A DNA stretch of 64,000 nucleotides from Litoreibacter albidus (lineage in GTDB: Bacteria; Pseudomonadota; Alphaproteobacteria; Rhodobacterales; Rhodobacteraceae). This document shows positions 1 through 64,000 of this stretch, piece by piece (the stretch's first letter is position 1; every line of letters starts with the position of its first letter). The notes beneath the pieces are model-generated. The model was not told the origin of the DNA and ran no database searches. It saw only the letters and a program-made list of their open reading frames with translations. Made by a program: the position numbers and the translations under genes. The stretch spans positions 1-64,000 of the forward strand of contig NZ_FNOI01000011.1 of NCBI RefSeq assembly GCF_900107015.1, in the 5' to 3' direction.

Positions 1-36
1 AAAAAAGCCCCCCGCATCACATGCGAGGGGCCTTTT
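1..36 (-). terminator. Rho-independent terminator of the small secreted-protein gene
   Basis: The stretch contains a C-rich arm, a CGCAT/ATGCG core and a G-rich arm around a 3-base loop. On the minus strand it is followed by a run of T (seen as AAAAAA at the window edge). It lies 27 bases past the stop of the leftward gene ending at 63, so it would end that transcript. A T-run on the plus side suggests it may act in both directions. Confidence 0.8.
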
Positions 37-62
37 CGGGTCAGGAGACGACCTAGGAGAAC

Positions 63-362
63 TTAGTAGTTAACGCGCTCGGCTGCGGACTCGTTACCCA
101 GTGCGAAGAACGACAGCAGGTCGGTGTTTGCGCGGGTTGCTTGGCCTGCGGTCACGGACACGTTGCGCTCTGCGGCGGCTTCGTTGGCTTGTGCGCCGGC
201 CAATTGTGCGGCGTAAACGTCACCGGTGGAGGTGTTCGGGATCACGCGCTCAGCGGCGGAGTTGTTGTCTGCTGCGAAGAATGCGGCGGCGTCTGTCACC
301 TGTGCTGCGAAAGCAGGAGCAGTTGCGGACAGGGCGATAATTGTTGCGATTACAGTTTTCAT
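63..362 (-). CDS. Small secreted protein with two SAAERV motifs
   Basis: This is a 99-residue protein with a clear Sec signal peptide (MKTVIATIIALSATAPAFA, then AQVTD). The start at 362 is preferred because AGAGAG sits about 8 bases upstream and it gives an intact signal peptide; a longer reading frame to 521 adds 53 residues with no signal-like character. The mature part carries a repeated unit, FFAADNNSAAERV near residue 30 and FFALGNESAAERV at the very C terminus, with a looser EAAAERNV copy between. I do not recognise a named family. The repeats suggest a short structural or binding element in a periplasmic protein. A strong terminator follows, so it is probably a single-gene transcript. 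Confidence 0.75.
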   Translation of the reverse strand: MKTVIATIIALSATAPAFAAQVTDAAAFFAADNNSAAERVIPNTSTGDVYAAQLAGAQANEAAAERNVSVTAGQATRANTDLLSFFALGNESAAERVNY

Positions 363-570
363 TTTCAGTACTCTCTTTTGTTTGTTTTCAGGCTGTTGCC
401 TAATGTGTGTGTCGGCGTGTTGCCGTTTGATGAGACTAATATGGGGCATGGAACCCCGCGCCTCAACGCCCAGACATCGCAAAAACGCCCCACTTCTGCG
501 CATTGATGCACAGCAAAACATCCCCTCTCGCGCACGCGATCACGCCGCCGTGAGAACCGGATCACGGACC
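363..570. other. Upstream region of the secreted-protein gene and truncated edge of rhs
   Basis: This interval should contain the leftward promoter for the small secreted protein. Reading frames cross it in several directions, but none shows a recognisable domain. Rhs core homology only begins around 580. The old rhs reading frame extends unbroken back to about 226, across the secreted-protein gene, but with no Rhs character, so the left part of the rhs gene has been lost. Confidence 0.5.
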
Positions 571-579
571 GTGAGACCG

Positions 580-1827
580 GTGAAATACGCCCCCTATGCG
601 CTTCATCCCGACCGTCAAGGCTCGGTCATAGCGATAACGGAACAGGCCACGGATACGGTCATGGCGCGCTATGTTTACGATGCCTTCGGGGCGCGTGAGC
701 AAACCGTTGCCTTGACCCTGCAGGACTACGGCTTCACGGGCCGCGAGTTTGATGCGGAGACCGGCCTCTACTACTACCGCGCGCGGCATTACGATCCGGC
801 TCAGGGGCGCTTCATTCAGTCCGACCCGCTCGGCTTCGCGGCGGGGGATCTTAACCTTTACGCCTACACCTGGAACGACCCCGCGAACTGGAGCGACCCC
901 AGCGGCTTGAGCGCCAGTGGCGAGAGCGGCCAGCTTAATGCCGGTGTTATGGCCATGGCCCAACGGGCGGTCAGCAAGGTCGGGCGTGGTGCTGTTTGTG
1001 TTGCGGGAAGAATCTCGACCGCGCTGAGCGAGCTGGGCGCGATCGTCAGCGAGGGACAGACGTTTAACAACATTACCAGCGTTGTTTCACTAGGGGAGGC
1101 CGCTTGCCGGACGAAGATCAAGGCGAAGAAAAAGAACCGCAATTGCGGTTGTCCCGGTGGTGGAAAGGGCGGTGTCAGTAGCGGAAACTCCTTCCCAGAC
1201 GGCACAGAGGTTCTGACACCGAACGGGAAAGTCGCCATTGAAACCTTGCGTGAGGGCGATTTGGTACTGGCGCGCAATGAGGACACCGGCGTCTCGGGCG
1301 TGTTCCCGGTCACAGCAGTGATGTCGCGTGAAGCCGCTGGGTTGATGTGGATCACCTTGGAAAACGAGGCCGGCAAGACCAGCCGCTTGGGGGTCACCTC
1401 CGGCCACCCGATGTTCGTGGTCGAGGCGGGCTGGACCGAGGCGGAAGCCCTGTCGGTCGGTGACAAGATACGAAGTTCGGACCTGTCATCATTGGTGGTC
1501 TTGGCCATCGAGCTTGATGATACCCAGCAAAAGGTCCACAATCTGGAGATCGCCGAGGCGCACACGTATTTTGCGGGAGAGCTGGAGGCTTGGGGGCATA
1601 ATGCCAGTTGGTCCAAACATCGAAAATCAGTTTATCAAGACTGCGGAGGAAAATGCTCTTATTGCGGGATACAAACTGTCTTTAGTGGCCCGCGAACAGG
1701 ACCCCGCAAGGACCGTTTCAGCCTTGATCACGTTATTCCTCGAAAATGGGGTGGTTCAGACGATAAATCAAACCTCATTGGATGCTGTGTGTCGTGCAAT
1801 TCTAAGCGTGGAGCTCCTAAGCCATGA
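580..1827 (+). CDS. Truncated Rhs core-Hint-HNH polymorphic toxin tip
   Basis: The translated product (about 415 residues from the GTG at 580; a GTG at 571 is equally possible) begins inside an Rhs repeat-associated core: HPDRQGSVIAIT, YVYDAFG, GLYYYRARHYDPAQGRFIQSDPLG, NLYAYTWNDP. A Hint (intein-like) autoprocessing domain follows from about residue 205 (FPDGTEVLTPNGKV; TSGHPMFV; VHNLEIAEAHTYF). It ends with a C-terminal HNH nuclease (CSYCG, LDHVIPRKWGGSD, N-L-I-G-C-C-x-x-C-N-x-K). In such proteins the Hint domain releases the C-terminal toxin. The long N-terminal Rhs shell is absent, so this is an orphan tip that could be expressed only from a fortuitous start. Its stop overlaps the next gene by four bases (ATGA). 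Confidence 0.85.
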   Translation: MKYAPYALHPDRQGSVIAITEQATDTVMARYVYDAFGAREQTVALTLQDYGFTGREFDAETGLYYYRARHYDPAQGRFIQSDPLGFAAGDLNLYAYTWNDPANWSDPSGLSASGESGQLNAGVMAMAQRAVSKVGRGAVCVAGRISTALSELGAIVSEGQTFNNITSVVSLGEAACRTKIKAKKKNRNCGCPGGGKGGVSSGNSFPDGTEVLTPNGKVAIETLREGDLVLARNEDTGVSGVFPVTAVMSREAAGLMWITLENEAGKTSRLGVTSGHPMFVVEAGWTEAEALSVGDKIRSSDLSSLVVLAIELDDTQQKVHNLEIAEAHTYFAGELEAWGHNASWSKHRKSVYQDCGGKCSYCGIQTVFSGPRTGPRKDRFSLDHVIPRKWGGSDDKSNLIGCCVSCNSKRGAPKP

Positions 1828-2447
1828 AGCTCAAAATGAATAATGGCTCTGAGCCAGTTCTCGCATGCCCACATGTTTTGCGAAACCTTCCGGAAACTGG
1901 TTTTTTTTGCCGGACACAAGATGGGCTGGTAGCGGCCTGCTGTGAGAGTTGTGACGCACTAGAGACTGGGGATGGATTAGGGCTAGTACATTTGACCCAT
2001 TTTTCTAAACACGCTGAGTTGCCAGAAGTAGCATTCTCGCTTCCAGTAAATGCTTGTATTAAGTGCAACGACGATAAATGGAATCTGGACTACTTCGAAG
2101 ACGATACAACCCCAGAAGAGGGAGAATTTCGTCTAGCTGCCGTCAATGATCCAATTCGCCATTGGACGGATAAGAAGGAGGTTCAATTTTTCGTTCTATC
2201 TGAAAGCCTGCCTGTTTTGGTTACGTTAGATGAGGGTATTCGCGTGCTACCTGTTTGGTCAGTAGGTCAATATATACCGCATGATTTTAGTAGAAAACTA
2301 GACGGTCGAGAAATACATCGAAAGTGCGCGCTCGGCGAAGTTCAGATGATGGCTGCTGTTGCCGGCGTTTCATTCTTGGCAATAGATTTTCTGACCGCTA
2401 GCTTCGACGTTGGATTGATTGCCCAACCCTTAACTTGCCCAGTGTAG
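1824..2447 (+). CDS. Candidate immunity protein for the HNH toxin tip
   Basis: This 207-residue protein overlaps the toxin stop by ATGA, the usual arrangement for a toxin and its cognate immunity protein. The N-terminal half is rich in cysteine and histidine (ACPHVL, FFCRTQ, ACCESCDAL, ACIKCNDDKW), which suggests a metal-binding fold. The C-terminal half (FFVLSESLPVLVT, VLPVWSVGQY, FLAIDFL) faintly resembles small DUF2750-type immunity domains. I cannot assign a family with confidence. Base composition is visibly lower in GC than the core genes to the right, in line with horizontal transfer. Function is inferred from position. Confidence 0.6.
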   Translation: MKLKMNNGSEPVLACPHVLRNLPETGFFCRTQDGLVAACCESCDALETGDGLGLVHLTHFSKHAELPEVAFSLPVNACIKCNDDKWNLDYFEDDTTPEEGEFRLAAVNDPIRHWTDKKEVQFFVLSESLPVLVTLDEGIRVLPVWSVGQYIPHDFSRKLDGREIHRKCALGEVQMMAAVAGVSFLAIDFLTASFDVGLIAQPLTCPV

Positions 2448-2511
2448 TGTCTCCTAAAGCTGCCTGTGCTCGGGTGCTTTCTTATGGTCAGTTGCCACGC
2501 CGCAAAGGGCG

Positions 2512-2634
2512 CACAATCTCGAGATCGCTGAGGCCCACACCTATTTTGATGCGATCGCACCAGATGCAGAAAAGTGGCGGCGTTGGTTTTTCCTTTTGGA
2601 GGAGGGCAGATCGACGAAGTCTTTGTTCCAGACG
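2512..2634 (+). pseudogene. Orphan Hint-domain tail of a displaced Rhs toxin cassette
   Basis: Reading CAC AAT CTC GAG... from 2512 gives HNLEIAEAHTYF, the same C-terminal Hint motif seen at 1537-1572 in the intact tip, with several synonymous differences. No Hint domain precedes it. The frame continues (DAIAPDAEKWRRWFF...) until it meets the opposing lipase remnant at 2635, and this tail might be the start of another toxin. It appears to be the scar of an older Rhs tip left after a newer toxin-immunity cassette was inserted upstream. Confidence 0.65.
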
Positions 2635-3696
2635 TTAACCAGAATGTGCTTCGTGTATTTGAGGCAGGGCCGTTATGGGAAGGGTCGCGCGCGCCTCGGG
2701 GGCGTTTCTCAATCTCGGATGGCCGATCCATTTCGCGCTGTTGTAGGGTCCGTCCTTCGTCGACACGTGCCTATAATTGCGCAAAACTATCCGGCGGGCA
2801 GCGCCAGCCGGAGTGCCGGCCCGAATAGAGGCCACGTAAGGGGCTAATCCAGAAGGTATCTGATATTCTTCCCGAGAGGTTAGAAGGTCGAGCAGGGCGC
2901 CATTAAGATGTACTTTTGCCGCATCATGCATCATGTGCAGGGCAACACGTGACAGGCCCATTTTGACCCACGGGCGATGCAGCGCGCGCTGCTCGTCATA
3001 GGTATCGCGGGTGATGGTGCGCGAAACGCCGCGCGCAGAAACAGTGATCCGGTAAGGAACCACCGGCGTCATGTGGCGCATGATGCCACCGGTCGTTTCC
3101 GATGAGGTCATCCAGCCTTCGTCGACAAAGACCCACTCGTCCGCAGCGTTGACGCCCCGTGCAAGATCTTCGCGGCGGGTGGCGGCCTGCGCGGCTTCGG
3201 CCTGCGCGCGAGTATCGAAATTGCGACGGTTGGTGCGGCCTAAGGGCGCGAAATCGCCAGTTCCGTCAGCGTCGCGGTAGCCACCGCCGACATCGGAATG
3301 GGCCCCGGGCAGGGCGAGCGTGTCACCCCCGCCGGTGGGGGTGTTGCGGTTCAGGCGAAAACTGTTGCGGTATTCTTCAGCGGCAGTCAGCTGGTAAATT
3401 TGGCCAGTAACCTGTGCGGTTTTGACATGGACGTTGACCTCGCCATTGTCGTCATCAGCCGGGTCACCGATCCCGCTGCATTCGTTTGCTTCGTTGTAAT
3501 CAGAGCCGTTTTTGTAAAGCGGATAAAGCAGCGCGGGAGGACGTTGAACCGGTTGTTGCCGGTCCCGTCGAAGAAAACCCCAACCTCAAGCGTGACGTCC
3601 GGACAGGTCTGAGTGGTGTTGCCCGTCGCGCCGGAGAGGCCTGCATCAGCGGCGGCTGTGGTGGCGTCGGCGTCAACATGTGTCAAGCTAGCCAAT
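2635..3696 (-). pseudogene. DUF2235 (Tle1-type) lipase effector, broken
   Basis: The minus strand from a TTG near 3696 (AGGAG 6 bases ahead) reads toward VGVFFDGTGNNRFN, the N-terminal hallmark of DUF2235 phospholipase effectors of the type VI secretion system. Around 3535-3550 the frame is lost and continues one base over as ALLYPLYKNGSDYNEANECSG. The later DUF2235 pieces are present (QIYQLTAAEEYRNSFRLNR, LPGAHSDVGGGYRD). The central segment with the nucleophile motif (GFSRGA) is missing, so there is both a frameshift and an internal deletion. The C-terminal part runs intact to the stop at 2635. The remnant cannot be an active lipase. Confidence 0.8.
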
Positions 3697-3699
3697 GAC

Positions 3700-4281
3700 T
3701 TACTCCTGCGGCGTTGGGCATTCTGGATCGATGACAGCTGGGCGGCTGATACCCATAATACTCGACAGGCCTGCGAGTTGTCCGGTCTCCAGCCGCCAGG
3801 CTTTATCCTCTGACGGCACGCGGACCCCGCAGGTGCGAACCACATCTTTCAGGTCGCTTAGCTCAATACCGGCTTTGTCGGAGCCGATCAGAAACAAGCC
3901 ATTCGGCCCCATGATGACGTTCAGCGCGTAGTGGGTGAAATTGGTGTTCAACTCGTCAATGGGCACATCGACATGTGCCTCCCACGCGCGATCTGTCGTC
4001 AACTCGACCCACCTGGCTGCGACACGCCAAAGGCCGTCGTCGCCATCGTCCAGTGGAATACTGCCCACGGCACTTCCCGCCGAACGGGGTGGCCCCTGAT
4101 CCGCCCGCCCACCGGGAATAAATATCGGGGTCGGCGCAAGTGGCATTTCAATGGAAAAATGCGTCAGAACAACAGGTGTCGAGTGATAGCTAGAGAACAT
4201 CAACGACAATGCGGAGGGATCATCATCAGCCTTGCAGCCCGCCAGAACGGCAAGCGCAAGCAAAGGCATGGCCCACCTCAT
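3700..4281 (-). CDS. Lipoprotein next to the lipase remnant; probable immunity protein
   Basis: The product has 193 residues from the ATG at 4281. It opens with MRWAMPLLALAVLAGCKAD, a lipoprotein signal peptide with lipobox LAGC, so it should be anchored to a membrane on the periplasmic side. The body (SLMFSSYHSTPVVLTHFSIE, RAWEAHVDVPIDEL, ALNVIMGPNGLFLIGSD) resembles small lipoproteins of the DUF3304/DUF2931 kind encoded beside Tle1 lipases, where they neutralise the enzyme. It ends four bases before the probable TTG start of the lipase remnant and overlaps the preceding frame by ATGA. Unlike its partner it appears intact. The family assignment is by resemblance only. Confidence 0.6.
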   Translation of the reverse strand: MRWAMPLLALAVLAGCKADDDPSALSLMFSSYHSTPVVLTHFSIEMPLAPTPIFIPGGRADQGPPRSAGSAVGSIPLDDGDDGLWRVAARWVELTTDRAWEAHVDVPIDELNTNFTHYALNVIMGPNGLFLIGSDKAGIELSDLKDVVRTCGVRVPSEDKAWRLETGQLAGLSSIMGISRPAVIDPECPTPQE

Positions 4282-4960
4282 GGCTGGTCGCCCCGCTTCG
4301 CTGCGACAGGGCCGCCTTTGGGCCAAGGTTGGCCAACCCGTCGCAGCTCTGCGGGCTCGCGTGACCAGTCGACCAGCGTGATGTTGATGCTTGTGTAGAC
4401 AGCCTCCAGCCACTCGGTAGCCTCGGTGACGACGTAGTGCTCCACCGATGTACCCTCAAGCGGCGGCGGGACGGGTGTGGTTCCGTAGATAGACCCAAAC
4501 GGAAGGGGCTTCAGCCGCTTAACAAGCCGGTCGAAAACAGGCTGGCCGTCAGGGGCAAAAGCCTCAATCCCGGCGGCCGGGAAGTTTAATAAATCTAGGG
4601 CGATCTGCTCGTCAGCCGGGGGCGGCGCAGTGTTGAGGATATAGGGCATATCAAGTGTCGCAAGCCCCGGCGCCAGAAACCCGAACCCATGGCGGCGCGA
4701 CCAGAACGCGACCTCGCCAAGCCCGCCCAAGGCGATGGCATGAGTATCCCCTGACAGATCAGGGTCGCCTTCAAAGATGTAGCTGGTGACTGGGCCAAGC
4801 ATGGAGGGCACGATCAACTGCAACCGCCCGCCAGTGAGGCAAGTCCGGCGGTGCGCCATACATCCAACAATGCATCGGGCAGGGTGCCAGTGTGGCGGGC
4901 GATCGTGGCAGCATTTACGGGCACGCCGTTTTTCAGTCGCTCGGCCAAAAAAACATCTCC
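4278..4960 (-). pseudogene. GAD-like/DUF1851-type immunity gene, frameshifted
   Basis: The longer part, from 4859 leftwards, is open for 193 codons and shows GAD-like features (DTHAIALGGLGEVAFWSRRHG; PFGSIYGTTPVP). Just upstream, another frame reads DVFLAERLKNGVPVNAATIARHTGTLPDALLDVWRTAGLASLAGG and then stops at about 4815. This is the expected N-terminal half (a LPD-x-LL-x-WRTAGL type motif). The two halves join across a one-base shift near 4815-4840, so the gene is broken. GAD-like proteins often sit in type VI effector-immunity clusters. The downstream lipoprotein starts inside its stop codon. Confidence 0.6.
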
Positions 4961-5099
4961 GGAAATGCAGTCTAAATGTCTTTCTTGATATCCGATTAGT
5001 TTAGGTCAGATCGGTGATTTTAAGCAACTAGGGTTTTTGACAACAAGAAGGTAGGGTAACGCCTAAAGGGTAATTCTTCTGCTAGACCCCTCAAAGCCT
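4961..5099. other. Non-coding spacer between immunity remnant and IS30 remnant
   Basis: No convincing frame is visible. The sequence is AT-richer than its surroundings and probably includes the degraded left end of the insertion sequence. I could not identify a clean terminal inverted repeat. Confidence 0.4.
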
Positions 5100-6029
5100 T
5101 GATGACGCTTTCCGCCTAGTCTGGGTTTGGCTGCGTTGATTTTTCAGCGCCGTCGGTCCCGTAGATCGAGGTAGATACTTTCACAGTCTGTTGTTCGTAT
5201 GCTCAACGGTGCCTTTCTGGTACGGCGCTTGTGGATCACAGAACCACGCTTCTGCGCCGATCCCATCCTTGAGATGCTTCCAGGCGGAGAATTCTATACC
5301 GCGATCAAAGGTGACCGAGTGGCGGGCATCTGCGGGCAGGGGAGCGAGGCCTTGGATCAGCGCTTCCATGATCGGCTTTGATGTTCGATCCTCATTGCGC
5401 ATCACAACAGCATAGCGGCTCACGCGTTCGACCAGAGACGTCACGTTCACCTTCCCATGCTCCTTGCGGAACATCATCAGATCGCACTCCCAGTGGCCGA
5501 ACTCAGAGCGTTCTGCGATCCGTTCCGGCCTGTACGACAGGCTCTGTGTATCAAAGATGTGACCGCGTTGATGGCGTCGATATCCACATGGCTTGCGGCG
5601 ACGGCGGTGCTCGGGCAGGTGGCGATAGAACTGCTCTGCGCGCCCGTCCTTGGACTAGGCGAAGCGGTAGATCGTCTCGTGACTCACGCGGATCGGATGA
5701 CGTTCAAGCCGCGTGCGGCCAGCAATTTGCTCGGGCGACCAACCCGCCTTCAGACGGTCTTCGATGGCGGCCTTAAGTTCAGGGTGAACGATCATCTTAC
5801 GATGGATTGCGCGGCGCGCCTCATATTTGTCCTGAGCGACAAGCGCGTGATAGCCGTCCAGCTCCGGCAGCTCAGTGTCAGTGTATAGGTTGCGCTTGAT
5901 GTCTCGGTAGATCGTGGAAGGGTCACGACCCAATCTATCCGCGATCTCTGATACCGGCATTTTGTCTTCCAGCCACTTTGCGTGCTTGCGGCGTTCATCC
6001 AACTTCAGGTGACAGTAGTGGCTCCCCAT
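5100..6029 (-). pseudogene. IS30-family transposase, inactivated
   Basis: The frame starts at 6029 with MGSHYCHLKLDERRKHAKWLE and the IS30 helix-turn-helix (ISEIADRLGRDPSTIYRDIKRN in character), then WSPEQIAGRTRLE. It stops at a TAG near 5653 where IS30 proteins have Tyr (IYRFA-stop-SKDGRAEQFYRHLPE). The same frame resumes with the catalytic core (GHWECDLMMFRKEHGKVNV, TFDRGIEFSAWKHL, APYQKGTVEHTNNRL). It stops again at a TGA near 5178 where CGA (Arg) is expected, followed by KYLPRST. Two in-frame nonsense codons, both explicable as single-base changes, make it a dead element. Confidence 0.85.
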
Positions 6030-6227
6030 TCTTCACACTCCATGCAACATTCTGTTTTAATACAGAAATTGCGCTTCGCTTGTGAAAACACCCCGCGTAC
6101 ACACCTTACACTAATAATCAATCTTATGTAACATGTTTGGCACTAACCGGAGTGAGGCTGAGCTGAGCGGGTTTCTAAGAAAGTGTTCTGCAAATCAACT
6201 CGATGTTCTGTGTTGATGTGAGAAAAA

Positions 6228-6674
6228 TCATAGCGACACGATCCGCGACCATTCTGCCTCGGTTGTCTCACCCGCAGCAACAAGATCATGAACAGCGTCT
6301 CTGAGCGTTCGGAATCGCCTAATTTCGGCATCCGGATCCAGTGGCAAACCTCCTGCCATAGCTGAAATGTCCTTCCTGCCTTGCGCACTCACTGCCATCA
6401 GCTCTGAGACGACCCGCCTTCCTTTATAGCCCGAATTATTACAGCTCTCACAACCCTGTCCCGCGCAGGATTTGCATACACGTCTCACTAATCGCTGGGA
6501 AAGCACCCCGCGTAGTGTCGCCGCGAGAAGGTAAGGCGCCACTCCCAGATCGATCAATCGATCAATGGCGGAAAGCGCATCATTTGTGTGCACTGTTGAG
6601 AGAACTAATCGTCCCAAGAGCGCCGCTCTGACGGCAATCTCTGCGGTTTCCTCGTCACGGATTTCCCCTTGTAG
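6228..6674 (-). pseudogene. GspE/PulE-type ATPase, C-terminal fragment
   Basis: The minus strand reads [45 protein letters not shown], the conserved Walker B/His-box region of type II secretion or type IV pilus assembly ATPases. It continues through the zinc-binding C-x-x-C pairs ([28 protein letters not shown]) to a natural C terminus at 6228. Everything N-terminal to LQGEIRDEE, including Walker A, is missing. No other gsp gene is nearby, so this is a stray relic. Confidence 0.85.
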
Positions 6675-6704
6675 CCTAGACGAACCTACGGGACACTTGC
6701 CGAG

Positions 6705-6852
6705 TTACTCTAGCTCGTCTCTGAGAACTTCGTAATGGGTCTGGCCGTCATGTGCGCCGTGCGGTCTAGCTAAGTTGTAGAACCGCTCCCATTCGTCGAG
6801 TTTGGCCTCCAGATCGACGTCACCTTTGCAGCTAAGAAGTTGATAGAAGTCC
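6705..6852 (-). pseudogene. Integrase-type transposase, C-terminal fragment
   Basis: On the minus strand the last 47 codons of an open frame read FYQLLSCKGDVDLEAKLDEWERFYNLARPHGAHDGQTHYEVLRDELE. This matches the C-terminal end of rve-domain transposases (IS481/IS3 type, with the N-x-x-RPH-x-x-x-x-x-x-T-x-x-E signature). The upstream catalytic core is absent; the preceding codons have no transposase character. Confidence 0.75.
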
Positions 6853-6949
6853 CAAGCTGATGCAAATGCTTGAGAACGGGCAGCTAGACATGACAATGAG
6901 CACGCGGCGCTCGGGCAGCTACAAGAGTGTGCTTTTGTTAAAACCGCCC

Positions 6950-7317
6950 GCCTTGTGATCGCGTCTGAAAGCTGGCAGTTTAATCCGTCTGAGCCTATTC
7001 CGCTGGTCTTGAGAGATGAGCCGAGCATGTTCCGCCGTATCGCGCTCTCTTCGCTTGATCTGAGCGGGCAAACCTACGTTGAGCGTCTTACGTCTTCGTC
7101 ACTCGCAGGCGTCCGTCTCGCCGTCGCAGCGGAGCTTGGCATCACGGTACGGACGAAGAGCTCCTTGTTCACCAACACCAAAATATTGACGGAAAAGGAT
7201 GGTCTGCCTTCGCTGCCAGACATCCCATACTGTCTGCATCGGTCCGTTCAAAATGTCCGTCAGGAGTGCATTGATCTTTTCGAAATAATTGAAAGTCAGG
7301 CCGCGGAACTAAGCTAG
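6950..7317 (+). pseudogene. LysR-type regulator, C-terminal fragment
   Basis: From about 6965 the plus strand reads SWQFNPSEPIPLVLRDEPSMFRRIALSSLDLSGQTYVERLTSSSLAGVRLAVAAELGITVRTKS and ends at 7317. This is the second half of a LysR substrate-binding domain (the SSLAGVxxAVxAxLGITV segment is typical). The DNA-binding N terminus is missing. It abuts the integrase fragment, so the gene was probably cut by rearrangement. Confidence 0.7.
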
Positions 7318-7339
7318 CGCGCCCTACACGCCGTACGGG

Positions 7340-7675
7340 TTAATCCATGTGGAATACTTCCTGCATATCCGCCCAATGCTCCCCCTCGGCACGGCTCTCT
7401 AGCGGGCGTTGCATCGGCCCACAGATTGCCCACCATTTCTGGGTGGTGGGGTCATCCGCCATCTTTTTCATATCGGCGTCAAAATCCGCCCCGTGGTATT
7501 CCCAATACCCGAAAAGCGTGGCCTCTGCCTCGTTCCAAAATATCGTGTAATTCCGCACGTTGCTGCGCGACAGCTGCGCCAGGACATCTGGCCACACGTC
7601 CGCATGCAGGCGCCGATATTCCGCCGCTTGCGCGGGATCGAGACCGATCATCATTCCCATGCGTTTCATACTCAT
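7340..7675 (-). CDS. rhaM: L-rhamnose mutarotase-type sugar mutarotase
   Basis: The 111-residue product matches the RhaM (DUF718) family along its whole length: MKRMGMMIGLDPAQAAEYRRLHADVWPDV, NYTIFWNEAEATLFGYWEYHG, DPTTQKWWAICGPMQRPL. These enzymes interconvert the alpha and beta anomers of a deoxy sugar, feeding the correct anomer to the first catabolic enzyme. It is the last gene of the nine-gene leftward operon and overlaps the lactonase gene by four bases. In non-phosphorylating L-fucose or L-rhamnose clusters a protein of this family is a regular member. The exact sugar cannot be read from the sequence. Confidence 0.85.
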   Translation of the reverse strand: MSMKRMGMMIGLDPAQAAEYRRLHADVWPDVLAQLSRSNVRNYTIFWNEAEATLFGYWEYHGADFDADMKKMADDPTTQKWWAICGPMQRPLESRAEGEHWADMQEVFHMD

Positions 7676-8514
7676 TCCCCCAAGCCCAAGTTGTAAAATC
7701 TATTTGCTGTGCGGCCCATGATCTGGGCTGCTGCTTCGGGGCCGTGTTCTGATGCGATAGATTGCACTGCTCGGAACCAAGCCGCGTAGTCAGCCGCTAG
7801 GTTCACGACTGGCCAGTCACTGCCCCACATCACGCGGTCGGCTCCGAAGCATTTGATGATCTCTTGGCCATGGGTCGCGACATCTGCCATATCCCAATCG
7901 CCGCGTGCTTCCGTCACAAGGCCCGACAGCTTGCAATAGACAGAAGGCGATTCCGCCAATCCCGCCAGCCCGTCGCGCCATAGGGCCGCGGGCGCGACAC
8001 CCGGTAAAATCTCAGGCTTGGCACCATGATCGACAACAATCTGCAAGTCGGGATACCGCTGCGTCAGTACTTTGATCGCACCTAAATGGCGTGGCTGGAT
8101 CAGCGCATCGAACCGCAATCCCAAAGTGATCATTGCTTCAATCGCATCCGCGCAATCAGCGCCAAGTATCCAGTCTTCCGCCGCAATATTCTGCAGCATG
8201 GGGCGAACGCCCTTCAGCATCGGATCCTTCGCCAATGCGGTTAGCGTTTCGACCGCATCATCAGCGGATAAGTCTACCCAACCGACGACGCCCGCGATGA
8301 AATCAGTCTTGGCTGCGATCTCCAGCAAGAACCGCGTCTCAGCTACCGTGTCAGTGGCCTGCACTAACACCGTGTGGCTAACGCCCGCCTGCTGCAACGC
8401 AGGGTTCAAATCATCGGGGCCGAAGTCCTTGAAAATCGGGGCCACGGACGCATCGGGCCAAGGGTAATCCCCCCGCCCCAGCGTCCAGAAATGCTGATGT
8501 GCGTCGATGATCAT
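7672..8514 (-). CDS. Amidohydrolase-family sugar lactonase (fuconolactonase-like)
   Basis: This 280-residue protein is an amidohydrolase-2 (TIM-barrel) enzyme. It shows the N-terminal metal motif DAHQHFW, the strand-end DHGAKPEI and the late GSDWPVVNL. Relatives hydrolyse L-fucono-, L-rhamnono- or galactarolactones to the open sugar acid. Position directly after an aldo/keto reductase and with an enolase-type dehydratase in the same operon supports the second step of an oxidative deoxy-sugar pathway. It overlaps both neighbours by four bases, so translation is probably coupled. The substrate is inferred. Confidence 0.85.
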   Translation of the reverse strand: MIIDAHQHFWTLGRGDYPWPDASVAPIFKDFGPDDLNPALQQAGVSHTVLVQATDTVAETRFLLEIAAKTDFIAGVVGWVDLSADDAVETLTALAKDPMLKGVRPMLQNIAAEDWILGADCADAIEAMITLGLRFDALIQPRHLGAIKVLTQRYPDLQIVVDHGAKPEILPGVAPAALWRDGLAGLAESPSVYCKLSGLVTEARGDWDMADVATHGQEIIKCFGADRVMWGSDWPVVNLAADYAAWFRAVQSIASEHGPEAAAQIMGRTANRFYNLGLGE

Positions 8515-9461
8515 ATCGTCCCTGCCTCCATTTCCGCGTCAAGTTCGTCCCAAAGCTTTTGCGGTATCTCGGCGTTGATCTGCAACAGGTTTCGTGTCAG
8601 CGAAGACACTTTAGAAGTGCCGATCACAATGTCGCTTACCACCTTAAACCGTGCCGGAAACTGAAGCGCCAGTGCGGAAATCGGAACACCGAACCGTTCA
8701 CAGATTTGAACAATCCTGCGGGTGCGATCTTGGACGTCATCGGATGCGGGAAGATAATCGAAATGCGCGTCCGGTCCGGGTCCGGTCGCAAGAATGCCCG
8801 AATTGAAAACCCCGCCGATCACCAAGTCGATGTCGTGCTCGGCACATAAGGGCACCACCTTATCCAGCGCGCTGCGGTCAAGCGGTGTCAGCCGCCCCGC
8901 AAGCATAATGCGGTCAATTTCCATCCTGCCAATCGTGTTCATACAAGCGGCGACAGTATTCACGCCAATCCCGATGGCACTCACCACACCGGACGATTTC
9001 AGAGCGGAGAGCGCAGGCGCGCCACTGTCTAGAAGATCGCGCAGATGAGCAGGCGTATCGGTTTCGACGTCAGGATCGAGGATATCGTGTACGTAAAGCG
9101 TATCGATCTTGTTCAGCCCCAAACGCTGAAAACTGTCCGCGACGGAACGCTCCACCCCCGATGCCGAAAAGTCGAAATGCTGCCCAAACGGCAGCCCGCT
9201 TTTAAAGCCCTCAGCAGTATGGCCCTTTTGCAAGGGCTCCAAAACGCGGCCCACCTTTGTCGAGAGCGTCCAGCCTGTCCGGTCCCGCAAAAAGTCCCCG
9301 ATGCGCCGTTCTGACATACCGTTCCCGTAGTGCGGCGCAGTGTCGAAATCGCGAAGGCCGTGCTCCCATGCCGCCTCAAGAACCTGTGCCGCCTGCTCTG
9401 ACGACACGGGTTCATACAAGCCCGCCAGACCGGAGCAGCCAAAGGTTACACCCGCTGTCAT
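8511..9461 (-). CDS. Aldo/keto reductase, probable L-fucose (aldose) 1-dehydrogenase
   Basis: The 316-residue enzyme has the AKR layout: GCSGLAGLYEP at the start, the catalytic Asp and Tyr in DFDTAPHYGNGMSE, Lys in LSTKVGRVL, and His in YVHDILDPD. The YVHDI segment and length fit the D-threo-aldose/L-fucose 1-dehydrogenase branch. It would oxidise the sugar C1 with NAD(P)+ to give the lactone that the next gene product opens. It overlaps the alcohol dehydrogenase gene (9458) and the lactonase gene (8514) by four bases each. Confidence 0.8.
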   Translation of the reverse strand: MTAGVTFGCSGLAGLYEPVSSEQAAQVLEAAWEHGLRDFDTAPHYGNGMSERRIGDFLRDRTGWTLSTKVGRVLEPLQKGHTAEGFKSGLPFGQHFDFSASGVERSVADSFQRLGLNKIDTLYVHDILDPDVETDTPAHLRDLLDSGAPALSALKSSGVVSAIGIGVNTVAACMNTIGRMEIDRIMLAGRLTPLDRSALDKVVPLCAEHDIDLVIGGVFNSGILATGPGPDAHFDYLPASDDVQDRTRRIVQICERFGVPISALALQFPARFKVVSDIVIGTSKVSSLTRNLLQINAEIPQKLWDELDAEMEAGTI

Positions 9462-10489
9462 ACCATTGCTTTCTCGTCCGACAGATCAATCACCAGCTTG
9501 GTGACCGTAGCGGAATTCGCGGCCCAGTGCTTCAAAGCCTCCGCCGCTTGCGCGAAGGGATATGTGCCACTGATCGTGTCATCGGCGGGATAGAGGCCGG
9601 ATTCAATATGCTCTACCGCCTCAATGAAGTCGTCTTGCAACGCACCGCGCGACCCCATGATGTCCAGCTCTTTGGTGAGGATCAGTTTGGTCTCGTAGGT
9701 CACCGGTGATTTGGAGTAGCCGATGTAGACGACCCGCCCGCAAGGGGCTACGTGATCAACACAGGCCAAAAACGTCTCGGGTAGGCCCACGGCCTCAATC
9801 GCCACATCAACGCCGTCACCCTTGGCGAAGTCCTTCACGGCCTCTGCTACGTCTTTTGCCAGCACGCCCTCTACCGCACCCGCGGCTTTGGCCAATTCCA
9901 ACTTAGCGTTGTCAACGTCCACCGCCATCACACGCGCGCCGCGTCGTGCGGCCCCCGCGATGACACCCAATCCGATGGCACCGCAGCCAAAGACCAGCAC
10001 CGTTTCGTCGCGGGCAACCCGCGCGCGCTTCACTGCGTGAAAACCAACCGCCATGGGTTCTATCAGGGCAAGGTGATTGGGGTTTGTTACCTTGGATGTA
10101 ACGATGCGCTGCCACGGCGCGGAGATGCGTCCGGTCAGCGCGCCCTCACGCTGCACACCCATCGTCTGGTTGTTGCGGCATGCATTGATCCGGCCCTGCC
10201 GGCAAGCTGGGCAGTCACCACAATTGCGGTAAGGGTTCAGCGTAACCGCATCCCCGATGTGGATCGCATCCGGCACATTGTCACCCTTCGCCAAGATCGT
10301 CGCGGCGATTTCATGGCCTGGGATACGTGGATAATCCACCAGCGGGTTCAACCCGCGCCACGTGTTCAAATCGCTGCCGCATAGCCCGACACGGTCCACC
10401 TGCAACAGAACGTCATCCGCCGCAATCGTGGGCTCCGCGAGATCACTAAACGCACTCGCGCCGGGGGCGGTAATATTGAAAGCCCTCAT
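9458..10489 (-). CDS. Zinc-dependent alcohol dehydrogenase (sugar or sugar-acid type)
   Basis: The 343-residue product starts at the ATG at 10489 (MRAFNITAPGASAF); a longer open frame upstream has no homology. It is a medium-chain dehydrogenase: catalytic-zinc region GLCGSDLNTWRG and PGHEIAA, structural-zinc cysteines in NPYRNCGDCPACRQGRINACRNN, and the Rossmann motif VFGCGAIGLGVIAGA. Relatives oxidise secondary hydroxyls of sugar acids or alditols. The core fucose route needs only the AKR and SDR dehydrogenases, so this one may serve a second substrate or a branch step. It starts 2 bases after the SDR stop. Confidence 0.85.
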   Translation of the reverse strand: MRAFNITAPGASAFSDLAEPTIAADDVLLQVDRVGLCGSDLNTWRGLNPLVDYPRIPGHEIAATILAKGDNVPDAIHIGDAVTLNPYRNCGDCPACRQGRINACRNNQTMGVQREGALTGRISAPWQRIVTSKVTNPNHLALIEPMAVGFHAVKRARVARDETVLVFGCGAIGLGVIAGAARRGARVMAVDVDNAKLELAKAAGAVEGVLAKDVAEAVKDFAKGDGVDVAIEAVGLPETFLACVDHVAPCGRVVYIGYSKSPVTYETKLILTKELDIMGSRGALQDDFIEAVEHIESGLYPADDTISGTYPFAQAAEALKHWAANSATVTKLVIDLSDEKAMV

Positions 10490-10491
10490 GT

Positions 10492-11247
10492 CTAAAATCC
10501 TGTTACAGCGCCGCCGTCCACGGCAAGCACATGTCCATTCACAAAACCCGCTGCTGGTGAGGCGAGGTAGGTCGCGGCATTGCCGATATCTTGCGGCTGC
10601 CCCATCCGCCCCATGGGCGTGCGGCCTATAATTTTGGCTTTTCGGGCAGGGTCCTGCCCCAGTGCCTTTTCGGTCATCGGGGAGGTTATCCACCCCGGCG
10701 CAATGCCATTCGCGCGAATGCCGTCTGAAGAGACTTCGGCGGCGGTTGCCCGCACCAAACCCAGCACCGCGGATTTCGCCGTGGTATATGCAACGATCTC
10801 AGGCACACTCAGGTAGCTGGCCATAGACGCCAGATAAATGACAGAACCGGAACTCTTCCCCAATGCCGGCAACGCGGCGCGGGTCAGGTTAAAGGCGGCT
10901 GTCACATGCACCTCCATAACGCCGCGAAACTCATCCGCAGAGGTGTCGCCGAACGGCTTCTTCAAATGATTGCCCGCATTGTTCACGACAGTATCAATCC
11001 GCCCGTATGCGGATAGGGTCGCGTCAACAATCTGCTCTGCCGCTTGAGCATCCGTAACATCCGCCTGAAGCGATGTTGCACTGTCGCCCAGTTGCGCAAC
11101 TGCGCGGTTAAGTTTGTCGGCGTTCTGGCCAACAACCATGACTTTCCCGCCGGCCTCAATATAGCATTGGGCAATCGCCAGCCCCAAACCACTGCCGCCA
11201 CCAGTGACGATACCCACGTGGCCCTCAAGTCGAAACGGATTTGTCAT
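10492..11247 (-). CDS. SDR dehydrogenase, probable 2-keto-3-deoxy-sugar-acid dehydrogenase
   Basis: This 251-residue classical short-chain dehydrogenase shows the cofactor motif GIVTGGGSGLGLAIA, NNAG (VVNNAGNH), the catalytic Ser/Tyr/Lys (YLASMASYL...YTTAKSA) and a C-terminal VLAVDGGAVTGF. In the L-fucose pathway of Xanthomonas an SDR oxidises 2-keto-3-deoxy-L-fuconate, and the presence of an enolase-superfamily dehydratase in this operon suggests the same role. It overlaps the ABC ATPase gene by ATGA. No hydrolase or aldolase for the following cleavage step is visible in this operon. Confidence 0.85.
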   Translation of the reverse strand: MTNPFRLEGHVGIVTGGGSGLGLAIAQCYIEAGGKVMVVGQNADKLNRAVAQLGDSATSLQADVTDAQAAEQIVDATLSAYGRIDTVVNNAGNHLKKPFGDTSADEFRGVMEVHVTAAFNLTRAALPALGKSSGSVIYLASMASYLSVPEIVAYTTAKSAVLGLVRATAAEVSSDGIRANGIAPGWITSPMTEKALGQDPARKAKIIGRTPMGRMGQPQDIGNAATYLASPAAGFVNGHVLAVDGGAVTGF

Positions 11248-12755
11248 GCCATCATCCTTCCAATTGCGCGGCTTACGCTGTCTTCCGTTTGTCCGGGTTC
11301 CGGCAAGCCTGGAACATCCCCGACGATGCGCTGCTCCTTGAAGACAAGGATGCGGCTGGCCAGTGAAATGATTTCTGGCATATCCGAGGAGATCACGATC
11401 ACGGATTTGCCCTGTGTCGCCGCCAAATCCCAGATCAGTTTGTGGATCATCGCCTTGGCGCCCACGTCGACCCCCACTGACGGCTCATCCACGATCAGAA
11501 TGTCGCAATCTGCCGCAAGCCATTTGGCGATGGATATCTTTTGTTGATTGCCACCGGACAGATCACCCACGCGCTGCTCCGGCCCCGTTGCCCGCACGTC
11601 CAATGCTTCCATAAGGTCCGCCGCGATTTTGCGCTGACGCGATCCGTTAATGGCGCGGGTCAGCGGGTTACGCAGGCGTTTCCAGACCGGCATGGTGATG
11701 TTGGTCTCGATGTCGAAATCCAGAAACAACCCATCCTCTTTACGGTTCTCGGACACATAGCCGATCCGGTGTTTCTCAATTGCGGTGCCGATGCTGTCTA
11801 TCTCAACAGGCGCCCCGTTCACCTTCACGGTGCCCGCAGACTTCGCGTAAAGCCCGATCAACGTGCGCGCCAGTTCTGTGCGCCCTGAGCCGACCAAGCC
11901 GTAAAACCCAAGAACCTCGCCACGGCGCAAACCAAAACTCGCGTCCTTAACTAGGCCGGGCGCTGCGAGGTTCGTCACTTCCAACGCCAGATCATCTGCG
12001 TCTGTCTCAAGGCGCGGGAAGGCCTCAATCAGCAGTTTGCGACCGATCATCATCTCTACGATGGTTTCGCGGGTCATATCGGCAATCAGTTCTGTGCCCA
12101 CATGCTTCCCATCGCGCAACACCGTGATGCGGTCGCAAATCTCCAGCACTTCCTCCAGCTTATGGGAGACAAAAATCAGCGTCATGCCGCTAGAACGAAG
12201 ATCGCGAACCAGCTTGAAAAGCCGCTCCACCTCGCTGGCGGTAATCGACGAAGTTGGCTCGTCCAACAGCAGCACCTTCGCGTCCCGCGATAGCGCCTTG
12301 CCGATCTGCACAAGTTGTTTTTGTGCGGCAGACAAGTCGCCAATGTGATCCTCGGGGTCTAGGTCAAGACCGACGCGCTCCAACACATCCGCCGCGTCCG
12401 CGTTCAGCCGCGCCCAGTTCAGACCGCGCCCTTCGCGGTAAAGCTCCAGCTTGTCGATCATGATGTTCTCAGCAATCGACGCCTCGGAAAACACCTGAAT
12501 TTCTTGGTTCACAATGGTGATGCCCTTATTGAGCCCGTCCCGTAGTGACCCGAGTTTCAGCGTTTCCCCGTCTAGCTTGATAACACCCGCGTCAGCGGCA
12601 TGAATGCCGCAGATCGCTTTGATTAGTGTCGATTTACCGGCACCATTTTCCCCCAAAAGGGCGTGCACCTCACCGGGGTGGAAAGTTGCTGACACATCGT
12701 CCAGCGCCTTCACTCCGGGGAATGATTTACTTAGTCCAACCAGCTCAAGCGTCAT
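11244..12755 (-). CDS. Sugar ABC transporter ATPase (RbsA type, double domain)
   Basis: The 503-residue protein holds two fused nucleotide-binding domains. The first has Walker A GENGAGKST, the signature LSAAQKQLVQIGKAL and Walker B VLLLDEPTSS. The second has a degenerate P-loop (GLVGSGRTEL), as usual for the RbsA/MglA branch, with LSGGNQQK and DEPSVGVDVGAK. It powers import of the sugar bound by the product at 13798-14802 through the permease at 12752-13726, and overlaps that permease gene by four bases. Confidence 0.95.
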   Translation of the reverse strand: MTLELVGLSKSFPGVKALDDVSATFHPGEVHALLGENGAGKSTLIKAICGIHAADAGVIKLDGETLKLGSLRDGLNKGITIVNQEIQVFSEASIAENIMIDKLELYREGRGLNWARLNADAADVLERVGLDLDPEDHIGDLSAAQKQLVQIGKALSRDAKVLLLDEPTSSITASEVERLFKLVRDLRSSGMTLIFVSHKLEEVLEICDRITVLRDGKHVGTELIADMTRETIVEMMIGRKLLIEAFPRLETDADDLALEVTNLAAPGLVKDASFGLRRGEVLGFYGLVGSGRTELARTLIGLYAKSAGTVKVNGAPVEIDSIGTAIEKHRIGYVSENRKEDGLFLDFDIETNITMPVWKRLRNPLTRAINGSRQRKIAADLMEALDVRATGPEQRVGDLSGGNQQKISIAKWLAADCDILIVDEPSVGVDVGAKAMIHKLIWDLAATQGKSVIVISSDMPEIISLASRILVFKEQRIVGDVPGLPEPGQTEDSVSRAIGRMMA

Positions 12756-13726
12756 GACTTGCGCGCCTTTGCAGACCAGACTTCACGGGCGCGGTCCAAC
12801 AGGATGGTCAGCAAAATGATCGACCCAAGGAACGCCTGCTCGAAGTACACATTTGCCTGCACCAGAATAAGGCCGTTCTTGATCAGAACCATGATCAGGC
12901 CACCAGCGAACAAGCCCAGTGCTGTGATCCGTCCACCCGCCAACGCGGTGCCGCCGATAATCGCGACGGCGAAGGAGATGATAAGCCAGTTTTCACCAAT
13001 GGCTGGCTGGGCGGAACCAAGGCGGGACACCCAGAGCAACCCCCCTACCCCTGCGAAGAGCGATGACAGCAGGTTGGCCCCCATGATGATCCGGTTCGTG
13101 TTGATGCCCGAAAGCTCGGCCGCTTCCTTGTTCGACCCCGTCGCAAGAAGTTGGCGCCCAAAGATGGTGTAGCGGAACATGTACCAAACCGCGCCAAGTG
13201 TCCCGAGCATGAGGTAGAACAGATACGGCAGCCCCAAGAAGCTACCCCGCCCGATGGCCTTAAAGGACGCAGGGATATTGCGGTAGCTGTAGCCCTCGGA
13301 CACGCCGTAGACGATGCCCGTAAAAATAAAGAGCGTCGACAGCGTGACGATGAAGCTGTTGACCCCCAACTTCGTCATGACGAAGCCGTTAAAGAAGCCC
13401 GTACCCAGCGAAACCGAAAGTGCGATGAGCACGCAGAGCGGCCAAGGAAGCCCCAGCGTATCAACGGTATACCCGAAGGTCACCGCCGTAAGGCCCGCGA
13501 TTGCCCCGACGGACAGGTTCATGTTTCCGGTCACCAGCATGATCGCCTGCGCAAGCGCCACGAACATATAAAGCGACTGTGTGCGCGTCAGGTTGAAGAC
13601 GTTGTATTGGGTTAAAAAGCTGTCGGATGCGATTGCGAAAATCATCACCAACAGAAGGGCTGCGCCCAAGATCCCAGCCTCAGCGCCGGTGATGATCCGC
13701 CCCGCGCGCAGTCTTTGCATAAACAT
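12752..13726 (-). CDS. Sugar ABC transporter permease (RbsC type)
   Basis: The 324-residue, strongly hydrophobic protein has about nine to ten membrane segments and the RbsC-family loop features (NLSVGAIAGLTAV, GTGFFNGFVMTKLGVNSFIVTLSTLFIFTGI, GINTNRIIMGANLLSSLFAGVGGLLW, IIGGTALAGGRIT). Only one permease gene is present, so it probably acts as a homodimer. It follows the binding-protein gene after an inter-gene hairpin and overlaps the ATPase gene. Confidence 0.95.
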   Translation of the reverse strand: MFMQRLRAGRIITGAEAGILGAALLLVMIFAIASDSFLTQYNVFNLTRTQSLYMFVALAQAIMLVTGNMNLSVGAIAGLTAVTFGYTVDTLGLPWPLCVLIALSVSLGTGFFNGFVMTKLGVNSFIVTLSTLFIFTGIVYGVSEGYSYRNIPASFKAIGRGSFLGLPYLFYLMLGTLGAVWYMFRYTIFGRQLLATGSNKEAAELSGINTNRIIMGANLLSSLFAGVGGLLWVSRLGSAQPAIGENWLIISFAVAIIGGTALAGGRITALGLFAGGLIMVLIKNGLILVQANVYFEQAFLGSIILLTILLDRAREVWSAKARKS

Positions 13727-13753
13727 TGTATTTCTCCGAGATGATGACAGGTG

Positions 13754-13785
13754 GTTCGAGGAAGGCGCGGACGCCCTCCCCGAAC
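13754..13785 (-). promoter_or_regulatory. Hairpin between binding-protein and permease genes
   Basis: The two arms GTTCGaGGAaGGCG and CGCCcTCCcCGAAC pair over 14 positions with two mismatches around a 4-base loop. It lies in the only long gap inside the transport operon, just downstream of the substrate-binding-protein stop at 13798. It has no T-run. Such hairpins commonly shield the 3' end of the binding-protein part of the mRNA and keep that protein in excess over the membrane components. Confidence 0.65.
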
Positions 13786-13797
13786 GCTGATGGACCG

Positions 13798-14802
13798 CTA
13801 CTTAGTAAGGTAGGTCCCGACAAGGCTATCGATGATGCCTTGGGTGAGGGTCGAAATCTCGCCCTCGTATGTGTCGATGTTGTCGGCGGTGACCGTCAGA
13901 ACACCAGCGTCAATCGCGTGAGTGCCCTCAACAGGTGTGTAACCTTCCGACATGAGACGCAGAATCTCCAACGGGATGTAGCCGTGCCCGTAAGGGTTTT
14001 GCGCCAGTGTCCCGTCGATGTGACCGTCACGAATTGCGTCCATCACCACCGCATCGGTGTCGATCCCGAAGAAGTGGATCTTCTCGCCGCCCTGCTCGTG
14101 GTATTCGGTCAAAAGCTCCGCCACAGCAACGGTCGGCGTGTAGCCCGTCGCGATCATCCCGTCGATATTGCCAAGGTTGGCCGCGATGGCGTTTTGAACT
14201 TTCTCAACGCTGCCTTCGATGGTCGCCAGATCGCCCACGGTCTGGATGATCTGAACATCGGGGTAACGCGCGACAACTTCCTGAACGCCTTCGTCACGCA
14301 GGCGGGTATTCTCGCCCGGCACTTCAAGGATGTTGATGATGTTGCCTGAGCCGCCCATTGCCTCGATCAGCGCTTCGGTCGCCTGCATGGCGGCTTCTTT
14401 CGCTTGCGTGCCCACGTAGAAGCTGGCGGGTGTCGGGTCTTGTGTCGCCTGTCCGAAGTCAACGATAGTCACACCGCGTTCCGCCAGTTCCTCATAAAGG
14501 CCCTGCGCACCTGCCACGTCGGACGGGAAGATGGAGAAGTGGGTGAACCCCTGCGCCGCCATTGCGGACACGTTTTCGTTCTGGTTGTCTTGCGTCCAGT
14601 CTTGACCGAGCCGTTTTACGACCTCGATGCCCGTCTTCTCAGAAAACGCGTCAACGCCGGTTTGAACCTCGTCAAAATACGGGTGAACCGTCGACGCATA
14701 CCATGCAAATCGAGCTTCTTCTGCGGTCGCCGCAGCGCCCCAAGCCGTCGCGAGCGCGAGGCCCATCAGGGTCGCCTTAGCGGTAGATTTGAAGTGTTTC
14801 AT
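13798..14802 (-). CDS. Sugar-binding periplasmic protein (Peripla_BP_4 type)
   Basis: The 334-residue protein has a signal peptide (MKHFKSTAKATLMGLALATAWGA) followed by a ribose/rhamnose-type binding fold: FAWYASTVHPYFDEVQTGVDAF, AQGFTHFSIFPSDVAG, GIDTDAVVMDAIRDGHIDGTLAQNPY. It captures the sugar in the periplasm and hands it to the permease. A GGGAGAG ribosome site sits about five bases before its ATG. It is followed by a stable hairpin. Confidence 0.92.
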   Translation of the reverse strand: MKHFKSTAKATLMGLALATAWGAAATAEEARFAWYASTVHPYFDEVQTGVDAFSEKTGIEVVKRLGQDWTQDNQNENVSAMAAQGFTHFSIFPSDVAGAQGLYEELAERGVTIVDFGQATQDPTPASFYVGTQAKEAAMQATEALIEAMGGSGNIINILEVPGENTRLRDEGVQEVVARYPDVQIIQTVGDLATIEGSVEKVQNAIAANLGNIDGMIATGYTPTVAVAELLTEYHEQGGEKIHFFGIDTDAVVMDAIRDGHIDGTLAQNPYGHGYIPLEILRLMSEGYTPVEGTHAIDAGVLTVTADNIDTYEGEISTLTQGIIDSLVGTYLTK

Positions 14803-14876
14803 TTTCTCTCCCTAGGTTTGGCCGAATTCTTTAGGCCAGTGATAATCTGCGGGGGTCCTCCTCCCCGATCAGATCC

Positions 14877-16004
14877 TTAACTTCGCGTGTGAACACGGTG
14901 TGAGGTGCAGGCGTTATCGACCAAATCCCAGTCGATATCGCAACCAAGACCCGGCCCTGTCGGCGCGTGGATCATGCCCTTGTCGTCAATGAAGTCATCG
15001 TAGCTTTGAACCATCGGCGCTTGGAACACATCCTCTGGCACAAACAACTCAAAGTAGTCGCAATTGCGAATCGCGCAGGACACATGCAGGTTCGCCATAT
15101 CCATCGGACCCATCGTCGTCGTGTGAAGTTCGCAGTTCAGCCCATGCGCCTCCGCAAGGTGGGCCGATTTCAGCGTGCCGGTGATCCCCGCCTTCCATGA
15201 CACGTCGGCGCGTACCGTATCGCAGGCACCGGATGCAATAGCCTGCGCCACGCCCCAAGGCCCGCCGCGGGTGGTTTCGGTTCCGACGATCTCAATATCA
15301 ACGGCAGCCCGCAGGCGCGCATATTTATCCAGCTCATAGTCACGGAAGGGCTCTTCAAACCAGCGGAAATTCAGGCTTTCCGCGTGGCGGGCGACCTTGA
15401 TCGCCTCGGCCAGTGAATACTCGGCCACAGGGTCTGTCATCAAAACGATATCGGGACCAACAGCCTCGCGCACGGCAGCGTGGATCGCCATATCCATATC
15501 TGACGGCCCGCAAGGGTGGATTTTGTAGGCTTTGAATCCCTTGGCGACGTATTTCTTGGCCTCCTCAACATACTCTTCGATTGTCGCGAGCCACAGGCTG
15601 CTGGCGTATGCTGGCAGCGACGTGCGGTAGCTGCCTATGTATTGATGCAACGGCAACTCTGCCGTTTTGGCAGCCGCATCCCATAGCGCCACGTCAATCG
15701 GTCCAGGAAGGAAGACAGGAAAGAAAGCGCCGTGACGGTCGATGTTCCAAAAATCATGCCAGACTTTTTCACGGTCATGGATCGAGCGCCCCATAATAAC
15801 CGGTGCGATTACGTCAGTTAGGTAGGCATCCGTTACCGCGCCGGATCGCGCGGCCCAGAATGTGGCAAGCCCCTCTACGCCGTCCGACGTCGTGATCTTG
15901 CCAACACCGTAGTCCCAAGGCATTGGCGCCGCCCCTTCGCGGGAGGCATCGAACATGCCCTTTGGCCGACCACAAATCCAAGTTTCGAACTTTTCGATAT
16001 ACAC
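14877..16004 (-). CDS. Enolase-superfamily sugar-acid dehydratase (MR subgroup)
   Basis: The 375-residue protein shows mandelate-racemase-type active-site pieces in order: the K-x-x-K region KGFKAYKIHP, metal ligands Asp in LMTDPVAEYS, Glu in RWFEEPFRDYE and Glu in VGTETTRGG, and the general acid/base pair Asp (RADVSWKAG) and His (CELHTTTMG). It would remove water from a sugar acid to give the 2-keto-3-deoxy acid. In this context L-fuconate or a similar 6-deoxy acid is likely. It is the first gene of the leftward operon, opposite the AraC gene. Confidence 0.85.
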   Translation of the reverse strand: MYIEKFETWICGRPKGMFDASREGAAPMPWDYGVGKITTSDGVEGLATFWAARSGAVTDAYLTDVIAPVIMGRSIHDREKVWHDFWNIDRHGAFFPVFLPGPIDVALWDAAAKTAELPLHQYIGSYRTSLPAYASSLWLATIEEYVEEAKKYVAKGFKAYKIHPCGPSDMDMAIHAAVREAVGPDIVLMTDPVAEYSLAEAIKVARHAESLNFRWFEEPFRDYELDKYARLRAAVDIEIVGTETTRGGPWGVAQAIASGACDTVRADVSWKAGITGTLKSAHLAEAHGLNCELHTTTMGPMDMANLHVSCAIRNCDYFELFVPEDVFQAPMVQSYDDFIDDKGMIHAPTGPGLGCDIDWDLVDNACTSHRVHTRS

Positions 16005-16190
16005 TGATGCCCTCCCAAGCAGCCGACGCGGGTAGTGCGCGGTTCGTTGAGCTTCGCCAAACTACGGAAGAAAGTCTATTCAACGGTGACCCTAAAAATG
16101 GCACTTTTGTGCTTTTCATTCCCTGTTAAGCTTTCATATAAGAGAGCATCCGATACAGATGTCCGAACGGATCAACCGAAAGCCCCCCAG
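16005..16190. promoter_or_regulatory. Divergent promoter region of the sugar-acid operon and araC-type gene
   Basis: This gap of 186 bases separates the first operon gene (starting at 16004, leftward) from the AraC-type regulator (probable start 16191, rightward). It must hold both promoters and the regulator site. No clear inverted or direct repeat stands out by eye. Confidence 0.55.
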
Positions 16191-16994
16191 ATGAACCCGA
16201 GCCTGCTTGATGTACGTTTTCTGCATGCGGACAACTCCGATTACGGCGAAGAATGGTCCGGCACCCGCCTCAATGATGACTATCACCGGCTGTACCACAT
16301 CGTCAGCGGATCAGCGCAGGTGCGCTACGACGGGCATGACTGCACACTGACGGAGGGGTGCAGCTACCTGTTCCCCCCGACGGCCCATTTCTCCTATCGG
16401 TGCCCGAACTACCTGAGCCTTCAAAACGTATGTTTCAAAATGACGGTTCTTGGCGGCGTTGATGTCCTGAAGCTCCAGCCTTCGTTGTTCAAGGTTGTGC
16501 GCCCTGACGAAGACAATATGACAACCACAATGGCATCGCTGCATGACGCGCTTGGCGAGGCTATGACCTTCGCGGATCAGATCACGGCGCATGGCCGCCT
16601 ATTTCAACTTCTCGCACCTCACTTCGCGATAGATGAAACCGCGCAGGACCGAACCCGCCGCCAGTCTGTCGTCCGCCTGATGGGCGTTCTGGACTACATC
16701 TCCAAGAACCTGCGGTCTTCCATCAAGGTCGCGGATCTACCGGATCGGGCTGGGATGAGCCGCTCTCATTTCGTGCGCAGTTTTACGGAAGCCCTTGGCA
16801 TGTCCCCGCAAGCCTACATTCGCAGGCGCCGGATCGAACTGGTAAAGGTCGACCTGCGGGCAACACAAAAATCCCTCGCCCTCTTGTCTTACGAGACGGG
16901 GTTCTCCAGCCCGTCACATCTAACACGAGAGTTTAGGAAACTGACCGGCTACACGCCAAACGACTACCGGCGCCTCGACCAGCCATTTGAATAA
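16191..16994 (+). CDS. AraC-family regulator of the sugar-acid operon
   Basis: The 267-residue protein (start MNPSLLDVRFLHAD; an open frame reaches back to 16035) has an N-terminal cupin-like sugar-sensing half (LYHIVSGSAQVRYDGHDCTLTEGCSYLFPP) and two C-terminal helix-turn-helix motifs (IKVADLPDRAGMSRSHFVRSFTEALGMSPQAYIRRRRIE; SLALLSYETGFSSPSHLTREFRKLTGYTPNDYR). Divergent placement from the catabolic operon strongly suggests that it activates that operon when the sugar or an intermediate is present. Confidence 0.9.
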   Translation: MNPSLLDVRFLHADNSDYGEEWSGTRLNDDYHRLYHIVSGSAQVRYDGHDCTLTEGCSYLFPPTAHFSYRCPNYLSLQNVCFKMTVLGGVDVLKLQPSLFKVVRPDEDNMTTTMASLHDALGEAMTFADQITAHGRLFQLLAPHFAIDETAQDRTRRQSVVRLMGVLDYISKNLRSSIKVADLPDRAGMSRSHFVRSFTEALGMSPQAYIRRRRIELVKVDLRATQKSLALLSYETGFSSPSHLTREFRKLTGYTPNDYRRLDQPFE

Positions 16995-16998
16995 AGCA

Positions 16999-17478
16999 CT
17001 ATCCCGCGATTTCGGGAAACACATGTGTGCGCTTCACCACGCCGTAAACAAAGCTTGTATCAATAGAACCGATCCCGCCAATCGGGTGCAGCCGCTCCCT
17101 CACAAACCGCTCGTAATCCTGCAGATCACTGACCACCACGCGCAACAAGTAGTCAGACAACCCGCTCATCACGAAGCACTCGAGTATCTCAGGTATTTCC
17201 TTCATCTGCGCCTCAAACCGGCGCACCGCATCTTCGGTATGGCGCTCCAGACTGATGCGCACCATCACGGTGACGGGCAAGCCGTAGATCTGCGCATCCA
17301 CGTCCACGCTATACCCATGGATCGCGCCGCTCTCTTCCAACTGGCGTACCCGCCGCAGGCACGGCGACGGCGAAAGGTTCACCTCCTCCGCAAGGTCGAG
17401 ATTCGTCATGCGCCCGTTGCGTTGCAAGGCCCGCAAAATCTTACGATCAGTTGCGTCTAATTTGGAATTCCTTGGCAT
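16999..17478 (-). CDS. mdeR: Lrp/AsnC-family regulator of methionine degradation
   Basis: This 159-residue protein has an N-terminal winged helix (LDATDRKILRALQRNGRMTNLDLAEEVNLSPSPCLRRVRQLEESG) and a C-terminal RAM ligand-binding domain (DAQIYGLPVTVMVRISLERH, FVMSGLSDYLLRVVVSDLQDYERFVRERL). It is divergent from a methionine gamma-lyase gene, the same arrangement as mdeR-mdeA in Pseudomonas putida, where the Lrp-type protein activates the lyase gene. It probably binds the palindrome at 17495-17517 and senses an amino acid. Confidence 0.85.
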   Translation of the reverse strand: MPRNSKLDATDRKILRALQRNGRMTNLDLAEEVNLSPSPCLRRVRQLEESGAIHGYSVDVDAQIYGLPVTVMVRISLERHTEDAVRRFEAQMKEIPEILECFVMSGLSDYLLRVVVSDLQDYERFVRERLHPIGGIGSIDTSFVYGVVKRTHVFPEIAG

Positions 17479-17494
17479 AATATGCTAATCTTTC

Positions 17495-17517
17495 TGCTAT
17501 CTAAGCATAAGATAGCA
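17495..17517. promoter_or_regulatory. Palindrome in the mdeR-mdeA gap, probable MdeR operator
   Basis: TGCTATCT and AGATAGCA form a perfect 8-base inverted repeat with a 7-base spacer, lying between the divergent starts. Lrp-type proteins bind such AT-rich dyads. The gap to 17522 is otherwise short, so the two genes share this control site. Confidence 0.65.
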
Positions 17518-17570
17518 ACTTAATGCCTCTAGAAACAACAGATGATGCCCCTAAACAGATAGGGGCCAAG

Positions 17571-18776
17571 ATGACTACCAAGCAGCAAGATTTTTCCACT
17601 CGCGCCATCCACCACGGCTACGACGCCCAGACAGAGCAAGGCGCGTTGAACCCGCCAATCTACATGAGTTCAACCTTCACGTTTGAGACCGCCGAAGCGG
17701 GTGGCGACATGTTCGCGGGCGAGGCGCAGGGCCACTTCTACTCGCGCATCTCCAACCCGACGCTAGATCATCTGGAACAGCGGATTGCCAACCTTGAGGG
17801 TGCGCAAGCAGGGCTGTGCACGGCTTCAGGCATGGGGGCCATCACGTCCACCATGTGGTCATTTTTGGAAGCGGGCGATGAGGTGATCATCGACAAGACC
17901 CTCTACGGCTGCACATTTGCATTCATGACCCACGGCTTGCCGCGCTTCGGGGTCAAGGTAACGCTGGTCGACATGACGAACCCCGAAAACCTGCGCCACG
18001 CCATCAGCGCCAACACCAAAATCGTGTACTTCGAGACCCCTGCGAACCCCAACAACCGTCTGGTGGATATCGCCGCCATTTCGCAAATTGCGCATGAGGC
18101 AGGGGCCAAGGTGGTGGTGGACAACACCTATGCAACGCCTGTGTTAACGCGGCCCATTGAGCACGGCGCGGATATCGTGGTCCATTCGGCCACCAAGTTC
18201 CTAAGTGGGCACGGCGACGTGGTGGCGGGCCTCGTTGTCGGCAGCCTAGAGGACATGACGCAAGTGCGGCTGGTCGGGCTTAAGGATATGACCGGCGCCG
18301 TGATGTCGCCGCTCACGGCGATGCAACTGTTGCGCGGGATTAAAACGCTGGAACTGCGCATGGCACGGCACTGCGAAACCGCGATGAAAGTTGCCAAAGC
18401 GCTGGCCGAACATCCGGCCGTGTTGTCGGTCTCCTACCCTGGTCTGGATGACTTCCCCCAAGCGGAACTGGCGCGGCGTCAGATGTCGGACTTTGGCGGC
18501 ATGATCCCGTTTGAGGTAAAGGGCGGCAAGGCTGGCGGCATCGCCGTGATGAACAGGTTAAATCTGGTTCAACGTGCCGTAAGCTTGGGCGACGCGGAAA
18601 GCTTGATCCAGCATCCGGCTAGCATGACCCATTCCACCTACTCCCCCGAAGAACGTGCCGAGCATGGTATCGCAGAAGGTTTGGTGCGGCTGTCCGTAGG
18701 CCTCGAGGGGGCCGACGATATCATAGGCGATCTGTATAGCGCGCTTTCCGCGCATAACATGCAGGCCGCCGAGTAG
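17571..18776 (+). CDS. mdeA: Methionine gamma-lyase
   Basis: The 401-residue PLP enzyme (start MTTKQQDFSTRAIHHGYDA; an upstream ATG at 17523 would add 16 residues) matches P. putida methionine gamma-lyase along its full length. Key features are FYSRISNPT, SGMGAIT, the diagnostic cysteine in DKTLYGCTFAF (about residue 114), the PLP lysine in VVHSATKFLSGHGD (about residue 207), and AVSLGDAESLIQHPASMTHS. It splits L-methionine into methanethiol, ammonia and 2-oxobutyrate. The 2-oxobutyrate is probably taken by the AceE-like enzyme at 20780. Confidence 0.92.
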   Translation: MTTKQQDFSTRAIHHGYDAQTEQGALNPPIYMSSTFTFETAEAGGDMFAGEAQGHFYSRISNPTLDHLEQRIANLEGAQAGLCTASGMGAITSTMWSFLEAGDEVIIDKTLYGCTFAFMTHGLPRFGVKVTLVDMTNPENLRHAISANTKIVYFETPANPNNRLVDIAAISQIAHEAGAKVVVDNTYATPVLTRPIEHGADIVVHSATKFLSGHGDVVAGLVVGSLEDMTQVRLVGLKDMTGAVMSPLTAMQLLRGIKTLELRMARHCETAMKVAKALAEHPAVLSVSYPGLDDFPQAELARRQMSDFGGMIPFEVKGGKAGGIAVMNRLNLVQRAVSLGDAESLIQHPASMTHSTYSPEERAEHGIAEGLVRLSVGLEGADDIIGDLYSALSAHNMQAAE

Positions 18777-18860
18777 CCGCCCTCCTAGACAGGCGGCGGG
18801 TGCAGATAATCAACGAATGACCTGCGCCCGCACCAACCCCACCTCAAGCCGGAGCACCGC

Positions 18861-20183
18861 ATGGCCGACCATAAGATCTTAGGCGACACCGCCAGCAAGA
18901 CCCCAAACCGCACCACCGGCGGCTGGCTGAATGACTTGACGCGCGCGCGCAGCGCCGGACCGGTTCTGGCAGACCACCCTGCCCCTGGCACGGGCCTATC
19001 AACGACGGCTGTTCATGCCGGCACACATGACGACCCACGCACCGGTGCGGTCGGCACGCCGATCTATCAGGCGTCAACTTTTGTGTTGAATGAACATCAA
19101 TACGAATCCGTCGAGGAAGGCTTTGCCCGTGATCGGTTCATCTATTCGCGCTATGGCAACCCATCGCAATGGGCCGTTCAGGAAAAGCTAGCTGCGCTTG
19201 AGGGCGCTGAATCTGCTATCGTATTCAGCTCCGGCATGGCAGCGATCACCAGCACCGTTTTGGCCCTGATGGACAAAGGCGCACATGTGGTGGCGTCCAG
19301 CGACCTTTATGGCGGGACTTTCAATCTGTTCAATCAGGAGTTCCCGACACTCGGCATGTCCTGCACTATGGTTGACAGCTATGATTTCGATGCCATCGAA
19401 GCCGCAATCCAACCCAATACGCAGATGATGTATTTCGAGGCGATCACCAATCCGCTGCTAAAGATCATCGACATCCCGCGGCTGGCCGAAATCGCCAAGC
19501 GGCGCAACGTACGGTTGGTGGTGGATGCTACCTTCGCGCCACCCATTGCAATGCGCACCTTGGAACACGGCGTTGACGTGGTCATCCATTCCGCATCAAA
19601 ATACCTCAATGGTCACAGTGACCTGATTGCAGGCGTTGCAGCCGGCCCGCGCAAACTGATCGACATGATCTGGCCTCGCCTGTTGAACTATGGCGGCTCC
19701 TTAGATCCGCACGCCTGTTTCCTGCTGGAGCGCGGTTTGAAAACTCTTGCCGTGCGCATGCGGGCCCATGAAGAAAGCGCCACAGCACTGGCGCACTATC
19801 TGGAAAGCCACCCGAAGGTGAAGAAGGTCTTCTACCCCTTCCTGAAGAGCCACCCGGATTATGCTACCGCCAAACGCCTGCTGAAAAACGGCACCGGCAA
19901 TATCACTTTCGTGATTGAAGGTGGCGATGCCGCAGCACTTCGTTTGGTAAACGCCCTTCGCATCCCCAAACAAGCGACTAGCCTTGGCGGAGTCGAAAGC
20001 TTGATAAGCTTACCATTCAACACATCTCAAGCGACGTTCACCACCCGTCAACGGGCAGATGTGGGGATTGATCCGGGGTGTGTGCGCTTGTCTGTCGGCA
20101 TTGAAGATGCCGCCGACCTGATCGCCGATTTTGACCATGCCCTTAGCGCCATATACGCAGAAAAGGAAAATGCATATGCGTAA
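18861..20183 (+). CDS. Second Cys/Met-metabolism PLP lyase
   Basis: The 440-residue protein belongs to the trans-sulfuration family: YSRYGNPSQWAVQEKLAALEG, SSGMAAITSTVLAL, the PLP lysine in VIHSASKYLNGHSDLIAG, and SLGGVESLISLPFNTSQAT. Where methionine gamma-lyase has Cys in LYGC, this protein has LYGG, so it is a related but distinct enzyme, such as a cystathionine or homocysteine lyase. It has an N-terminal extension of about 50 residues. It lies 84 bases after mdeA and overlaps the OsmC-like gene by eight bases, which suggests one operon. Confidence 0.8.
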   Translation: MADHKILGDTASKTPNRTTGGWLNDLTRARSAGPVLADHPAPGTGLSTTAVHAGTHDDPRTGAVGTPIYQASTFVLNEHQYESVEEGFARDRFIYSRYGNPSQWAVQEKLAALEGAESAIVFSSGMAAITSTVLALMDKGAHVVASSDLYGGTFNLFNQEFPTLGMSCTMVDSYDFDAIEAAIQPNTQMMYFEAITNPLLKIIDIPRLAEIAKRRNVRLVVDATFAPPIAMRTLEHGVDVVIHSASKYLNGHSDLIAGVAAGPRKLIDMIWPRLLNYGGSLDPHACFLLERGLKTLAVRMRAHEESATALAHYLESHPKVKKVFYPFLKSHPDYATAKRLLKNGTGNITFVIEGGDAAALRLVNALRIPKQATSLGGVESLISLPFNTSQATFTTRQRADVGIDPGCVRLSVGIEDAADLIADFDHALSAIYAEKENAYA

Positions 20184-20727
20184 CAGCATTCCAACCTCCG
20201 CCCTCAGTGAATTCGTGAACGAAGTTGCAAGCTCCCCCGAAGAGGCGTTGATGGACTACGGCATTGAGATAAACTGGGAGAGTGGCACGCGTTCGCGCAC
20301 CGAGACCAAATCAATGAAGGTTGGGCCGCATCAGGTCAGCCGGTCATTCACTTGGAAAGCGGATGAGCCGCGCCAGTTAATGGGCAACAACCACGGCCCA
20401 AACCCGCAAGAATTGCTGCTGTCAGGTCTGGGGTCATGCATGATGGTCAGCTTTATCGCCGGGGCCACCGCTGAAGGCATCCAGCTTGAATCCGTGAAGA
20501 TAGATTTCGATGCGACGCTGGACCTGCGCGGGTTCATGGGGCTGGGCACCAACGCAACGGTGGGGTTCCCCGAAATCCGTTACAAAATCTACGTGACCGG
20601 TGATGCCACACCTGAACAATTTGCGGAACTACACCGCAAATCCGTGTCCCACAGCCCAAACGCACAAACCATCCTCAATCCAGTTGGATTGACAGGCGAG
20701 ATCATCAGCACTCAAATCCAAGGCTAG
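20176..20727 (+). CDS. OsmC-family protein
   Basis: The 183-residue product (start MRNSIPTSALSEFV inside the end of the preceding gene) has the OsmC fold signature: NNHGPNPQELLLSGLGSCMMVSFIAGATAEGIQLESVKIDFDATLDLRGFMGL. Classical OsmC/Ohr peroxidases use two cysteines. The first is present in GSC, but the second-Cys region reads HRKSVSHSPNAQTI with no cysteine, so a standard Ohr mechanism is unlikely. Its place in a thiol-releasing pathway suggests handling of methanethiol or organic peroxide stress, but that is inference. Confidence 0.8.
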   Translation: MRNSIPTSALSEFVNEVASSPEEALMDYGIEINWESGTRSRTETKSMKVGPHQVSRSFTWKADEPRQLMGNNHGPNPQELLLSGLGSCMMVSFIAGATAEGIQLESVKIDFDATLDLRGFMGLGTNATVGFPEIRYKIYVTGDATPEQFAELHRKSVSHSPNAQTILNPVGLTGEIISTQIQG

Positions 20728-20779
20728 CACGCGTCATACTCCCGTCACGCCTTGCCACCGCAACTAGAAAGCCATCCCA

Positions 20780-23164
20780 ATGTCCCAGATTGATCAAAGC
20801 CACCTTAAGACCATCGAGCAACGACTGTTATGGCTATCACATTGGATGATCCACAACGCCAACCACATTCGCCCAAAGGCGGACGGGATCAAGGTTGGTG
20901 GGCATCAGGCGTCCTCTGCGTCCATGGTGTCGATCATGACGGCGCTCTATTTCAGCGCCTTGCGGCCAGAGGATCGGGTGGCGGTAAAGCCGCACGCCTC
21001 CCCGATATTTCACGCGATCCAGTATCTGATGGGCAACCAAACCCGCGAGAAAATGGAAGCCTTCCGTGGCTTCAACGGGGTGCAGAGCTACCCGAGCCGG
21101 ACCAAGGACATCGACGATGTGGACTTCTCCACCGGATCGGTCGGGCTTGGCGTGGCGATCACGTCTTTTGCCTCAATCGTGCAGGATTACATCGCGGCAA
21201 AAAGCTGGGGCGACGGCATGCCCTTGGGCCGCATGGTGGCGCTGGTGGGCGATGCAGAACTCGACGAGGGCAACATCTACGAGGCCTTGCAAGAGGGCTG
21301 GAAAAACGACCTGCGCAACACATGGTGGATTATCGACTATAACCGCCAATCGCTAGACGGTGTGGTGCGCGAGGGGCTGTTCAAGCGGATTGAGCAGATA
21401 TTTGACGCCTTCGGCTGGGACGTGGTGAAGGTAAAATACGGCGCATTACAGCGCGCCGCCTTCAAAGAACCGGGCGGTGAAAAACTGCGCGACTGGATCG
21501 ACAACTGCCCGAACCAGCTTTACTCCGCGCTGACCTTTATGGGCGGGGCTGTCTGGCGCAAACGCCTGATGGATGCGCTTGGCGATCAGGGCGATGTGAC
21601 TGCGTTGATCGAAGCGCGCAGCGACGATGAATTGGCCGAGCTGATGGAAAACCTTGGCGGCAACTGCGTGCAAACCATGGCCGAAACTTTTGACGCCATC
21701 GACCACGACCGCCCCACATGCTTCCTCGCCTACACGATCAAAGGGTGGGGCACGCCGATTGCGGGCCACAAGGACAACCACGGCGGGCTAATGAACAAGG
21801 CCCAGATGGCCGCGTGGCAAAAGCACATGGGCGTGGCCGATGGGGAGGAATGGGAGAAATTTGCAACCGTGGCCGACCCCGACGCCCTGCAAGCCACGCT
21901 CGACAAGACGCCCTTCTTCGCCAAGGGCCCGCGCCGCTACTCTGACGATGTGTTGGCCGTTCCAGCGATTGAGCTGACAACAGACCGCGAGATTTCGACG
22001 CAAATGGCCTTTGGCAAAGTGCTGGATGATCTGTCAAAAGGCGACAGCGATCTGGCCGCACGGATCGTCACCATGTCGCCCGATGTGACCGGCACCACGA
22101 ACCTCGGCCCATGGGTGAACCGGCGCAAGCTGTTCGCGCGGACCGAGCAGGCGGATACTTTCATCAACGAGAAAATTCCCTCCACCGCGAAATGGGAGTT
22201 TACGCCGAAAGGCCAACACATCGAGCTTGGCATCGCGGAAATGAACCTGTTCTTGCTGCTGGGCGCAGCTGGCCTGTCGCATTCGCTATTTGGCAAGCGG
22301 GTGATCCCCATCGGCACGGTATACGACCCTTTCGTTGCCCGTGGCCTCGATGCGCTGAACTACGCCTGTTATCAGGACGCGCGGTTCATGATTGTCGGCA
22401 CCCCGTCCGGTGTCACGCTGGCGCCCGAAGGCGGCGCGCACCAATCCATCGGCTCCCCCTTGATCGGTATGAGCCAAGACGGGCTCGCGAGCTTCGAGCC
22501 TGCGTTTGCAGACGAGTTGGCCGTCATCATGAGTTGGGCTTTCGACTACCTCCAAAGAGATGGTGAGGGCGATCCCGATGAACGCACATGGCTGCGCGAC
22601 GAGACGGGCGGCTCGGTCTATCTGCGCCTGACCACAAACCCCATCGAGCAACCCGGCAAGCGCGTGGACGAAGACTTCCGCCAAGGCGCGATCGACGGGG
22701 CGTACTGGCTACGCAAACCCGGCCCGAACTGCGAGGTCGTTATCGCCTATCAAGGGGCCGTCGCACCCGAGGCGATCAAAGCCGCAGGCACCATTGCAGG
22801 GGGCCGTAGAGACGTCGGCGTGCTCGCTGTCACCTCCGCTGATAGGCTCAACGCAGGTTGGACCGCCGCGCAACGTGCGCGCGCGCGTGGAAATGCGCAG
22901 GCAGAGAGCCATGTCGAAACACTACTGTCCGCCTTACCGCGCGACTGCAAGCTGATCACCGTGATTGACGGCCATCCCGCCACGCTGTCTTGGCTTGGTT
23001 CCGTGATCGGGCACCAAACGGTACCCTTGGGTGTGGAACACTTTGGCCAGACCGGCACCATCGCCGATCTCTACAGCCACTTTGGCATTGATGCCGCGTC
23101 GATCGTGGAAAAGGTGCACGGGCTGACACCGGGGAAGCCAGTGCGGCTCACAAACGTCGGCTGA
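20780..23164 (+). CDS. mdeB: AceE-like 2-oxoacid (2-oxobutyrate) dehydrogenase E1
   Basis: The 794-residue enzyme resembles the homodimeric pyruvate dehydrogenase E1. It has the TPP motif running from GDAELDEGN to the Asn of WWIIDYNRQSLDG (about residues 157-190), YTIKGWGTPIAGHKDNHGG, and a transketolase-type central domain (GIAEMNLFLLLGAAG, GTPSGVTLAPEGGAHQSIG). In P. putida mdeB, an AceE homologue beside mdeA, handles 2-oxobutyrate, and the same role is expected here. No E2 or E3 subunit is encoded nearby, so it would use those of a housekeeping complex. It is shorter than typical AceE (about 890). Confidence 0.85.
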   Translation: MSQIDQSHLKTIEQRLLWLSHWMIHNANHIRPKADGIKVGGHQASSASMVSIMTALYFSALRPEDRVAVKPHASPIFHAIQYLMGNQTREKMEAFRGFNGVQSYPSRTKDIDDVDFSTGSVGLGVAITSFASIVQDYIAAKSWGDGMPLGRMVALVGDAELDEGNIYEALQEGWKNDLRNTWWIIDYNRQSLDGVVREGLFKRIEQIFDAFGWDVVKVKYGALQRAAFKEPGGEKLRDWIDNCPNQLYSALTFMGGAVWRKRLMDALGDQGDVTALIEARSDDELAELMENLGGNCVQTMAETFDAIDHDRPTCFLAYTIKGWGTPIAGHKDNHGGLMNKAQMAAWQKHMGVADGEEWEKFATVADPDALQATLDKTPFFAKGPRRYSDDVLAVPAIELTTDREISTQMAFGKVLDDLSKGDSDLAARIVTMSPDVTGTTNLGPWVNRRKLFARTEQADTFINEKIPSTAKWEFTPKGQHIELGIAEMNLFLLLGAAGLSHSLFGKRVIPIGTVYDPFVARGLDALNYACYQDARFMIVGTPSGVTLAPEGGAHQSIGSPLIGMSQDGLASFEPAFADELAVIMSWAFDYLQRDGEGDPDERTWLRDETGGSVYLRLTTNPIEQPGKRVDEDFRQGAIDGAYWLRKPGPNCEVVIAYQGAVAPEAIKAAGTIAGGRRDVGVLAVTSADRLNAGWTAAQRARARGNAQAESHVETLLSALPRDCKLITVIDGHPATLSWLGSVIGHQTVPLGVEHFGQTGTIADLYSHFGIDAASIVEKVHGLTPGKPVRLTNVG

Positions 23165-23199
23165 ATTAGCAATGCGAGGCAAGCGCGGATTTGCGGCTA

Positions 23200-23227
23200 G
23201 GTCCGCCGACTATCTGGTCGGCGGGCC
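23200..23227. terminator. Hairpin between convergent mdeB and serine hydrolase genes
   Basis: CCGCCGAC and GTCGGCGG form a perfect 8-base stem, extendable by a few pairs, with a 6-base loop. It lies in the 66-base gap where two genes end facing each other, so it probably serves both. No T-run is present on either side. Confidence 0.6.
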
Positions 23228-23230
23228 ACT

Positions 23231-24325
23231 CTACCCCCGCGCGTCCAACTCCGCGATCATCATTTCGTAGGCGTGAACCATATACTTAGGATGCGCCGCG
23301 TTACGATCTGACCTTGCAAGCCAAAGGCCCGTGGACAGGTACGAGTTCCCGCTGAACGTCCGCATAACAACAGTCAGGTTCCGCGCGGGGTCGATCAGCA
23401 TGTAATGGCCCCCGTAGCCATCGGTCCAGACGGTATTCGTATTCTCATCAATCCACCAGATATACCCCGACGCAGTGTATCTGCCGCTATTCGTTAGGGC
23501 GCTGAGCGGCGAGGTGCTCAGCTCAATCCATGCGGCAGGGACAACCTGCTTGCCGTCCCACATACCGTTATTCGCGACCATCGCACCGATACGGGCAAAA
23601 TCGCGCGCGCTGGTATACATATAGTACATTTCATGCCGCGACCCATTGTTCGGCATGAACCAAGGATCGCCCATAACAACGTTGTCCGCGTCGAAATCCT
23701 GCATTCCCAGCGGTTCGGCCAGATATTTTTCCATAAACTGGCCGATGGGTTGGCCAGTCTCTTGGATGAAGATCGTGCCCAAGGCGTTGTAATCAAAATT
23801 ATTGGAGAAAAAGAATTCCCCCGGCAGGTGTGATCCGCGTGCGGGGCGATCGGTGATCTGCGCGTCATGCTCACCCTCGGCAGGCAGATAGATACCGGAC
23901 CGCGCCATCAGTAAATCGCGGATTGTCGCGGTCTTTTCCTGTTCCGTCAGCGGCGTGTTTTCATCGATGTTCAGCTCAGCCAAGGTTTTGTCGAGGTCGA
24001 TCAGCCCCTGATCAATGGCGATCCCGTAAAGCAAGCTCAGCACTGCTTTGCGGGTGGATGCGCCGTTCATAATGCGTGTTGTGTCACCGTACTCGTAGAT
24101 GGATGTCCCATCCAGCACTGCCATGATGACTTCGACATGCTCGCTTTCGGTCTCCAGATAGTCGTCAATCGCCGCCACTGTTTCCGTCGAGATCGCGTCC
24201 GATTTTTGGAGCTCCACCCCATAGGCCGGATCAGGATCCGTGACTTGGGGCATTGCAAAATACAGCGCCGCAACAATGATCGCAGCCAACAAACCGTAAA
24301 TGAAATTTTTTGTCGTTTTTGTCAT
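23231..24325 (-). CDS. Serine hydrolase (beta-lactamase/esterase class C fold)
   Basis: The 364-residue protein from MTKTTKNFIYGLLAAIIVAALYF has a single N-terminal membrane anchor or uncleaved signal. The catalytic S-x-x-K appears as GASTRKAVLSLLYGIA, followed by the Tyr motif FDYNALG and a late WTDGYGGHYMLIDPARNLTVVM where the KTG-like strand is expected. Relatives are periplasmic esterases or peptidases of unknown substrate. It stands between the methionine and haem loci with its own orientation; no operon partner is visible. Confidence 0.8.
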   Translation of the reverse strand: MTKTTKNFIYGLLAAIIVAALYFAMPQVTDPDPAYGVELQKSDAISTETVAAIDDYLETESEHVEVIMAVLDGTSIYEYGDTTRIMNGASTRKAVLSLLYGIAIDQGLIDLDKTLAELNIDENTPLTEQEKTATIRDLLMARSGIYLPAEGEHDAQITDRPARGSHLPGEFFFSNNFDYNALGTIFIQETGQPIGQFMEKYLAEPLGMQDFDADNVVMGDPWFMPNNGSRHEMYYMYTSARDFARIGAMVANNGMWDGKQVVPAAWIELSTSPLSALTNSGRYTASGYIWWIDENTNTVWTDGYGGHYMLIDPARNLTVVMRTFSGNSYLSTGLWLARSDRNAAHPKYMVHAYEMMIAELDARG

Positions 24326-24436
24326 AATAATTTCCATAATTTGGCCCACAAACGACGCCGACCTGTGGGGCCTTCTGTCAAATACCACGACATTGGTAAC
24401 CGAACGAAGACACTCTGCAAGAAACTATTCTTGGAC

Positions 24437-24474
24437 GCCGCGGCGCGAGGGCACCTAATACCTCGCGCCGCGGC
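24437..24474 (-). terminator. Strong 14-bp hairpin after the haem receptor gene
   Basis: A perfect 14-base inverted repeat (arms beginning GCCGCGGCGC and ending GCGCCGCGGC) surrounds a 10-base loop, immediately downstream of the leftward receptor gene that ends at 24485. It lacks a T-run but is very stable. It probably ends or stabilises the receptor transcript. Confidence 0.6.
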
Positions 24475-24484
24475 CGCTCCTGCC

Positions 24485-26485
24485 TCAGAAGCTTTTCGCC
24501 AGCGTTAGCTTAACGTTGCGCCCTGCGGCAGCGCGTGTGGACAGGCGACGTTGGTACTGTTTGTCGAAGACGTTCTCGACCCCAACGCGGACCTCCATGC
24601 CCTCCAGCACCCCTTGCTGCGGCCTGTAGGTGGCGCGCAGATTGTGAACTCCGAACCCTGCCGTAGGCGTGGCCGATTTGGTGTAGCGGCGCTGCGCCAC
24701 GACTTCCCAGCTCAGGTCCAACTCATCCCCGAACTTTTTGCCCAGCGTCAGGTTAACCCCATTGGCTGGCACATTGCGCCAGTCGACGGTGGTGCCGCCG
24801 GGTTGGTACTCGGTGCCGCTCGCAATGTTCGCGTTCAGGTCAACATAGATGCCGCTTTCCATGGCGTAAGACGCTTCAAGCTCCAGCCCTTTCACCTCGA
24901 TCTCGGTGATCGGCGTTCCGAAAGGCAAGCCCGACGCCTGATAGCTTGTCACGTCCCAAAGGCGGGTGTGATAGAGGTTACCTTTGATGCTAAACGTGTC
25001 GCCTTGCGCGAATACGTCAGTATTGGAATAGGCTGCGCCGACCTCCAGCGTCCGAGACTTTTCGGGTTGGGTCATGAATGCCGGACTGCCGAGGTCGTCA
25101 ATGATCGGCAAGCTTTCCGTATAAGCGGCGGAGCTGAACAGCGACAACCCGTTGGCGAACTCGTAGCGCAGCGACACGCCCCCCATCAGGGCCGCGTTCT
25201 TGAACGTGCCGTCATTCGGCGCGGTGGAGCCTGTGATTGTTGAACGCTCATAGCGCAGCGCAGGCGTGACACTCCACCCGTTACCAAAGCGCAATTCATC
25301 CACCGCAAATACCGCGATCCGGTCGTCCGTGCCGCCGGGGGAAGATGACGCATCCAAGCGGTCTTTGCGGATCAACTCCACACCGCTGCGCAGGTTGTGG
25401 GCAATGGCCCCCGTGCTAAACAGGCTCGTATTTTTCACCGTAAGCTTCGTCATCTCGTAGCGGTTATCCGCATTGACCAATGCCGCCAGCGTTCCTGTCT
25501 GGCCACTGACCCCCTCGCTTTGGATATCCTGATCCGCGTAGGACAGGGTCACATCCAGATCGACAAGGTCATTGCCTGTGGGGTTATAGCTATACCCCAG
25601 AACGGTGGTGCGGGACTGGGTTTGCCGGTCCACATTTCCGAACCCGATGCCGGTGGTAGTGAACGTATCAAAAGGCACGTCACGGTCGTCGGCGGAGGTG
25701 TCGCTATAGGCAAATGTCACCGCATGGGCGTTGTCTTCCCCGAAGCTGTATTTGGTTTTCAGCTGGTAGCTCGGCAGCTTGACGCCTTTGGTGCTGATGT
25801 CGTTGCCGTCGCCATCCTGCTGCACGCCTTGCTTGCGCCACGTATAGTTAAACAATGCCTCGAAGTTTTCGGTAGGCTGCCACGCCAGAATGGTGGAGGA
25901 CGTGATCCCGTCGCCATTGCTGGAAAACTGCAACGTCTCGCGGGCCACCAATCCCGGCACCCCGCCGGTGAAGTCGGAGGCATCCTTGCTCTCCAGTTTC
26001 ACCACGCCCCCCACAATACCGGATCCATATTCAAAACTGCCAATGGTGCCGCGAATAACCTCGACCTCTTTATACAGCTCTGGGTCGGTGAACAGTTGGG
26101 TGCCGATACGGTACAGCTCCTCCGCGCCGGTGCTGGCGCCGTCCACGATCACCGCGACTTTCTGGTCAGAGCCGAACGTCGAATTGCTACCGAAGCCGCG
26201 AATGTTGATGCCCGAACCTTGCGGAGTGGAGCCGTTCACCAGACTTACTCCCGGCACGGTGTCGATCAACTCACCCACAGTGCCGCCTTGACGGTCGTCG
26301 ATCTCGTCTTGATCCAATGTTGTTACGGCGACGTCGGTGTCTGTCTGCACGTCCCGTTTACTCTGGCCCAGAATGATGGTGCCCAGATCGCCGTCGTCCT
26401 GCGCTATTGCCGCGATGGGCAAACTGGCGACGACGATCAGCGCCGTGGTGGCGCGCAACGCGGCGCGCGAATTAAAATGTGGCAT
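24485..26485 (-). CDS. hmuR: TonB-dependent haem receptor
   Basis: The 666-residue protein has a signal peptide (...TALIVVASLPIAAIAQ), a TonB-box region (DDGDLGTIILGQSKR), a plug domain (GGTVGELIDTVPGVSLVNGSTPQGSGINIRGFG; VIRGTIGSFEYGSGIVGGVVKLESKD) and a beta barrel ending in aromatic Phe (LTLAKSF). It is divergent from hmuSTUV, so haem is the likely ligand; it would be energised by the ExbBD-TonB set at 36.8-39.1 kb. Binding residues cannot be assigned by eye. Confidence 0.88.
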   Translation of the reverse strand: MPHFNSRAALRATTALIVVASLPIAAIAQDDGDLGTIILGQSKRDVQTDTDVAVTTLDQDEIDDRQGGTVGELIDTVPGVSLVNGSTPQGSGINIRGFGSNSTFGSDQKVAVIVDGASTGAEELYRIGTQLFTDPELYKEVEVIRGTIGSFEYGSGIVGGVVKLESKDASDFTGGVPGLVARETLQFSSNGDGITSSTILAWQPTENFEALFNYTWRKQGVQQDGDGNDISTKGVKLPSYQLKTKYSFGEDNAHAVTFAYSDTSADDRDVPFDTFTTTGIGFGNVDRQTQSRTTVLGYSYNPTGNDLVDLDVTLSYADQDIQSEGVSGQTGTLAALVNADNRYEMTKLTVKNTSLFSTGAIAHNLRSGVELIRKDRLDASSSPGGTDDRIAVFAVDELRFGNGWSVTPALRYERSTITGSTAPNDGTFKNAALMGGVSLRYEFANGLSLFSSAAYTESLPIIDDLGSPAFMTQPEKSRTLEVGAAYSNTDVFAQGDTFSIKGNLYHTRLWDVTSYQASGLPFGTPITEIEVKGLELEASYAMESGIYVDLNANIASGTEYQPGGTTVDWRNVPANGVNLTLGKKFGDELDLSWEVVAQRRYTKSATPTAGFGVHNLRATYRPQQGVLEGMEVRVGVENVFDKQYQRRLSTRAAAGRNVKLTLAKSF

Positions 26486-26699
26486 GGTCTACCCCTCGGT
26501 TGCATGGCTGTGTCCAGATGCTTGCGATGGGCTGGCGTGGATTTCGTGGATTTTGGTCGGCAGATCAATCCGCCGCTTGCGTCTCTAAATTAATCCTACT
26601 AAAAGTGTCAACATTATTCCTGCCCGATGACGGGTTGGCAGCTACGCCCGCATAAATGGCCCAGCCACCACAGAAAATTCACCAATGTGAGGCGCTGAG
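26486..26699. promoter_or_regulatory. Divergent hmuR/hmuS promoter region
   Basis: This 214-base gap separates the receptor gene from the haem-use operon. An AT-rich patch at about 26583-26608 (TCTAAATTAATCCTACTAAA) loosely resembles iron-responsive operators of alphaproteobacteria (Irr/RirA type), but the match is imperfect. Iron control of both genes is expected from the function. Confidence 0.4.
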
Positions 26700-27752
26700 A
26701 TGGCTAAACCTACCCCCGAAGAGATTCGTGCATTGCGCACGGAGAACCCGAAAATGCGCGACCGCGATCTGGCAGAGCAACACGGCTTTGCCGAGGCTGA
26801 CCTGCTGGCGGCCTTCACCGGAATTGACGTCACCCGCATCGACCCGCATCCCGACCGCATCATGGGCGCGGCGCAACTGCTGGGAGAGGTGATGGCCCTC
26901 ACCCGCACACCGTCCTGCGTGCATGAGAAGATCGGCATCTACGACAACTACCACCCCGGAAAACACGCCGCGATGGTGCAGACCGAAGACATCGACCTGC
27001 GTATTTTCGGAAGCCATTGGCAGCACGGCTTTCTGGTGGAGCGCGAAACTGACACCGGCACCCGCCGCAGCCTTCAAATCTTTGACGCCGCTGGCGATGC
27101 GGTCCACAAAATCTTCCTCCGCGACACCTCCGACCTAAGCGCATGGGGCGACCTGAAGACGTCGCTCGCCATCGAAGACCAAGGCCAAACTCTTGATCTA
27201 GCCCCGCGCAAGCCCCCCGAAGCCGCGAAATCGAACCTCGCCAAGCTGGACGAACTACGGGCCGAGTGGACCAAAATGACCGACACGCACCAATTCCTGC
27301 GGTTGGCCTCCAAACTAAAGATGAACCGTCTTGGCGCCTACCGCATCGCCGGTGCGCCGTTTGTGCGGCAACTCGACACGAGTGCGGTCGATCAAATGCT
27401 GCACAAGTTGCAAGAAACCGGCACCGAGGTGATGATTTTCGTCGGCAACCGTGGGTGCATCCAAATCCACACCGGACCCGTCAAAACCCTGAAGGCAATG
27501 GGCCCGTGGCAAAACGTGCTGGACCCCAATTTCAACCTGCACCTGCGCCTTGATCACGTGGCGGAGGTCTGGGCCGTCGAAAAACCCACGCAGCGCGGGC
27601 CTGCCCTATCCGTCGAAGCGTTCGACAAAGACGGCACTATCATTTTCCAGATTTTTGGCATCAGCAAGGAAGGCCGCGATAGCCGACCCGCTTGGCGTGC
27701 CATTGTCGAGCAACTCGAAAGCTTGCAAGAAGCAGAGGCCGTCGCATCATGA
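26700..27752 (+). CDS. hmuS: Haem-degrading/haem-trafficking factor HmuS
   Basis: The 350-residue protein matches the HemS/HmuS family, with its two related halves: MKMRDRDLAEQHGFAEADLLAAF-type start, VHEKIGIYDNYHPGKHAAMVQTEDIDLRIF, then TDTHQFLRLASKLKMNRLGAYRIAGAPFVRQLD and VGNRGCIQIHTGPVKTLKAMGPWQNVLDPNFNLHLR. The last segment contains the conserved haem-binding region. It acts in the cytoplasm on imported haem. It is first in hmuSTUV and overlaps hmuT by ATGA. Confidence 0.93.
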   Translation: MAKPTPEEIRALRTENPKMRDRDLAEQHGFAEADLLAAFTGIDVTRIDPHPDRIMGAAQLLGEVMALTRTPSCVHEKIGIYDNYHPGKHAAMVQTEDIDLRIFGSHWQHGFLVERETDTGTRRSLQIFDAAGDAVHKIFLRDTSDLSAWGDLKTSLAIEDQGQTLDLAPRKPPEAAKSNLAKLDELRAEWTKMTDTHQFLRLASKLKMNRLGAYRIAGAPFVRQLDTSAVDQMLHKLQETGTEVMIFVGNRGCIQIHTGPVKTLKAMGPWQNVLDPNFNLHLRLDHVAEVWAVEKPTQRGPALSVEAFDKDGTIIFQIFGISKEGRDSRPAWRAIVEQLESLQEAEAVAS

Positions 27753-28630
27753 GGCGCGCCTTCAGTCGCCGCAAGGCCTTGCCGATTCTGGCATTCACCT
27801 TTGCCACGGCTCTCTGGGGCGGTTCCGCTGCCCTCTGGGCGGCGGGTGAGAACACGCAACCGGACCTGTTGTCGCTCGGCGGCTCGGTCACGGAAATCGT
27901 CTATGCGTTGGGCCAGCAGCACCGCTTGGTGGCCCGCGACACCACATCCGTGTTTCCGCCGGAGGCCGCAGACCTTCCCGACGTCGGCTACTTGCGCGCC
28001 TTGTCGGCGGAAGGCGTGTTGTCCGTATCTCCCGCGCTGATCATCTCCGAGGAGGGCGCAGGCCCGCCCGAAACCATTGAGCTCTTGCAAACCGCTTCCG
28101 TGCCCTTCGTGACCGTGCCCGAAACCTACACCGCCCAAGGCGTCGTCGATAAAATTCTAGCCGTCGGCAAGGCCTTGGACGTGGAGCCGAAAGCGCAGGA
28201 ATTGGCCCACAACGTGGGGCGCAAACTAGACGCCGCGCAGCATGCGGCCACACAAAGTGGCATCCCCAAGCGCGTATTGTTCATCCTCAGCACCAACGGC
28301 GGGCGCATCCTTGCCTCGGGCACCGGCACAGCCGCGGACGGGATCATCAAGATGGCGGGCGCGGTCAACGCGCTCGTTGAGTTTGAGGGATACAAACCCG
28401 TCACCGACGAAGCCGTGAGTGCCGCTGCGCCCGACGTGATTTTGATGATGGATCGCCGTGGCGATCACGCGACGTCGAATGAAGAACTCTTGGCCCTGCC
28501 CGCCATCACCACCACCCCTGCGGCAAAGAGCCAGTCGGTTGTGCGGATGGACGGGCTGTATCTGCTAGGGTTCGGACCGCGCACTGCGCAGGCGGTGACT
28601 GACCTCAACACAGCACTTTACGGAGGCTAG
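27749..28630 (+). CDS. hmuT: Haem ABC transporter periplasmic binding protein
   Basis: The 293-residue product starts at the ATG that overlaps the hmuS stop. It has a signal peptide with twin arginines (MRRAFSRRKALPILAFTFATALWGGSAALWAAG), then a type III binding fold: LLSLGGSVTEIVYALGQQHRLVARDTTSVFPPEA, DVGYLRALSAEGVLSVSPALIIS. The tyrosine that contacts haem in HmuT proteins is plausibly in DVGYLR. It delivers haem to HmuUV. Confidence 0.92.
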   Translation: MRRAFSRRKALPILAFTFATALWGGSAALWAAGENTQPDLLSLGGSVTEIVYALGQQHRLVARDTTSVFPPEAADLPDVGYLRALSAEGVLSVSPALIISEEGAGPPETIELLQTASVPFVTVPETYTAQGVVDKILAVGKALDVEPKAQELAHNVGRKLDAAQHAATQSGIPKRVLFILSTNGGRILASGTGTAADGIIKMAGAVNALVEFEGYKPVTDEAVSAAAPDVILMMDRRGDHATSNEELLALPAITTTPAAKSQSVVRMDGLYLLGFGPRTAQAVTDLNTALYGG

Positions 28631-28631
28631 G

Positions 28632-29696
28632 GTGACAGCGATCAGCGATTTAGACACCCCGCGCGACCGGTTGCACGCCGCCCGCGCCGCACATCTGTGG
28701 CTGGCGTTGCTGCTGGTTGTCGTCAGCCTCGCCTCGCTAGCCTGGGGCGCATCCGGCACCTCGCTGTGGGCGGCACTGGCTAAACTTGCCCGCGGTGAAC
28801 CCTTGACCCAGCTTGAGGCCGTCATCCTGTGGGACATCCGCGCGCCGCGTCTGGCGCTTGGCATTTGCGTGGGCGCGTCGCTGGCGGTGTCAGGCGCAGT
28901 TATGCAAGGATTGTTCCGCAACCCGCTCGCCGACCCCGGTTTGGTCGGTGTAAGCGCGGGCGCGGGGCTGGGTGCCATCATCGCCATCGTGCTGGGCGCG
29001 GCCCTGCCCGTCTGGCTGGTGGAAATCACCGGCAACGCGTTAGTGCCTGTCGCCGCTTTCATGGGCGGATGGGCGTCAACGATGGTCCTCTACCGCGTGG
29101 CAACGCGCGGCGGTCGCACCTCGGTCGCAACCATGTTGCTGGCGGGCATTGCCTTGGGCGCACTTGCGGGCGCAGTGTCCGGCGTTCTGGTCTATATCGC
29201 CGATGACAGCCAGTTGCGCGACCTCACGTTTTGGGGCCTCGGTTCGCTGGCAGGGGCCACATGGGCCAAAACGCTGGTCGCCGCCCCGCTGATCGCTCTG
29301 TCGCTCGGGGCCGCGATGACACTTGGCGACGGGCTGAACGGATTGGCCATGGGCGAGGCCACCGCCCACCACATCGGCATCCCCGTGCAGCGCATGAAAA
29401 ACATCGCCATCCTCACCGTCGCTGGGGCCACGGGTGCCGCCGTCGCAGTCTCCGGCGGCATCGGGTTTATCGGCATAGTGGTGCCGCATCTGCTCCGGCT
29501 GGCCACTGGCCCCGACCACCGAACGTTGCTCATCAACTCCGCCTTGCTGGGCGCAAGTCTGCTGCTTGTCGCGGACGTCATCAGCCGCACGATTATAGCC
29601 CCCGCAGAGCTTCCCATCGGCATCGTCACCGCCGTTCTTGGCGCACCGGTGTTCTTGTGGATCCTGCTGCGCCGCCGCACCATGATGGAGCTGTAA
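28632..29696 (+). CDS. hmuU: Haem ABC transporter permease
   Basis: The 354-residue FecCD-family permease starts at GTG 28632 behind GGAGG. Typical motifs are DIRAPRLALGICVGASLAVSGAVMQGLFRNPLADPGLVGVSAGAGLGA and GFIGIVVPHLLRLATGPDHR, with about ten membrane segments. It forms the haem channel with HmuV, whose start codon overlaps this gene's stop by one base. Confidence 0.94.
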   Translation: MTAISDLDTPRDRLHAARAAHLWLALLLVVVSLASLAWGASGTSLWAALAKLARGEPLTQLEAVILWDIRAPRLALGICVGASLAVSGAVMQGLFRNPLADPGLVGVSAGAGLGAIIAIVLGAALPVWLVEITGNALVPVAAFMGGWASTMVLYRVATRGGRTSVATMLLAGIALGALAGAVSGVLVYIADDSQLRDLTFWGLGSLAGATWAKTLVAAPLIALSLGAAMTLGDGLNGLAMGEATAHHIGIPVQRMKNIAILTVAGATGAAVAVSGGIGFIGIVVPHLLRLATGPDHRTLLINSALLGASLLLVADVISRTIIAPAELPIGIVTAVLGAPVFLWILLRRRTMMEL

Positions 29697-30499
29697 TGCT
29701 GACCGCACGCAACATTTCCGTCACCCTTGGTCACGCGCAAGTGCTGGCCCACGTGGACTTCACCGCCCGCGCAGGTCAGCTAACGGCCATCGTCGGCCCA
29801 AACGGCTCTGGCAAGACGACGCTTCTGCGGGCACTGACGGGTGATGTGGACTATTCGGGCACCGTGCTTTTGAACGGCACCGACACCCAAGGCCAGCGTC
29901 CGTGGCAACTGGCCGCGCAACGCGCGGTGCTGCCGCAGGCCACCACCATGGCGTTCCCCTTCACCGTGATTGAGGTAGTCCGCATCGGGCTGACCAACGG
30001 CACCGCCGCAACCCATGACAGTCGCGCGATGCAAGCCCTGCGCCGCGTCGGCCTCGCCCATTACGCCAACCGTTTCTACCAAGAATTGTCGGGCGGCGAG
30101 CAGCAGCGCGTGCAACTGGCCCGCGTGCTTTGTCAGGTCTGGGCCCCTGTGGAGGACGGCGCGCCGCGCTGGCTGTTGCTGGACGAACCAGTCGCCAGCC
30201 TCGACATCGGCCACCAGCTTGAAGTTATGGAAATCGCCCGCGGCTTTGCTCGGTCCGGCGGCGGCGTCGTTGCCGTCATGCACGACCTGAACCTGACCGC
30301 GCTATACGCGGATGAGGTCGCTATGCTGGCAGGCGGCAGGCTTTTGGCCCACGGGACACCCGCCGACGTGCTGACCGACGCGACCCTGTCCGACGCCTAT
30401 GGCTGTGCGTTGCGGGTCAACACCGCACCGCAGGCGGGGCACACCTTCATCCTGCCCCATGCCGCCAACCTTATGACCGAGAATTGGAGCGCTTCATGA
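29696..30499 (+). CDS. hmuV: Haem ABC transporter ATPase
   Basis: The 267-residue ATPase has Walker A GPNGSGKTT, signature LSGGEQQRVQLARVL and Walker B WLLLDEPVASLD, and an H-loop in VMHDLN. The insertion CQVWAPVEDGAPRW between signature and Walker B is a known feature of HmuV proteins. It overlaps the ChaN-like gene by ATGA. Confidence 0.94.
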   Translation: MLTARNISVTLGHAQVLAHVDFTARAGQLTAIVGPNGSGKTTLLRALTGDVDYSGTVLLNGTDTQGQRPWQLAAQRAVLPQATTMAFPFTVIEVVRIGLTNGTAATHDSRAMQALRRVGLAHYANRFYQELSGGEQQRVQLARVLCQVWAPVEDGAPRWLLLDEPVASLDIGHQLEVMEIARGFARSGGGVVAVMHDLNLTALYADEVAMLAGGRLLAHGTPADVLTDATLSDAYGCALRVNTAPQAGHTFILPHAANLMTENWSAS

Positions 30500-31287
30500 T
30501 CCGACCCATCGCTTTGCTATGTTGTTTCGCCATGCCGCTGTGCGCGCAGGATCTCACCGGCGTGCCGGACGATCTGGGGGCGCAGGTCGTCGTGCTGGGC
30601 GAAGTCCATGATAACCCGCTACACCATCTGGGGCAAGCAGAGATGATCCGGCGGTTGGACCCGCGCGCGGTAGTGTTTGAGATGCTGACCCCCGCGCAGG
30701 CCAAACAGGTCAACGCAGACCCCCGCACTGATTTGGACGGGCTGGGTGCGCGCATCGGCTGGGCCACCTCCGGTTGGCCCGAGTACGCGATTTACCAGCC
30801 AGTGTTTGAGGCACTTGGCATCCGTCCGGTCATCGGTGCCGCAGCCCCCAAAGACACGGTGCGCCAAGCCTTCAGCGGTGGCGCGTCTGCGGTGATGGCT
30901 CCAGACGGCGACCGCTTCGGATTGGCCGACGCCCTGCCAGCAGACCAGTTGGAGCAGCGCAAAAAAATGCAGTTCGACGCCCACTGCGAAGCCATGCCGC
31001 TCGACATGATGGGCGGCATGGTGGAGGCGCAACGCTACCGTGATGCCGCCTTCGCACAGGCGGTTTTGGCAGCGTTAGAGACTTACGGCGCGCCAATCGT
31101 TCTTATCGCGGGCAACGGCCACGCCCGCACCGATTGGGGGGTTCCGGCGATGATCGCGCTGGCTGCCCCCGAAGTCTCCGTGAAAGCCATAGGTTTTGTT
31201 GAGGCCCCGACCGAGACGCCGTTCGACATCACCGTGGTGACCGATCCGGCAGAGCGGGACGACCCTTGCGCGCGTTTCAACAAGTGA
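30496..31287 (+). CDS. ChaN-family (haem-binding) protein
   Basis: The 263-residue protein has a signal peptide (MIRPIALLCCFAMPLCAQ) and the ChaN/DUF399 motifs VVVLGEVHDNPLHHLGQAEM, VVFEMLTPAQA and APIVLIAGNGHARTDWGVP. Relatives bind haem in pairs and are linked to iron acquisition. The ATG at 30496 overlaps the hmuV stop and follows a GGAG, so it is the fifth gene of the haem operon. It ends 12 bases from the convergent btuD-type gene. Confidence 0.85.
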   Translation: MIRPIALLCCFAMPLCAQDLTGVPDDLGAQVVVLGEVHDNPLHHLGQAEMIRRLDPRAVVFEMLTPAQAKQVNADPRTDLDGLGARIGWATSGWPEYAIYQPVFEALGIRPVIGAAAPKDTVRQAFSGGASAVMAPDGDRFGLADALPADQLEQRKKMQFDAHCEAMPLDMMGGMVEAQRYRDAAFAQAVLAALETYGAPIVLIAGNGHARTDWGVPAMIALAAPEVSVKAIGFVEAPTETPFDITVVTDPAERDDPCARFNK

Positions 31288-31299
31288 GGAAATTCGCGC

Positions 31300-32058
31300 T
31301 CAAGGCACAACACCCATCGGCTGCACGACAAGTCCTTCAGGCGTGGTTTGCACGAATGCGCTAATCCCGAAGGTGTCGCGGATCAGCTCTTGCGTCAGCA
31401 CGTCAACCGGCGTGCCGTCCGCCACCACTCTGCCCTTGTCGACGACAATCAGGCGGGTGCAATGGCGCGCAGCAAGTCCCAGATCATGCAGCGACACGAC
31501 AACCGACCGCCCCTCCGACGCCAAGCTGGCGAACTCCTGCATTGTGGCGATCTGGTGCGCGGGATCGAGGCCCGCAATCGGTTCATCCGCCATCAAAAGC
31601 GGCGTGTCCTGCGCCAGCGCCCGTGCGATCAAAACCCGCGCCTGCTCCCCACCTGACAGTTGCGTCGCCGTGCGGCTGCGCAGGCCTGTCAGGTCCATGC
31701 GGTCCAATGCGCGGGCCACGGCGTCGTGATCTGTTTTTGTCGGACGTCGCCCAAGGCCCATATGCGGAGAGCGGCCCAGCATCACCAAAGTCTCCACATC
31801 AACCGGCCACGCGATTTCACGCGCTTGCGGCATCCACGCCACCGCGCGGCCCCGCTCACGCGGTGTCATGGCAGCAAGCGAGCTTTCGCCGCGATGCGCC
31901 AACAGCCCAAGCGCCCCGCGCATCAGCGTCGTTTTGCCCGCACCGTTGGGGCCGATAATCCCGACCATCTCGCCGCTGTCTATGGTCAGCTCCACATTGC
32001 GCAGCACGTCGCATTGATGCCGTGCAACGCCGAATTCCCTTAGGGTCAGCAGGCTCAT
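31300..32058 (-). CDS. btuD: Cobalamin ABC transporter ATPase
   Basis: The 252-residue ATPase starts at MSLLTLREFGVARH. It shows Walker A GPNGAGKTTLMRGALGLL, signature LSGGEQARVLIARALAQ, Walker B LLMADEPIAGLD and the H-loop VSLHDLGLAA. A longer open frame to 32475 lies over the permease gene and is a shadow. It overlaps the permease by four bases and is last in btuB-btuF-btuC-btuD. Confidence 0.92.
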   Translation of the reverse strand: MSLLTLREFGVARHQCDVLRNVELTIDSGEMVGIIGPNGAGKTTLMRGALGLLAHRGESSLAAMTPRERGRAVAWMPQAREIAWPVDVETLVMLGRSPHMGLGRRPTKTDHDAVARALDRMDLTGLRSRTATQLSGGEQARVLIARALAQDTPLLMADEPIAGLDPAHQIATMQEFASLASEGRSVVVSLHDLGLAARHCTRLIVVDKGRVVADGTPVDVLTQELIRDTFGISAFVQTTPEGLVVQPMGVVP

Positions 32059-33035
32059 AACCCGTCCCTTCGTGTGCGGTAGATCAGGTGCAAAAATAGT
32101 GGCGCGCCAACCAATGCGGTGACGACACCCAGCTTCAAATCCCGCGCGGGCAGGATGATCCGCACGGCAATATCCGCCGCCAGCAACATCGCAGCACCCC
32201 CCAAGGTGGAGGCCCACAAAAGCGCGCCGGGTCGTGACCCCACGAAGGGACGCAGCAGATGCGGGACCACCAAGCCCACGAAGCCAATCGCCCCCGCAAC
32301 CGCCGTGGACGCGCCGACCACCGCCGCCGTACCAAAGATCAGCGTCAATCGCAGGCGGCGCAGGCTGATGCCCATCGCCTCCGCCGCGTCCTCGCCCAAG
32401 GTCAATGCGTCCAACCCGCGCGACAGCGTGGCCAGCATCAACGCGCCTGCTAAGATTAACGGCAAGGCGATCCACACATGCGTCATGGAGCGGTCGGCGA
32501 GCGATCCCATCATCCAGAACACGATCTCATTCGCCGCAAACGGATTGGGCGCAAGGTTCAGCACCAGTGACGTAAACGCCCCCGCGAGCGCCGATATCGC
32601 AATGCCCGCCAAGATCAACGTCAGCGACGACCCGCGCGGCCCCGCAAGCACCAACACCGCGAACACGCCAAAAAGCGCCCCGCCCAACGCGGCCAGCGGC
32701 AGGCCCAAAGCAAAAGCCGCCGCCAGCCCCGTCTGGATCGCCAGCACCGCGCCAAATGCGGCAGAGCCCGACACGCCGATCAACCCCGGATCGGCCAGCG
32801 GATTGCGCAAATAGCCCTGCATCGCCGCCCCCGCCAGCCCAAGCGAGCCGCCGATCAGCACCGCCAGCAACGCCCGTGGCAGGCGAATTTCCCGCATCAC
32901 CAGCGGCATAGGGCCTTCGCCCCCCGCGATAAGGGCGAGTAGGCTTTCAAACGGACCGATATCCGCAGGGCCAGTGACCAATGCCGCGACGAACAACACC
33001 GCGACCAACGCGATCAATGTCACGGCAAGACGCAT
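32055..33035 (-). CDS. btuC: Cobalamin ABC transporter permease
   Basis: The 326-residue FecCD-family permease (start MRLAVTLIALVAVLFVA) has REIRLPRALLAVLIGGSLGLAGAAMQGYLRNPLADPGLIGVSGSAAFGA and GFVGLVVPHLLRPFVGSRPGALL. Position between a BtuF-like binding protein and an ATPase, downstream of a cobalamin riboswitch, supports vitamin B12 as substrate. Confidence 0.92.
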   Translation of the reverse strand: MRLAVTLIALVAVLFVAALVTGPADIGPFESLLALIAGGEGPMPLVMREIRLPRALLAVLIGGSLGLAGAAMQGYLRNPLADPGLIGVSGSAAFGAVLAIQTGLAAAFALGLPLAALGGALFGVFAVLVLAGPRGSSLTLILAGIAISALAGAFTSLVLNLAPNPFAANEIVFWMMGSLADRSMTHVWIALPLILAGALMLATLSRGLDALTLGEDAAEAMGISLRRLRLTLIFGTAAVVGASTAVAGAIGFVGLVVPHLLRPFVGSRPGALLWASTLGGAAMLLAADIAVRIILPARDLKLGVVTALVGAPLFLHLIYRTRRDGL

Positions 33036-33874
33036 CACTGCGCATCCTCCTGCAAAGCACGTCGCAGCTCCGTCATATCGGCAATGGCGCGCAGCACGAA
33101 GGGCGTGCCGCACGTCCAGTCACGATCGGCCAGTCGCGCACGCGGCACACCGCGTTGCAACACGCCGATGACGGGGTGGCTTTTGATCTCTTCGGCGCGG
33201 GCAGGCCCACGGTAAGGGCTGCCCGTTATGACAGTTTCGGGGGTCGCCATGGCCAGAACCTCTAGCGGCATAAAGCCCCCCGCCGCAAAGCCCTGTTCGG
33301 TCGCGACATTGGCCAGCCCCGCGTAGTCGAGTATTTGCCCTGCCAAAGTGTTCTCCCCCGACGTGTATCCATTCGCGTAGTAGAGCGCCACGCGCGGCGG
33401 GGTTGCGGCGGCGGCATCCCGCAAGCTTTCCAGCGTTGCATCGAATTCGGCCACTAGCCCCGCCGCGCGGACCTCTCGCCCGAGTACATCGCCCATCTGC
33501 ACCAATCGGTCGCGGACATCCGCCAGTGAATACGCGGGATCAAACACCGCCACGGGAATATCCAGCCGCCGCAGCATATCAACGGTTGCCCGCGCGGTGA
33601 AGCTGCCCGCCAGCACCAGATCGGGCCGCATGAGGTAAACCTCTTCGGCGCGGCTGCTATTCGCGGGGTAGCGCGCCGCTTGTTCTGTCATCGCGGAGAT
33701 GCGCGGGTCAGACGCCAACTGTGACACCGATACAAGCTGCCCGCTGTCGGCGACCAGCATCGCCAGTTGGTCCGTGCAAACATTAATCGAAACCACCCGC
33801 GCCGGACTGTCGGCCCACGTGGGTGCTGTCGCGGCCCAAACTGCAGCGCATAGAGAGAGGGCCGCGACGCGCAT
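33035..33874 (-). CDS. btuF: Cobalamin periplasmic binding protein
   Basis: The 279-residue protein has a signal peptide (MRVAALSLCAAVWAATAPTWA) and the helical-backbone binding fold: RVVSINVCTDQLAMLVAD, EEVYLMRPDLVLAGSFT, and the late TPFVLRAIADMTELRRAL. It passes cobalamin from the receptor to BtuCD. It directly abuts btuB: its start and the btuB stop share base 33874. Confidence 0.88.
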   Translation of the reverse strand: MRVAALSLCAAVWAATAPTWADSPARVVSINVCTDQLAMLVADSGQLVSVSQLASDPRISAMTEQAARYPANSSRAEEVYLMRPDLVLAGSFTARATVDMLRRLDIPVAVFDPAYSLADVRDRLVQMGDVLGREVRAAGLVAEFDATLESLRDAAAATPPRVALYYANGYTSGENTLAGQILDYAGLANVATEQGFAAGGFMPLEVLAMATPETVITGSPYRGPARAEEIKSHPVIGVLQRGVPRARLADRDWTCGTPFVLRAIADMTELRRALQEDAQ

Positions 33875-35817
33875 TAGAACCGGCTCGCCACGCCAAAGAA
33901 CGCCACGCGCCCCGGCGCGGTGTAGCCGTCCTGTTCCTGATACGACTGGTTGAACAGGTTGCGCGCGCCCCCGCTCAGCCGTACCCCGTCGGTGATGTCA
34001 TGGCTGAAGCCCGCGTTCACGACGGTGTAGTCGTCCAACCGGATCTTGGAGCCGCCAAACGCGGGTGCGGTAAAGTCCATATCATACAATCCTGCCACAT
34101 GCCGGACATCCAGATTAAGTCGCGTCCGGTCGTTTGCCATCCGGTACCCCAGTTGCAACAGCGCCTCTTGCTTCGGCCGCCGCACCTCAATGGATCCATC
34201 TGGGTCGCTCGCGTCCAGCCATGTGTAGCTGAACCGCAGATCCAACCGGTCGGTCGCCGCCAGTTCTGCCGCGATTTCGACCCCCTGACGGTCGCTTTTA
34301 CCTGTCTGGTTAACTGGCGTGGACACCCCCGCCACCGGATCGAAGACGGACGTGATCTCGTCCGTCAGCTCCTCCTTGAAATAGGTCAGGTCAAACAGCC
34401 CGCGCCCACCCCAAAACGATTGCTCCACGCCGATGTCCCAGCCTTTGCTGCGTTCAGGCGACAGGTTTGGATTGCCCACGAAATCCGAGAAGAAGCCGAA
34501 CTGTTCGATCAACGTCGGGTTCTGCACCCCCGTGCCGTAGGAGGCATGCAACCGCGTGGTGTCATTGGGCAACCTGTAGGACAGGCCAAGCGCGTAGGTC
34601 GTGGCGTTCTCGAAGGCGTCGTTGAAATCGTGGCGCAGGCTGGCCTGCACATCCAGCGCGTCCGTGATGTTGCCTTGATACTCCAGCACGAATGCCTCCT
34701 GATCACGGCTGCGCTTGACCAGCTGGCCCGCGCCAAACACAATCGACGCATCGTTTTCTTTGTAGGTCAGACGTTCCGTCTCGGCGGCTACGGTCAACAG
34801 ATGACGCGCCTCGCCAATGGTGCCCGCGTCCAGCGCGAAGGTGGCGCGGTAGGCCAGCTTGCGGCGTGTGCCGCTGTTGTCGCCGTCCTTGGCGCCGGTG
34901 CCGTTGCGTCCCTGCCGATCAAGCGCGCCAAAGGATAGGTCCAGACGGTTTTCCATCCGCCCGCCAAGCGCGGTCGCCTCCAGATAGAGCGAGCCGAACA
35001 GTTCCTGCGTCTCGACATTGGCAATCGAATCCGTCACCAGCCCAGACCGCGTGGCCGCCCCGAAGTTGAACGCATCATTGTCCGCCGTACGGTCGGTGTA
35101 GCGCAGCGTGCCGCCAACGGTGACCGTGTCACTCACGAAATAGCGGCCGTTCAGCGCGTAGGTGGCGTTGGTATCGCCGTCTTCCTCCCCGCCCGCCGTG
35201 CCCGAAATGTCGGAGCCGTTGGTGTTCAGCCGTTGCGCCGCAAAGCTCAGGCCGCCGCGCGCACCGCTGGCACGCAGCGCAAGGTTGCCCTGCACGGTGC
35301 CGTCGCTGCCAAACTCAAGGCCCGCCTGCCCGCTTAGACCATCCTCCGTGGCGCGTTTGGTAGTGATCGAGATCACGCCGCCGATCGCGTTGGAGCCATA
35401 AAGAGACGATTGCGCACCGCGCAAAACCTCAATCCGCTCGATGTCGGCCGCAAGCAGCCCGCCAAAATCATATTCGCCCGTGTTGGGCGCGGCCACCTCA
35501 ACCCCGTCGATCAGCACAAGGGTGTGGTTGCCCTCATGACCGCGCAGCCGCACCTGTGCGATGCCGCCCGCAGACCCCGCCCGCGAGACGGAGATACCCG
35601 GCAAACCCCGCAATACATCGACTGCGTAATCAGCGCCGCGCGCTTCGATCTGCTCGGCGTCCAACACGGTCGCGGCCCGCCCGTAGTCGGAGGCCTCAAC
35701 GCTGGTCAACCCGCCCGACAAGACGATTTCGCCAAGGTCGAAGGCGTCTTGCGACATCGCAGATGACGTGGAGATTGTTGTAAAGGCCACGGAGGCCAGC
35801 AAAGAAGAACGCAGCAT
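33874..35817 (-). CDS. btuB: TonB-dependent cobalamin receptor
   Basis: The 647-residue receptor has a signal peptide (...TTISTSSAMSQ), a TonB-box region DAFDLGEIVLSGG, a plug (YAVDVLRGLPGISVSRAGSAGGIAQVRLRGHEGNHTLVLIDGVEVAAP; IEVLRGAQSSLYGSNAIGGVISITTK) and a barrel ending in GRVAFFGVASRF. The plug wording is typical of BtuB. A cobalamin riboswitch lies in its leader, so expression should fall when B12 is plentiful. Confidence 0.93.
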   Translation of the reverse strand: MLRSSLLASVAFTTISTSSAMSQDAFDLGEIVLSGGLTSVEASDYGRAATVLDAEQIEARGADYAVDVLRGLPGISVSRAGSAGGIAQVRLRGHEGNHTLVLIDGVEVAAPNTGEYDFGGLLAADIERIEVLRGAQSSLYGSNAIGGVISITTKRATEDGLSGQAGLEFGSDGTVQGNLALRASGARGGLSFAAQRLNTNGSDISGTAGGEEDGDTNATYALNGRYFVSDTVTVGGTLRYTDRTADNDAFNFGAATRSGLVTDSIANVETQELFGSLYLEATALGGRMENRLDLSFGALDRQGRNGTGAKDGDNSGTRRKLAYRATFALDAGTIGEARHLLTVAAETERLTYKENDASIVFGAGQLVKRSRDQEAFVLEYQGNITDALDVQASLRHDFNDAFENATTYALGLSYRLPNDTTRLHASYGTGVQNPTLIEQFGFFSDFVGNPNLSPERSKGWDIGVEQSFWGGRGLFDLTYFKEELTDEITSVFDPVAGVSTPVNQTGKSDRQGVEIAAELAATDRLDLRFSYTWLDASDPDGSIEVRRPKQEALLQLGYRMANDRTRLNLDVRHVAGLYDMDFTAPAFGGSKIRLDDYTVVNAGFSHDITDGVRLSGGARNLFNQSYQEQDGYTAPGRVAFFGVASRF

Positions 35818-35954
35818 GTCTTATCCCTCAGGATGCGGCCCATCATAGGTCCGCAGGTCAGATATGTCATTTGAGGGTTGGCCCCCCGCAGACGGTGAAA
35901 ACACCACAAGCGGAAGCTCCGCAGCCCCGACGCCCCTCGCGTCCGGACAGGGTG

Positions 35955-36130
35955 AACACCTCGGCAGGTCTCCTGACTTGCGGGTCGATGCTTAGCCGGA
36001 CCTTCCCATCACGGCTGGCGTGACAGTGGCATGTGTCGGCTTCGCTCTCCGCTTACAGTTGCGGGGGCAGTCGTGGCGTTGGCCCAAAGGCCGCACCACG
36101 TTCCCTTTTAACCGGACAGCGTACTGCCCA
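35955..36130 (-). ncRNA. Cobalamin (AdoCbl) riboswitch in the btuB leader
   Basis: Read on the minus strand, the leader holds the hallmark elements in order: GGTTAAAAGGGAA near 36115-36100, GACTGCCCCCGCAACTGTAAGCGG near the middle, GCCACTG, GGGAAGG, and the B12 box AAGTCAGGAGACCTGCC at about 35961-35980. All are conserved parts of the cobalamin riboswitch. It ends about 140 bases ahead of btuB and should control the whole btuBFCD operon. Confidence 0.95.
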
Positions 36131-36366
36131 GACCGAAGTACGGCCCTGATACAAAGGATATGCGCAATTGGGAAGGCCCCAAGGCAGCCCCGACGAACGA
36201 TTTGACGCGCGACGTGACGTCCCATATAGACGGGAAAATATATCCCTAGTATTTCTATCGGATATAGAGGATGCCTTGACCGCACCCTGTCAGACGACAA
36301 CATGCTCCAGCGACGCGCCACACGACGGGTGCGCCCTAGCCAGAGCCTCAACCGCCGGAGCCCCCA
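36131..36366. promoter_or_regulatory. Divergent promoter region of btuB and the TonB operon
   Basis: The gap between the riboswitch and the rightward gene at 36367 must contain both promoters. An AT-rich patch around 36235-36262 (AAAATATATCCCTAG, TATCGGATATAG) could include an iron-responsive operator, but no match is clear enough to name. Confidence 0.45.
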
Positions 36367-36786
36367 ATGCGACGCATTCTACCACTCTCTTTCTGCCTGT
36401 TCGCCGCCGCGGCACCGGCCCTGTCACAAGACGCCACCGCAGGCGCGCTGACGGTCGAGTTAAACACGACCCAAGCCAGCGCCGACGCCTGCACCTTGTC
36501 CTTCATGGTCACTAACGACACAGGCACCGCCATTGACAAAGCCGTGTTTGAGACCGTCTTGTTCAACGCATCGGGCGCGGTGCAAAGCCTGACCCTCTTC
36601 GACTTCGGCACCCTGCCGCCAAACCGCCCCCGCGTGCGCCAGTTTGCTGTGCCCAACATGGCCTGCGCCGACCTCAGCCGGATTTTGTTCAACGGTGCAA
36701 GCACCTGCACGGCAGCGGACGCGGGCGTCTGCGACACGGCGCTAAAGCCCGTATCGCGCGTGGGTAGCGTGGAGGTGCTGGGCTGA
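36367..36786 (+). CDS. Small periplasmic protein at the head of the exbB-exbD-tonB operon
   Basis: This 139-residue protein has a signal peptide (MRRILPLSFCLFAAAAPALSQD) and a beta-rich body (ALTVELNTTQASADACTLSFMVTNDTGTAIDKAVFETVLFNASG) with several cysteines that could form disulfides (DACTL, MACAD, STCTAAD, GVCDT). I do not recognise a named family. Its stop overlaps the exbB start by one base, so it is part of the TonB-energising operon and may assist that complex in the periplasm. Confidence 0.75.
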   Translation: MRRILPLSFCLFAAAAPALSQDATAGALTVELNTTQASADACTLSFMVTNDTGTAIDKAVFETVLFNASGAVQSLTLFDFGTLPPNRPRVRQFAVPNMACADLSRILFNGASTCTAADAGVCDTALKPVSRVGSVEVLG

Positions 36787-37451
36787 TGGAAATCTCGCTT
36801 CCCACATTCTTTGATCCCCTCCTGACCATCGCCCACATAGGCGGGCCGGTTGTCGTCATCCTTATGGCCGTGTCCGTGCTGACGCTGGCCGTGATCCTCT
36901 ACAAAATCTGGCAGTTCACCGCCGCAGGCGTCGGCCGTCACAAAGCATTGTCGGAAGCCATCGCCGCGTGGGACGCGGGCGACCGAAGCGTAGCGCGCGC
37001 AGCCCTTGATCGCTCCACCAGCTATCTGGCCCCTGTCGTTGATATGGCGCTCTCTGGCCGTAGTGCCGCGTCCGACCGTCTGCTCTCCGAGGCAGAGCTG
37101 CGTTTCGGCAAGCTTGAACGCGGTCTGCGGTTCCTCGATTCCGTCGCGCAGCTTGCGCCGCTGTTAGGTCTGTTCGGCACCGTTCTGGGCATGATCGAGG
37201 CGTTTCAATCCTTGCAGGACGCGGGTGCACAAGTGGACCCGTCCATCCTCGCTGGCGGCATCTGGGTGGCGCTGCTCACCACCGCTGTCGGGCTGGTCGT
37301 GGCGATGCCAACCGCGCTGATCCTAAGCTGGTTCGAGGGCCGCATGGAGACAGAGCGCGTCTTTGCCGAAAAAGCCATCCAAACCATGCTGGCCCCGACC
37401 GGAGCAGCGGCCCCCGCTGACACCCCCCAGATGGTGGCAACCCATGGCTAA
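36786..37451 (+). CDS. exbB: ExbB-type proton-channel subunit of the TonB system
   Basis: The 221-residue protein belongs to the MotA/TolQ/ExbB family. It has a first membrane helix near residues 15-35 (GGPVVVILMAVSVLTLAVILYKIW), a cytoplasmic loop, and the conserved pair of helices at LAPLLGLFGTVLGMIEAFQSL and LAGGIWVALLTTAVGLVVAMPTALILSWF. With ExbD it turns the proton gradient into TonB motion. It overlaps exbD by eight bases. Confidence 0.93.
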   Translation: MEISLPTFFDPLLTIAHIGGPVVVILMAVSVLTLAVILYKIWQFTAAGVGRHKALSEAIAAWDAGDRSVARAALDRSTSYLAPVVDMALSGRSAASDRLLSEAELRFGKLERGLRFLDSVAQLAPLLGLFGTVLGMIEAFQSLQDAGAQVDPSILAGGIWVALLTTAVGLVVAMPTALILSWFEGRMETERVFAEKAIQTMLAPTGAAAPADTPQMVATHG

Positions 37452-37815
37452 GGCCCGCAAACGGCGGCGCAGACTGTCGATGACGTCGCTGATCGACGTC
37501 ATCTTCCTGCTGCTTCTGTTCTTCATGCTCACCTCCACCTTTTCCAAGTTTTCGGAGGTCGAGCTGGCCGCCAACGCAGGCACCGGTGCCATGGCACAGA
37601 CGACTCCGCCAGTGTTCTTGCGGCTGGGCCAAGACAGCCTCAGCGTGAACGGCGATCCGTTGGAGATCACCGCGCTGGCCGAAGGTCTGCCCGACACCGA
37701 AACGACGCTGATCGTGGCCTTGCAAGACGGTGTGAACGCCCAACGGCTGACCGACCTTCTCGTCGCCCTGCGGGCCTTCCCGAAGCTGACCGTTACCCTC
37801 TTGGGGGCGTCCTGA
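37444..37815 (+). CDS. exbD: ExbD-type subunit, first copy
   Basis: The 123-residue protein starts at MAKARKRRRRLSMTSLIDVIFLLLLFFMLTSTF: a basic cytoplasmic start, then one membrane helix with the functional aspartate in LIDVIFLLL. A periplasmic ExbD/TolR domain follows. The ATG overlaps the exbB stop. Confidence 0.92.
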   Translation: MAKARKRRRRLSMTSLIDVIFLLLLFFMLTSTFSKFSEVELAANAGTGAMAQTTPPVFLRLGQDSLSVNGDPLEITALAEGLPDTETTLIVALQDGVNAQRLTDLLVALRAFPKLTVTLLGAS

Positions 37816-37816
37816 T

Positions 37817-38206
37817 ATGCGCAGATTGGCCAAGGCAAAACCGCAACGCGAACCGACCATTGCACTCATCAACATCGTGTTTCTAATGCTGGTGTTTTTC
37901 ATGGTGGCAGGCACCCTCGCCCAACCGTTGGACAAGACGCTGAACCTTGTGGACACCCGTGATCTGGAAGGCCGCGCGCCCCCCGATACGCTTGTGATCC
38001 ACGCCGATGGCAGGCTGTCCTATCAAGGCGCAGACCAGCCCGATGCCGCCGCCTACCTGTCCAGCCTAAGCGCGGAAGACCGCACGGTGATCCGCATCGT
38101 CCCCGACCGCGCGTTGCCCGCCACAGACATGATCCGTATCGCCCGCGACCTGCGCGGCGCAGGGGCGGGTAAAATCATGATCGTCACCGAACGGGGCCTA
38201 GAATGA
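37817..38206 (+). CDS. ExbD-type subunit, second copy
   Basis: The 129-residue protein reads MRRLAKAKPQREPTIALINIVFLMLVFFMVAGTLAQPLDKTL. It is an ExbD relative, but the membrane-helix position that carries the proton-relay Asp in the first copy (LIDVIFLL) has Asn here (LINIVFLM). It may therefore be a structural partner in a mixed ExbD dimer. It starts 2 bases after the first copy and overlaps tonB by four. Confidence 0.88.
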   Translation: MRRLAKAKPQREPTIALINIVFLMLVFFMVAGTLAQPLDKTLNLVDTRDLEGRAPPDTLVIHADGRLSYQGADQPDAAAYLSSLSAEDRTVIRIVPDRALPATDMIRIARDLRGAGAGKIMIVTERGLE

Positions 38207-39054
38207 TTGCCACCTCCCGCACTATAAAGATCGCCGCCGTGATGCTCGCGGCGGGGGCTCACCTTGGGGTCTCCGGCGCGTTGGCCCCCGACGCAAAAGT
38301 GGAAATTGAAAGCAGCGCTGGCGCCGCCGAAGCACGGCTAGGCGCAAACTTCGCCGATATGAGCGCGGGCACTTTAACCCCCGCCAAGGTGGAAACGGTA
38401 ACAGAAGCCGTGCAACCGAAGCCAATCGTGACGGCGCCCCAGCCAGTCACGGCCGCGGCGCCAAAGGCCACACCCGCGCCCGACCCGACCGCGCTGGCCG
38501 TGCTCTCGCCCGTGGCAGCTGCCCCGTTAACGCCCAGCACGCCGAAACAGATCATCAAGGCCGCGCCAGAGGATGCCGCCGCGACCTCCCCCCGCCCGAA
38601 ACGGCGCGACCCCGATCTCGCCCCGCGCAAACCGGTGAAAGTCGCCAAAGCCGCCCCTGCCAAGAAAAAGGCCCCGAAGGCCAAGCGCGACACCGGAAAA
38701 GTGAGCAACCGGCAGGGTGCCGCCACTGGCACCGAGACCGCGCGTGCCGCGTCGCAAGGCACACAAAAAAGCCGCGCGGCGAAGAGCGGCAACGCCGCCG
38801 CCAGCAATTACCCGGGCAAGGTCATGCACCGCATCTCGCGCATCCGCAAACCCAACGTCAGCACGCGCGGCGTCGCCGTAGTGTCCTTCGCAATCGCGTC
38901 AAGCGGACAACTCAGCAGCCTATCCATCGCCCGCAGTTCCGGCTCGGCGGCGCTCGATAAAGCCGCGTTAGGTGTAATCCGCAAAGCCCAACCCTTCCCC
39001 GCCCCACCGCACGGAGCACGGCGCAGCTTTTCAATCAAAATCAAGGGTAGGTAG
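38203..39054 (+). CDS. tonB: TonB energy transducer
   Basis: The 283-residue protein has an N-terminal membrane stretch (IKIAAVMLAAGAHLGVSGALA), a long Pro/Ala/Lys-rich linker (KPIVTAPQPVTAAAPKATPAPDPT; KVAKAAPAKKKAPKAKRD) and a C-terminal TonB domain (YPGKVMHRISRIRKPNVSTRGVAVVSFAIASSGQLSSLSIARSSGSAALDKAALGVIRKAQPFPAPP). It would span the periplasm to drive HmuR and BtuB. Confidence 0.93.
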   Translation: MIATSRTIKIAAVMLAAGAHLGVSGALAPDAKVEIESSAGAAEARLGANFADMSAGTLTPAKVETVTEAVQPKPIVTAPQPVTAAAPKATPAPDPTALAVLSPVAAAPLTPSTPKQIIKAAPEDAAATSPRPKRRDPDLAPRKPVKVAKAAPAKKKAPKAKRDTGKVSNRQGAATGTETARAASQGTQKSRAAKSGNAAASNYPGKVMHRISRIRKPNVSTRGVAVVSFAIASSGQLSSLSIARSSGSAALDKAALGVIRKAQPFPAPPHGARRSFSIKIKGR

Positions 39055-39059
39055 TCAGA

Positions 39060-39420
39060 GCGCCGACCCGACTGCCGCAGTCACTTCTACATATCGTAGC
39101 CAAGCCATGGCAGTCGGCGACGTGTTATTCGTCTCAGGCCAGTTGCCAATCGACCCGTCCACGGGCGGTTTTTCCGCGACGGGTGCCGTTGGACAGAGGC
39201 GCCAATGCCTCGCGAACATTAACGCCATCGCCGAGGCTGCAGGGGCCGATATATCGCGGACAGTGAAGACGACGATCCTGCTCACCGATCTGTCAGGATG
39301 TGCCTAAATCAACGAAGAATACGGCAAGGCATTTCAAGCCCCCTTCCCTGCAAGAGCGTGCTATGAAGTCTCCGCCCTCCCTAAAGGGGCACTCGTGGAA
39401 GTCGAAGCTGTTTCTTATTC
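39060..39420 (+). pseudogene. RidA-family gene with internal stop
   Basis: The plus frame reads PTAAVTSTYRSQAMAVGDVLFVSGQLPIDPSTGGFSATG, a RidA (YjgF) N-terminal segment. It runs to KTTILLTDLSGCA and then a TAA at about 39305. The same frame continues [35 protein letters not shown], the rest of a RidA protein, where AAA (Lys) is expected at the stop. The start region is also eroded. The tail overlaps the opposing AraC gene. Confidence 0.75.
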
Positions 39421-40313
39421 GCGAAAGCGCCGGGCGAGACGCCCTCGTGCCGAGTGAAGGCGAGCCCGAATGCGCTGGCGGACCCGTAGCCGACCTTCAG
39501 CGCGATCTCGGCATTTGTCAGACCGCCGTGCCGCAGCAAGGTCTTGGCGACCGCCATACGCCAGTCAGTTGCGTATTCCATCGGCGCGCGGCCAACCTGC
39601 TTGCGGAACCGCTCGAAAAATCCGGAGCGGGACATACCCGCCGCCCGCGCCATGTCTGACACGGATAGGGCGCTGCCCGCCTCGGCGTGGATACGTTGCA
39701 AGGCGCCGGCCAATTTCGGATCCGACAAGCCGCGCAGGAGCCCCGGCGGCAAGGTCGCCGCCGGCCCCGAGCGCAGGGCCTCAATCAGCAGGACCTCCAG
39801 CAAGCGCTCCAAGATCATCCCGCGCCCCGGTCGGTCGGCGCGGGTTTCCTCGTGGATGACTGGCACCAAACCCGTCAGACGGCTCTGCCCTGAAACGTGG
39901 ATCATATCGGGCAGCAGTGACACAAGCAGGTCACTGGCTGGCGTGTCGAAGCTGCAATGCCCGACCAGAGCGCGAACATCGACCGGGGCCTCTGACACGC
40001 CCAACCGGAACCGCCCGGGACCGGTTTCCAAAGGCACGCGGGGCACATGCGGCGGCGGCGGCACCTCGCTCGACATCGTAAAGCCCTGCAAGTGCGGGAT
40101 CAGGACGAAATCTCCGGCCCTCAACGTGACCGGATCGCGCCCTGTGATGTGCAATCGGCACTGCCCTTCAACCATCGCGCAATAGAAGGGGCTGGCCATG
40201 TCGTGACGCTCCACCAACCACTGGCCGCCAGCCTCGACCATCTTCGATATGGACACCGCAGGCTTCAGCAGGGTCACGACGCTGGACAGAGGATCTGACG
40301 GGGTGTCGAGCAT
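39381..40313 (-). CDS. AraC-family regulator (cupin sensor)
   Basis: The protein has an N-terminal AraC cupin domain ([40 protein letters not shown]) and C-terminal helix-turn-helix pair ([77 protein letters not shown]). Start [13 protein letters not shown] at 40313 gives 310 residues; a GTG at 40346 is possible. It is divergent from the SDR gene at 40412, a common regulator-target arrangement for this group. Confidence 0.87.
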
Positions 40314-40411
40314 GAATCTGGACGCTTGATGAATTATTTTGGACACCTGAATATAGAATGACCGAACACTGCCGTCTATCTCCTTTTCATCATAGACAAG
40401 GAGATCTGAAA

Positions 40412-41170
40412 ATGCCCCGTATTCTCATCACTGGTTGTTCCTCCGGCTTCGGCCAAGCCATCGCCGCGCAGTTTCTCGATCAGGGCTGGGACGTCATCGC
40501 GACAATGCGCTCGCCCTCCGCCGCAGGGCTGCCAGAGGGCGAGCGCCTAAAAGTTCTCGCCTTGGACGTGACCGACCCAGAAAGCATTGCCGCTGCGGTT
40601 GCCGATGCGGGGCAGATCGACGCGCTGGTGAACAACGCAGGTGTCGGCATGCTCAATGTGCTGGAAGGGGCAGACATAGACCGAGTCCGCGAATTATTTG
40701 AAACGAATGTGTTGGGTGCGATGGCGATGACCCGTGCTGTGATGCCCGCAATGCGGACGCAGCGAAACGGTGTCATCGTTAACGTCAGTTCCAGCGTGAC
40801 CCTGCGCCCGCTTCCCGCCCTGTCGATCTACTCTGCCAGCAAGGCCGCCCTGAATGCCTTTACCGAAAGCTTCGCGCTGGAGGCGGCGGAATTTGGCGTC
40901 CGTGTCAGGTTGGTCCTTCCCGGCAGCGCAAAGGCAACATCGTTCGGGCAAAATGCAGTCGCGCGAATGGGCATGGATATCCCCCAAGCCTACGGCCCGT
41001 TCGTGCAGGCTTACGTTCAGAGCCTCCAATCCGAGGCCAAGAAAACCGAGGTGGGCGATGTCGCGCAGGCTGTCTGGCGCGCCGTTACCGATGAGACCGC
41101 GCCAATGAAGCTGCCCGCCGGCGCCGACGCGACGGCTTTGTTTCGCGAAGAAGGCCTGCCTGTGGGCTGA
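40412..41170 (+). CDS. SDR-family oxidoreductase
   Basis: This 252-residue classical short-chain dehydrogenase has ILITGCSSGFGQAIA, VNNAGVG and the catalytic SSSVTL...YSASKAALNAF. It starts behind AAGGAG at a good distance. Divergent placement from the AraC gene and an alpha/beta hydrolase downstream suggest a small induced oxidation or detoxification unit; the substrate is unknown. Confidence 0.87.
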   Translation: MPRILITGCSSGFGQAIAAQFLDQGWDVIATMRSPSAAGLPEGERLKVLALDVTDPESIAAAVADAGQIDALVNNAGVGMLNVLEGADIDRVRELFETNVLGAMAMTRAVMPAMRTQRNGVIVNVSSSVTLRPLPALSIYSASKAALNAFTESFALEAAEFGVRVRLVLPGSAKATSFGQNAVARMGMDIPQAYGPFVQAYVQSLQSEAKKTEVGDVAQAVWRAVTDETAPMKLPAGADATALFREEGLPVG

Positions 41171-41223
41171 TCCATAGGCCACAGCAAGCCACCCAATTAT
41201 CCCCGCCACAAGGAACCGCTCCG

Positions 41224-42165
41224 ATGAACCGATTGATCAATGCCTCCCGCGCCCTGCCAACGCCAGACCCGCAACTCACTGTGGCCTATTCACCGATCAA
41301 GCTGCCCATGGAGGGCCGTCAGCCACTTGAGTTGCGCCTCACGGCACCTGCGACCGGATACAACTTACCCATCGTGATCTTGTCGCATGGGTTCGGTCCC
41401 TCGAATTACATCCCGTCCAAGGACGGCTACGCCCCGCTTGCGCAGTTCTGGGCGGAGCGCGGGATGGTCGTCATACAGCCCACACATGCAAGCTCACGCG
41501 TAGCGGGGCTTGATCCTGATTTGCCTGCGGGCCCGTTTTTCTGGCGGGAACGGGTGAACGAAATACGCGCTATCCTCGATCAGCTTGATCAGGTTGAGCT
41601 TCAGGCGCCAACCATAGCCGGTCGATTGGATCGCGCTCAAATCGCAGTAGCAGGCCACTCCTTCGGCGGCTTTACATGCAGCCTGCTGCTTGGTGCAAAG
41701 TTGCAAAGCGAAGACTTCTCTGATCCACGTATCAGGGCAGGCATTCTGCTCGCGTCCCCCGGTCGGGGCGGCACCGATCTGACACCTGAAAGCGCGGCGC
41801 GCTTTCCCTTCTTCGACCTCGATTTTAGTGGGATCAGGGTCCCGACCCTCGTGGTCTGCGGTGCCGACGATACCCCACACTTCACGCCCCGTGGTCCTGA
41901 ATGGCACGCTGATGCGTTTCATGACGCGCCCGGCGGCGAGGCCTTGTTGACAATCAAAGGCGTCGGCCACGGGTTGGGCGGGATCGCGGGGTGGGACGCG
42001 CGCGAAACCGAGACAGAAGACCCAGATGCACTGGAAGCCACACGGCGGCTGACCTTGGCCTGGCTCAGAACCCGATTATCAATCGATGCCACCGCATGGG
42101 TCCGGAGCCAATCCGCACTTGAACAAAATGCAGCGTCCATTGCGAAAGTTGCGCTGGCCCCTTAG
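41224..42165 (+). CDS. Alpha/beta hydrolase
   Basis: The 313-residue enzyme has an oxyanion region IVILSHGFGPSNYI, the nucleophile elbow AVAGHSFGGFTCSLL, a likely acid in VCGADDTPHF and the catalytic His in IKGVGHGLGG. The pattern recalls the chlorophyllase/platelet-activating-factor acetylhydrolase-like branch. It has no signal peptide, so it acts in the cytoplasm. Its stop overlaps the convergent TetR gene stop by four bases. Confidence 0.85.
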   Translation: MNRLINASRALPTPDPQLTVAYSPIKLPMEGRQPLELRLTAPATGYNLPIVILSHGFGPSNYIPSKDGYAPLAQFWAERGMVVIQPTHASSRVAGLDPDLPAGPFFWRERVNEIRAILDQLDQVELQAPTIAGRLDRAQIAVAGHSFGGFTCSLLLGAKLQSEDFSDPRIRAGILLASPGRGGTDLTPESAARFPFFDLDFSGIRVPTLVVCGADDTPHFTPRGPEWHADAFHDAPGGEALLTIKGVGHGLGGIAGWDARETETEDPDALEATRRLTLAWLRTRLSIDATAWVRSQSALEQNAASIAKVALAP

Positions 42166-42779
42166 CCGCTTTCATGCACAGCCTGCGGCGCTTTATTCAA
42201 AACGCCTGTGGCCAGACACTCGAAGGCCGCTATGGCTTTGGGCAATGTTCCTTGGGCGTCTTCGCTAGAGGCGACCCAAAGCGCCGCATTTAACGCAACA
42301 CCATTCAAGAGACGCGCTAGCGCTTCGATATCAACGGGTTTGATCAGCCCTTCGGACGCCAGTGCACGGAGTGTTCCAATCGTCCCCTGCAGACAGCGGT
42401 TCTGACTGGGCCATTGGGCGGGGTCCCCCAATACCGCCGGACCATCCAGCAGCACAATTCGCTGCACTTCTGGTTCGAGCGCCATCTCAATGTAAGCTCT
42501 ACCTTCAGCCAGAAGGCCTTCCCAACCTCCACCGATCTCTTCACCGGCTTCCTTAGCCTTGGTCGCCATGGCCATGTCGATCTGGTCGACAACAGCAGCC
42601 ATCAGGCCCTTCTTGTCGCCAAAATTATGGTAAAGCGCGCCCCGTGTCAGCCCTGCTTCGGCGGTCAATTCGTCCATCGACGCTGCTGCAAACCCTTTTT
42701 TCGCAAAGGCTTTACGCCCCGCTGCGATGAGTTTCTTGCGAGTCGCTTCCATCTTTTTGGCTCGGGTCTGACTTTCCAT
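42162..42779 (-). CDS. TetR-family repressor
   Basis: The 205-residue protein has an N-terminal helix-turn-helix (RKKLIAAGRKAFAKKGFAAASMDELTAEAGLTRGALYHNFGDKKGLMAAVV) and a variable ligand-binding C-terminal half. The ATG at 42779 follows AGGAGACG. Three related dyads at 42798-42864 in front of it and of the RidA gene are its probable operators, giving self-control and control of 42905. Confidence 0.9.
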   Translation of the reverse strand: MESQTRAKKMEATRKKLIAAGRKAFAKKGFAAASMDELTAEAGLTRGALYHNFGDKKGLMAAVVDQIDMAMATKAKEAGEEIGGGWEGLLAEGRAYIEMALEPEVQRIVLLDGPAVLGDPAQWPSQNRCLQGTIGTLRALASEGLIKPVDIEALARLLNGVALNAALWVASSEDAQGTLPKAIAAFECLATGVLNKAPQAVHESG

Positions 42780-42797
42780 CAACGTCTCCTTCTTTCA

Positions 42798-42864
42798 CAT
42801 ACGTAGTGTATGTCAATTGACATACGGTGTGTATGCGGGTTAGATCACATACACACCGTATATG
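42798..42864. promoter_or_regulatory. Three TetR-operator-like repeats
   Basis: Two 15-base dyads, CATACGTAGTGTATG (42798-42812) and CATACGGTGTGTATG (42821-42835), are separated by TCAATTGA. A third, CATACACACCGTATATG (42848-42864), is the second in reverse orientation with two extra bases. All lie between the divergent TetR and RidA genes. Confidence 0.75.
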
Positions 42865-42904
42865 AATGCGGTGAAGGATTCCACGTCTGACATATGAGGT
42901 CCAC

Positions 42905-43303
42905 ATGGCGCTTACCAACGAAGCAATCTTCCCCGCCAACCGTCACGCGCTTTACGAAGCGCACGGATATTCCGCTGCGATCAAATCCGGCGATCTGGTT
43001 TTTGTTTCTGGTCAGGTCGGCAGCCGCGAAGACGGCTCGCCTGAACCTGACTTCAAAAAGCAGGTCGAATTGGCCTTTGACAACTTGAAGGCCGTACTCG
43101 AAGCCGCCGGTTGCAGCACCGATGACATCGTTGACGTGACAACCTTTCATACCGATCCGGAAAACCAGTTTGCGGACATCATGGAGGTCAAGGCGAGCGT
43201 TTTTGACCAAGCCCCTTACCCCAACTGGACAGCACTTGGCGTGAATTGGCTCGCGGGGTTTGACTTCGAAATCAAAGTGATTGCCCGCGCACCCAGTGCG
43301 TGA
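42905..43303 (+). CDS. RidA-family protein
   Basis: The 132-residue protein carries the YjgF/RidA layout: YSAAIKSGDLVFVSGQVGSREDGS, KQVELAFDNLKAVLEAAGCSTDDIVDVTTFHTDPENQF and YPNWTALGVNWLAGFDFEIKVIARA. RidA proteins hydrolyse reactive enamine/imine intermediates, but the conserved Arg of true RidA (near the C-terminal strand) is replaced by the Trp-rich VNWLAG region, so this is another Rid subgroup. It sits next to the TetR operators and is probably its target. Confidence 0.88.
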   Translation: MALTNEAIFPANRHALYEAHGYSAAIKSGDLVFVSGQVGSREDGSPEPDFKKQVELAFDNLKAVLEAAGCSTDDIVDVTTFHTDPENQFADIMEVKASVFDQAPYPNWTALGVNWLAGFDFEIKVIARAPSA

Positions 43304-43919
43304 AGACATACTGAATTCCGCGGCCCTGAAAGTCATGCCTCGGAAAGCATCTATCTCTTGAAGAACCCTACTCCCCCCGTTCTCGCAGGGGTCTAGTCAA
43401 AGAATACCAGAGACAGGCGCGCCGCGTCGAAAGTGGCGTAAACCCGGGAAAAGCCTGCCACGGCCTATCAGGCTTGGGGCGGATTGTTCAGCTGCCCACC
43501 GCAGTTGGTCCAAGATGGAAACGCCGTAGGAGAACAGATCAAAGTTGAACTCTTTTGGCGGTTGCCGTCTGGCAATCTGGTTTGGGAGACCCGGATGAAT
43601 ATCGTGATTTTGGTGCATGTCTTTCGACTTCCTGTCCCGATAACAAGGAGCGAGACGGAGCAACAATGGCGCCGCGCTCAAACCGCTGCTGGACCAACTG
43701 GCGGTTTGGTTCAAGGACTATCCCGATGCGAAAATCACCGCCCCGACGTCGGATCGCCACGATACTGCGAGCCTCGCTGTAACGTGGCGGTTTATCCGAA
43801 TGGCTGCCAAGGCAAAATTGGTGCGCCTACACTATCAAGAACGAGCGGCGCAATCATGCTGGCAACGGTATCTTTTCGGCGGGACCGCCGAGGGGCGCAC
43901 CTGACCAAAAGCCCACAGC
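43304..43919. other. Gap without a recognisable gene
   Basis: Open frames of up to about 150 codons cross this 616-base stretch on both strands, but none shows a domain, consistent codon use or a ribosome site. One plus frame (43555-43782) and its neighbours look like decayed coding sequence, possibly of a mobile element, which I could not identify. Confidence 0.45.
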
Positions 43920-44327
43920 TTACGCGTCTGTCGCTGCGTCACGTGTCATGATGACCTCGCGGGTGATCTGCCAACGGCCATCTTCAAACACGAAGTCGAT
44001 GCTGAGTGAGATAAGTTGATAGCGCCCGGTGGCATCGTTCTTGCGGCTCACCACGATATGGCCATGGGTATCGTCCGCCTCGACGAGGTGGTACTTTACC
44101 CACGGATCGTCGTCCTTCAGCGCACCCATATTATTCTTGATGAAGGCCATGAACCCCTTCTTGTCATTACGCATCAAGGTGCCATCGTTGAGGAGAAGAT
44201 AGGTCCGCATGTCGCGGTGATAGAGGCTGTCCAGCACTTCAAACGAGTGCCCCGATACGCCGTGGATCAGCCCGTCCAGTGTCTCTTTGACAGCGGCTGC
44301 GTTCGTGTGATCTTCAGTCATGGCCAT
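43920..44327 (-). CDS. NTF2/SnoaL-like small protein
   Basis: The 135-residue protein has the cone-shaped NTF2-like fold signature: an N-terminal helix (AAAVKETLDGLIHGVSGHSFEVLDSLYHRDMRTYL) followed by beta strands (HIVVSRKNDATGRYQLISLSIDFVFEDGRWQITREVIM). It starts behind GGAAAA. Members bind or isomerise small molecules; no catalytic residue can be named. It is the last of a leftward group with the partial NTF2 gene and the PPOX-reductase. Confidence 0.75.
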   Translation of the reverse strand: MAMTEDHTNAAAVKETLDGLIHGVSGHSFEVLDSLYHRDMRTYLLLNDGTLMRNDKKGFMAFIKNNMGALKDDDPWVKYHLVEADDTHGHIVVSRKNDATGRYQLISLSIDFVFEDGRWQITREVIMTRDAATDA

Positions 44328-44375
44328 GTTGATTTTCCTAATGTCATTCTTCTTTGAGAGGGTGGATGCCGAGGA

Positions 44376-44570
44376 TCAATCGGCTGCGTAGTTGTTGAAC
44401 ATGTCCAGTACGATCTGCCATGGTGCGCCTTCGTTCTCACGCTCAAGGACGTAGATGTACGACCCTTCAAGCTGGAAACGCTGGCTTTCGACAGCGGCGC
44501 GAGTCACGCCCTTCATGACCGCCTGGGTGCCATCAACCGAGATGAACTGATCTTCAACAGTGTGGGACAT
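44376..44570 (-). CDS. Short NTF2-like half domain
   Basis: Only 64 residues: MSHTVEDQFISVDGTQAVMKGVTRAAVESQRFQLEGSYIYVLERENEGAPWQIVLDMFNNYAAD. This corresponds to the C-terminal strands of a SnoaL/DUF4440-type domain (the PWQIVLD end is typical) without the N-terminal helix. The ATG directly follows the TGA of the reductase gene, so translation is likely coupled. It may be a truncated gene, or a small protein that completes a dimer. Confidence 0.6.
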   Translation of the reverse strand: MSHTVEDQFISVDGTQAVMKGVTRAAVESQRFQLEGSYIYVLERENEGAPWQIVLDMFNNYAAD

Positions 44571-46544
44571 TCAAAAAACAAAAGACTCGCGATGGCGACG
44601 GGCTTCTTCTACGCCCAGTTCGGTAAGCGTCGCTTCGCACCACGTCATCAAAGCATCCGGTCCGCACATGAATACCTCGCGATCGTGAAGGCGCGCGACG
44701 GATCGAATGTCACTGACCTCCATGCGCCGCTCGTGCATTCCCAAAGCGCCATCAGGGTAGGTCTGGCGCAAGCCGTCCCGCGCGGATTGCACCGCAATCG
44801 CGCCGCCCTTGCCGCTTTGAAATGCGCCGATATGAAGCTTCACATGATAAGGAAGCGACCCGCGCTTATCCTGAAAGCGTTTCAGGACATTGATGTCATC
44901 ATCGCGCCCTGAAAACAGCAGAACGATGTCGGTTGCAATCTGGCTCGGATGAGCCCGCGCAACTTCGAGTATGCCGTCCCACATCGCCATAAATGGCGTA
45001 ACGCCAACGCCCCCTGCGAGCCAAAGCATCTGTGACGGAACACTTGGCGCGGCACCGTCCGAGGGTTGGGAGAAACAAGTGAACCCCGCGCCGGTGCCTT
45101 TGAAAGCAACGGGCAGGTTATGCGTGATCAGTTTGCCTGCGTTGTCGTGCAGAACATTTGACAACAAGCCGCCTAGTTTGCGTTTTACGGTAATGCTGAC
45201 GTGATCGGTCGGGCGAAAAACATTGCTTTGCGCATCAAACTCAGCCGAGCCGGAAAGTGTCCATGTGCGCACATAATCCTCGTTCACCAACTGCGGGTTG
45301 GCCTCGTTCATATGGCTGTAACCTGCATCCAGTATCCCCGAGAAATCAAATACACCAAATCCTCCGGGTAAGGGCGCATTGACGGGCGAAGAGAGCTTGA
45401 AGTTGAATGTCTTGATGCTGTCGGAAAGGGTCTGTGCGGAAACAAGCGTTGCGGTTATTCCCGCAGAGCTGTCTTGGGCGACAGGCGCGTGCCCCATCTG
45501 GTCCAACTCCCGCCGCAGGTGTCTTGTTGGCGGGTTGTAGGGCGAAAACTGCTCCGCTGATGCCAGTTCTAGGTTGAGGCCATTTTTGACCAATACTGCA
45601 CCGGAAACCTTGATGCGGGTCAGCAAGCTTACACGCGGCATCAACGCTTCGGCATCCTGATCAAGCAGGTTTTCAGCTTCGCCGGTGACATACAGGACAT
45701 GACCCGTTGTGAAGTCCGGAAACACCAGACCGACCTGAGGGTCCGTCTCGATGTTGCCCAAGGATTGGTAAAAACGATTGCCGGAATGGTCAGGCATCAC
45801 AAGGAAAGTCGTAACTTTCTCGCCATCCCTCTCTTCGTAGAGGCGGGTGAAGCCCGGCGCGCCACCGCGATGATTGACGCCCATATCAGTTTGAGTGTCC
45901 GCCGTATCATCCGCGGCGGTGTATTTTGTTGCCAAGAAGACGGTGCTTGATTGACCAACCACGGCTTTGGCGTCAACGGGCAAGGCCCCGGTCCCCGTAT
46001 CAAAGCTGTCATGCGCAAGCTCTGCTGTGCGCTGCACATGCCTCAACGCGCGCACGGTGATGTACTTCGGGCAATTCCCGAGATGCTGGTCGGAAATCAG
46101 CCGAAGCCGCAATTTTCCAGACTCCTCAACAGATGCTTCGTCAATTGCTCCGGCGATCTTGTTGCGTCGACGGTTATTGAAATCAATACCGACCCCTGCA
46201 AAGAGCCGCCTTTGGTCGGCGGGCATCGCCGCTTGCCGCAAGGCGCGCGCAAAAGGGTCATAGGGGGAGGTTTCTGCAACGATATCGGTCGTGCTGCGCC
46301 CATCCTGTCTGATGCCGAGCGATGGATCACCCTCCGACGCCGTCACCAAAAGACTAACCCAAGGCCGCCCCTGCTGGTCGAGCGTTGCCAACGGCAGATA
46401 GGACAGGCCCGCAAAGAAATCCGCATGTTGCTGCGGCATATCACTGGCGATGTAGTGGGGAATGCCATCCATGACCTCTTTGGGTGTATTACGCCGCTCT
46501 TGCAGCAGCAATTCCCCCGCATGCGACCGATGTATCTGCGTCAT
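44571..46544 (-). CDS. PPOX-domain/NAD(P)H-flavin reductase fusion
   Basis: The 657-residue protein joins two enzymes. The N-terminal half resembles pyridoxamine-5'-phosphate-oxidase-like flavin proteins (FFAGLSYLPLATLDQQGRPWVSLL; KYITVRALRHVQ; FYQSLGNIETDPQVGLVFPDF). The C-terminal part from about residue 370 is a ferredoxin-reductase module (YVRTWTLSGSAEFD, VSITVKRKLGGLLSNVLHD, LAGGVGVTPFMAMW, VFMCGPDALM). No C-terminal 2Fe-2S cluster motif follows. It could pass electrons from NAD(P)H through FAD to a PPOX-bound flavin or substrate. A LysR gene and a GST lie nearby. Confidence 0.85.
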   Translation of the reverse strand: MTQIHRSHAGELLLQERRNTPKEVMDGIPHYIASDMPQQHADFFAGLSYLPLATLDQQGRPWVSLLVTASEGDPSLGIRQDGRSTTDIVAETSPYDPFARALRQAAMPADQRRLFAGVGIDFNNRRRNKIAGAIDEASVEESGKLRLRLISDQHLGNCPKYITVRALRHVQRTAELAHDSFDTGTGALPVDAKAVVGQSSTVFLATKYTAADDTADTQTDMGVNHRGGAPGFTRLYEERDGEKVTTFLVMPDHSGNRFYQSLGNIETDPQVGLVFPDFTTGHVLYVTGEAENLLDQDAEALMPRVSLLTRIKVSGAVLVKNGLNLELASAEQFSPYNPPTRHLRRELDQMGHAPVAQDSSAGITATLVSAQTLSDSIKTFNFKLSSPVNAPLPGGFGVFDFSGILDAGYSHMNEANPQLVNEDYVRTWTLSGSAEFDAQSNVFRPTDHVSITVKRKLGGLLSNVLHDNAGKLITHNLPVAFKGTGAGFTCFSQPSDGAAPSVPSQMLWLAGGVGVTPFMAMWDGILEVARAHPSQIATDIVLLFSGRDDDINVLKRFQDKRGSLPYHVKLHIGAFQSGKGGAIAVQSARDGLRQTYPDGALGMHERRMEVSDIRSVARLHDREVFMCGPDALMTWCEATLTELGVEEARRHRESFVF

Positions 46545-46613
46545 TGCCTGATCCTTCCGCCCCTATCGTGGAATTTTGCATTCAGGGGCATCTGCCTGCT
46601 CCCGAATGCTGGA

Positions 46614-47090
46614 TTAAAGCCCCAAGTCGCCGAGACTGGGGTGACCGTCAGGCCGACGCCCAAGCGGCCAATGGAATTTACGATCTGCCGCGGCAATCGG
46701 ATGCTCGTTGATGCTGGCAAACCGACGGTCCATGTAGCCGTTTTCGTCGAACTCCCAATTCTCGTTGCCGTAGGCACGGAACCAGTTGCCGCTGTCATCG
46801 TGGTATTCATAGGCATAACGTACTGCGATGCGGTTCCCATCATACACCCACAGCTCCTTGATCAAGCGATAGTCCAGTTCCTTGTCCCATTTGCGGGTCA
46901 GGAATTCTTCGATCTCGGCGCGCCCTTCGGGGAATTCGGCCCGATTGCGCCACTTGCTGTCGGGCGTATAGGCGAGCGCGACCTTGGCAGGGTCGCAACC
47001 GTTCCATCCGTCTTCGGCAAGGCGGACTTTTTCGATGGCTGTCTCTTTGGTGAATGGCGGCAGCGGATGTCGGGGCGCTTCGGTGGTCAT
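46614..47090 (-). CDS. DUF1348 family NTF2-like protein
   Basis: The 158-residue protein matches the DUF1348 family: [62 protein letters not shown] and [32 protein letters not shown]. The fold is NTF2-like; the reaction, if any, is unknown. It lies 11 bases after the GST gene in the same direction and is probably cotranscribed with it. Confidence 0.9.
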
Positions 47091-47101
47091 GTCAAATCCC
47101 T

Positions 47102-47728
47102 TTACTCAGCCGCAAGACCAACGGCGGTCGCGGGCATGGCTTCAAATCCGGGCAGGGCCTCAAAACGGACAAGCCAAGCCCGAACATTCGGATAAGGATC
47201 AAGCGATACATTCCCCTCTGGCGCGTGCGCGGTGTAGGAATATGCTGCAACATCTGCGATGGTCGGACGATCACCGACAAGCCAATCGCGCCCTTCCAGC
47301 CCGTGTTCCAGCTTTTGCATCGCCCGAGTGGCCACTGCGGCGGCAAATTCTGGGTCCAATGGTGCGCCGAAAACGGTGATCAGTCGCGCTGCACAGGATC
47401 CAAAGGCAATTTCTCCTGCCGCGAGGGTAAGCCAACGCTGGACATCGGCTTCGCCAAGGGCCGTGTCTGGAATCCAGTCGGGCGCATACTTCCGTGCGAG
47501 ATAGACAAGGATCGCGTTGGAATCCGATACGATTGCGTCGCCATCCTCAAGAACCGGCACCTGCCCGTTCGGGTTCATCGCCAGAAACTCAGGCGATTTA
47601 TGCGCGCCTGACATAAGATCAACAGAGACGGCTTCATGCGCAATCCCTGCGAGCTTGGCGAACACCAAGGCGCGATGTGCGTGGCCAGATTTGGCGAAAT
47701 GGTGAATGCGAACAGCGTTTGACATCAA
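47102..47728 (-). CDS. Glutathione S-transferase
   Basis: The 208-residue protein has an N-terminal thioredoxin-like domain ([60 protein letters not shown]; the cis-Pro motif QVPVLE) and the helical C-terminal domain ([25 protein letters not shown]). It should conjugate glutathione to electrophiles in the cytoplasm. It is divergent from the LysR gene, whose product probably controls it. Confidence 0.9.
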
Positions 47729-47832
47729 CGTCTCCAGTTATTTCCAGATGTTAAGTCAAGAATAACTGCTGTACTGATTTGGGATAATTGCCAGTTTTAG
47801 CGTAACATTTGGCCCTGAAAGGGCGTAATCCT

Positions 47833-48735
47833 ATGGACAAAATCGATCGCATGCGCGCCTTTGCGCTTGTTGCAAAAAACGCCTCTTTCACCATCGCAGC
47901 ACAGCGCATGGGGCGATCTGCGCGTTTGGTCAGCAAATATGTGGCCGATCTGGAAAACGCGCTTGGTGTGCAACTGCTGAACCGCACAACACGCAGTGTC
48001 ACGCTGACGGATGCGGGTGCCACATACCTTGCCTTATGCGCGCCGCTTCTTGATGGGTTTGATGAGCTGGAGGAAAAAGTCAGGAACGAACAGGCATCGC
48101 TGCGCGGCGCAATCCACATGTCGGCACCCACGGGTTTCGGCGCATTGCGGCTTGTTCCATCGCTCGCCCGATTTGCCGAGAAACACCCAAATGTAGAGCT
48201 CGACCTAAAGTTCTCGGACCGCAGAGTTTCGATTGTTGACGAAGGGCTTGATCTTGCCGTCAGGATTGGTCCGATGCGGGACAGCTCGCTCAAAGTCCGC
48301 CAGCTTGGGCGCATGCCTTTGGTTGTCTGTGCATCACCCGCCTATTTGAAACACGCGGGGACACCGAGCCATCCACAGGCGCTTGCCACCCATGAGTGCA
48401 TACTCGACGGCAATATGACAGAACCTACAGTCTGGAGGTTCATGATCAACGGGCAGGAAGAAGCAGTTCAGGTAAACGGGCGTTTCCGGATGAACGCACC
48501 AGCCGGATCCGCGCGCCTTGCCGCAGCGGGTGCCGCAATCGCACGATGCCCCGCATATACGGTTGCGGATGCTTTGAAAGCGGGTGATCTGGTCGAACTT
48601 TTTGCCGAGCAACGCGTCTCACCCTATGTTGTGGCAGCGCTTTTTCCACATAATCGGCACCTAACGGCCAGAGTACGTGCTCTTATTGATCACTTGGCGG
48701 ATGATCCGGCATTGTGCGCTGATGGCAGGGATTAA
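47833..48735 (+). CDS. LysR-family regulator
   Basis: The 300-residue regulator starts at MDKIDRMRAFALVAKNASFTIAAQRMGRSARLVSKYVADLENALGVQLLNRTTRSVTLTDAG, the usual N-terminal winged helix. A LysR substrate-binding domain follows (GAIHMSAPTGFGALRLVPSLARFAEKHPNVELDLKFSDRRVSIVDEGLDLAVRIG). Divergence from the GST gene by about 100 bases suggests it regulates the leftward detoxification genes. Confidence 0.9.
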   Translation: MDKIDRMRAFALVAKNASFTIAAQRMGRSARLVSKYVADLENALGVQLLNRTTRSVTLTDAGATYLALCAPLLDGFDELEEKVRNEQASLRGAIHMSAPTGFGALRLVPSLARFAEKHPNVELDLKFSDRRVSIVDEGLDLAVRIGPMRDSSLKVRQLGRMPLVVCASPAYLKHAGTPSHPQALATHECILDGNMTEPTVWRFMINGQEEAVQVNGRFRMNAPAGSARLAAAGAAIARCPAYTVADALKAGDLVELFAEQRVSPYVVAALFPHNRHLTARVRALIDHLADDPALCADGRD

Positions 48736-48903
48736 CCATCACAGGTATTCGGTCCGTCTGAGCACTTCCAAATTGTTTCGCAAGTGGATTTCCCGCTTCT
48801 GTATGCCGCGAACGACGAGAAGAACGCTGCCATAGATCCCTCGGTCTTTACCATTTCGACCAACTGCATTTGGCGCAACTGTCCGGCCCTATAAACAGAT
48901 CGC

Positions 48904-49200
48904 TCACGCCACCGCGACCTTCAGGGACGACAAACGCTGATCTGCGCGCGCGGGCGAAACCTCCTGAATCTGTGCCGTTGCAATGCCCTCGCGGACAAAG
49001 GGATCCGCAGCCATCCGTGCTTCGATCTCCGAGCGATCATCACATGTGGCAAGAATGGCACCGCCGCCTTGCGGCTTCAGCCCACCGACAAGCAAGAACA
49101 CGCCATCCTCGAACCCCTTTGCAATCCATTCGTTGTGAGCCGCCATATGTGCGGCGGCCTCGCCCTTCTTTTCCGTCAGGTTAAGAGTGATGATATACAT
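48904..49200 (-). CDS. YciI-family protein
   Basis: The 98-residue protein shows the YciI ferredoxin-like pattern: MYIITLNLTEKKGEAAAHMAAHNEWIAKGFEDGVFLLVGGLKPQGGGAILATCDDRSEIEARMAADPFVREGIATAQIQE. The conserved His and the DPF motif are present. The function of most members is unknown; some are dehydrohalogenase-like. Confidence 0.85.
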   Translation of the reverse strand: MYIITLNLTEKKGEAAAHMAAHNEWIAKGFEDGVFLLVGGLKPQGGGAILATCDDRSEIEARMAADPFVREGIATAQIQEVSPARADQRLSSLKVAVA

Positions 49201-49212
49201 GTCGAATTCCCT

Positions 49213-49330
49213 TCACGTTTTGATTTCTGCGCCATCCGCAACCGCATCCAGCCAGGCCGGCATTTGTTGAACCTCCTGCTCCAGAAACGGTTCATCCGGA
49301 TAGGCATTGGCAAGGCCTGGCGCGCCTTGG
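49213..49330 (-). pseudogene. Possible 3' remnant upstream of the yciI-type gene
   Basis: The minus strand reads QGLANAYPDEPFLEQEVQQMPAWLDAVADGAEIKT and a stop, which looks like the natural tail of a protein, but nothing upstream continues it. It may be the leftover 3' end of a gene cotranscribed with the YciI gene. No family is assigned. Confidence 0.35.
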
Positions 49331-49384
49331 CTTCGCGCTAGAATGTGCAAAGCGGGGCGACTGTCAATCGCCCCGCCCTCTCGT

Positions 49385-49834
49385 TTAGCTGGACAAGCTC
49401 ATCGAGATTTCTTCGAACGGCAGGCCTTCCTTATCGGTTGGCCTGCGATCCGTTTCTACAAATCCCTGTTTTTCGTAGAACGCGACCGTGCGCAGGTTTT
49501 TGGCATAAACATCAAGCGTCAGGGTGCCCTTCAGCTTCAACCCGTGCGCGATCATGGCTTGCCCGATCCCGCGCCCTTGCGCATCCGGCGACACGAAAAG
49601 CCCGCCGATGTAGTTGTCCATCAACCCCAGAAAGCCCACCGGCTTGCCGTCCAGACAGGCGACCCATGTTTCCGCCTGCGGCAAGTAAATGTCCGACACC
49701 AGCTTGCTTTGCTCGGTCAGCTTTGCCGCGCCCAGAAAGTCATGAGCGATGCGGGAGGCGTCGAGCCATACAGCCGTCAGCACGGCGTTGTCCTCCGCCT
49801 GATACGGGCGGATTTCGAGTTCAGTTTTTGTCAT
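49385..49834 (-). CDS. GNAT-family N-acetyltransferase
   Basis: The 149-residue protein (start MTKTELEIRPYQAED) has the acetyl-CoA fold: WVACLDGKPVGFLGLMDNYIGGLFVSPDAQGRGIGQAMIAHGL (the R-x-x-G-x-G/A pyrophosphate loop as QGRGIGQA) and TLDVYAKNLRTVAFYEKQGFVETDR. The substrate is unknown. It stands alone between unrelated genes. Confidence 0.88.
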   Translation of the reverse strand: MTKTELEIRPYQAEDNAVLTAVWLDASRIAHDFLGAAKLTEQSKLVSDIYLPQAETWVACLDGKPVGFLGLMDNYIGGLFVSPDAQGRGIGQAMIAHGLKLKGTLTLDVYAKNLRTVAFYEKQGFVETDRRPTDKEGLPFEEISMSLSS

Positions 49835-50088
49835 TGGTAGTCCTAAGAATTGGCGCTTTTGCGCGCAAAGAAATATCGTCCGCTGCAATGCAGTCGGTGT
49901 GTAATCGTCCGAAATTTCAACCTCTGCGCATCAAGCTCCTTGTTCTAGGCACTTGCACGCCTAACCTATTTATGGCGCCGATACAATTCGTCACCGCCTT
50001 CGGCTAGCAGACGGCAGACGATCTCGCACTCTGCGCCGCACTGCCCAAGATCAGCAGTGTTTGCAGGTCACGATTTTACGCGGACACA

Positions 50089-51672
<1,584 letters not shown>

Positions 51673-51876
51673 AAACACGCTCGCATGTAGAAACCGGATA
51701 AGGGGTTCAGTTGATGCGCGTGTGATCCATTGTCGTGTCTCCTTGTCTCATTCCTAAATAGTCAGGGCGCTGTCACAAGTCAAACGCGCCCCGCCACAGC
51801 GCAGAGTTTGGCAGCTACGCCAAACGCACCGCGAAACGCGTGCCGCTCATCTTGGCACCAGACGGGATTGCGCCTG

Positions 51877-52473
51877 TCAACTTGCCAACCCTGCATCCAC
51901 CAGCTGCTCGCGATCCGGCAGGTCTTGCAAGCTCTCCATTCCGAACGCGACTAAGAACTTCTGCGTCGTCACATACGTATATGGAGCCCCGCGCCTAGGG
52001 GATCGTGGACCGGTTCCGATCAGATCTTGCGCGTGCAACCGCCCGATCAGGTCGCGGCTGATATCTTTGCCAAAGATGTCCTTCAAACCGTCGCGGGTCA
52101 GCGGTTGGTGGTAGGCAATGGCTGCCAAGACGGCGATATCGAACTCCCGCAGGTCGAGGTCTTGGTCTGCAACGTCTGAAGCGGCTTTGATCGCGGTCGC
52201 GTAGACGGGCCGCGTGCGAAACATCCAGCCGTCGGCCACCTTCGCCACCTCGAAGGACCGGCCTTCAATATCGGCGGCAAGGTCCTCGATAAGCAGTTCG
52301 ACCGAGGCTCCCTGCCCCACCACACGCGCAAGGTCTTCGCGCGGGACAGGTGAGGCAGAAGCAAAGAGCACCGCTTCGATCCGGCGCATCCATTCGCGCC
52401 AGCGCAGTTCTGCCGGTATGTCCCCAAGCTCCCGATTGAGCGTTTGGTCTGCGTCACTCTTCGCCATCGTCAA
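51877..52473 (-). CDS. ScpB-like (kleisin-interacting winged-helix) protein
   Basis: The 198-residue protein follows ScpB: RRIEAVLFASASPVPREDLARVVGQGASVELLIEDLAADIEGRSFEVAKVADGWMFRTRPVYA, REFDIAVLAAIAYHQPLTRDGLKDIFGKDISRDLIGRLHAQDLIGTGPRSPRRGAPYTYVTTQKFLVAFGM. Housekeeping ScpB works with ScpA and SMC in chromosome condensation; no scpA or smc gene is present here. It overlaps the DUF1403 gene by four bases. On this replicon it probably serves plasmid maintenance. Confidence 0.88.
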   Translation of the reverse strand: MTMAKSDADQTLNRELGDIPAELRWREWMRRIEAVLFASASPVPREDLARVVGQGASVELLIEDLAADIEGRSFEVAKVADGWMFRTRPVYATAIKAASDVADQDLDLREFDIAVLAAIAYHQPLTRDGLKDIFGKDISRDLIGRLHAQDLIGTGPRSPRRGAPYTYVTTQKFLVAFGMESLQDLPDREQLVDAGLAS

Positions 52474-53378
52474 AGCCCGTAAAGCCGGAACGTGTCGCGA
52501 CCGGTGAGCTCGCGCACCGCGCCCAGATCCACCAGCCGGTCGCAGAACCGTCGCGCGGCCCGGTCGGAGCGCAGCGACGTCAGGGCCGCAGGTGCCACCG
52601 CATCGCGCGCCAGAAACACGGTCACGGCGTCCTCTGCTCCCTTCGCTCTCAGCCTCGGCGCGACCTCTCGCAACCGCGCCGCGCGGCGCGCTAGGTCTGC
52701 CCCCTCGCGGATCACCTCCACGGCAGCAGCCACAAGCGCCCGATGGACGGACGTACGTAACTCGTCACCCTCCGTCCGCAGATCACCGCGCTTGAGACCA
52801 AGTGCCAAAAGCGGCACAACATGGGTCCACCCAAGCGCTTGCGCTAAGGCCGCGTCAGCCAATAACAACGCGGTTGAGGGATCGCGCGGCCGCTCCTCCA
52901 GAACAGTTTGCAGAACTGCTGCGGCCCGCGACGCTGCCCCCACATGTCCCGCGCCGCATTGGTCGTACGCATCCAGCCAAGTCGCGATCCGCTCCGGCCC
53001 CACGTCCAGCAGTGCCCCTTGCAGCGCATCCACAGAGACCGGACGCGCCACCGCCCGTTGCCACGACAGGGCAATTTCACCCGATGGCCCGGGGCTATCA
53101 CCGGGGTGCAGGAACGCTACAGCATCGCGCAAATCCCCTGCCCTTTCCGGCCGCCCTTGATGCGTCACGCAAGCCTCCGCCGCGCGCAGGGCGAGGCGCG
53201 CGCGCAACAAGCTTCGGGGGACGTCTTCCCGCTCCAACACAAGATGCAGGTGGGAGAGCGCCGCACCCGACAAAAACGCCACATCTTCAGGGGTTTTGGG
53301 CCGCGCAGAGGTGACCCAAGCGGGCAGCTTCGGTAGGGTATTCTGGTCGTCGGAGATATCGGTTGGCTGGTAGGTCAT
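52470..53378 (-). CDS. DUF1403 family protein
   Basis: The 302-residue, mostly helical protein (LPAWVTSARPKTPEDVAFLSGAALSHLHLVLEREDVPRSLLRARLALRAAEAC) matches DUF1403 proteins of alphaproteobacterial plasmids. No catalytic motif is visible. Translational coupling to the ScpB-like gene and divergence from a tyrosine recombinase make it a likely part of the same maintenance module. Function is unknown. Confidence 0.8.
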   Translation of the reverse strand: MTYQPTDISDDQNTLPKLPAWVTSARPKTPEDVAFLSGAALSHLHLVLEREDVPRSLLRARLALRAAEACVTHQGRPERAGDLRDAVAFLHPGDSPGPSGEIALSWQRAVARPVSVDALQGALLDVGPERIATWLDAYDQCGAGHVGAASRAAAVLQTVLEERPRDPSTALLLADAALAQALGWTHVVPLLALGLKRGDLRTEGDELRTSVHRALVAAAVEVIREGADLARRAARLREVAPRLRAKGAEDAVTVFLARDAVAPAALTSLRSDRAARRFCDRLVDLGAVRELTGRDTFRLYGL

Positions 53379-53456
53379 GCTACACCCCTAATCCTACACG
53401 GCGCTTTTGTCCACAATTCGGCACAGAAACCGCCCCACCCTGTCGTTTCTAGCTAC

Positions 53457-53481
53457 GTCCAATAATATTGCATTATCGGAC
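53457..53481. other. 25-bp dif-like palindrome upstream of the recombinase
   Basis: Two 10-base arms, GTCCAATAAT and ATTATCGGAC, flank a 5-base centre (ATTGC). They are complementary at nine of ten positions; the exception is the fifth from the outside. Arms of about ten to eleven bases around a short spacer are the layout of tyrosine-recombinase core sites. It ends 22 bases before the recombinase ATG, so an operator role is also possible. Confidence 0.6.
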
Positions 53482-53503
53482 TTGAGGGCATATCGTCTGC
53501 GCC

Positions 53504-54511
53504 ATGCCTGAAAACACGCCGATATCCGCCCACTCCCGCCCGCTAGAGCGCCTGGCAGAGACCGCGCGTGACTACGCGGAGCAGGCAACTGCGGGGAACA
53601 CCAGCAGCGCCTATAAGGCGGATTGGAAGCACTTCAGCAGATGGTGCCGGATGCGCGGCGTCCCTGCCCTGCCCCCGTCGCCGGAGCTGGTCGGGCTCTA
53701 TATTGCCCATTGCGCGGCCCCTGACGATGGCACTCCTCCGCTCAGCGTCAGCACCATTGAGCGGCGCCTCTCCGGCATCGGCTGGCAGTACCAACAACGC
53801 GGCCTCACGCTCGACCGCAAGGACCGCCACATCGCGACCGTGCTCGCCGGTATCCGCCGCCAACACGCCCGCCCGCCGCGCCAGAAAGAGGCCGTGTTGG
53901 CGGATGATTTAATCGCGATGATCGCCACCCTGTCCCACGATCTGCGTGGCCTGCGGGACCGCGCAATTCTGCTCGTCGGATACGCAGGCGGGTTGCGGCG
54001 GTCCGAGATCGTCGCGCTGGACTGCGGGCGCGACGACACATCGGACAGCGGCGGTTGGGTGCAAATTGAAGACGCGGGTGCGGTGCTGTTTCTGCGTGGC
54101 AAAACCGGATGGCGCGAGGTGGAGATTGGCCGTGGGACCACAAAAGCCACCTGCCCCGTCCACGCGCTGGAACAATGGCTGCACTTCGCCAAGATCGACT
54201 TCGGCCCGCTCTTCCGGCGCGTTAGCCGCGACACCACGCGGGCGCTCGACGGCCGATTGTCCGACAAGCACGTGGCGCGGCTGATCAAGCAGACCGTCCT
54301 TGATGCGGGCATCCGAAGTGATCTGCCGCCGCGCGAACGTCTTGCGCTGTTCTCGGGGCACAGTTTGCGCGCGGGTCTGGCGTCCAGCGCGGAGGTGGAC
54401 GAGCGCTATATCCAGAAACAACTCGGCCATGCCTCCGCTGAAATGACCCGAAGGTATCAGCGGCGTCGCGATAGATTTAGGGTAAATTTGACCAAGGCCG
54501 CAGGACTGTAG
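53504..54511 (+). CDS. Tyrosine recombinase/integrase
   Basis: The 335-residue protein has an N-terminal SAM-like core-binding domain (AGNTSSAYKADWKHFSRWCRMRGVPALP) and a C-terminal catalytic domain with the expected residues: Arg in GYAGGLRRSEIVALD, H-x-x-R in SGHSLRAGL, His in KQLGHASAEM and the Tyr nucleophile in TRRYQRRRDRF. It resembles plasmid-borne XerC/D-like enzymes. The 3' end is duplicated just downstream together with a parS-like palindrome. Confidence 0.92.
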   Translation: MPENTPISAHSRPLERLAETARDYAEQATAGNTSSAYKADWKHFSRWCRMRGVPALPPSPELVGLYIAHCAAPDDGTPPLSVSTIERRLSGIGWQYQQRGLTLDRKDRHIATVLAGIRRQHARPPRQKEAVLADDLIAMIATLSHDLRGLRDRAILLVGYAGGLRRSEIVALDCGRDDTSDSGGWVQIEDAGAVLFLRGKTGWREVEIGRGTTKATCPVHALEQWLHFAKIDFGPLFRRVSRDTTRALDGRLSDKHVARLIKQTVLDAGIRSDLPPRERLALFSGHSLRAGLASSAEVDERYIQKQLGHASAEMTRRYQRRRDRFRVNLTKAAGL

Positions 54512-54590
54512 GCGACGGGATGGTTCCCCGCGGGGAACCATCGGCAGATCACCCCGCATTCGCGAAGAAAGCCGCAACGGGGCGTGCGGC
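54458..54590. repeat. Repeat copy 1: recombinase 3' end, parS palindrome, parB-like 3' end
   Basis: This covers the last recombinase codons (RRRDRFRVNLTKAAGL), the 20-base palindrome at 54521-54540, and, on the minus strand, VAAFFANAG-stop, which resembles the end of ParB. The same order recurs 146-149 bases downstream. Confidence 0.7.
54521..54540. repeat. parS-like palindrome, site 1
   Basis: A perfect 20-base palindrome with core GTTCCCCGCGGGGAAC, which fits the repABC parS consensus GTT-NN-C-N-GC-N-G-NN-AAC. It lies 9 bases after the recombinase stop. Confidence 0.85.
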
Positions 54591-54603
54591 AGCACGCAAA
54601 CCT

Positions 54604-54740
54604 CAGCGGTGGCGTCATGATAGATTTAAGGGAAAGTTAACCAAGGCCGCCAAACTAAAAGCGGCAAGGTGGTTCCCCGCGGGGAACCACCGGTGGGTCA
54701 GTCCAAGTTTGCCAAAAAGGCTTCAACCGCGCTTTGCAGC
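54604..54740. repeat. Repeat copy 2: recombinase-like 3' end, parS palindrome, parB 3' end
   Basis: The plus strand reads RWRHDRFKGKLTKAAKL, a diverged copy of the recombinase C terminus (bases ATAGATTTA.GG.AAA.TT.ACCAAGGCCGC shared with copy 1). It is followed by the palindrome at 54670-54689 and then the true parB 3' end (VEAFLANLD on the minus strand). Confidence 0.7.
54670..54689. repeat. parS-like palindrome, site 2
   Basis: Identical 20-base palindrome, 8 bases past the parB stop codon. Confidence 0.85.
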
Positions 54741-55810
54741 TTTTCACGGCTCACCGCAGAGAAGTCGCGCGGCAGGCGCAACTCAACCTTGCCGTTCTGT
54801 GCCAGCACCCGCGCTTCGCCCTCTGGCCGCGCCAGACGCAGCGATGTTTTGGACACCGATTTGGGCGGGGTCGGCGTGTCGTCCTCGGGCGGCAACAGGG
54901 CTTCGCGCAGCACGCGGACCTCTGAGGCGGGGTCGTGATCGTCCAGCGCTTTGAGGGTCTCCGCAACTTGCGCCCCGCGCCCCTCCTCCGCTTCGAACAG
55001 CTTGTAGAGGTCCATGCCCAAGGCGCGTGGGATTGCCTCCGGATGGAGCAACGCGTCGCCCAGAACATCCAAGACTTTTGCGAATTGACGGATGTAGCTG
55101 CGCTTCTGCTTTAGCGCGGAGGCGTATAAAACCGTCACCGCATCGCCCGGATCCATGCCTTCGTCGCGGGCATAGGAGATGGCGAGCCGCGCCATTTCAC
55201 CGAAAGAGATGTCTTTTCGGACGAGGTTTTCGTCCACCATCTTGCGGTACAAATCGACCAATGGTTCCCCGCGGGGAACCAGCGCGGCGGGGATCTTGGT
55301 GTAGCGCACGTCGCCTGTTTCCTCCGCCAACTCCTTGAATGCGGCCAAGCGGCGGAAGCCTTGGATCAGCTCAAACCCTGTTTCCGTCTGCTCCACGCGG
55401 ATCGGGTTAGAGAGCCCAACCGCCTTAATAGAGTCTTTTAGCTCCATCAATTCAGGGTCTGCGTTGGCGGAACGGTCCCGCGTCAGCTTTGTGATCACGA
55501 CGGATGATGTGGGGATCAGGTCGGTGATCAGGCCCATCTTCTTCAGCCGAACATGCTCATGCGCCAAGGCGTCATTCTCTGCACGAATGGCAGCTTCGGC
55601 CCCAGCCCGCTCCGACGTCGCGTCGGCGGCTTCGGAAATAGCGCTCGCCATCGGGCCACGACGTTGCGGCGCGGCCTCGTTTTGCAAGGGGTGACCTTGG
55701 ACATTGAAGGACTTGGTTTCCAGCGGAGGGTTCCCCGCGGGGAACCTCTCGTCCTCCGGCGCATCCTCCGCCTCGAAGTTGATGTCGAAAACGCTGCGTT
55801 TCTTAACCAT
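54698..55810 (-). CDS. parB: Plasmid partition protein ParB
   Basis: The 370-residue protein has a ParB/Spo0J N-terminal region (IPTSSVVITKLTRDRSANADPELMELKDSIKAVGLSNPIRVEQTETGFELIQGFRRLAAFKELAEE), with the GFRRL segment in the place of the usual GERR CTP-binding motif. A helix-turn-helix central part (DISFGEMARLAISYARDEG...KQKRSYIRQFAKVLDVLGDALLHPEAIPRALGMDL) and a C-terminal dimer domain follow. It would bind the palindromes listed here; two of them lie inside its own coding sequence. It is three bases downstream of parA in the same operon. Confidence 0.9.
   Translation of the reverse strand: MVKKRSVFDINFEAEDAPEDERFPAGNPPLETKSFNVQGHPLQNEAAPQRRGPMASAISEAADATSERAGAEAAIRAENDALAHEHVRLKKMGLITDLIPTSSVVITKLTRDRSANADPELMELKDSIKAVGLSNPIRVEQTETGFELIQGFRRLAAFKELAEETGDVRYTKIPAALVPRGEPLVDLYRKMVDENLVRKDISFGEMARLAISYARDEGMDPGDAVTVLYASALKQKRSYIRQFAKVLDVLGDALLHPEAIPRALGMDLYKLFEAEEGRGAQVAETLKALDDHDPASEVRVLREALLPPEDDTPTPPKSVSKTSLRLARPEGEARVLAQNGKVELRLPRDFSAVSREKLQSAVEAFLANLD
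55262..55281. repeat. parS-like palindrome, site 3, inside parB
   Basis: The identical 20-base palindrome is read through by parB, encoding VPRGEP in an otherwise conserved region (AALVPRGEPLVDLYRKMV). Confidence 0.85.
55729..55746. repeat. parS-like palindrome, site 4, inside parB
   Basis: An 18-base copy (outer pair changed), located in the poorly conserved N-terminal part of parB and encoding RFPAGNPP. Confidence 0.85.
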
Positions 55811-55813
55811 CTA

Positions 55814-57109
55814 TTAGTCCTCCACCTTGTCCCACGCATCCGTCAGCGTGTCCCTGAATTCCTCGTAAGCCCGATCAAACGACGCACGTGCGCGGCGCCA
55901 TGTCTCCCGCGTCATCTGGCGGTAATCAATCTCGTAAACGGACGACAGGAAGCGGCCGGACTGCTCCACCGCGCGGGTCATCTCGATCGGATGCTCGGCA
56001 ACATGTGACTTAAAGACCTGACCAAAAGCTGACTGCATCGCGCGGTGCAAATCGTTGTTCGGCTCGAACCGCGTCAGCAAGAACTTGAGATCAAGGAACG
56101 CCTTATCGACGCCGGTGCTGCCGGGTGTCTGCCCCTTAAAGCGGCCCAAATCTTCCAGCGCCTCGGACAGCTGGCCGATGAAACTGGTGGTTGAATCGTA
56201 TTCCCAGTAGCCGGGGCCGGAGGGGATGTAGAGCACGTCGGACGCGAAAACCGCGTTCATCGACTGGTACCCGATGGCGGGCGGGCAGTCGAAGATGATC
56301 ATGTCGTAGGCGTCGTCCGGCAGTTGATCAAGGTAGCGCGACACGGCAGCGAAAAACGACCATTCCGGATTGAGGTAGCGGTACTGCGCGGAGGCAAATT
56401 CCACGAAGGCGGCATTGGCGCAGGAGGGCACCAAATCAATCGACGGCCAGCTTGTCGGCTTGATGAAGTCGGCCACGCGCAGATCGCTTAGGCCCATTCC
56501 GGTCACGGCGGCGGGCAAGGTGCGGCGGGGCAGGGTGGTGCCGGATTCCGCACCGGCGGGCGCGTTGTTCATCCGCTCCGTCTCGCGGATCAGGTCGCGG
56601 GCCATGATGCCCCAGACGGTGAATTCCTCGGCCACGTCGGACAGGCCCATGGAGTGGCTGAGCGTGGCTTGCGGGTCGAAGTCTACGCACAGCACTCGGT
56701 AGCCGTCGAGGGCTGCGGCATGGGCAAAATGCAACGCGACGGTGGACTTGCCAGCGCCGCCTTTGAAGTTGGCAATCGCCGCGCGGATGGCGCGTTTACC
56801 GGCGGGGCGCTTGGGCATCAGGGAGCGACCTTTGACTTTGATCTTGCGGCGCAGCTCGTTGATTTCCTCCAGCGTGTACCAGCGCTGACGACCGTCTTCT
56901 TCTACCAGGCCTTCGGGCAGGGACGGGTCCGCGGCGAGGCGACCACGCAAGGTCGAGGGGTTCATCTTGAAGATCAGCTCCGCGACCTCCCAGCTAGAGA
57001 ACCGGCGGAGCGTCTTCTCCATCTCGGGGGAGTAGGTCTGCTGGCGGATGAAGCCCTGCATCTTGAGCGATTGGGCCTGAAGTCTGGCCAGATCGGAGTG
57101 GTTGAACAT
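55814..57109 (-). CDS. parA: Plasmid partition ATPase ParA (with N-terminal DNA-binding domain)
   Basis: The 431-residue protein starts at MFNHSDLARLQAQ (GGGA ahead); an ATG at 57148 would start inside a palindrome. The N-terminal ~110 residues hold a helix-turn-helix (SSWEVAELIFKMNPSTLRGRLAADPSLPEG, RQRWYTLEEINELRR). The ATPase then shows the deviant Walker A FKGGAGKST, DFDPQATLSHSMG, and IIFDCPPAIGYQSMNAVFAS. This is the type Ia/RepA-like ParA class that also represses its own operon. It moves ParB-bound plasmid copies along the nucleoid. Confidence 0.92.
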   Translation of the reverse strand: MFNHSDLARLQAQSLKMQGFIRQQTYSPEMEKTLRRFSSWEVAELIFKMNPSTLRGRLAADPSLPEGLVEEDGRQRWYTLEEINELRRKIKVKGRSLMPKRPAGKRAIRAAIANFKGGAGKSTVALHFAHAAALDGYRVLCVDFDPQATLSHSMGLSDVAEEFTVWGIMARDLIRETERMNNAPAGAESGTTLPRRTLPAAVTGMGLSDLRVADFIKPTSWPSIDLVPSCANAAFVEFASAQYRYLNPEWSFFAAVSRYLDQLPDDAYDMIIFDCPPAIGYQSMNAVFASDVLYIPSGPGYWEYDSTTSFIGQLSEALEDLGRFKGQTPGSTGVDKAFLDLKFLLTRFEPNNDLHRAMQSAFGQVFKSHVAEHPIEMTRAVEQSGRFLSSVYEIDYRQMTRETWRRARASFDRAYEEFRDTLTDAWDKVED

Positions 57110-57127
57110 GTGTCGATCCCAACTGTG

Positions 57128-57147
57128 TGGTTCCCCGCGGGGAACCA
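57128..57147. repeat. parS-like palindrome, site 5, upstream of parA
   Basis: The identical 20-base palindrome, 19-38 bases ahead of the chosen parA start. It may serve both as centromere and as operator for the parAB promoter. Confidence 0.85.
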
Positions 57148-57148
57148 T

Positions 57149-57628
57149 CCCCCCGCTCAGAACGCTTTTTCTGATTATTTCCTGATTTACGTCTAATTTG
57201 CTATCGTTGAAAACCCTATTTATAAAAAAACCGGAAACATCGCGCTGGCACAGGGCCCTTTAACATAAAGGCGATGCAGCGATTCTCTCTGTCGGGCGGT
57301 GAAACGGGTCCGAGCCTACGCAGATCGACAAAATATAGGGGGACGTCTTTGACTGTTCTGCCGTATATTGGGGGACAAAACTGCGTCAATAGGGGACAGC
57401 CTGAATGGCCCCCTATACCTTAGATACCTTTTTTCATCTTTTGATTTAGGTTTGGGGTTTGGAAATATTTGAACGAAGGCTTGACAGAATCGGGGTTTAG
57501 GACGCAAATCACCTTGAGATCGGGAAAGGCGTTGCCTCATACAAATCCCGACGACCGGATCGTTCAACAGATCCACAGAGCAGGCAGGCATCTCTCCAAA
57601 TACGATTGATGCGACTTCGAGGGCAGAC
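57149..57628. other. Putative replication origin with iteron-like repeats
   Basis: This 480-base gap between divergent parA and the initiator gene is AT-rich in its first part (57170-57230). It contains four related motifs: ATATAGGGGGAC (57333-57344), TATATTGGGGGAC (57364-57376), AATAGGGGAC (57388-57397) and, reversed, GGCCCCCTATA (57408-57418). These resemble initiator-binding iterons. An AT tract follows (CCTTTTTTCATCTTTTGATTTAGG). No gene is seen; both divergent promoters must also lie here. Confidence 0.65.
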
Positions 57629-58318
57629 ATGCATTCTCCGAAAGCTGTGGGGCGTCAGGCCGCCGCACGTAAATACGATATTATCACCGCACTGGGCACC
57701 TATGCTTTGGCGCGGGGCAAACACGATCACCGGCTGGTGCTTCGACTGCTGACGCTGATCACCGCGCGCTATAACTGGCAACGCGACGAGTTGGCGGTGG
57801 GCCAGCGCGAGATCGCGCGCATGTGGTCGGTGGACGAGCGCACGGTGAAGCGCGAGATGGCGAAACTGCGCGGCATGGGCTGGCTGGTGGTCAAGCGGCA
57901 GGGCGCGCGGGGCAGGGTGTCGGAGTACAGCATTAACTTTGTGCGCCTGCTGGATGACACACGCGACGATTGGGCCAAGGTTGGCCCCGACTATGATCAC
58001 CGCATGAAAGGCGAGCCTGCGCCGGAGCAGGGCGCAGAGGTGGTGCCCCTGCCGGTGCGCGGTGCTGTGCCCGCACCGGAGGCAGGTGGCGGCTCTGCGT
58101 GGGATTTGGCGCGCGCTATTTTGCACCAAGAGGACGCGGCGAATTACGGCAGCTGGTTCCACCGTCTGCGCGCTGGCGAGAGGGTAGGGGGGCGACTGAC
58201 CCTTGTGGCCCCCAGCCGGTTCCACGCGGCCTATGTGCGGTCCCATTTCACGGTGCGTTTGCTGAATGTGTGCCGTAGCGTTGATGACAGCATCACACAG
58301 GTGTTTGTGACGGAGTAG
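57629..58318 (+). CDS. DnaA-like plasmid replication initiator
   Basis: The 229-residue protein has a winged-helix N-terminal part (AVGQREIARMWSVDERTVKREMAKLRGMGWLVVKRQGARGRVSEYSINFVRLL) and a C-terminal segment that resembles DnaA domain I (WDLARAILHQEDAANYGSWFHRLRAGERVGGRLTLVAPSRFHAAYVRSHFTVRLLNVC). It has no AAA+ ATPase domain. This fits the DnaA-like replicases known from Rhodobacterales extrachromosomal replicons, which stand beside parAB. It probably binds the iteron-like repeats upstream and recruits the helicase via its DnaA-like end. Confidence 0.85.
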   Translation: MHSPKAVGRQAAARKYDIITALGTYALARGKHDHRLVLRLLTLITARYNWQRDELAVGQREIARMWSVDERTVKREMAKLRGMGWLVVKRQGARGRVSEYSINFVRLLDDTRDDWAKVGPDYDHRMKGEPAPEQGAEVVPLPVRGAVPAPEAGGGSAWDLARAILHQEDAANYGSWFHRLRAGERVGGRLTLVAPSRFHAAYVRSHFTVRLLNVCRSVDDSITQVFVTE

Positions 58319-58384
58319 ACGGCCCTATGGTGCCTTGGGGCGGGGTGACGCTGAGGGGGCTTAAATGGCCGCTGTAAGCGCCAC

Positions 58385-58414
58385 AAAAAAGGGCCCGCAT
58401 TTCTGCGAACCCTT
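58385..58414 (-). terminator. Terminator of the wza-like gene
   Basis: A hairpin with arms GGG..CGCA and TGCG..CCC around a TTTC loop is followed, on the minus strand, by TTTTTT. It lies 27 bases beyond the stop of the leftward export gene and also separates it from the convergent initiator gene. Confidence 0.75.
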
Positions 58415-58440
58415 TGTAATCATTTAACTTAGCTGGTTGC

Positions 58441-59793
58441 CTAGTTGGTCGCCAATGCCGCGCCGCTGGTAAGCAGGGACGGGATGAACTGCGACAATGC
58501 GCGGTTCCATTTGGTGATCGGCTGCTCTGCGATGAAGACTACATCGTTCGGGCGCATCTGCATCTTGGTGGCTAAGATCAGGTTGGTCGCGTCGGAGCCG
58601 TCCAGGTGCCAAGCGGTGATCAGATCAGGATTGCCTGGTTCTGGGGAGCCACGCAGGATGTAGATTTTGCGTGGGTTGGCCTCTTTGTTGAGGAAGCCGT
58701 CGTTCTCGAACAGCGCGTCTGCGAGCGTTGCTTTGCGGCCGAAGGGCAGGGCGTAGCGGCCGTTTTTGGCAACTTCCCCGGTGAGATAGACGTAATCGCG
58801 ATCAACGGCTTCCAGCTCGATCTGGGCGCGGAAGTTATCGCGGCTTTCGTCCAGCGCGGCACGGCGCAGGTTCACCTCGGCGTTCAATTCGGCAAGGGCC
58901 TGTACGCGCGACTGCTGGCGGAACTCGGCCAGTGTGATCTGCTCTTGGAAGTAGGCTTGCGCCTTGTTCAGCTGGTATTCCGTGTCGACGAAAATGCTGT
59001 CGCCATCCACAAGGCGGGTTTTCTGCGCGTTGGCGTTGCCCAGATACTCGTTCAGCGGGATTTGGTAGAGTTTGCCGTCGCGGTAGATGCGAATGGAGGC
59101 GTAATCCAAGTCTTCGGTGTCAACACCGCCCGCCGCAGCGAGTGCCGCGTCAAGTGTCAGAGGGGTCAGCGTGATCGGAACCACGGTCGGGCTGGCGACG
59201 GCGCCGCCCAAGGACACGCGCTTGGAGTTGAATGCGGAGATTTCCAAGCTGAATGTCGGGTCGATCTGGCTTTGCACCAAACGTTGGAACAGTAAAGCGT
59301 CGGCTTCTTCCAGCGTCATGCCGGAGACCTGAACGCGGCCCACTTCAGGGATCGCGATCGCGCCGTCATCTTGCACGGTGTAGCCTTGGCGGGCGTTTTG
59401 CGCGGCCAGAAGCCCGCTGAGTTCTTCAACGGTGCTGCCGCCGGTTTTTGTGGCCAAAAGCAACACGTCACCAACGCCGATTTTATACGCGCCCGGGGAG
59501 ACGGGCGGCGGCAGGCGGGTTGCCATGTTTGCTGGGCGATCTTGGGCGTTCAGCGACGCCACGGGTGCTGTGCCAGAGCTGCGAACGCCGTTGCCGCTGC
59601 CTGCGTTCGAGAAGAACGCGGCGGGCAGCGCTTTTGGGGTGTAGGCGCTGGAATTGGCAGCCCGCACGGAGGACGCGGTGAGCGGTACAACGCGGACCTT
59701 GCCTTCCTCGGCGGTTACTTTCGGGGAGATGTAGGCCGCACCGCAACCTGTCACTGTTCCCAAGGCCATAGCCACTACGATATGTTTCAGCAT
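58441..59793 (-). CDS. Polysaccharide export outer-membrane lipoprotein (Wza-like)
   Basis: The 450-residue protein starts with the lipobox signal MLKHIVVAMALGTVTGCGAAY. The export domain is clear: VSPGAYKIGVGDVLLLATKTG, GAIAIPEVGRVQVSGMTLEEADALL. SLBB-type repeats follow (VSLGGAVASPTVVPITLTPLTLDAALAAAGGVDTEDLDYASIRIYRDGKLYQIPL; YVYLTGEVAKNGRYALPFGRKATLADAL). It would form the outer-membrane pore for exopolysaccharide, working with the Wzc-like protein encoded upstream. Confidence 0.92.
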   Translation of the reverse strand: MLKHIVVAMALGTVTGCGAAYISPKVTAEEGKVRVVPLTASSVRAANSSAYTPKALPAAFFSNAGSGNGVRSSGTAPVASLNAQDRPANMATRLPPPVSPGAYKIGVGDVLLLATKTGGSTVEELSGLLAAQNARQGYTVQDDGAIAIPEVGRVQVSGMTLEEADALLFQRLVQSQIDPTFSLEISAFNSKRVSLGGAVASPTVVPITLTPLTLDAALAAAGGVDTEDLDYASIRIYRDGKLYQIPLNEYLGNANAQKTRLVDGDSIFVDTEYQLNKAQAYFQEQITLAEFRQQSRVQALAELNAEVNLRRAALDESRDNFRAQIELEAVDRDYVYLTGEVAKNGRYALPFGRKATLADALFENDGFLNKEANPRKIYILRGSPEPGNPDLITAWHLDGSDATNLILATKMQMRPNDVVFIAEQPITKWNRALSQFIPSLLTSGAALATN

Positions 59794-59938
59794 GAAATGC
59801 CCCTGCGCCCCGTTTTTGATTGCATACCTTATGTTAATACATGGGCATGAATGCAAGGACAGAGGCCCACTTTCGTCATAAAAGAAGGCGTTTTGTTACT
59901 TGGGGGTCGCAGTGGCGGGAAGCCGCCGGTGGTGCGGC

Positions 59939-62056
59939 TCAGTTGTCGTAGTAGGAGCTGTAATCGCCGTAGCCGCCGCCATATCCGTAGCGTTTCATAC
60001 CCTTGTCGCTGATCTGGCCAAGGACCAAACCGGAGATTTTGAGGTTCACGCCTTCGAACGAGCGGATGCCGTCGCGGACTTGGCGTTGCGACGTGCTGTC
60101 CCAGCGAACGGTGTACAAGATCGCATCTACGTGCTGCCCGATCACCCGCGCATCAGGGACCGCGAGGACCGGCGGCGTGTCGATGATGATGTAGTCGTAT
60201 TCGGCGCGCAACTCGGTGAGGAAGTTGCGGAAGCGCTCTGACGAATAGACGTCTGCGGGGTTGGTCGAGGTCTTCTCGGCGACCAAAAGATCAGCATGCA
60301 GGCTAGCCTCTTTGATCACTGCCGTATCAAACGGGGTTTCGCCGGAGAGCACGGACATCAGACCGTTTTGATCCTTCAGGTCGAAGTATTCGGCAAACAC
60401 ACGTTTGCGCATGTCGCCTTCAATAAGCAGAACCTTTTTGCCCATTTTGGCCAAGTTTTGGGTCAGGGCCAACGACTGGGTGGTTTTGCCTTCACCCGGT
60501 ACGGAGGAAGTGGACATGATGATCTGCGGCGGATTGTCGAGGTCCGAGAGCAGCACCGATGTGCGCAGGTTGCGCACGGCTTCGGCGGCGGCTGACGTCG
60601 GTTTGTCAGACAGATATTTCAGCACGTTGCTGCGGTTTCGTGCGGGAATAGACGGGATTTGGCCCAAAACAGGGTAGCCTGTCTTGTTCTCAAGATCTTC
60701 GCCCAAACGGAACGTATTCTGCGCCATCTCGCGGCCAACAACGATGGCAACGCCGACCATGAGGCCGAGGATCAGCATCAGCGCCATGACCATGGATTTA
60801 CGCGGAGCGGAGGGGGTAAGCGGGACGACCGCGAGCGATAGGATGCGGCTGTCGGCCTGTTGGATGCCCTGCTGGATCGACGTCTCTTTCAGGCGGTTCA
60901 GGAAGTATTCGTAGATCAGGCGGTTGGCTTCGGCTTCACGTTCCAGCTGTTGCAGGGTCACGAGGTCGGCGGACTGACGTTCAATCTGGCCTTCTTGGGT
61001 GACGATAGAGTTTTCTAGCGCAGTGATCTGATTGCTGATGCGGGCCAGATCAACTTCTGCGCGTTGGATAACTTGGTCAAAGCGGGCTTCAAAAACGGTG
61101 CGGTCGGGCGTTTCGGAGCGCAAAATCAGCTGCGTTAGCGTGTTATCGGCGGCCAGATCGGCCATCTTCTGCATATCGCCAGCGGCGCGGGCGGCGTTCA
61201 GCTCGGCAATCCGTTGTTCGGCTGCGGCAAGGCTGGCGGTGGCTTCGCGCAGGCGGTCGCGGGTTTCTTTAAGCTGACGGTTCAGGCCCCCGAGCGTTTC
61301 GGCGCTGATCAGCTCCGTGCCGGCGTTGAATTCTTTCACCGCAGTAACGGCTTCTTCCAGCTCGATTTGCAGCTGGCCGACGCGGTCCGTTAACCACTCG
61401 GTGGCTTTCTCGGTGGCGTCGAATTTGACCTCGATTTGCTCGAGGATGTAGAGTTCTGACAGGGTGTTGGCGATTTCAGCGGACTTCTGCGGGCTTTCCG
61501 TCGTGGCGGTGATGCGGAACACATAGCTTTGGCGGACGTTGGATACGGAGATTGTATCAAGAACCCTGTCGATGGTGGCGTCCAACAGTTCCCGCTCGCT
61601 GGATTGCGGGCCTTCCGCGCTGGAGAACAGTCCTTTAACGCCCGAGATCAAGCGACCGGGTGACAGCAGCGGCTTGGATTGCAAGCTGGTGTTGAATTCC
61701 GGATCTTCCATCAAATTCAGCTGTTTTACCAGTTTCTCGATAAGACCACGCGAGCGGATTACCTCTACCTCGGTGTTGATCGCGACCTGATCACCGCCAA
61801 TGCCTGTCATGACGCTTTCCAAGTCGACGACCTGCTCCTGACGGCTTTCCAGCATCACCACCGCGCTGGAAGTATACACAGGGGTTGCCATGAAGAAGGC
61901 GTAGATAATGCCCAACACAAGCCCGATCACAGCAGCAATGATCACCAGCATCTTGCCGCGCCAAATGGTCCCAAGCAGCGCTGTCAGATCGATCTCGTCG
62001 TCGTCATGGGATGCCACAGAAAGTGACGAGATTTTCGAGTTGGACATGTCGCTCAT
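59939..62056 (-). CDS. Polysaccharide co-polymerase and tyrosine kinase (Wzc-like)
   Basis: The 705-residue protein (start MSDMSNSKISSLS; MSNSK nine bases later is also possible) has a Wzz domain flanked by two membrane helices (MLVIIAAVIGLVLGIIYAFFMATPV; VMALMLILGLMVGVAIVV) with a long coiled coil between (EEAVTAVKEFNAGTELISAETLGGLNRQLKETRDRLREATASLAAAEQRIAEL). The cytoplasmic BY-kinase has Walker A SSVPGEGKTTQSLALT, EGDMRKRVF and IIIDTPPVLAVPDARVIG. It ends in a tyrosine cluster (RYGYGGGYGDYSSYYDN). It controls chain length and export. Confidence 0.92.
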   Translation of the reverse strand: MSDMSNSKISSLSVASHDDDEIDLTALLGTIWRGKMLVIIAAVIGLVLGIIYAFFMATPVYTSSAVVMLESRQEQVVDLESVMTGIGGDQVAINTEVEVIRSRGLIEKLVKQLNLMEDPEFNTSLQSKPLLSPGRLISGVKGLFSSAEGPQSSERELLDATIDRVLDTISVSNVRQSYVFRITATTESPQKSAEIANTLSELYILEQIEVKFDATEKATEWLTDRVGQLQIELEEAVTAVKEFNAGTELISAETLGGLNRQLKETRDRLREATASLAAAEQRIAELNAARAAGDMQKMADLAADNTLTQLILRSETPDRTVFEARFDQVIQRAEVDLARISNQITALENSIVTQEGQIERQSADLVTLQQLEREAEANRLIYEYFLNRLKETSIQQGIQQADSRILSLAVVPLTPSAPRKSMVMALMLILGLMVGVAIVVGREMAQNTFRLGEDLENKTGYPVLGQIPSIPARNRSNVLKYLSDKPTSAAAEAVRNLRTSVLLSDLDNPPQIIMSTSSVPGEGKTTQSLALTQNLAKMGKKVLLIEGDMRKRVFAEYFDLKDQNGLMSVLSGETPFDTAVIKEASLHADLLVAEKTSTNPADVYSSERFRNFLTELRAEYDYIIIDTPPVLAVPDARVIGQHVDAILYTVRWDSTSQRQVRDGIRSFEGVNLKISGLVLGQISDKGMKRYGYGGGYGDYSSYYDN

Positions 62057-62237
62057 AGCAGTGATCTTAACCTTTAGGAATCCGAGGAGCCTTCTCATAA
62101 TTGGCCATGCTTCGCAAGTCTCGACACTGATGGCCCCTTGGGTCACCCGAGCACGCAGACTTGTTGCGACGGCTGCGGATACCTATTATCGGAAGTGTCT
62201 TGAGTAAAATCGTATCGTGCAACAAGGGGGACCCGTC

Positions 62238-63014
62238 GTGCGAAATATCCTGCGCGCGTTGCGCCCGTCTTCCAAGCCGCAAGCCGCACCCGTTGATACG
62301 ACATCGCTCCTGCCCGCGCAGGCGGTTTACGCGATTGGCGACATTCATGGATGTGTCGATCTGATTGACCCGCTGCTGGCGCGGATTGATACGGATATCG
62401 GTAGGCGCGATAATACCCCAGTGCATCTGGTGTTTCTGGGGGACTATGTGGACCGTGGGCCGGATTCCGCAGGTGTTTTGGCACTGCTTTACGAGATGGC
62501 ACAGAAGATGCCGGAGATGGTGACCTGCCTCATGGGAAACCACGAGCGCATGATGCTGGATTTTATCGACGATCCGGCAGGGCGCGGCGGGCGTTGGCTG
62601 AACAACGGCGGCAATGAGACATTAGCGAGCTACGGGATCGGCAAGGTCTCCCCCAAAGCGCCGTTGGAAGATATGACCGAAGCCGCCGACGCGCTGGTGG
62701 CTGCTTTGCCCGACGGGATGGAAGCGTGGCTGCGGGCGTTGCCGCTGCAATGGCAGAGCGGCAATCTGGTGTGCGTTCACGCGGCGATGAACCCCGCCCG
62801 CGCCCCGAAAGAGCAGCACGCCCGCACGCTGCTTTGGGGGCACCGTGATTTCATGAGTACCCCGCGCGAAGACGGGGTTTGGGTGATCCATGGCCATACA
62901 ATCGTGAAAACGCCGGACATCACCGATAAGCGTATCGCGATCGACACGGGTGCCTTTCGGACAGGCCAACTCACGGCGGCAGCAATCACCGAAGGGGTGT
63001 GCCGGTTTTTGTGA
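62238..63014 (+). CDS. PPP-family metallophosphatase
   Basis: The 258-residue protein (GTG at 62238 behind AAGGGGG; GTG at 62217 is less likely) has the three hallmark metal motifs of PPP phosphatases: YAIGDIHGCVDLID, VFLGDYVDRGPDS and CLMGNHERMMLD. A late WVIHGHTIVKTPDI follows. It is divergent from the Wzc-like kinase gene. Usual Wzc partners are low-molecular-weight tyrosine phosphatases, so this may be a different kind of counter-enzyme, or may be unrelated. Confidence 0.9.
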   Translation: MRNILRALRPSSKPQAAPVDTTSLLPAQAVYAIGDIHGCVDLIDPLLARIDTDIGRRDNTPVHLVFLGDYVDRGPDSAGVLALLYEMAQKMPEMVTCLMGNHERMMLDFIDDPAGRGGRWLNNGGNETLASYGIGKVSPKAPLEDMTEAADALVAALPDGMEAWLRALPLQWQSGNLVCVHAAMNPARAPKEQHARTLLWGHRDFMSTPREDGVWVIHGHTIVKTPDITDKRIAIDTGAFRTGQLTAAAITEGVCRFL

Positions 63015-63294
63015 TCGATGCAAGCCTTGAGCTGCGGCGCGATTGTAATTAATGGACGCCGACAAACCTGTTGCCGTCACAAATGCTGCAAAATTCCCCT
63101 GTCGGGTTAAGTGGCAAGACGGTTCTATGGGAGCGTAACGAGTATTCGGTGAGGGGGGGCGTTTCGGATGGAAAAGCTAAATAGCGGCAAAGAATGGCCT
63201 GTCGGGGAGAAACATCTTCGTCGCGAGTTAGTAATTTGTTAACTGTACCCGCGTTGAATAATTTTTTTCTCCATTTTATTGATCGGTCATAATA
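63015..63294. promoter_or_regulatory. Leader region of the exopolysaccharide gene
   Basis: This 280-base gap before the rightward polysaccharide gene contains no recognisable gene. The last 60 bases are AT-rich (AATAATTTTTTTCTCC, ATTTTATTGATC) and probably include the promoter. Confidence 0.45.
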
Positions 63295-64000
63295 ATGGCT
63301 AACCATAGTATACAAAATCTATCGCGGGCCACGAAGCGCGCTATTTTGATGACGGTTGACACGCTGTTGATTCCGGTCAGCCTCTATTGCGCTTTTGCGC
63401 TGCGCTACGGTACCGCGACGCCGTGGGATCTGATTGGCGAAAGCTCAATCCTGTTTGTGGTCATCACACTGTGGGGCGGCGGGATTATCTGGCTGCTGCG
63501 GTTGCACCGGATCAAGCTGAACGCGTTTGACACGCACTCCATGTCTAATATCGGCGTCGCCGCCTTGATCTTGGCGGGCAGCGCGATGATTGTCAGCTAC
63601 CTGCTCAACCTGTCGGCCCCAAGGTCGGTGCCTGTTCTATTAGGTTTGTTCTTTTGCCTCTTCGCGGTGGTTGTCCGTGTGGGCGGTTTGGGGCTGATGC
63701 GGTGGTTGGCGGAGCGTGGCGGCAATCGCAAGGCCGTGGCGATCTACGGGGCAGGGGCCGCTGGCATCCAACTGGCGGCGGCGTTGCGCCAAGCGGCCGA
63801 GGCGCGCCCGATGTTTTTCGTGGACGACAACCCTAACTTGCACGGTTTGGTCGTGGCGGGATTGCGAGTGTACGGGCCGGATAAACTGGATAGCCTGATT
63901 GGCCCGCGCGGGATTGAGCAAATCCTGCTGGCAGTCCCGTCGATGACCAAAGAACGCCGCGACGAGGTTTTGCAGACATTATCGGGAAATGACGTCGAAG
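63295..64000 (+). CDS. Membrane-anchored polysaccharide biosynthesis protein, partial
   Basis: From the ATG at 63295 an open frame of 235 codons runs off the window end. It starts MANHSIQNLSRATKRAILMTVD, has four membrane helices (TLLIPVSLYCAFALRYG; SILFVVITLWGGGIIWLL; NIGVAALILAGSAMIVSYLL; PVLLGLFFCLFAVVVRVGG), and then enters a Rossmann domain (KAVAIYGAGAAGIQLAAALRQ, FFVDDNPNLHG). This is the layout of CapD/WbpM-type nucleotide-sugar epimerase/dehydratases; the same N-terminal layout also occurs in some initiating sugar transferases. The catalytic part is beyond the window. Confidence 0.85.
   Translation, partial: MANHSIQNLSRATKRAILMTVDTLLIPVSLYCAFALRYGTATPWDLIGESSILFVVITLWGGGIIWLLRLHRIKLNAFDTHSMSNIGVAALILAGSAMIVSYLLNLSAPRSVPVLLGLFFCLFAVVVRVGGLGLMRWLAERGGNRKAVAIYGAGAAGIQLAAALRQAAEARPMFFVDDNPNLHGLVVAGLRVYGPDKLDSLIGPRGIEQILLAVPSMTKERRDEVLQTLSGNDVE

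Follow-up and report, generated by a model that had tools for sequence, protein, structure and literature searches.

The described systems that stand closest to the locus reported here are those of Cre and of the Xer recombinases. In the Cre/loxP system of the P1 phage-plasmid, a single plasmid-encoded tyrosine recombinase acts on a near-palindromic site with an asymmetric centre, and loxP is organized as 13-8-13. The XerCD/dif system and the plasmid Xer sites cer and psi provide the second point of reference; here two different arms serve two recombinases, and the inner ends of dif read ATAA...TTAT, as they do in the dyad described below. According to the accessible part of one report, Xer sites measure 28–30 bp, with 11-bp arms and a centre of 6–8 bp (PMC11724359). 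A plasmid setting of a related kind is that of Sinorhizobium meliloti pSmeLPU88b, where a XerD-like recombinase and toxin–antitoxin genes lie downstream of repABC and a role in maintenance was suggested; the portion of that report that was available describes no core site (PMC10194956). Finally, Tn5053-family elements, the "res site hunters," carry TniA, TniB, and TniQ and insert beside a resolution site, targeting the res sites of resolvases, as stated in the part of the source at hand (PMC11406308).

The locus compared with these systems is located on an 87.5-kb contig of Litoreibacter albidus (NZ_FNOI01000011.1), the first 64,000 nucleotides of which were analysed as a whole and are referred to as the window. 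At positions 53457–53481, a dyad with the letters GTCCAATAAT ATTGC ATTATCGGAC precedes a gene for a tyrosine recombinase of 335 residues (53504–54511, plus strand; Pfam PF00589), which is proposed to act on it. A sequence-only reading of the window had described two 10-base arms, complementary at nine of ten positions, around a 5-base centre, and had placed this palindrome 22 bases before the recombinase start; the letters bear out both statements, with positions 53482–53503 separating the dyad from the ATG at 53504. The same reading counted 79 bases to the gene for a DUF1403 protein, which holds only from start to start, as 78 bases (53379–53456, a gap defined by spacing and synteny) actually intervene. 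The dyad is present in a single copy in the 3.58-Mb assembly at up to three mismatches. A repeat search of the gap gave no report, an imperfect dyad being missed by such a search.

The DUF1403 gene (52470–53378, minus strand; Pfam PF07183, E = 7e-88, and synteny) is the usual left neighbour of the dyad and is itself adjoined by the gene for ScpB, a subunit of the SMC complex (51877–52473, minus strand; Pfam PF04079). To the right of the recombinase follow a ParB-like partition protein (54698–55810, minus strand; NCBIfam RepB at 3.5e-8 and Pfam ParB_N at 1.5e-4, both below the cut-offs), a ParA/RepA-like partition ATPase (55814–57148, minus strand; Pfam AAA_31 at 3e-24, and NCBIfam RepA at 7e-62, below the cut-off), and a replication protein with a helix-turn-helix and a DnaA N-terminal domain (57629–58318, plus strand; Pfam PF11638 at 1.6e-6), from which a DnaA-like type of replicon is inferred. 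All six genes fall within 6.5 kb, in agreement with the earlier assignment of the site to one block with parAB, ScpB, and the origin. The literature searched, which did not cover most subscription journals, yielded no mention of DUF1403. The window also contains five exact copies of the 18-bp palindrome GGTTCCCCGCGGGGAACC, at 54522, 54671, 55263, 55729, and 57129, around and inside parA and parB, which are likely the parS sites of the replicon. The 3' end of the recombinase gene together with a palindrome (54457–54544) is repeated just downstream (54603–54693), and 3'-end fragments of the recombinase were also found in two further genomes (G141 and G097).

Judged by its shape alone, the dyad carries no weight. 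Four such bare dyads occur in the window, compared to 3.06 ± 1.58 expected from 100 dinucleotide shuffles, and in the 125-bp gap a dyad with any centre of 3–8 bases arose in 42 of 5000 shuffles. Shape was hence rejected as evidence, and whatever the dyad means has to be derived from its conservation. Conservation in homologous gaps had been set beforehand as the test, and the dyad passed it. A pattern of the dyad allowing up to three mismatches was observed in 55 of 295 genomes of the family and its reversed control in none of the 295. Relatives of the recombinase (E ≤ 1e-20) occur in 64 of these genomes, at 85 listed places; 52 of the 55 dyad-bearing genomes fall among the 64, with the dyad present in only 3 of the remaining 231. 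No dyad was scored in twelve of the 64, of which seven contain just 30–40% relatives or a fragment and five have recombinases of 55–75% identity. With 70 of the 85 places taken as loci, the window included, a dyad (at most five mismatches to GTCCAATAAGTTTGCATTATCGGAC) was located within 600 bp upstream of the recombinase in 49, and the other 21 include several that are at contig ends, have their dyad farther away behind an insertion, or represent more distant relatives.

The association extends beyond the family. A short blastn search with a 30-base consensus matched 440 plasmid records at E ≤ 10, 46 of them at ≥99% and some only weakly, and the exact pattern occurs in at least 117 stretches of genome contigs; the stretches listed come from Rhizobium, Agrobacterium, Brucella, Afipia, and Methylocystaceae besides Rhodobacterales. 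Removal of duplicates left 179 of 195 sites, and the 78-bp spacing between dyad and DUF1403 recurs in 109 of the 151 sites with a DUF1403 match. The dyad is also found at loci identified through the recombinase or TniQ and not through the dyad itself, with compensated changes in its arms: it is present in five of five Rhizobiales loci picked through a 62–65% identical recombinase and in one of two loci picked through a 35–37% relative. The neighbourhood of recombinase, dyad, and DUF1403/ScpB spans Rhodobacterales and Rhizobiales, including a Ti plasmid, and an identical type of dyad adjoins both DnaA-like and RepABC modules. At one remove, a plasmid of Roseomonas gilardii (L247) encodes a 37% identical recombinase near an ScpA gene, and a related dyad, GTACGATAACCCTCTATTATCGTGC, lies roughly 1.8 kb upstream of the recombinase. 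Two contigs of uncultured Marivita (L107 and L118) carry the dyad and a replication-initiator-like gene without a recombinase or DUF1403 match in the locus, possibly as passenger sites used in trans.

Alignment of 34 distinct dyads from 61 loci (55 found via the recombinase, of which 50 were accepted at up to eight mismatches to the template, and 6 via TniQ) revealed the anatomy of the site. The conserved arms are GTCCRATAA and TTATCGGAC. Outer-arm changes are compensated, with T–A in 22 and A–T in 6 dyads at positions 2 and 24, and C–G in 28 and A–T in 3 at positions 3 and 23; the observed arm pairs include GACTGATAA/TTATCAGTC, GAACGATAA/TTATCGTTC, and GACCGATAA/TTATCGGTC. Positions 10, 11, and 16 are variable, positions 12 and 13 are TT in all 34 dyads, and positions 14 and 15 are G in 31 and C in 30. 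Since the variation extends to positions 10 and 16, where the bases are complementary in just 18 of the 34 dyads, the organization is 9-7-9 rather than 10-5-10. In the window, the left arm GTCCAATAA thereby occupies 53457–53465 and the right arm TTATCGGAC 53473–53481, around a 7-bp asymmetric centre, TATTGCA (53466–53472; consensus NNTTGCN), which is the inferred region of strand exchange, all read on the plus strand. The two arms are equal at eight of nine positions and differ at one; in many relatives they agree at nine of nine.

In the recombinase, R166, H286, R289, H309, and Y318 are invariant in an alignment of 48 recombinase sequences, and K200 is invariant in an alignment of 36 and conserved at ≥90% in that of 48; these six positions we take to be the catalytic residues of tyrosine recombinases. 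The best match among PDB sequences is Cre, over most of the protein (E = 1e-5 with the single sequence and 4e-9 with a profile), although the similarity is distant and XerA/XerD were matched in the profile search as well. Scores against the XerC and XerD equivalogs are far below the cut-offs, at 48.9 bits against 335.15 for XerC and 44.6 bits against 329.6 for XerD. A predicted structure (mean pLDDT 62.5, pTM 0.36) was too poor for comparison.

Two features expected of a Cre/lox-type single-recombinase system are therefore present, namely a plasmid-borne recombinase with a conserved catalytic set, and near-identical inverted arms with an asymmetric centre adjacent to its gene. Differences from Cre/loxP lie in the 9-7-9 instead of 13-8-13 arrangement, in an unrelated arm sequence, and in the DUF1403 and ScpB neighbours in the window. 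With XerCD/dif and the plasmid Xer sites, the locus shares a similar dyad size and, as an inferred role, the resolution of plasmid dimers. The 7-bp centre is within the 6–8-bp range given for Xer sites in the accessible part of the source (PMC11724359). In contrast, judged from sequence alone, the two different arms for two recombinases that characterize XerCD/dif are missing, as the system, which is plasmid-borne, has one recombinase gene and nearly equal arms. Accessory sites, such as those that assist Xer systems, could be accommodated in the 78-bp gap. Since Cre is the closest solved structure by sequence and the protein is so far below the XerC and XerD cut-offs, the system, on sequence grounds, appears to resemble Cre/lox more than XerCD/dif. 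The earlier proposal of a recombinase core site is supported, as the dyad is conserved and flanks are exchanged there, as described below, but with two corrections: the arms are 9 bp and the centre 7 bp, and the system, with its one recombinase and nearly identical arms, is nearer to Cre/lox. A search for a chromosomal dif with a single, tentative consensus gave no match, and a phage collection returned only 11 short or weak matches. The likeness to pSmeLPU88b lies in a plasmid tyrosine recombinase near replication genes, as far as the available portion of that report allows it to be judged (PMC10194956).

The dyad very probably serves the adjacent recombinase as its core site, with dimer resolution as the likeliest role. 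The fuller proposal, for which confidence is high but short of certainty, is that of a self-contained, Cre/Xer-like site-specific recombination system of the plasmid, with dimer resolution as its routine job. The neighbouring tyrosine recombinase would bind as a pair to the almost identical 9-bp arms, and two sites occupied in this way would synapse and exchange strands across the 7-bp asymmetric centre, so that plasmid dimers are converted to monomers before segregation by ParAB and ScpB-associated functions. Since the dyad is located just upstream of the recombinase start, binding may also tune expression of the recombinase. It is important to note that binding and recombination of the dyad by the recombinase, resolution as the selected function, and the centre as the overlap region are inferred, without binding or recombination data.

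Recombination at a core site should leave traces in the flanking DNA. The left and right 120-bp flanks of the dyad are nearly uncorrelated (Spearman 0.135; 49 loci, 1176 pairs, anchored alignments), and none of the 1176 pairs reaches 90% identity on both flanks, with single flanks reaching 100%. Change points were sought in 208 candidate pairs out of 11,628, from 153 loci, within at most 900 bp to either side of the dyad, with a sharp transition defined as ≥95% identity on one side and ≤82% on the other. Of 46 such transitions, 21 were observed within −5 to +30 of the dyad, whereas the actual lengths would predict 1.2. Of these 21 pairs, six include L187 (four times), L173, or L141, where the right side is soon interrupted or rearranged or no recombinase is visible, and a stricter count was used for this reason; restricted to 96 uninterrupted loci, 15 of 29 transitions coincide with the dyad (0.8 expected). 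Locus pairs share loci and are not independent. In random sets of uninterrupted pairs sharing no locus, a mean of 5.7 of 12.8 transitions (range 3–8) remained at the dyad, with a median tail probability of 5e-7 and a worst value of 3e-3. Other thresholds applied to the full set placed 31 of 100, 24 of 57, and 11 of 17 transitions there. Farther out, at +33 to +69, six transitions were observed, and five of them coincide with loci where transposon ends are involved.

The clustering concerns the dyad as a whole and does not resolve where inside it the switch occurs. Among the 21 pairs, eight have identical dyads and five agree through position 9 and differ from position 10 on. The four L187 pairs already differ at position 5 on the alike side; and of four pairs alike on the right, the difference is confined to position 5 or 10 in two and occurs at position 24 in the other two. 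Included in the 21 are L004/L149 and L005/L212, whose alike sides show a difference inside the dyad. No switch at the boundary between arm and centre is claimed, as one would fit only five of the 21 pairs plus L004/L016, which is not among the 21, and six others do not fit. L004 is chimeric: its left flank is that of L016 and its right flank that of L005, and the switch falls between dyad positions 5 and 10. A comparable case is provided by pDSHI01 and pDSHI03 of Dinoroseobacter shibae, which have accessions for DUF1403, ScpB, WGR, and Fic proteins in common and are identical in DNA up to and through the dyad, diverging 2 bp beyond it. The two have been described as sister plasmids that share syntenous regions exceeding 50 kb, according to the part of the source that was available (PMC4886583).

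The mosaic flanks and the abrupt end of the DNA common to the sister plasmids also admit another reading, namely that the dyad is mainly a point of fusion or exchange, where replicons are joined and the replication and partition modules on the right are shuffled against DUF1403/ScpB and cargo or conjugation functions on the left. As an account of the main function this appears unlikely, given that such swaps may be infrequent side effects of a system for resolution; and because a fused plasmid that is resolved again at that site yields its parents back, chimeras require a further event. Nor does the one apparent fusion examined occur at the dyad. A Pseudosulfitobacter pseudonitzschiae plasmid of 197,672 bp (NZ_CP087085.1), approximately the sum of a 110.6-kb and an 87.1-kb plasmid, looks like their natural cointegrate (L213–L216). 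It carries two dyads, both of which keep the parental flanks and junctions, so that it was discarded as a case of recombination at the dyad; by gene order, the join was apparently made within a shared TniAB element to the left of ScpB. As its two dyads differ in their centres, the cointegrate neither supports nor refutes dyad activity. The idea that diversity of centres forms a barrier between co-resident plasmids found no support, a point against the core-site reading, with identical centres in 7 of 18 co-resident pairs against 4.5 expected (degenerate sites, two of them on contig G239:C6, were left out).

A second alternative to a core site retains the dyad as a binding site alone. It would then be an operator for divergent recombinase and DUF1403 promoters, bound by the recombinase or another regulator, without strand exchange. 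Its location between divergent genes, with 22 bp to the recombinase ATG and the recurrent 78 bp to DUF1403, is compatible with this, and the fixed spacing would also suit an operator of DUF1403. In addition, many relatives show, by eye, a TATGCT-like hexamer some 17 bp beyond TTGCAT in the centre; as a possible −35 element, TTGCAT could make a promoter overlap the dyad, and the conserved centre would be explicable without recombination. Against this, no promoter was scored at the dyad in the window, and the site outlasts its proximity to the gene. The distance between dyad and recombinase exceeds 210 bp, with transposons or other genes in between, in 30 of 179 sites, and the dyad is still observed there at zero to three mismatches. 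TniABQ elements intervene at five loci (L073, L076, L077, L116, and L208). Among Rhizobiales, annotated VapBC genes lie between dyad and recombinase at L237, VapBC-like genes read by eye at L168, and antitoxin-like starts, also by eye, at L103, L138, and L204.

The transposons beside the dyad add a further observation. Two TniABQ families are located to the right of the dyad in a single orientation. Type A ends lie 28–30 bp from the dyad in 15 of 15 cases and type B ends 34–58 bp from it in 12 of 13, the thirteenth being at a contig end; these loci were mostly chosen by the dyad. A search of the 295 genomes independent of the dyad placed one of one type A and six of seven type B ends beside it, the seventh being the same contig-end case. 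TniQ searches were consistent with this result. Both type A matches were on dyad contigs, as were four of five type B matches; the fifth was on a contig with the transposon end at its edge, in a genome where another contig starts with the same end beside a dyad. PF06527 TniQ is present in both types, and TniA, TniB, and TniQ are annotated in L073. Nine plasmid TniQ relatives were picked from 64 and 91 records to span 36–80% identity. Six adjoin DUF1403, with a dyad 77–80 bp from its annotated start and transposon ends at 29 bp (two), at 57 bp (two), or not found (two). Two others adjoin a recombinase, with neither DUF1403 nor dyad in the 8–9 kb examined. The ninth, a 36% relative (L239, Agrobacterium tumefaciens pAtCFBP6626a), lies near a Tn3 transposase and resolvase without a dyad, a setting that resembles that of a classical res site hunter. 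At two loci (L115 and L173) a type B end lies 18–20 bp inside a type A end, indicating that elements land on one another beside the dyad. A perfect 5-bp target-site duplication was seen in one of five elements with a located right end (type B, L162, 3,745 bp, GATTC); four type A elements (3,765 or 3,774 bp) have no perfect 5-bp duplication, which may have been lost through later exchange between elements.

The TniABQ elements share their gene content and the insertion beside a resolution site with the Tn5053 family, as described in the part of the source available, where the target is the res site of a serine resolvase (PMC11406308). They differ in that their ends adjoin a dyad beside a tyrosine recombinase, and insertion at a serine-resolvase res site does not apply to them. 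Among the matches listed, for which titles and abstract openings were available and most subscription journals were not covered, there was no account of the dyad site or of TniABQ elements aimed at a plasmid tyrosine-recombinase site.

Taken with the operator in mind, the persistence of the dyad behind other genes and transposons, the clustering of breakpoints at it, and the landing of type A elements at a fixed distance in one orientation each favour a recombination core over a mere operator, and exchange of plasmid flanks is the trace expected of a crossover site, not of a plain repressor operator. A function restricted to regulation is accordingly held to be improbable, still more so than a main role in exchange; regulation and recombination at the dyad are not mutually exclusive. 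That the dyad instead acts as a centromere, for partition or for SMC loading, with ParB, DUF1403, or ScpB as its reader and the recombinase as a bystander, would suit its ParAB, ScpB, and DUF1403 neighbours but can be given very little credence, as the dyad occurs beside both replication types, the five-copy palindrome around parAB is the better parS candidate, and at some dyads a recombinase is present while no DUF1403 is annotated in the stretch covered.

With the dyad understood as the core site of a resolution system, the wider result is a conserved joint of alphaproteobacterial plasmids that is both an exchange point and a transposon target at fixed distance. A more far-reaching version, which at present could equally well prove right or wrong, regards it as a shared crossover hub, a portable joint between replication/partition and cargo/conjugation modules, on which at least two Tn7/Tn5053-like TniABQ lineages have specialized, reading the dyad or the bound recombinase as a ruler for distance and orientation. 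If true, these elements would be hunters of a tyrosine-recombinase site and not of a serine-resolvase res site.

Resolution of dimers is indispensable to large plasmids, and many plasmid tyrosine recombinases have no known role; a survey was unable, in the part of it that was accessible, to single out the families responsible for resolving plasmid multimers (PMC3414803). Here, one recombinase is linked to its probable core site and to a recurrent DUF1403/ScpB neighbourhood. The D. shibae sister plasmids represent a ready experimental model, and the TniABQ elements one of natural, ruler-like transposon targeting. For the alphaproteobacterial plasmids, the dyad offers a short, testable site and a possible explanation for the free combination of replication modules with cargo.
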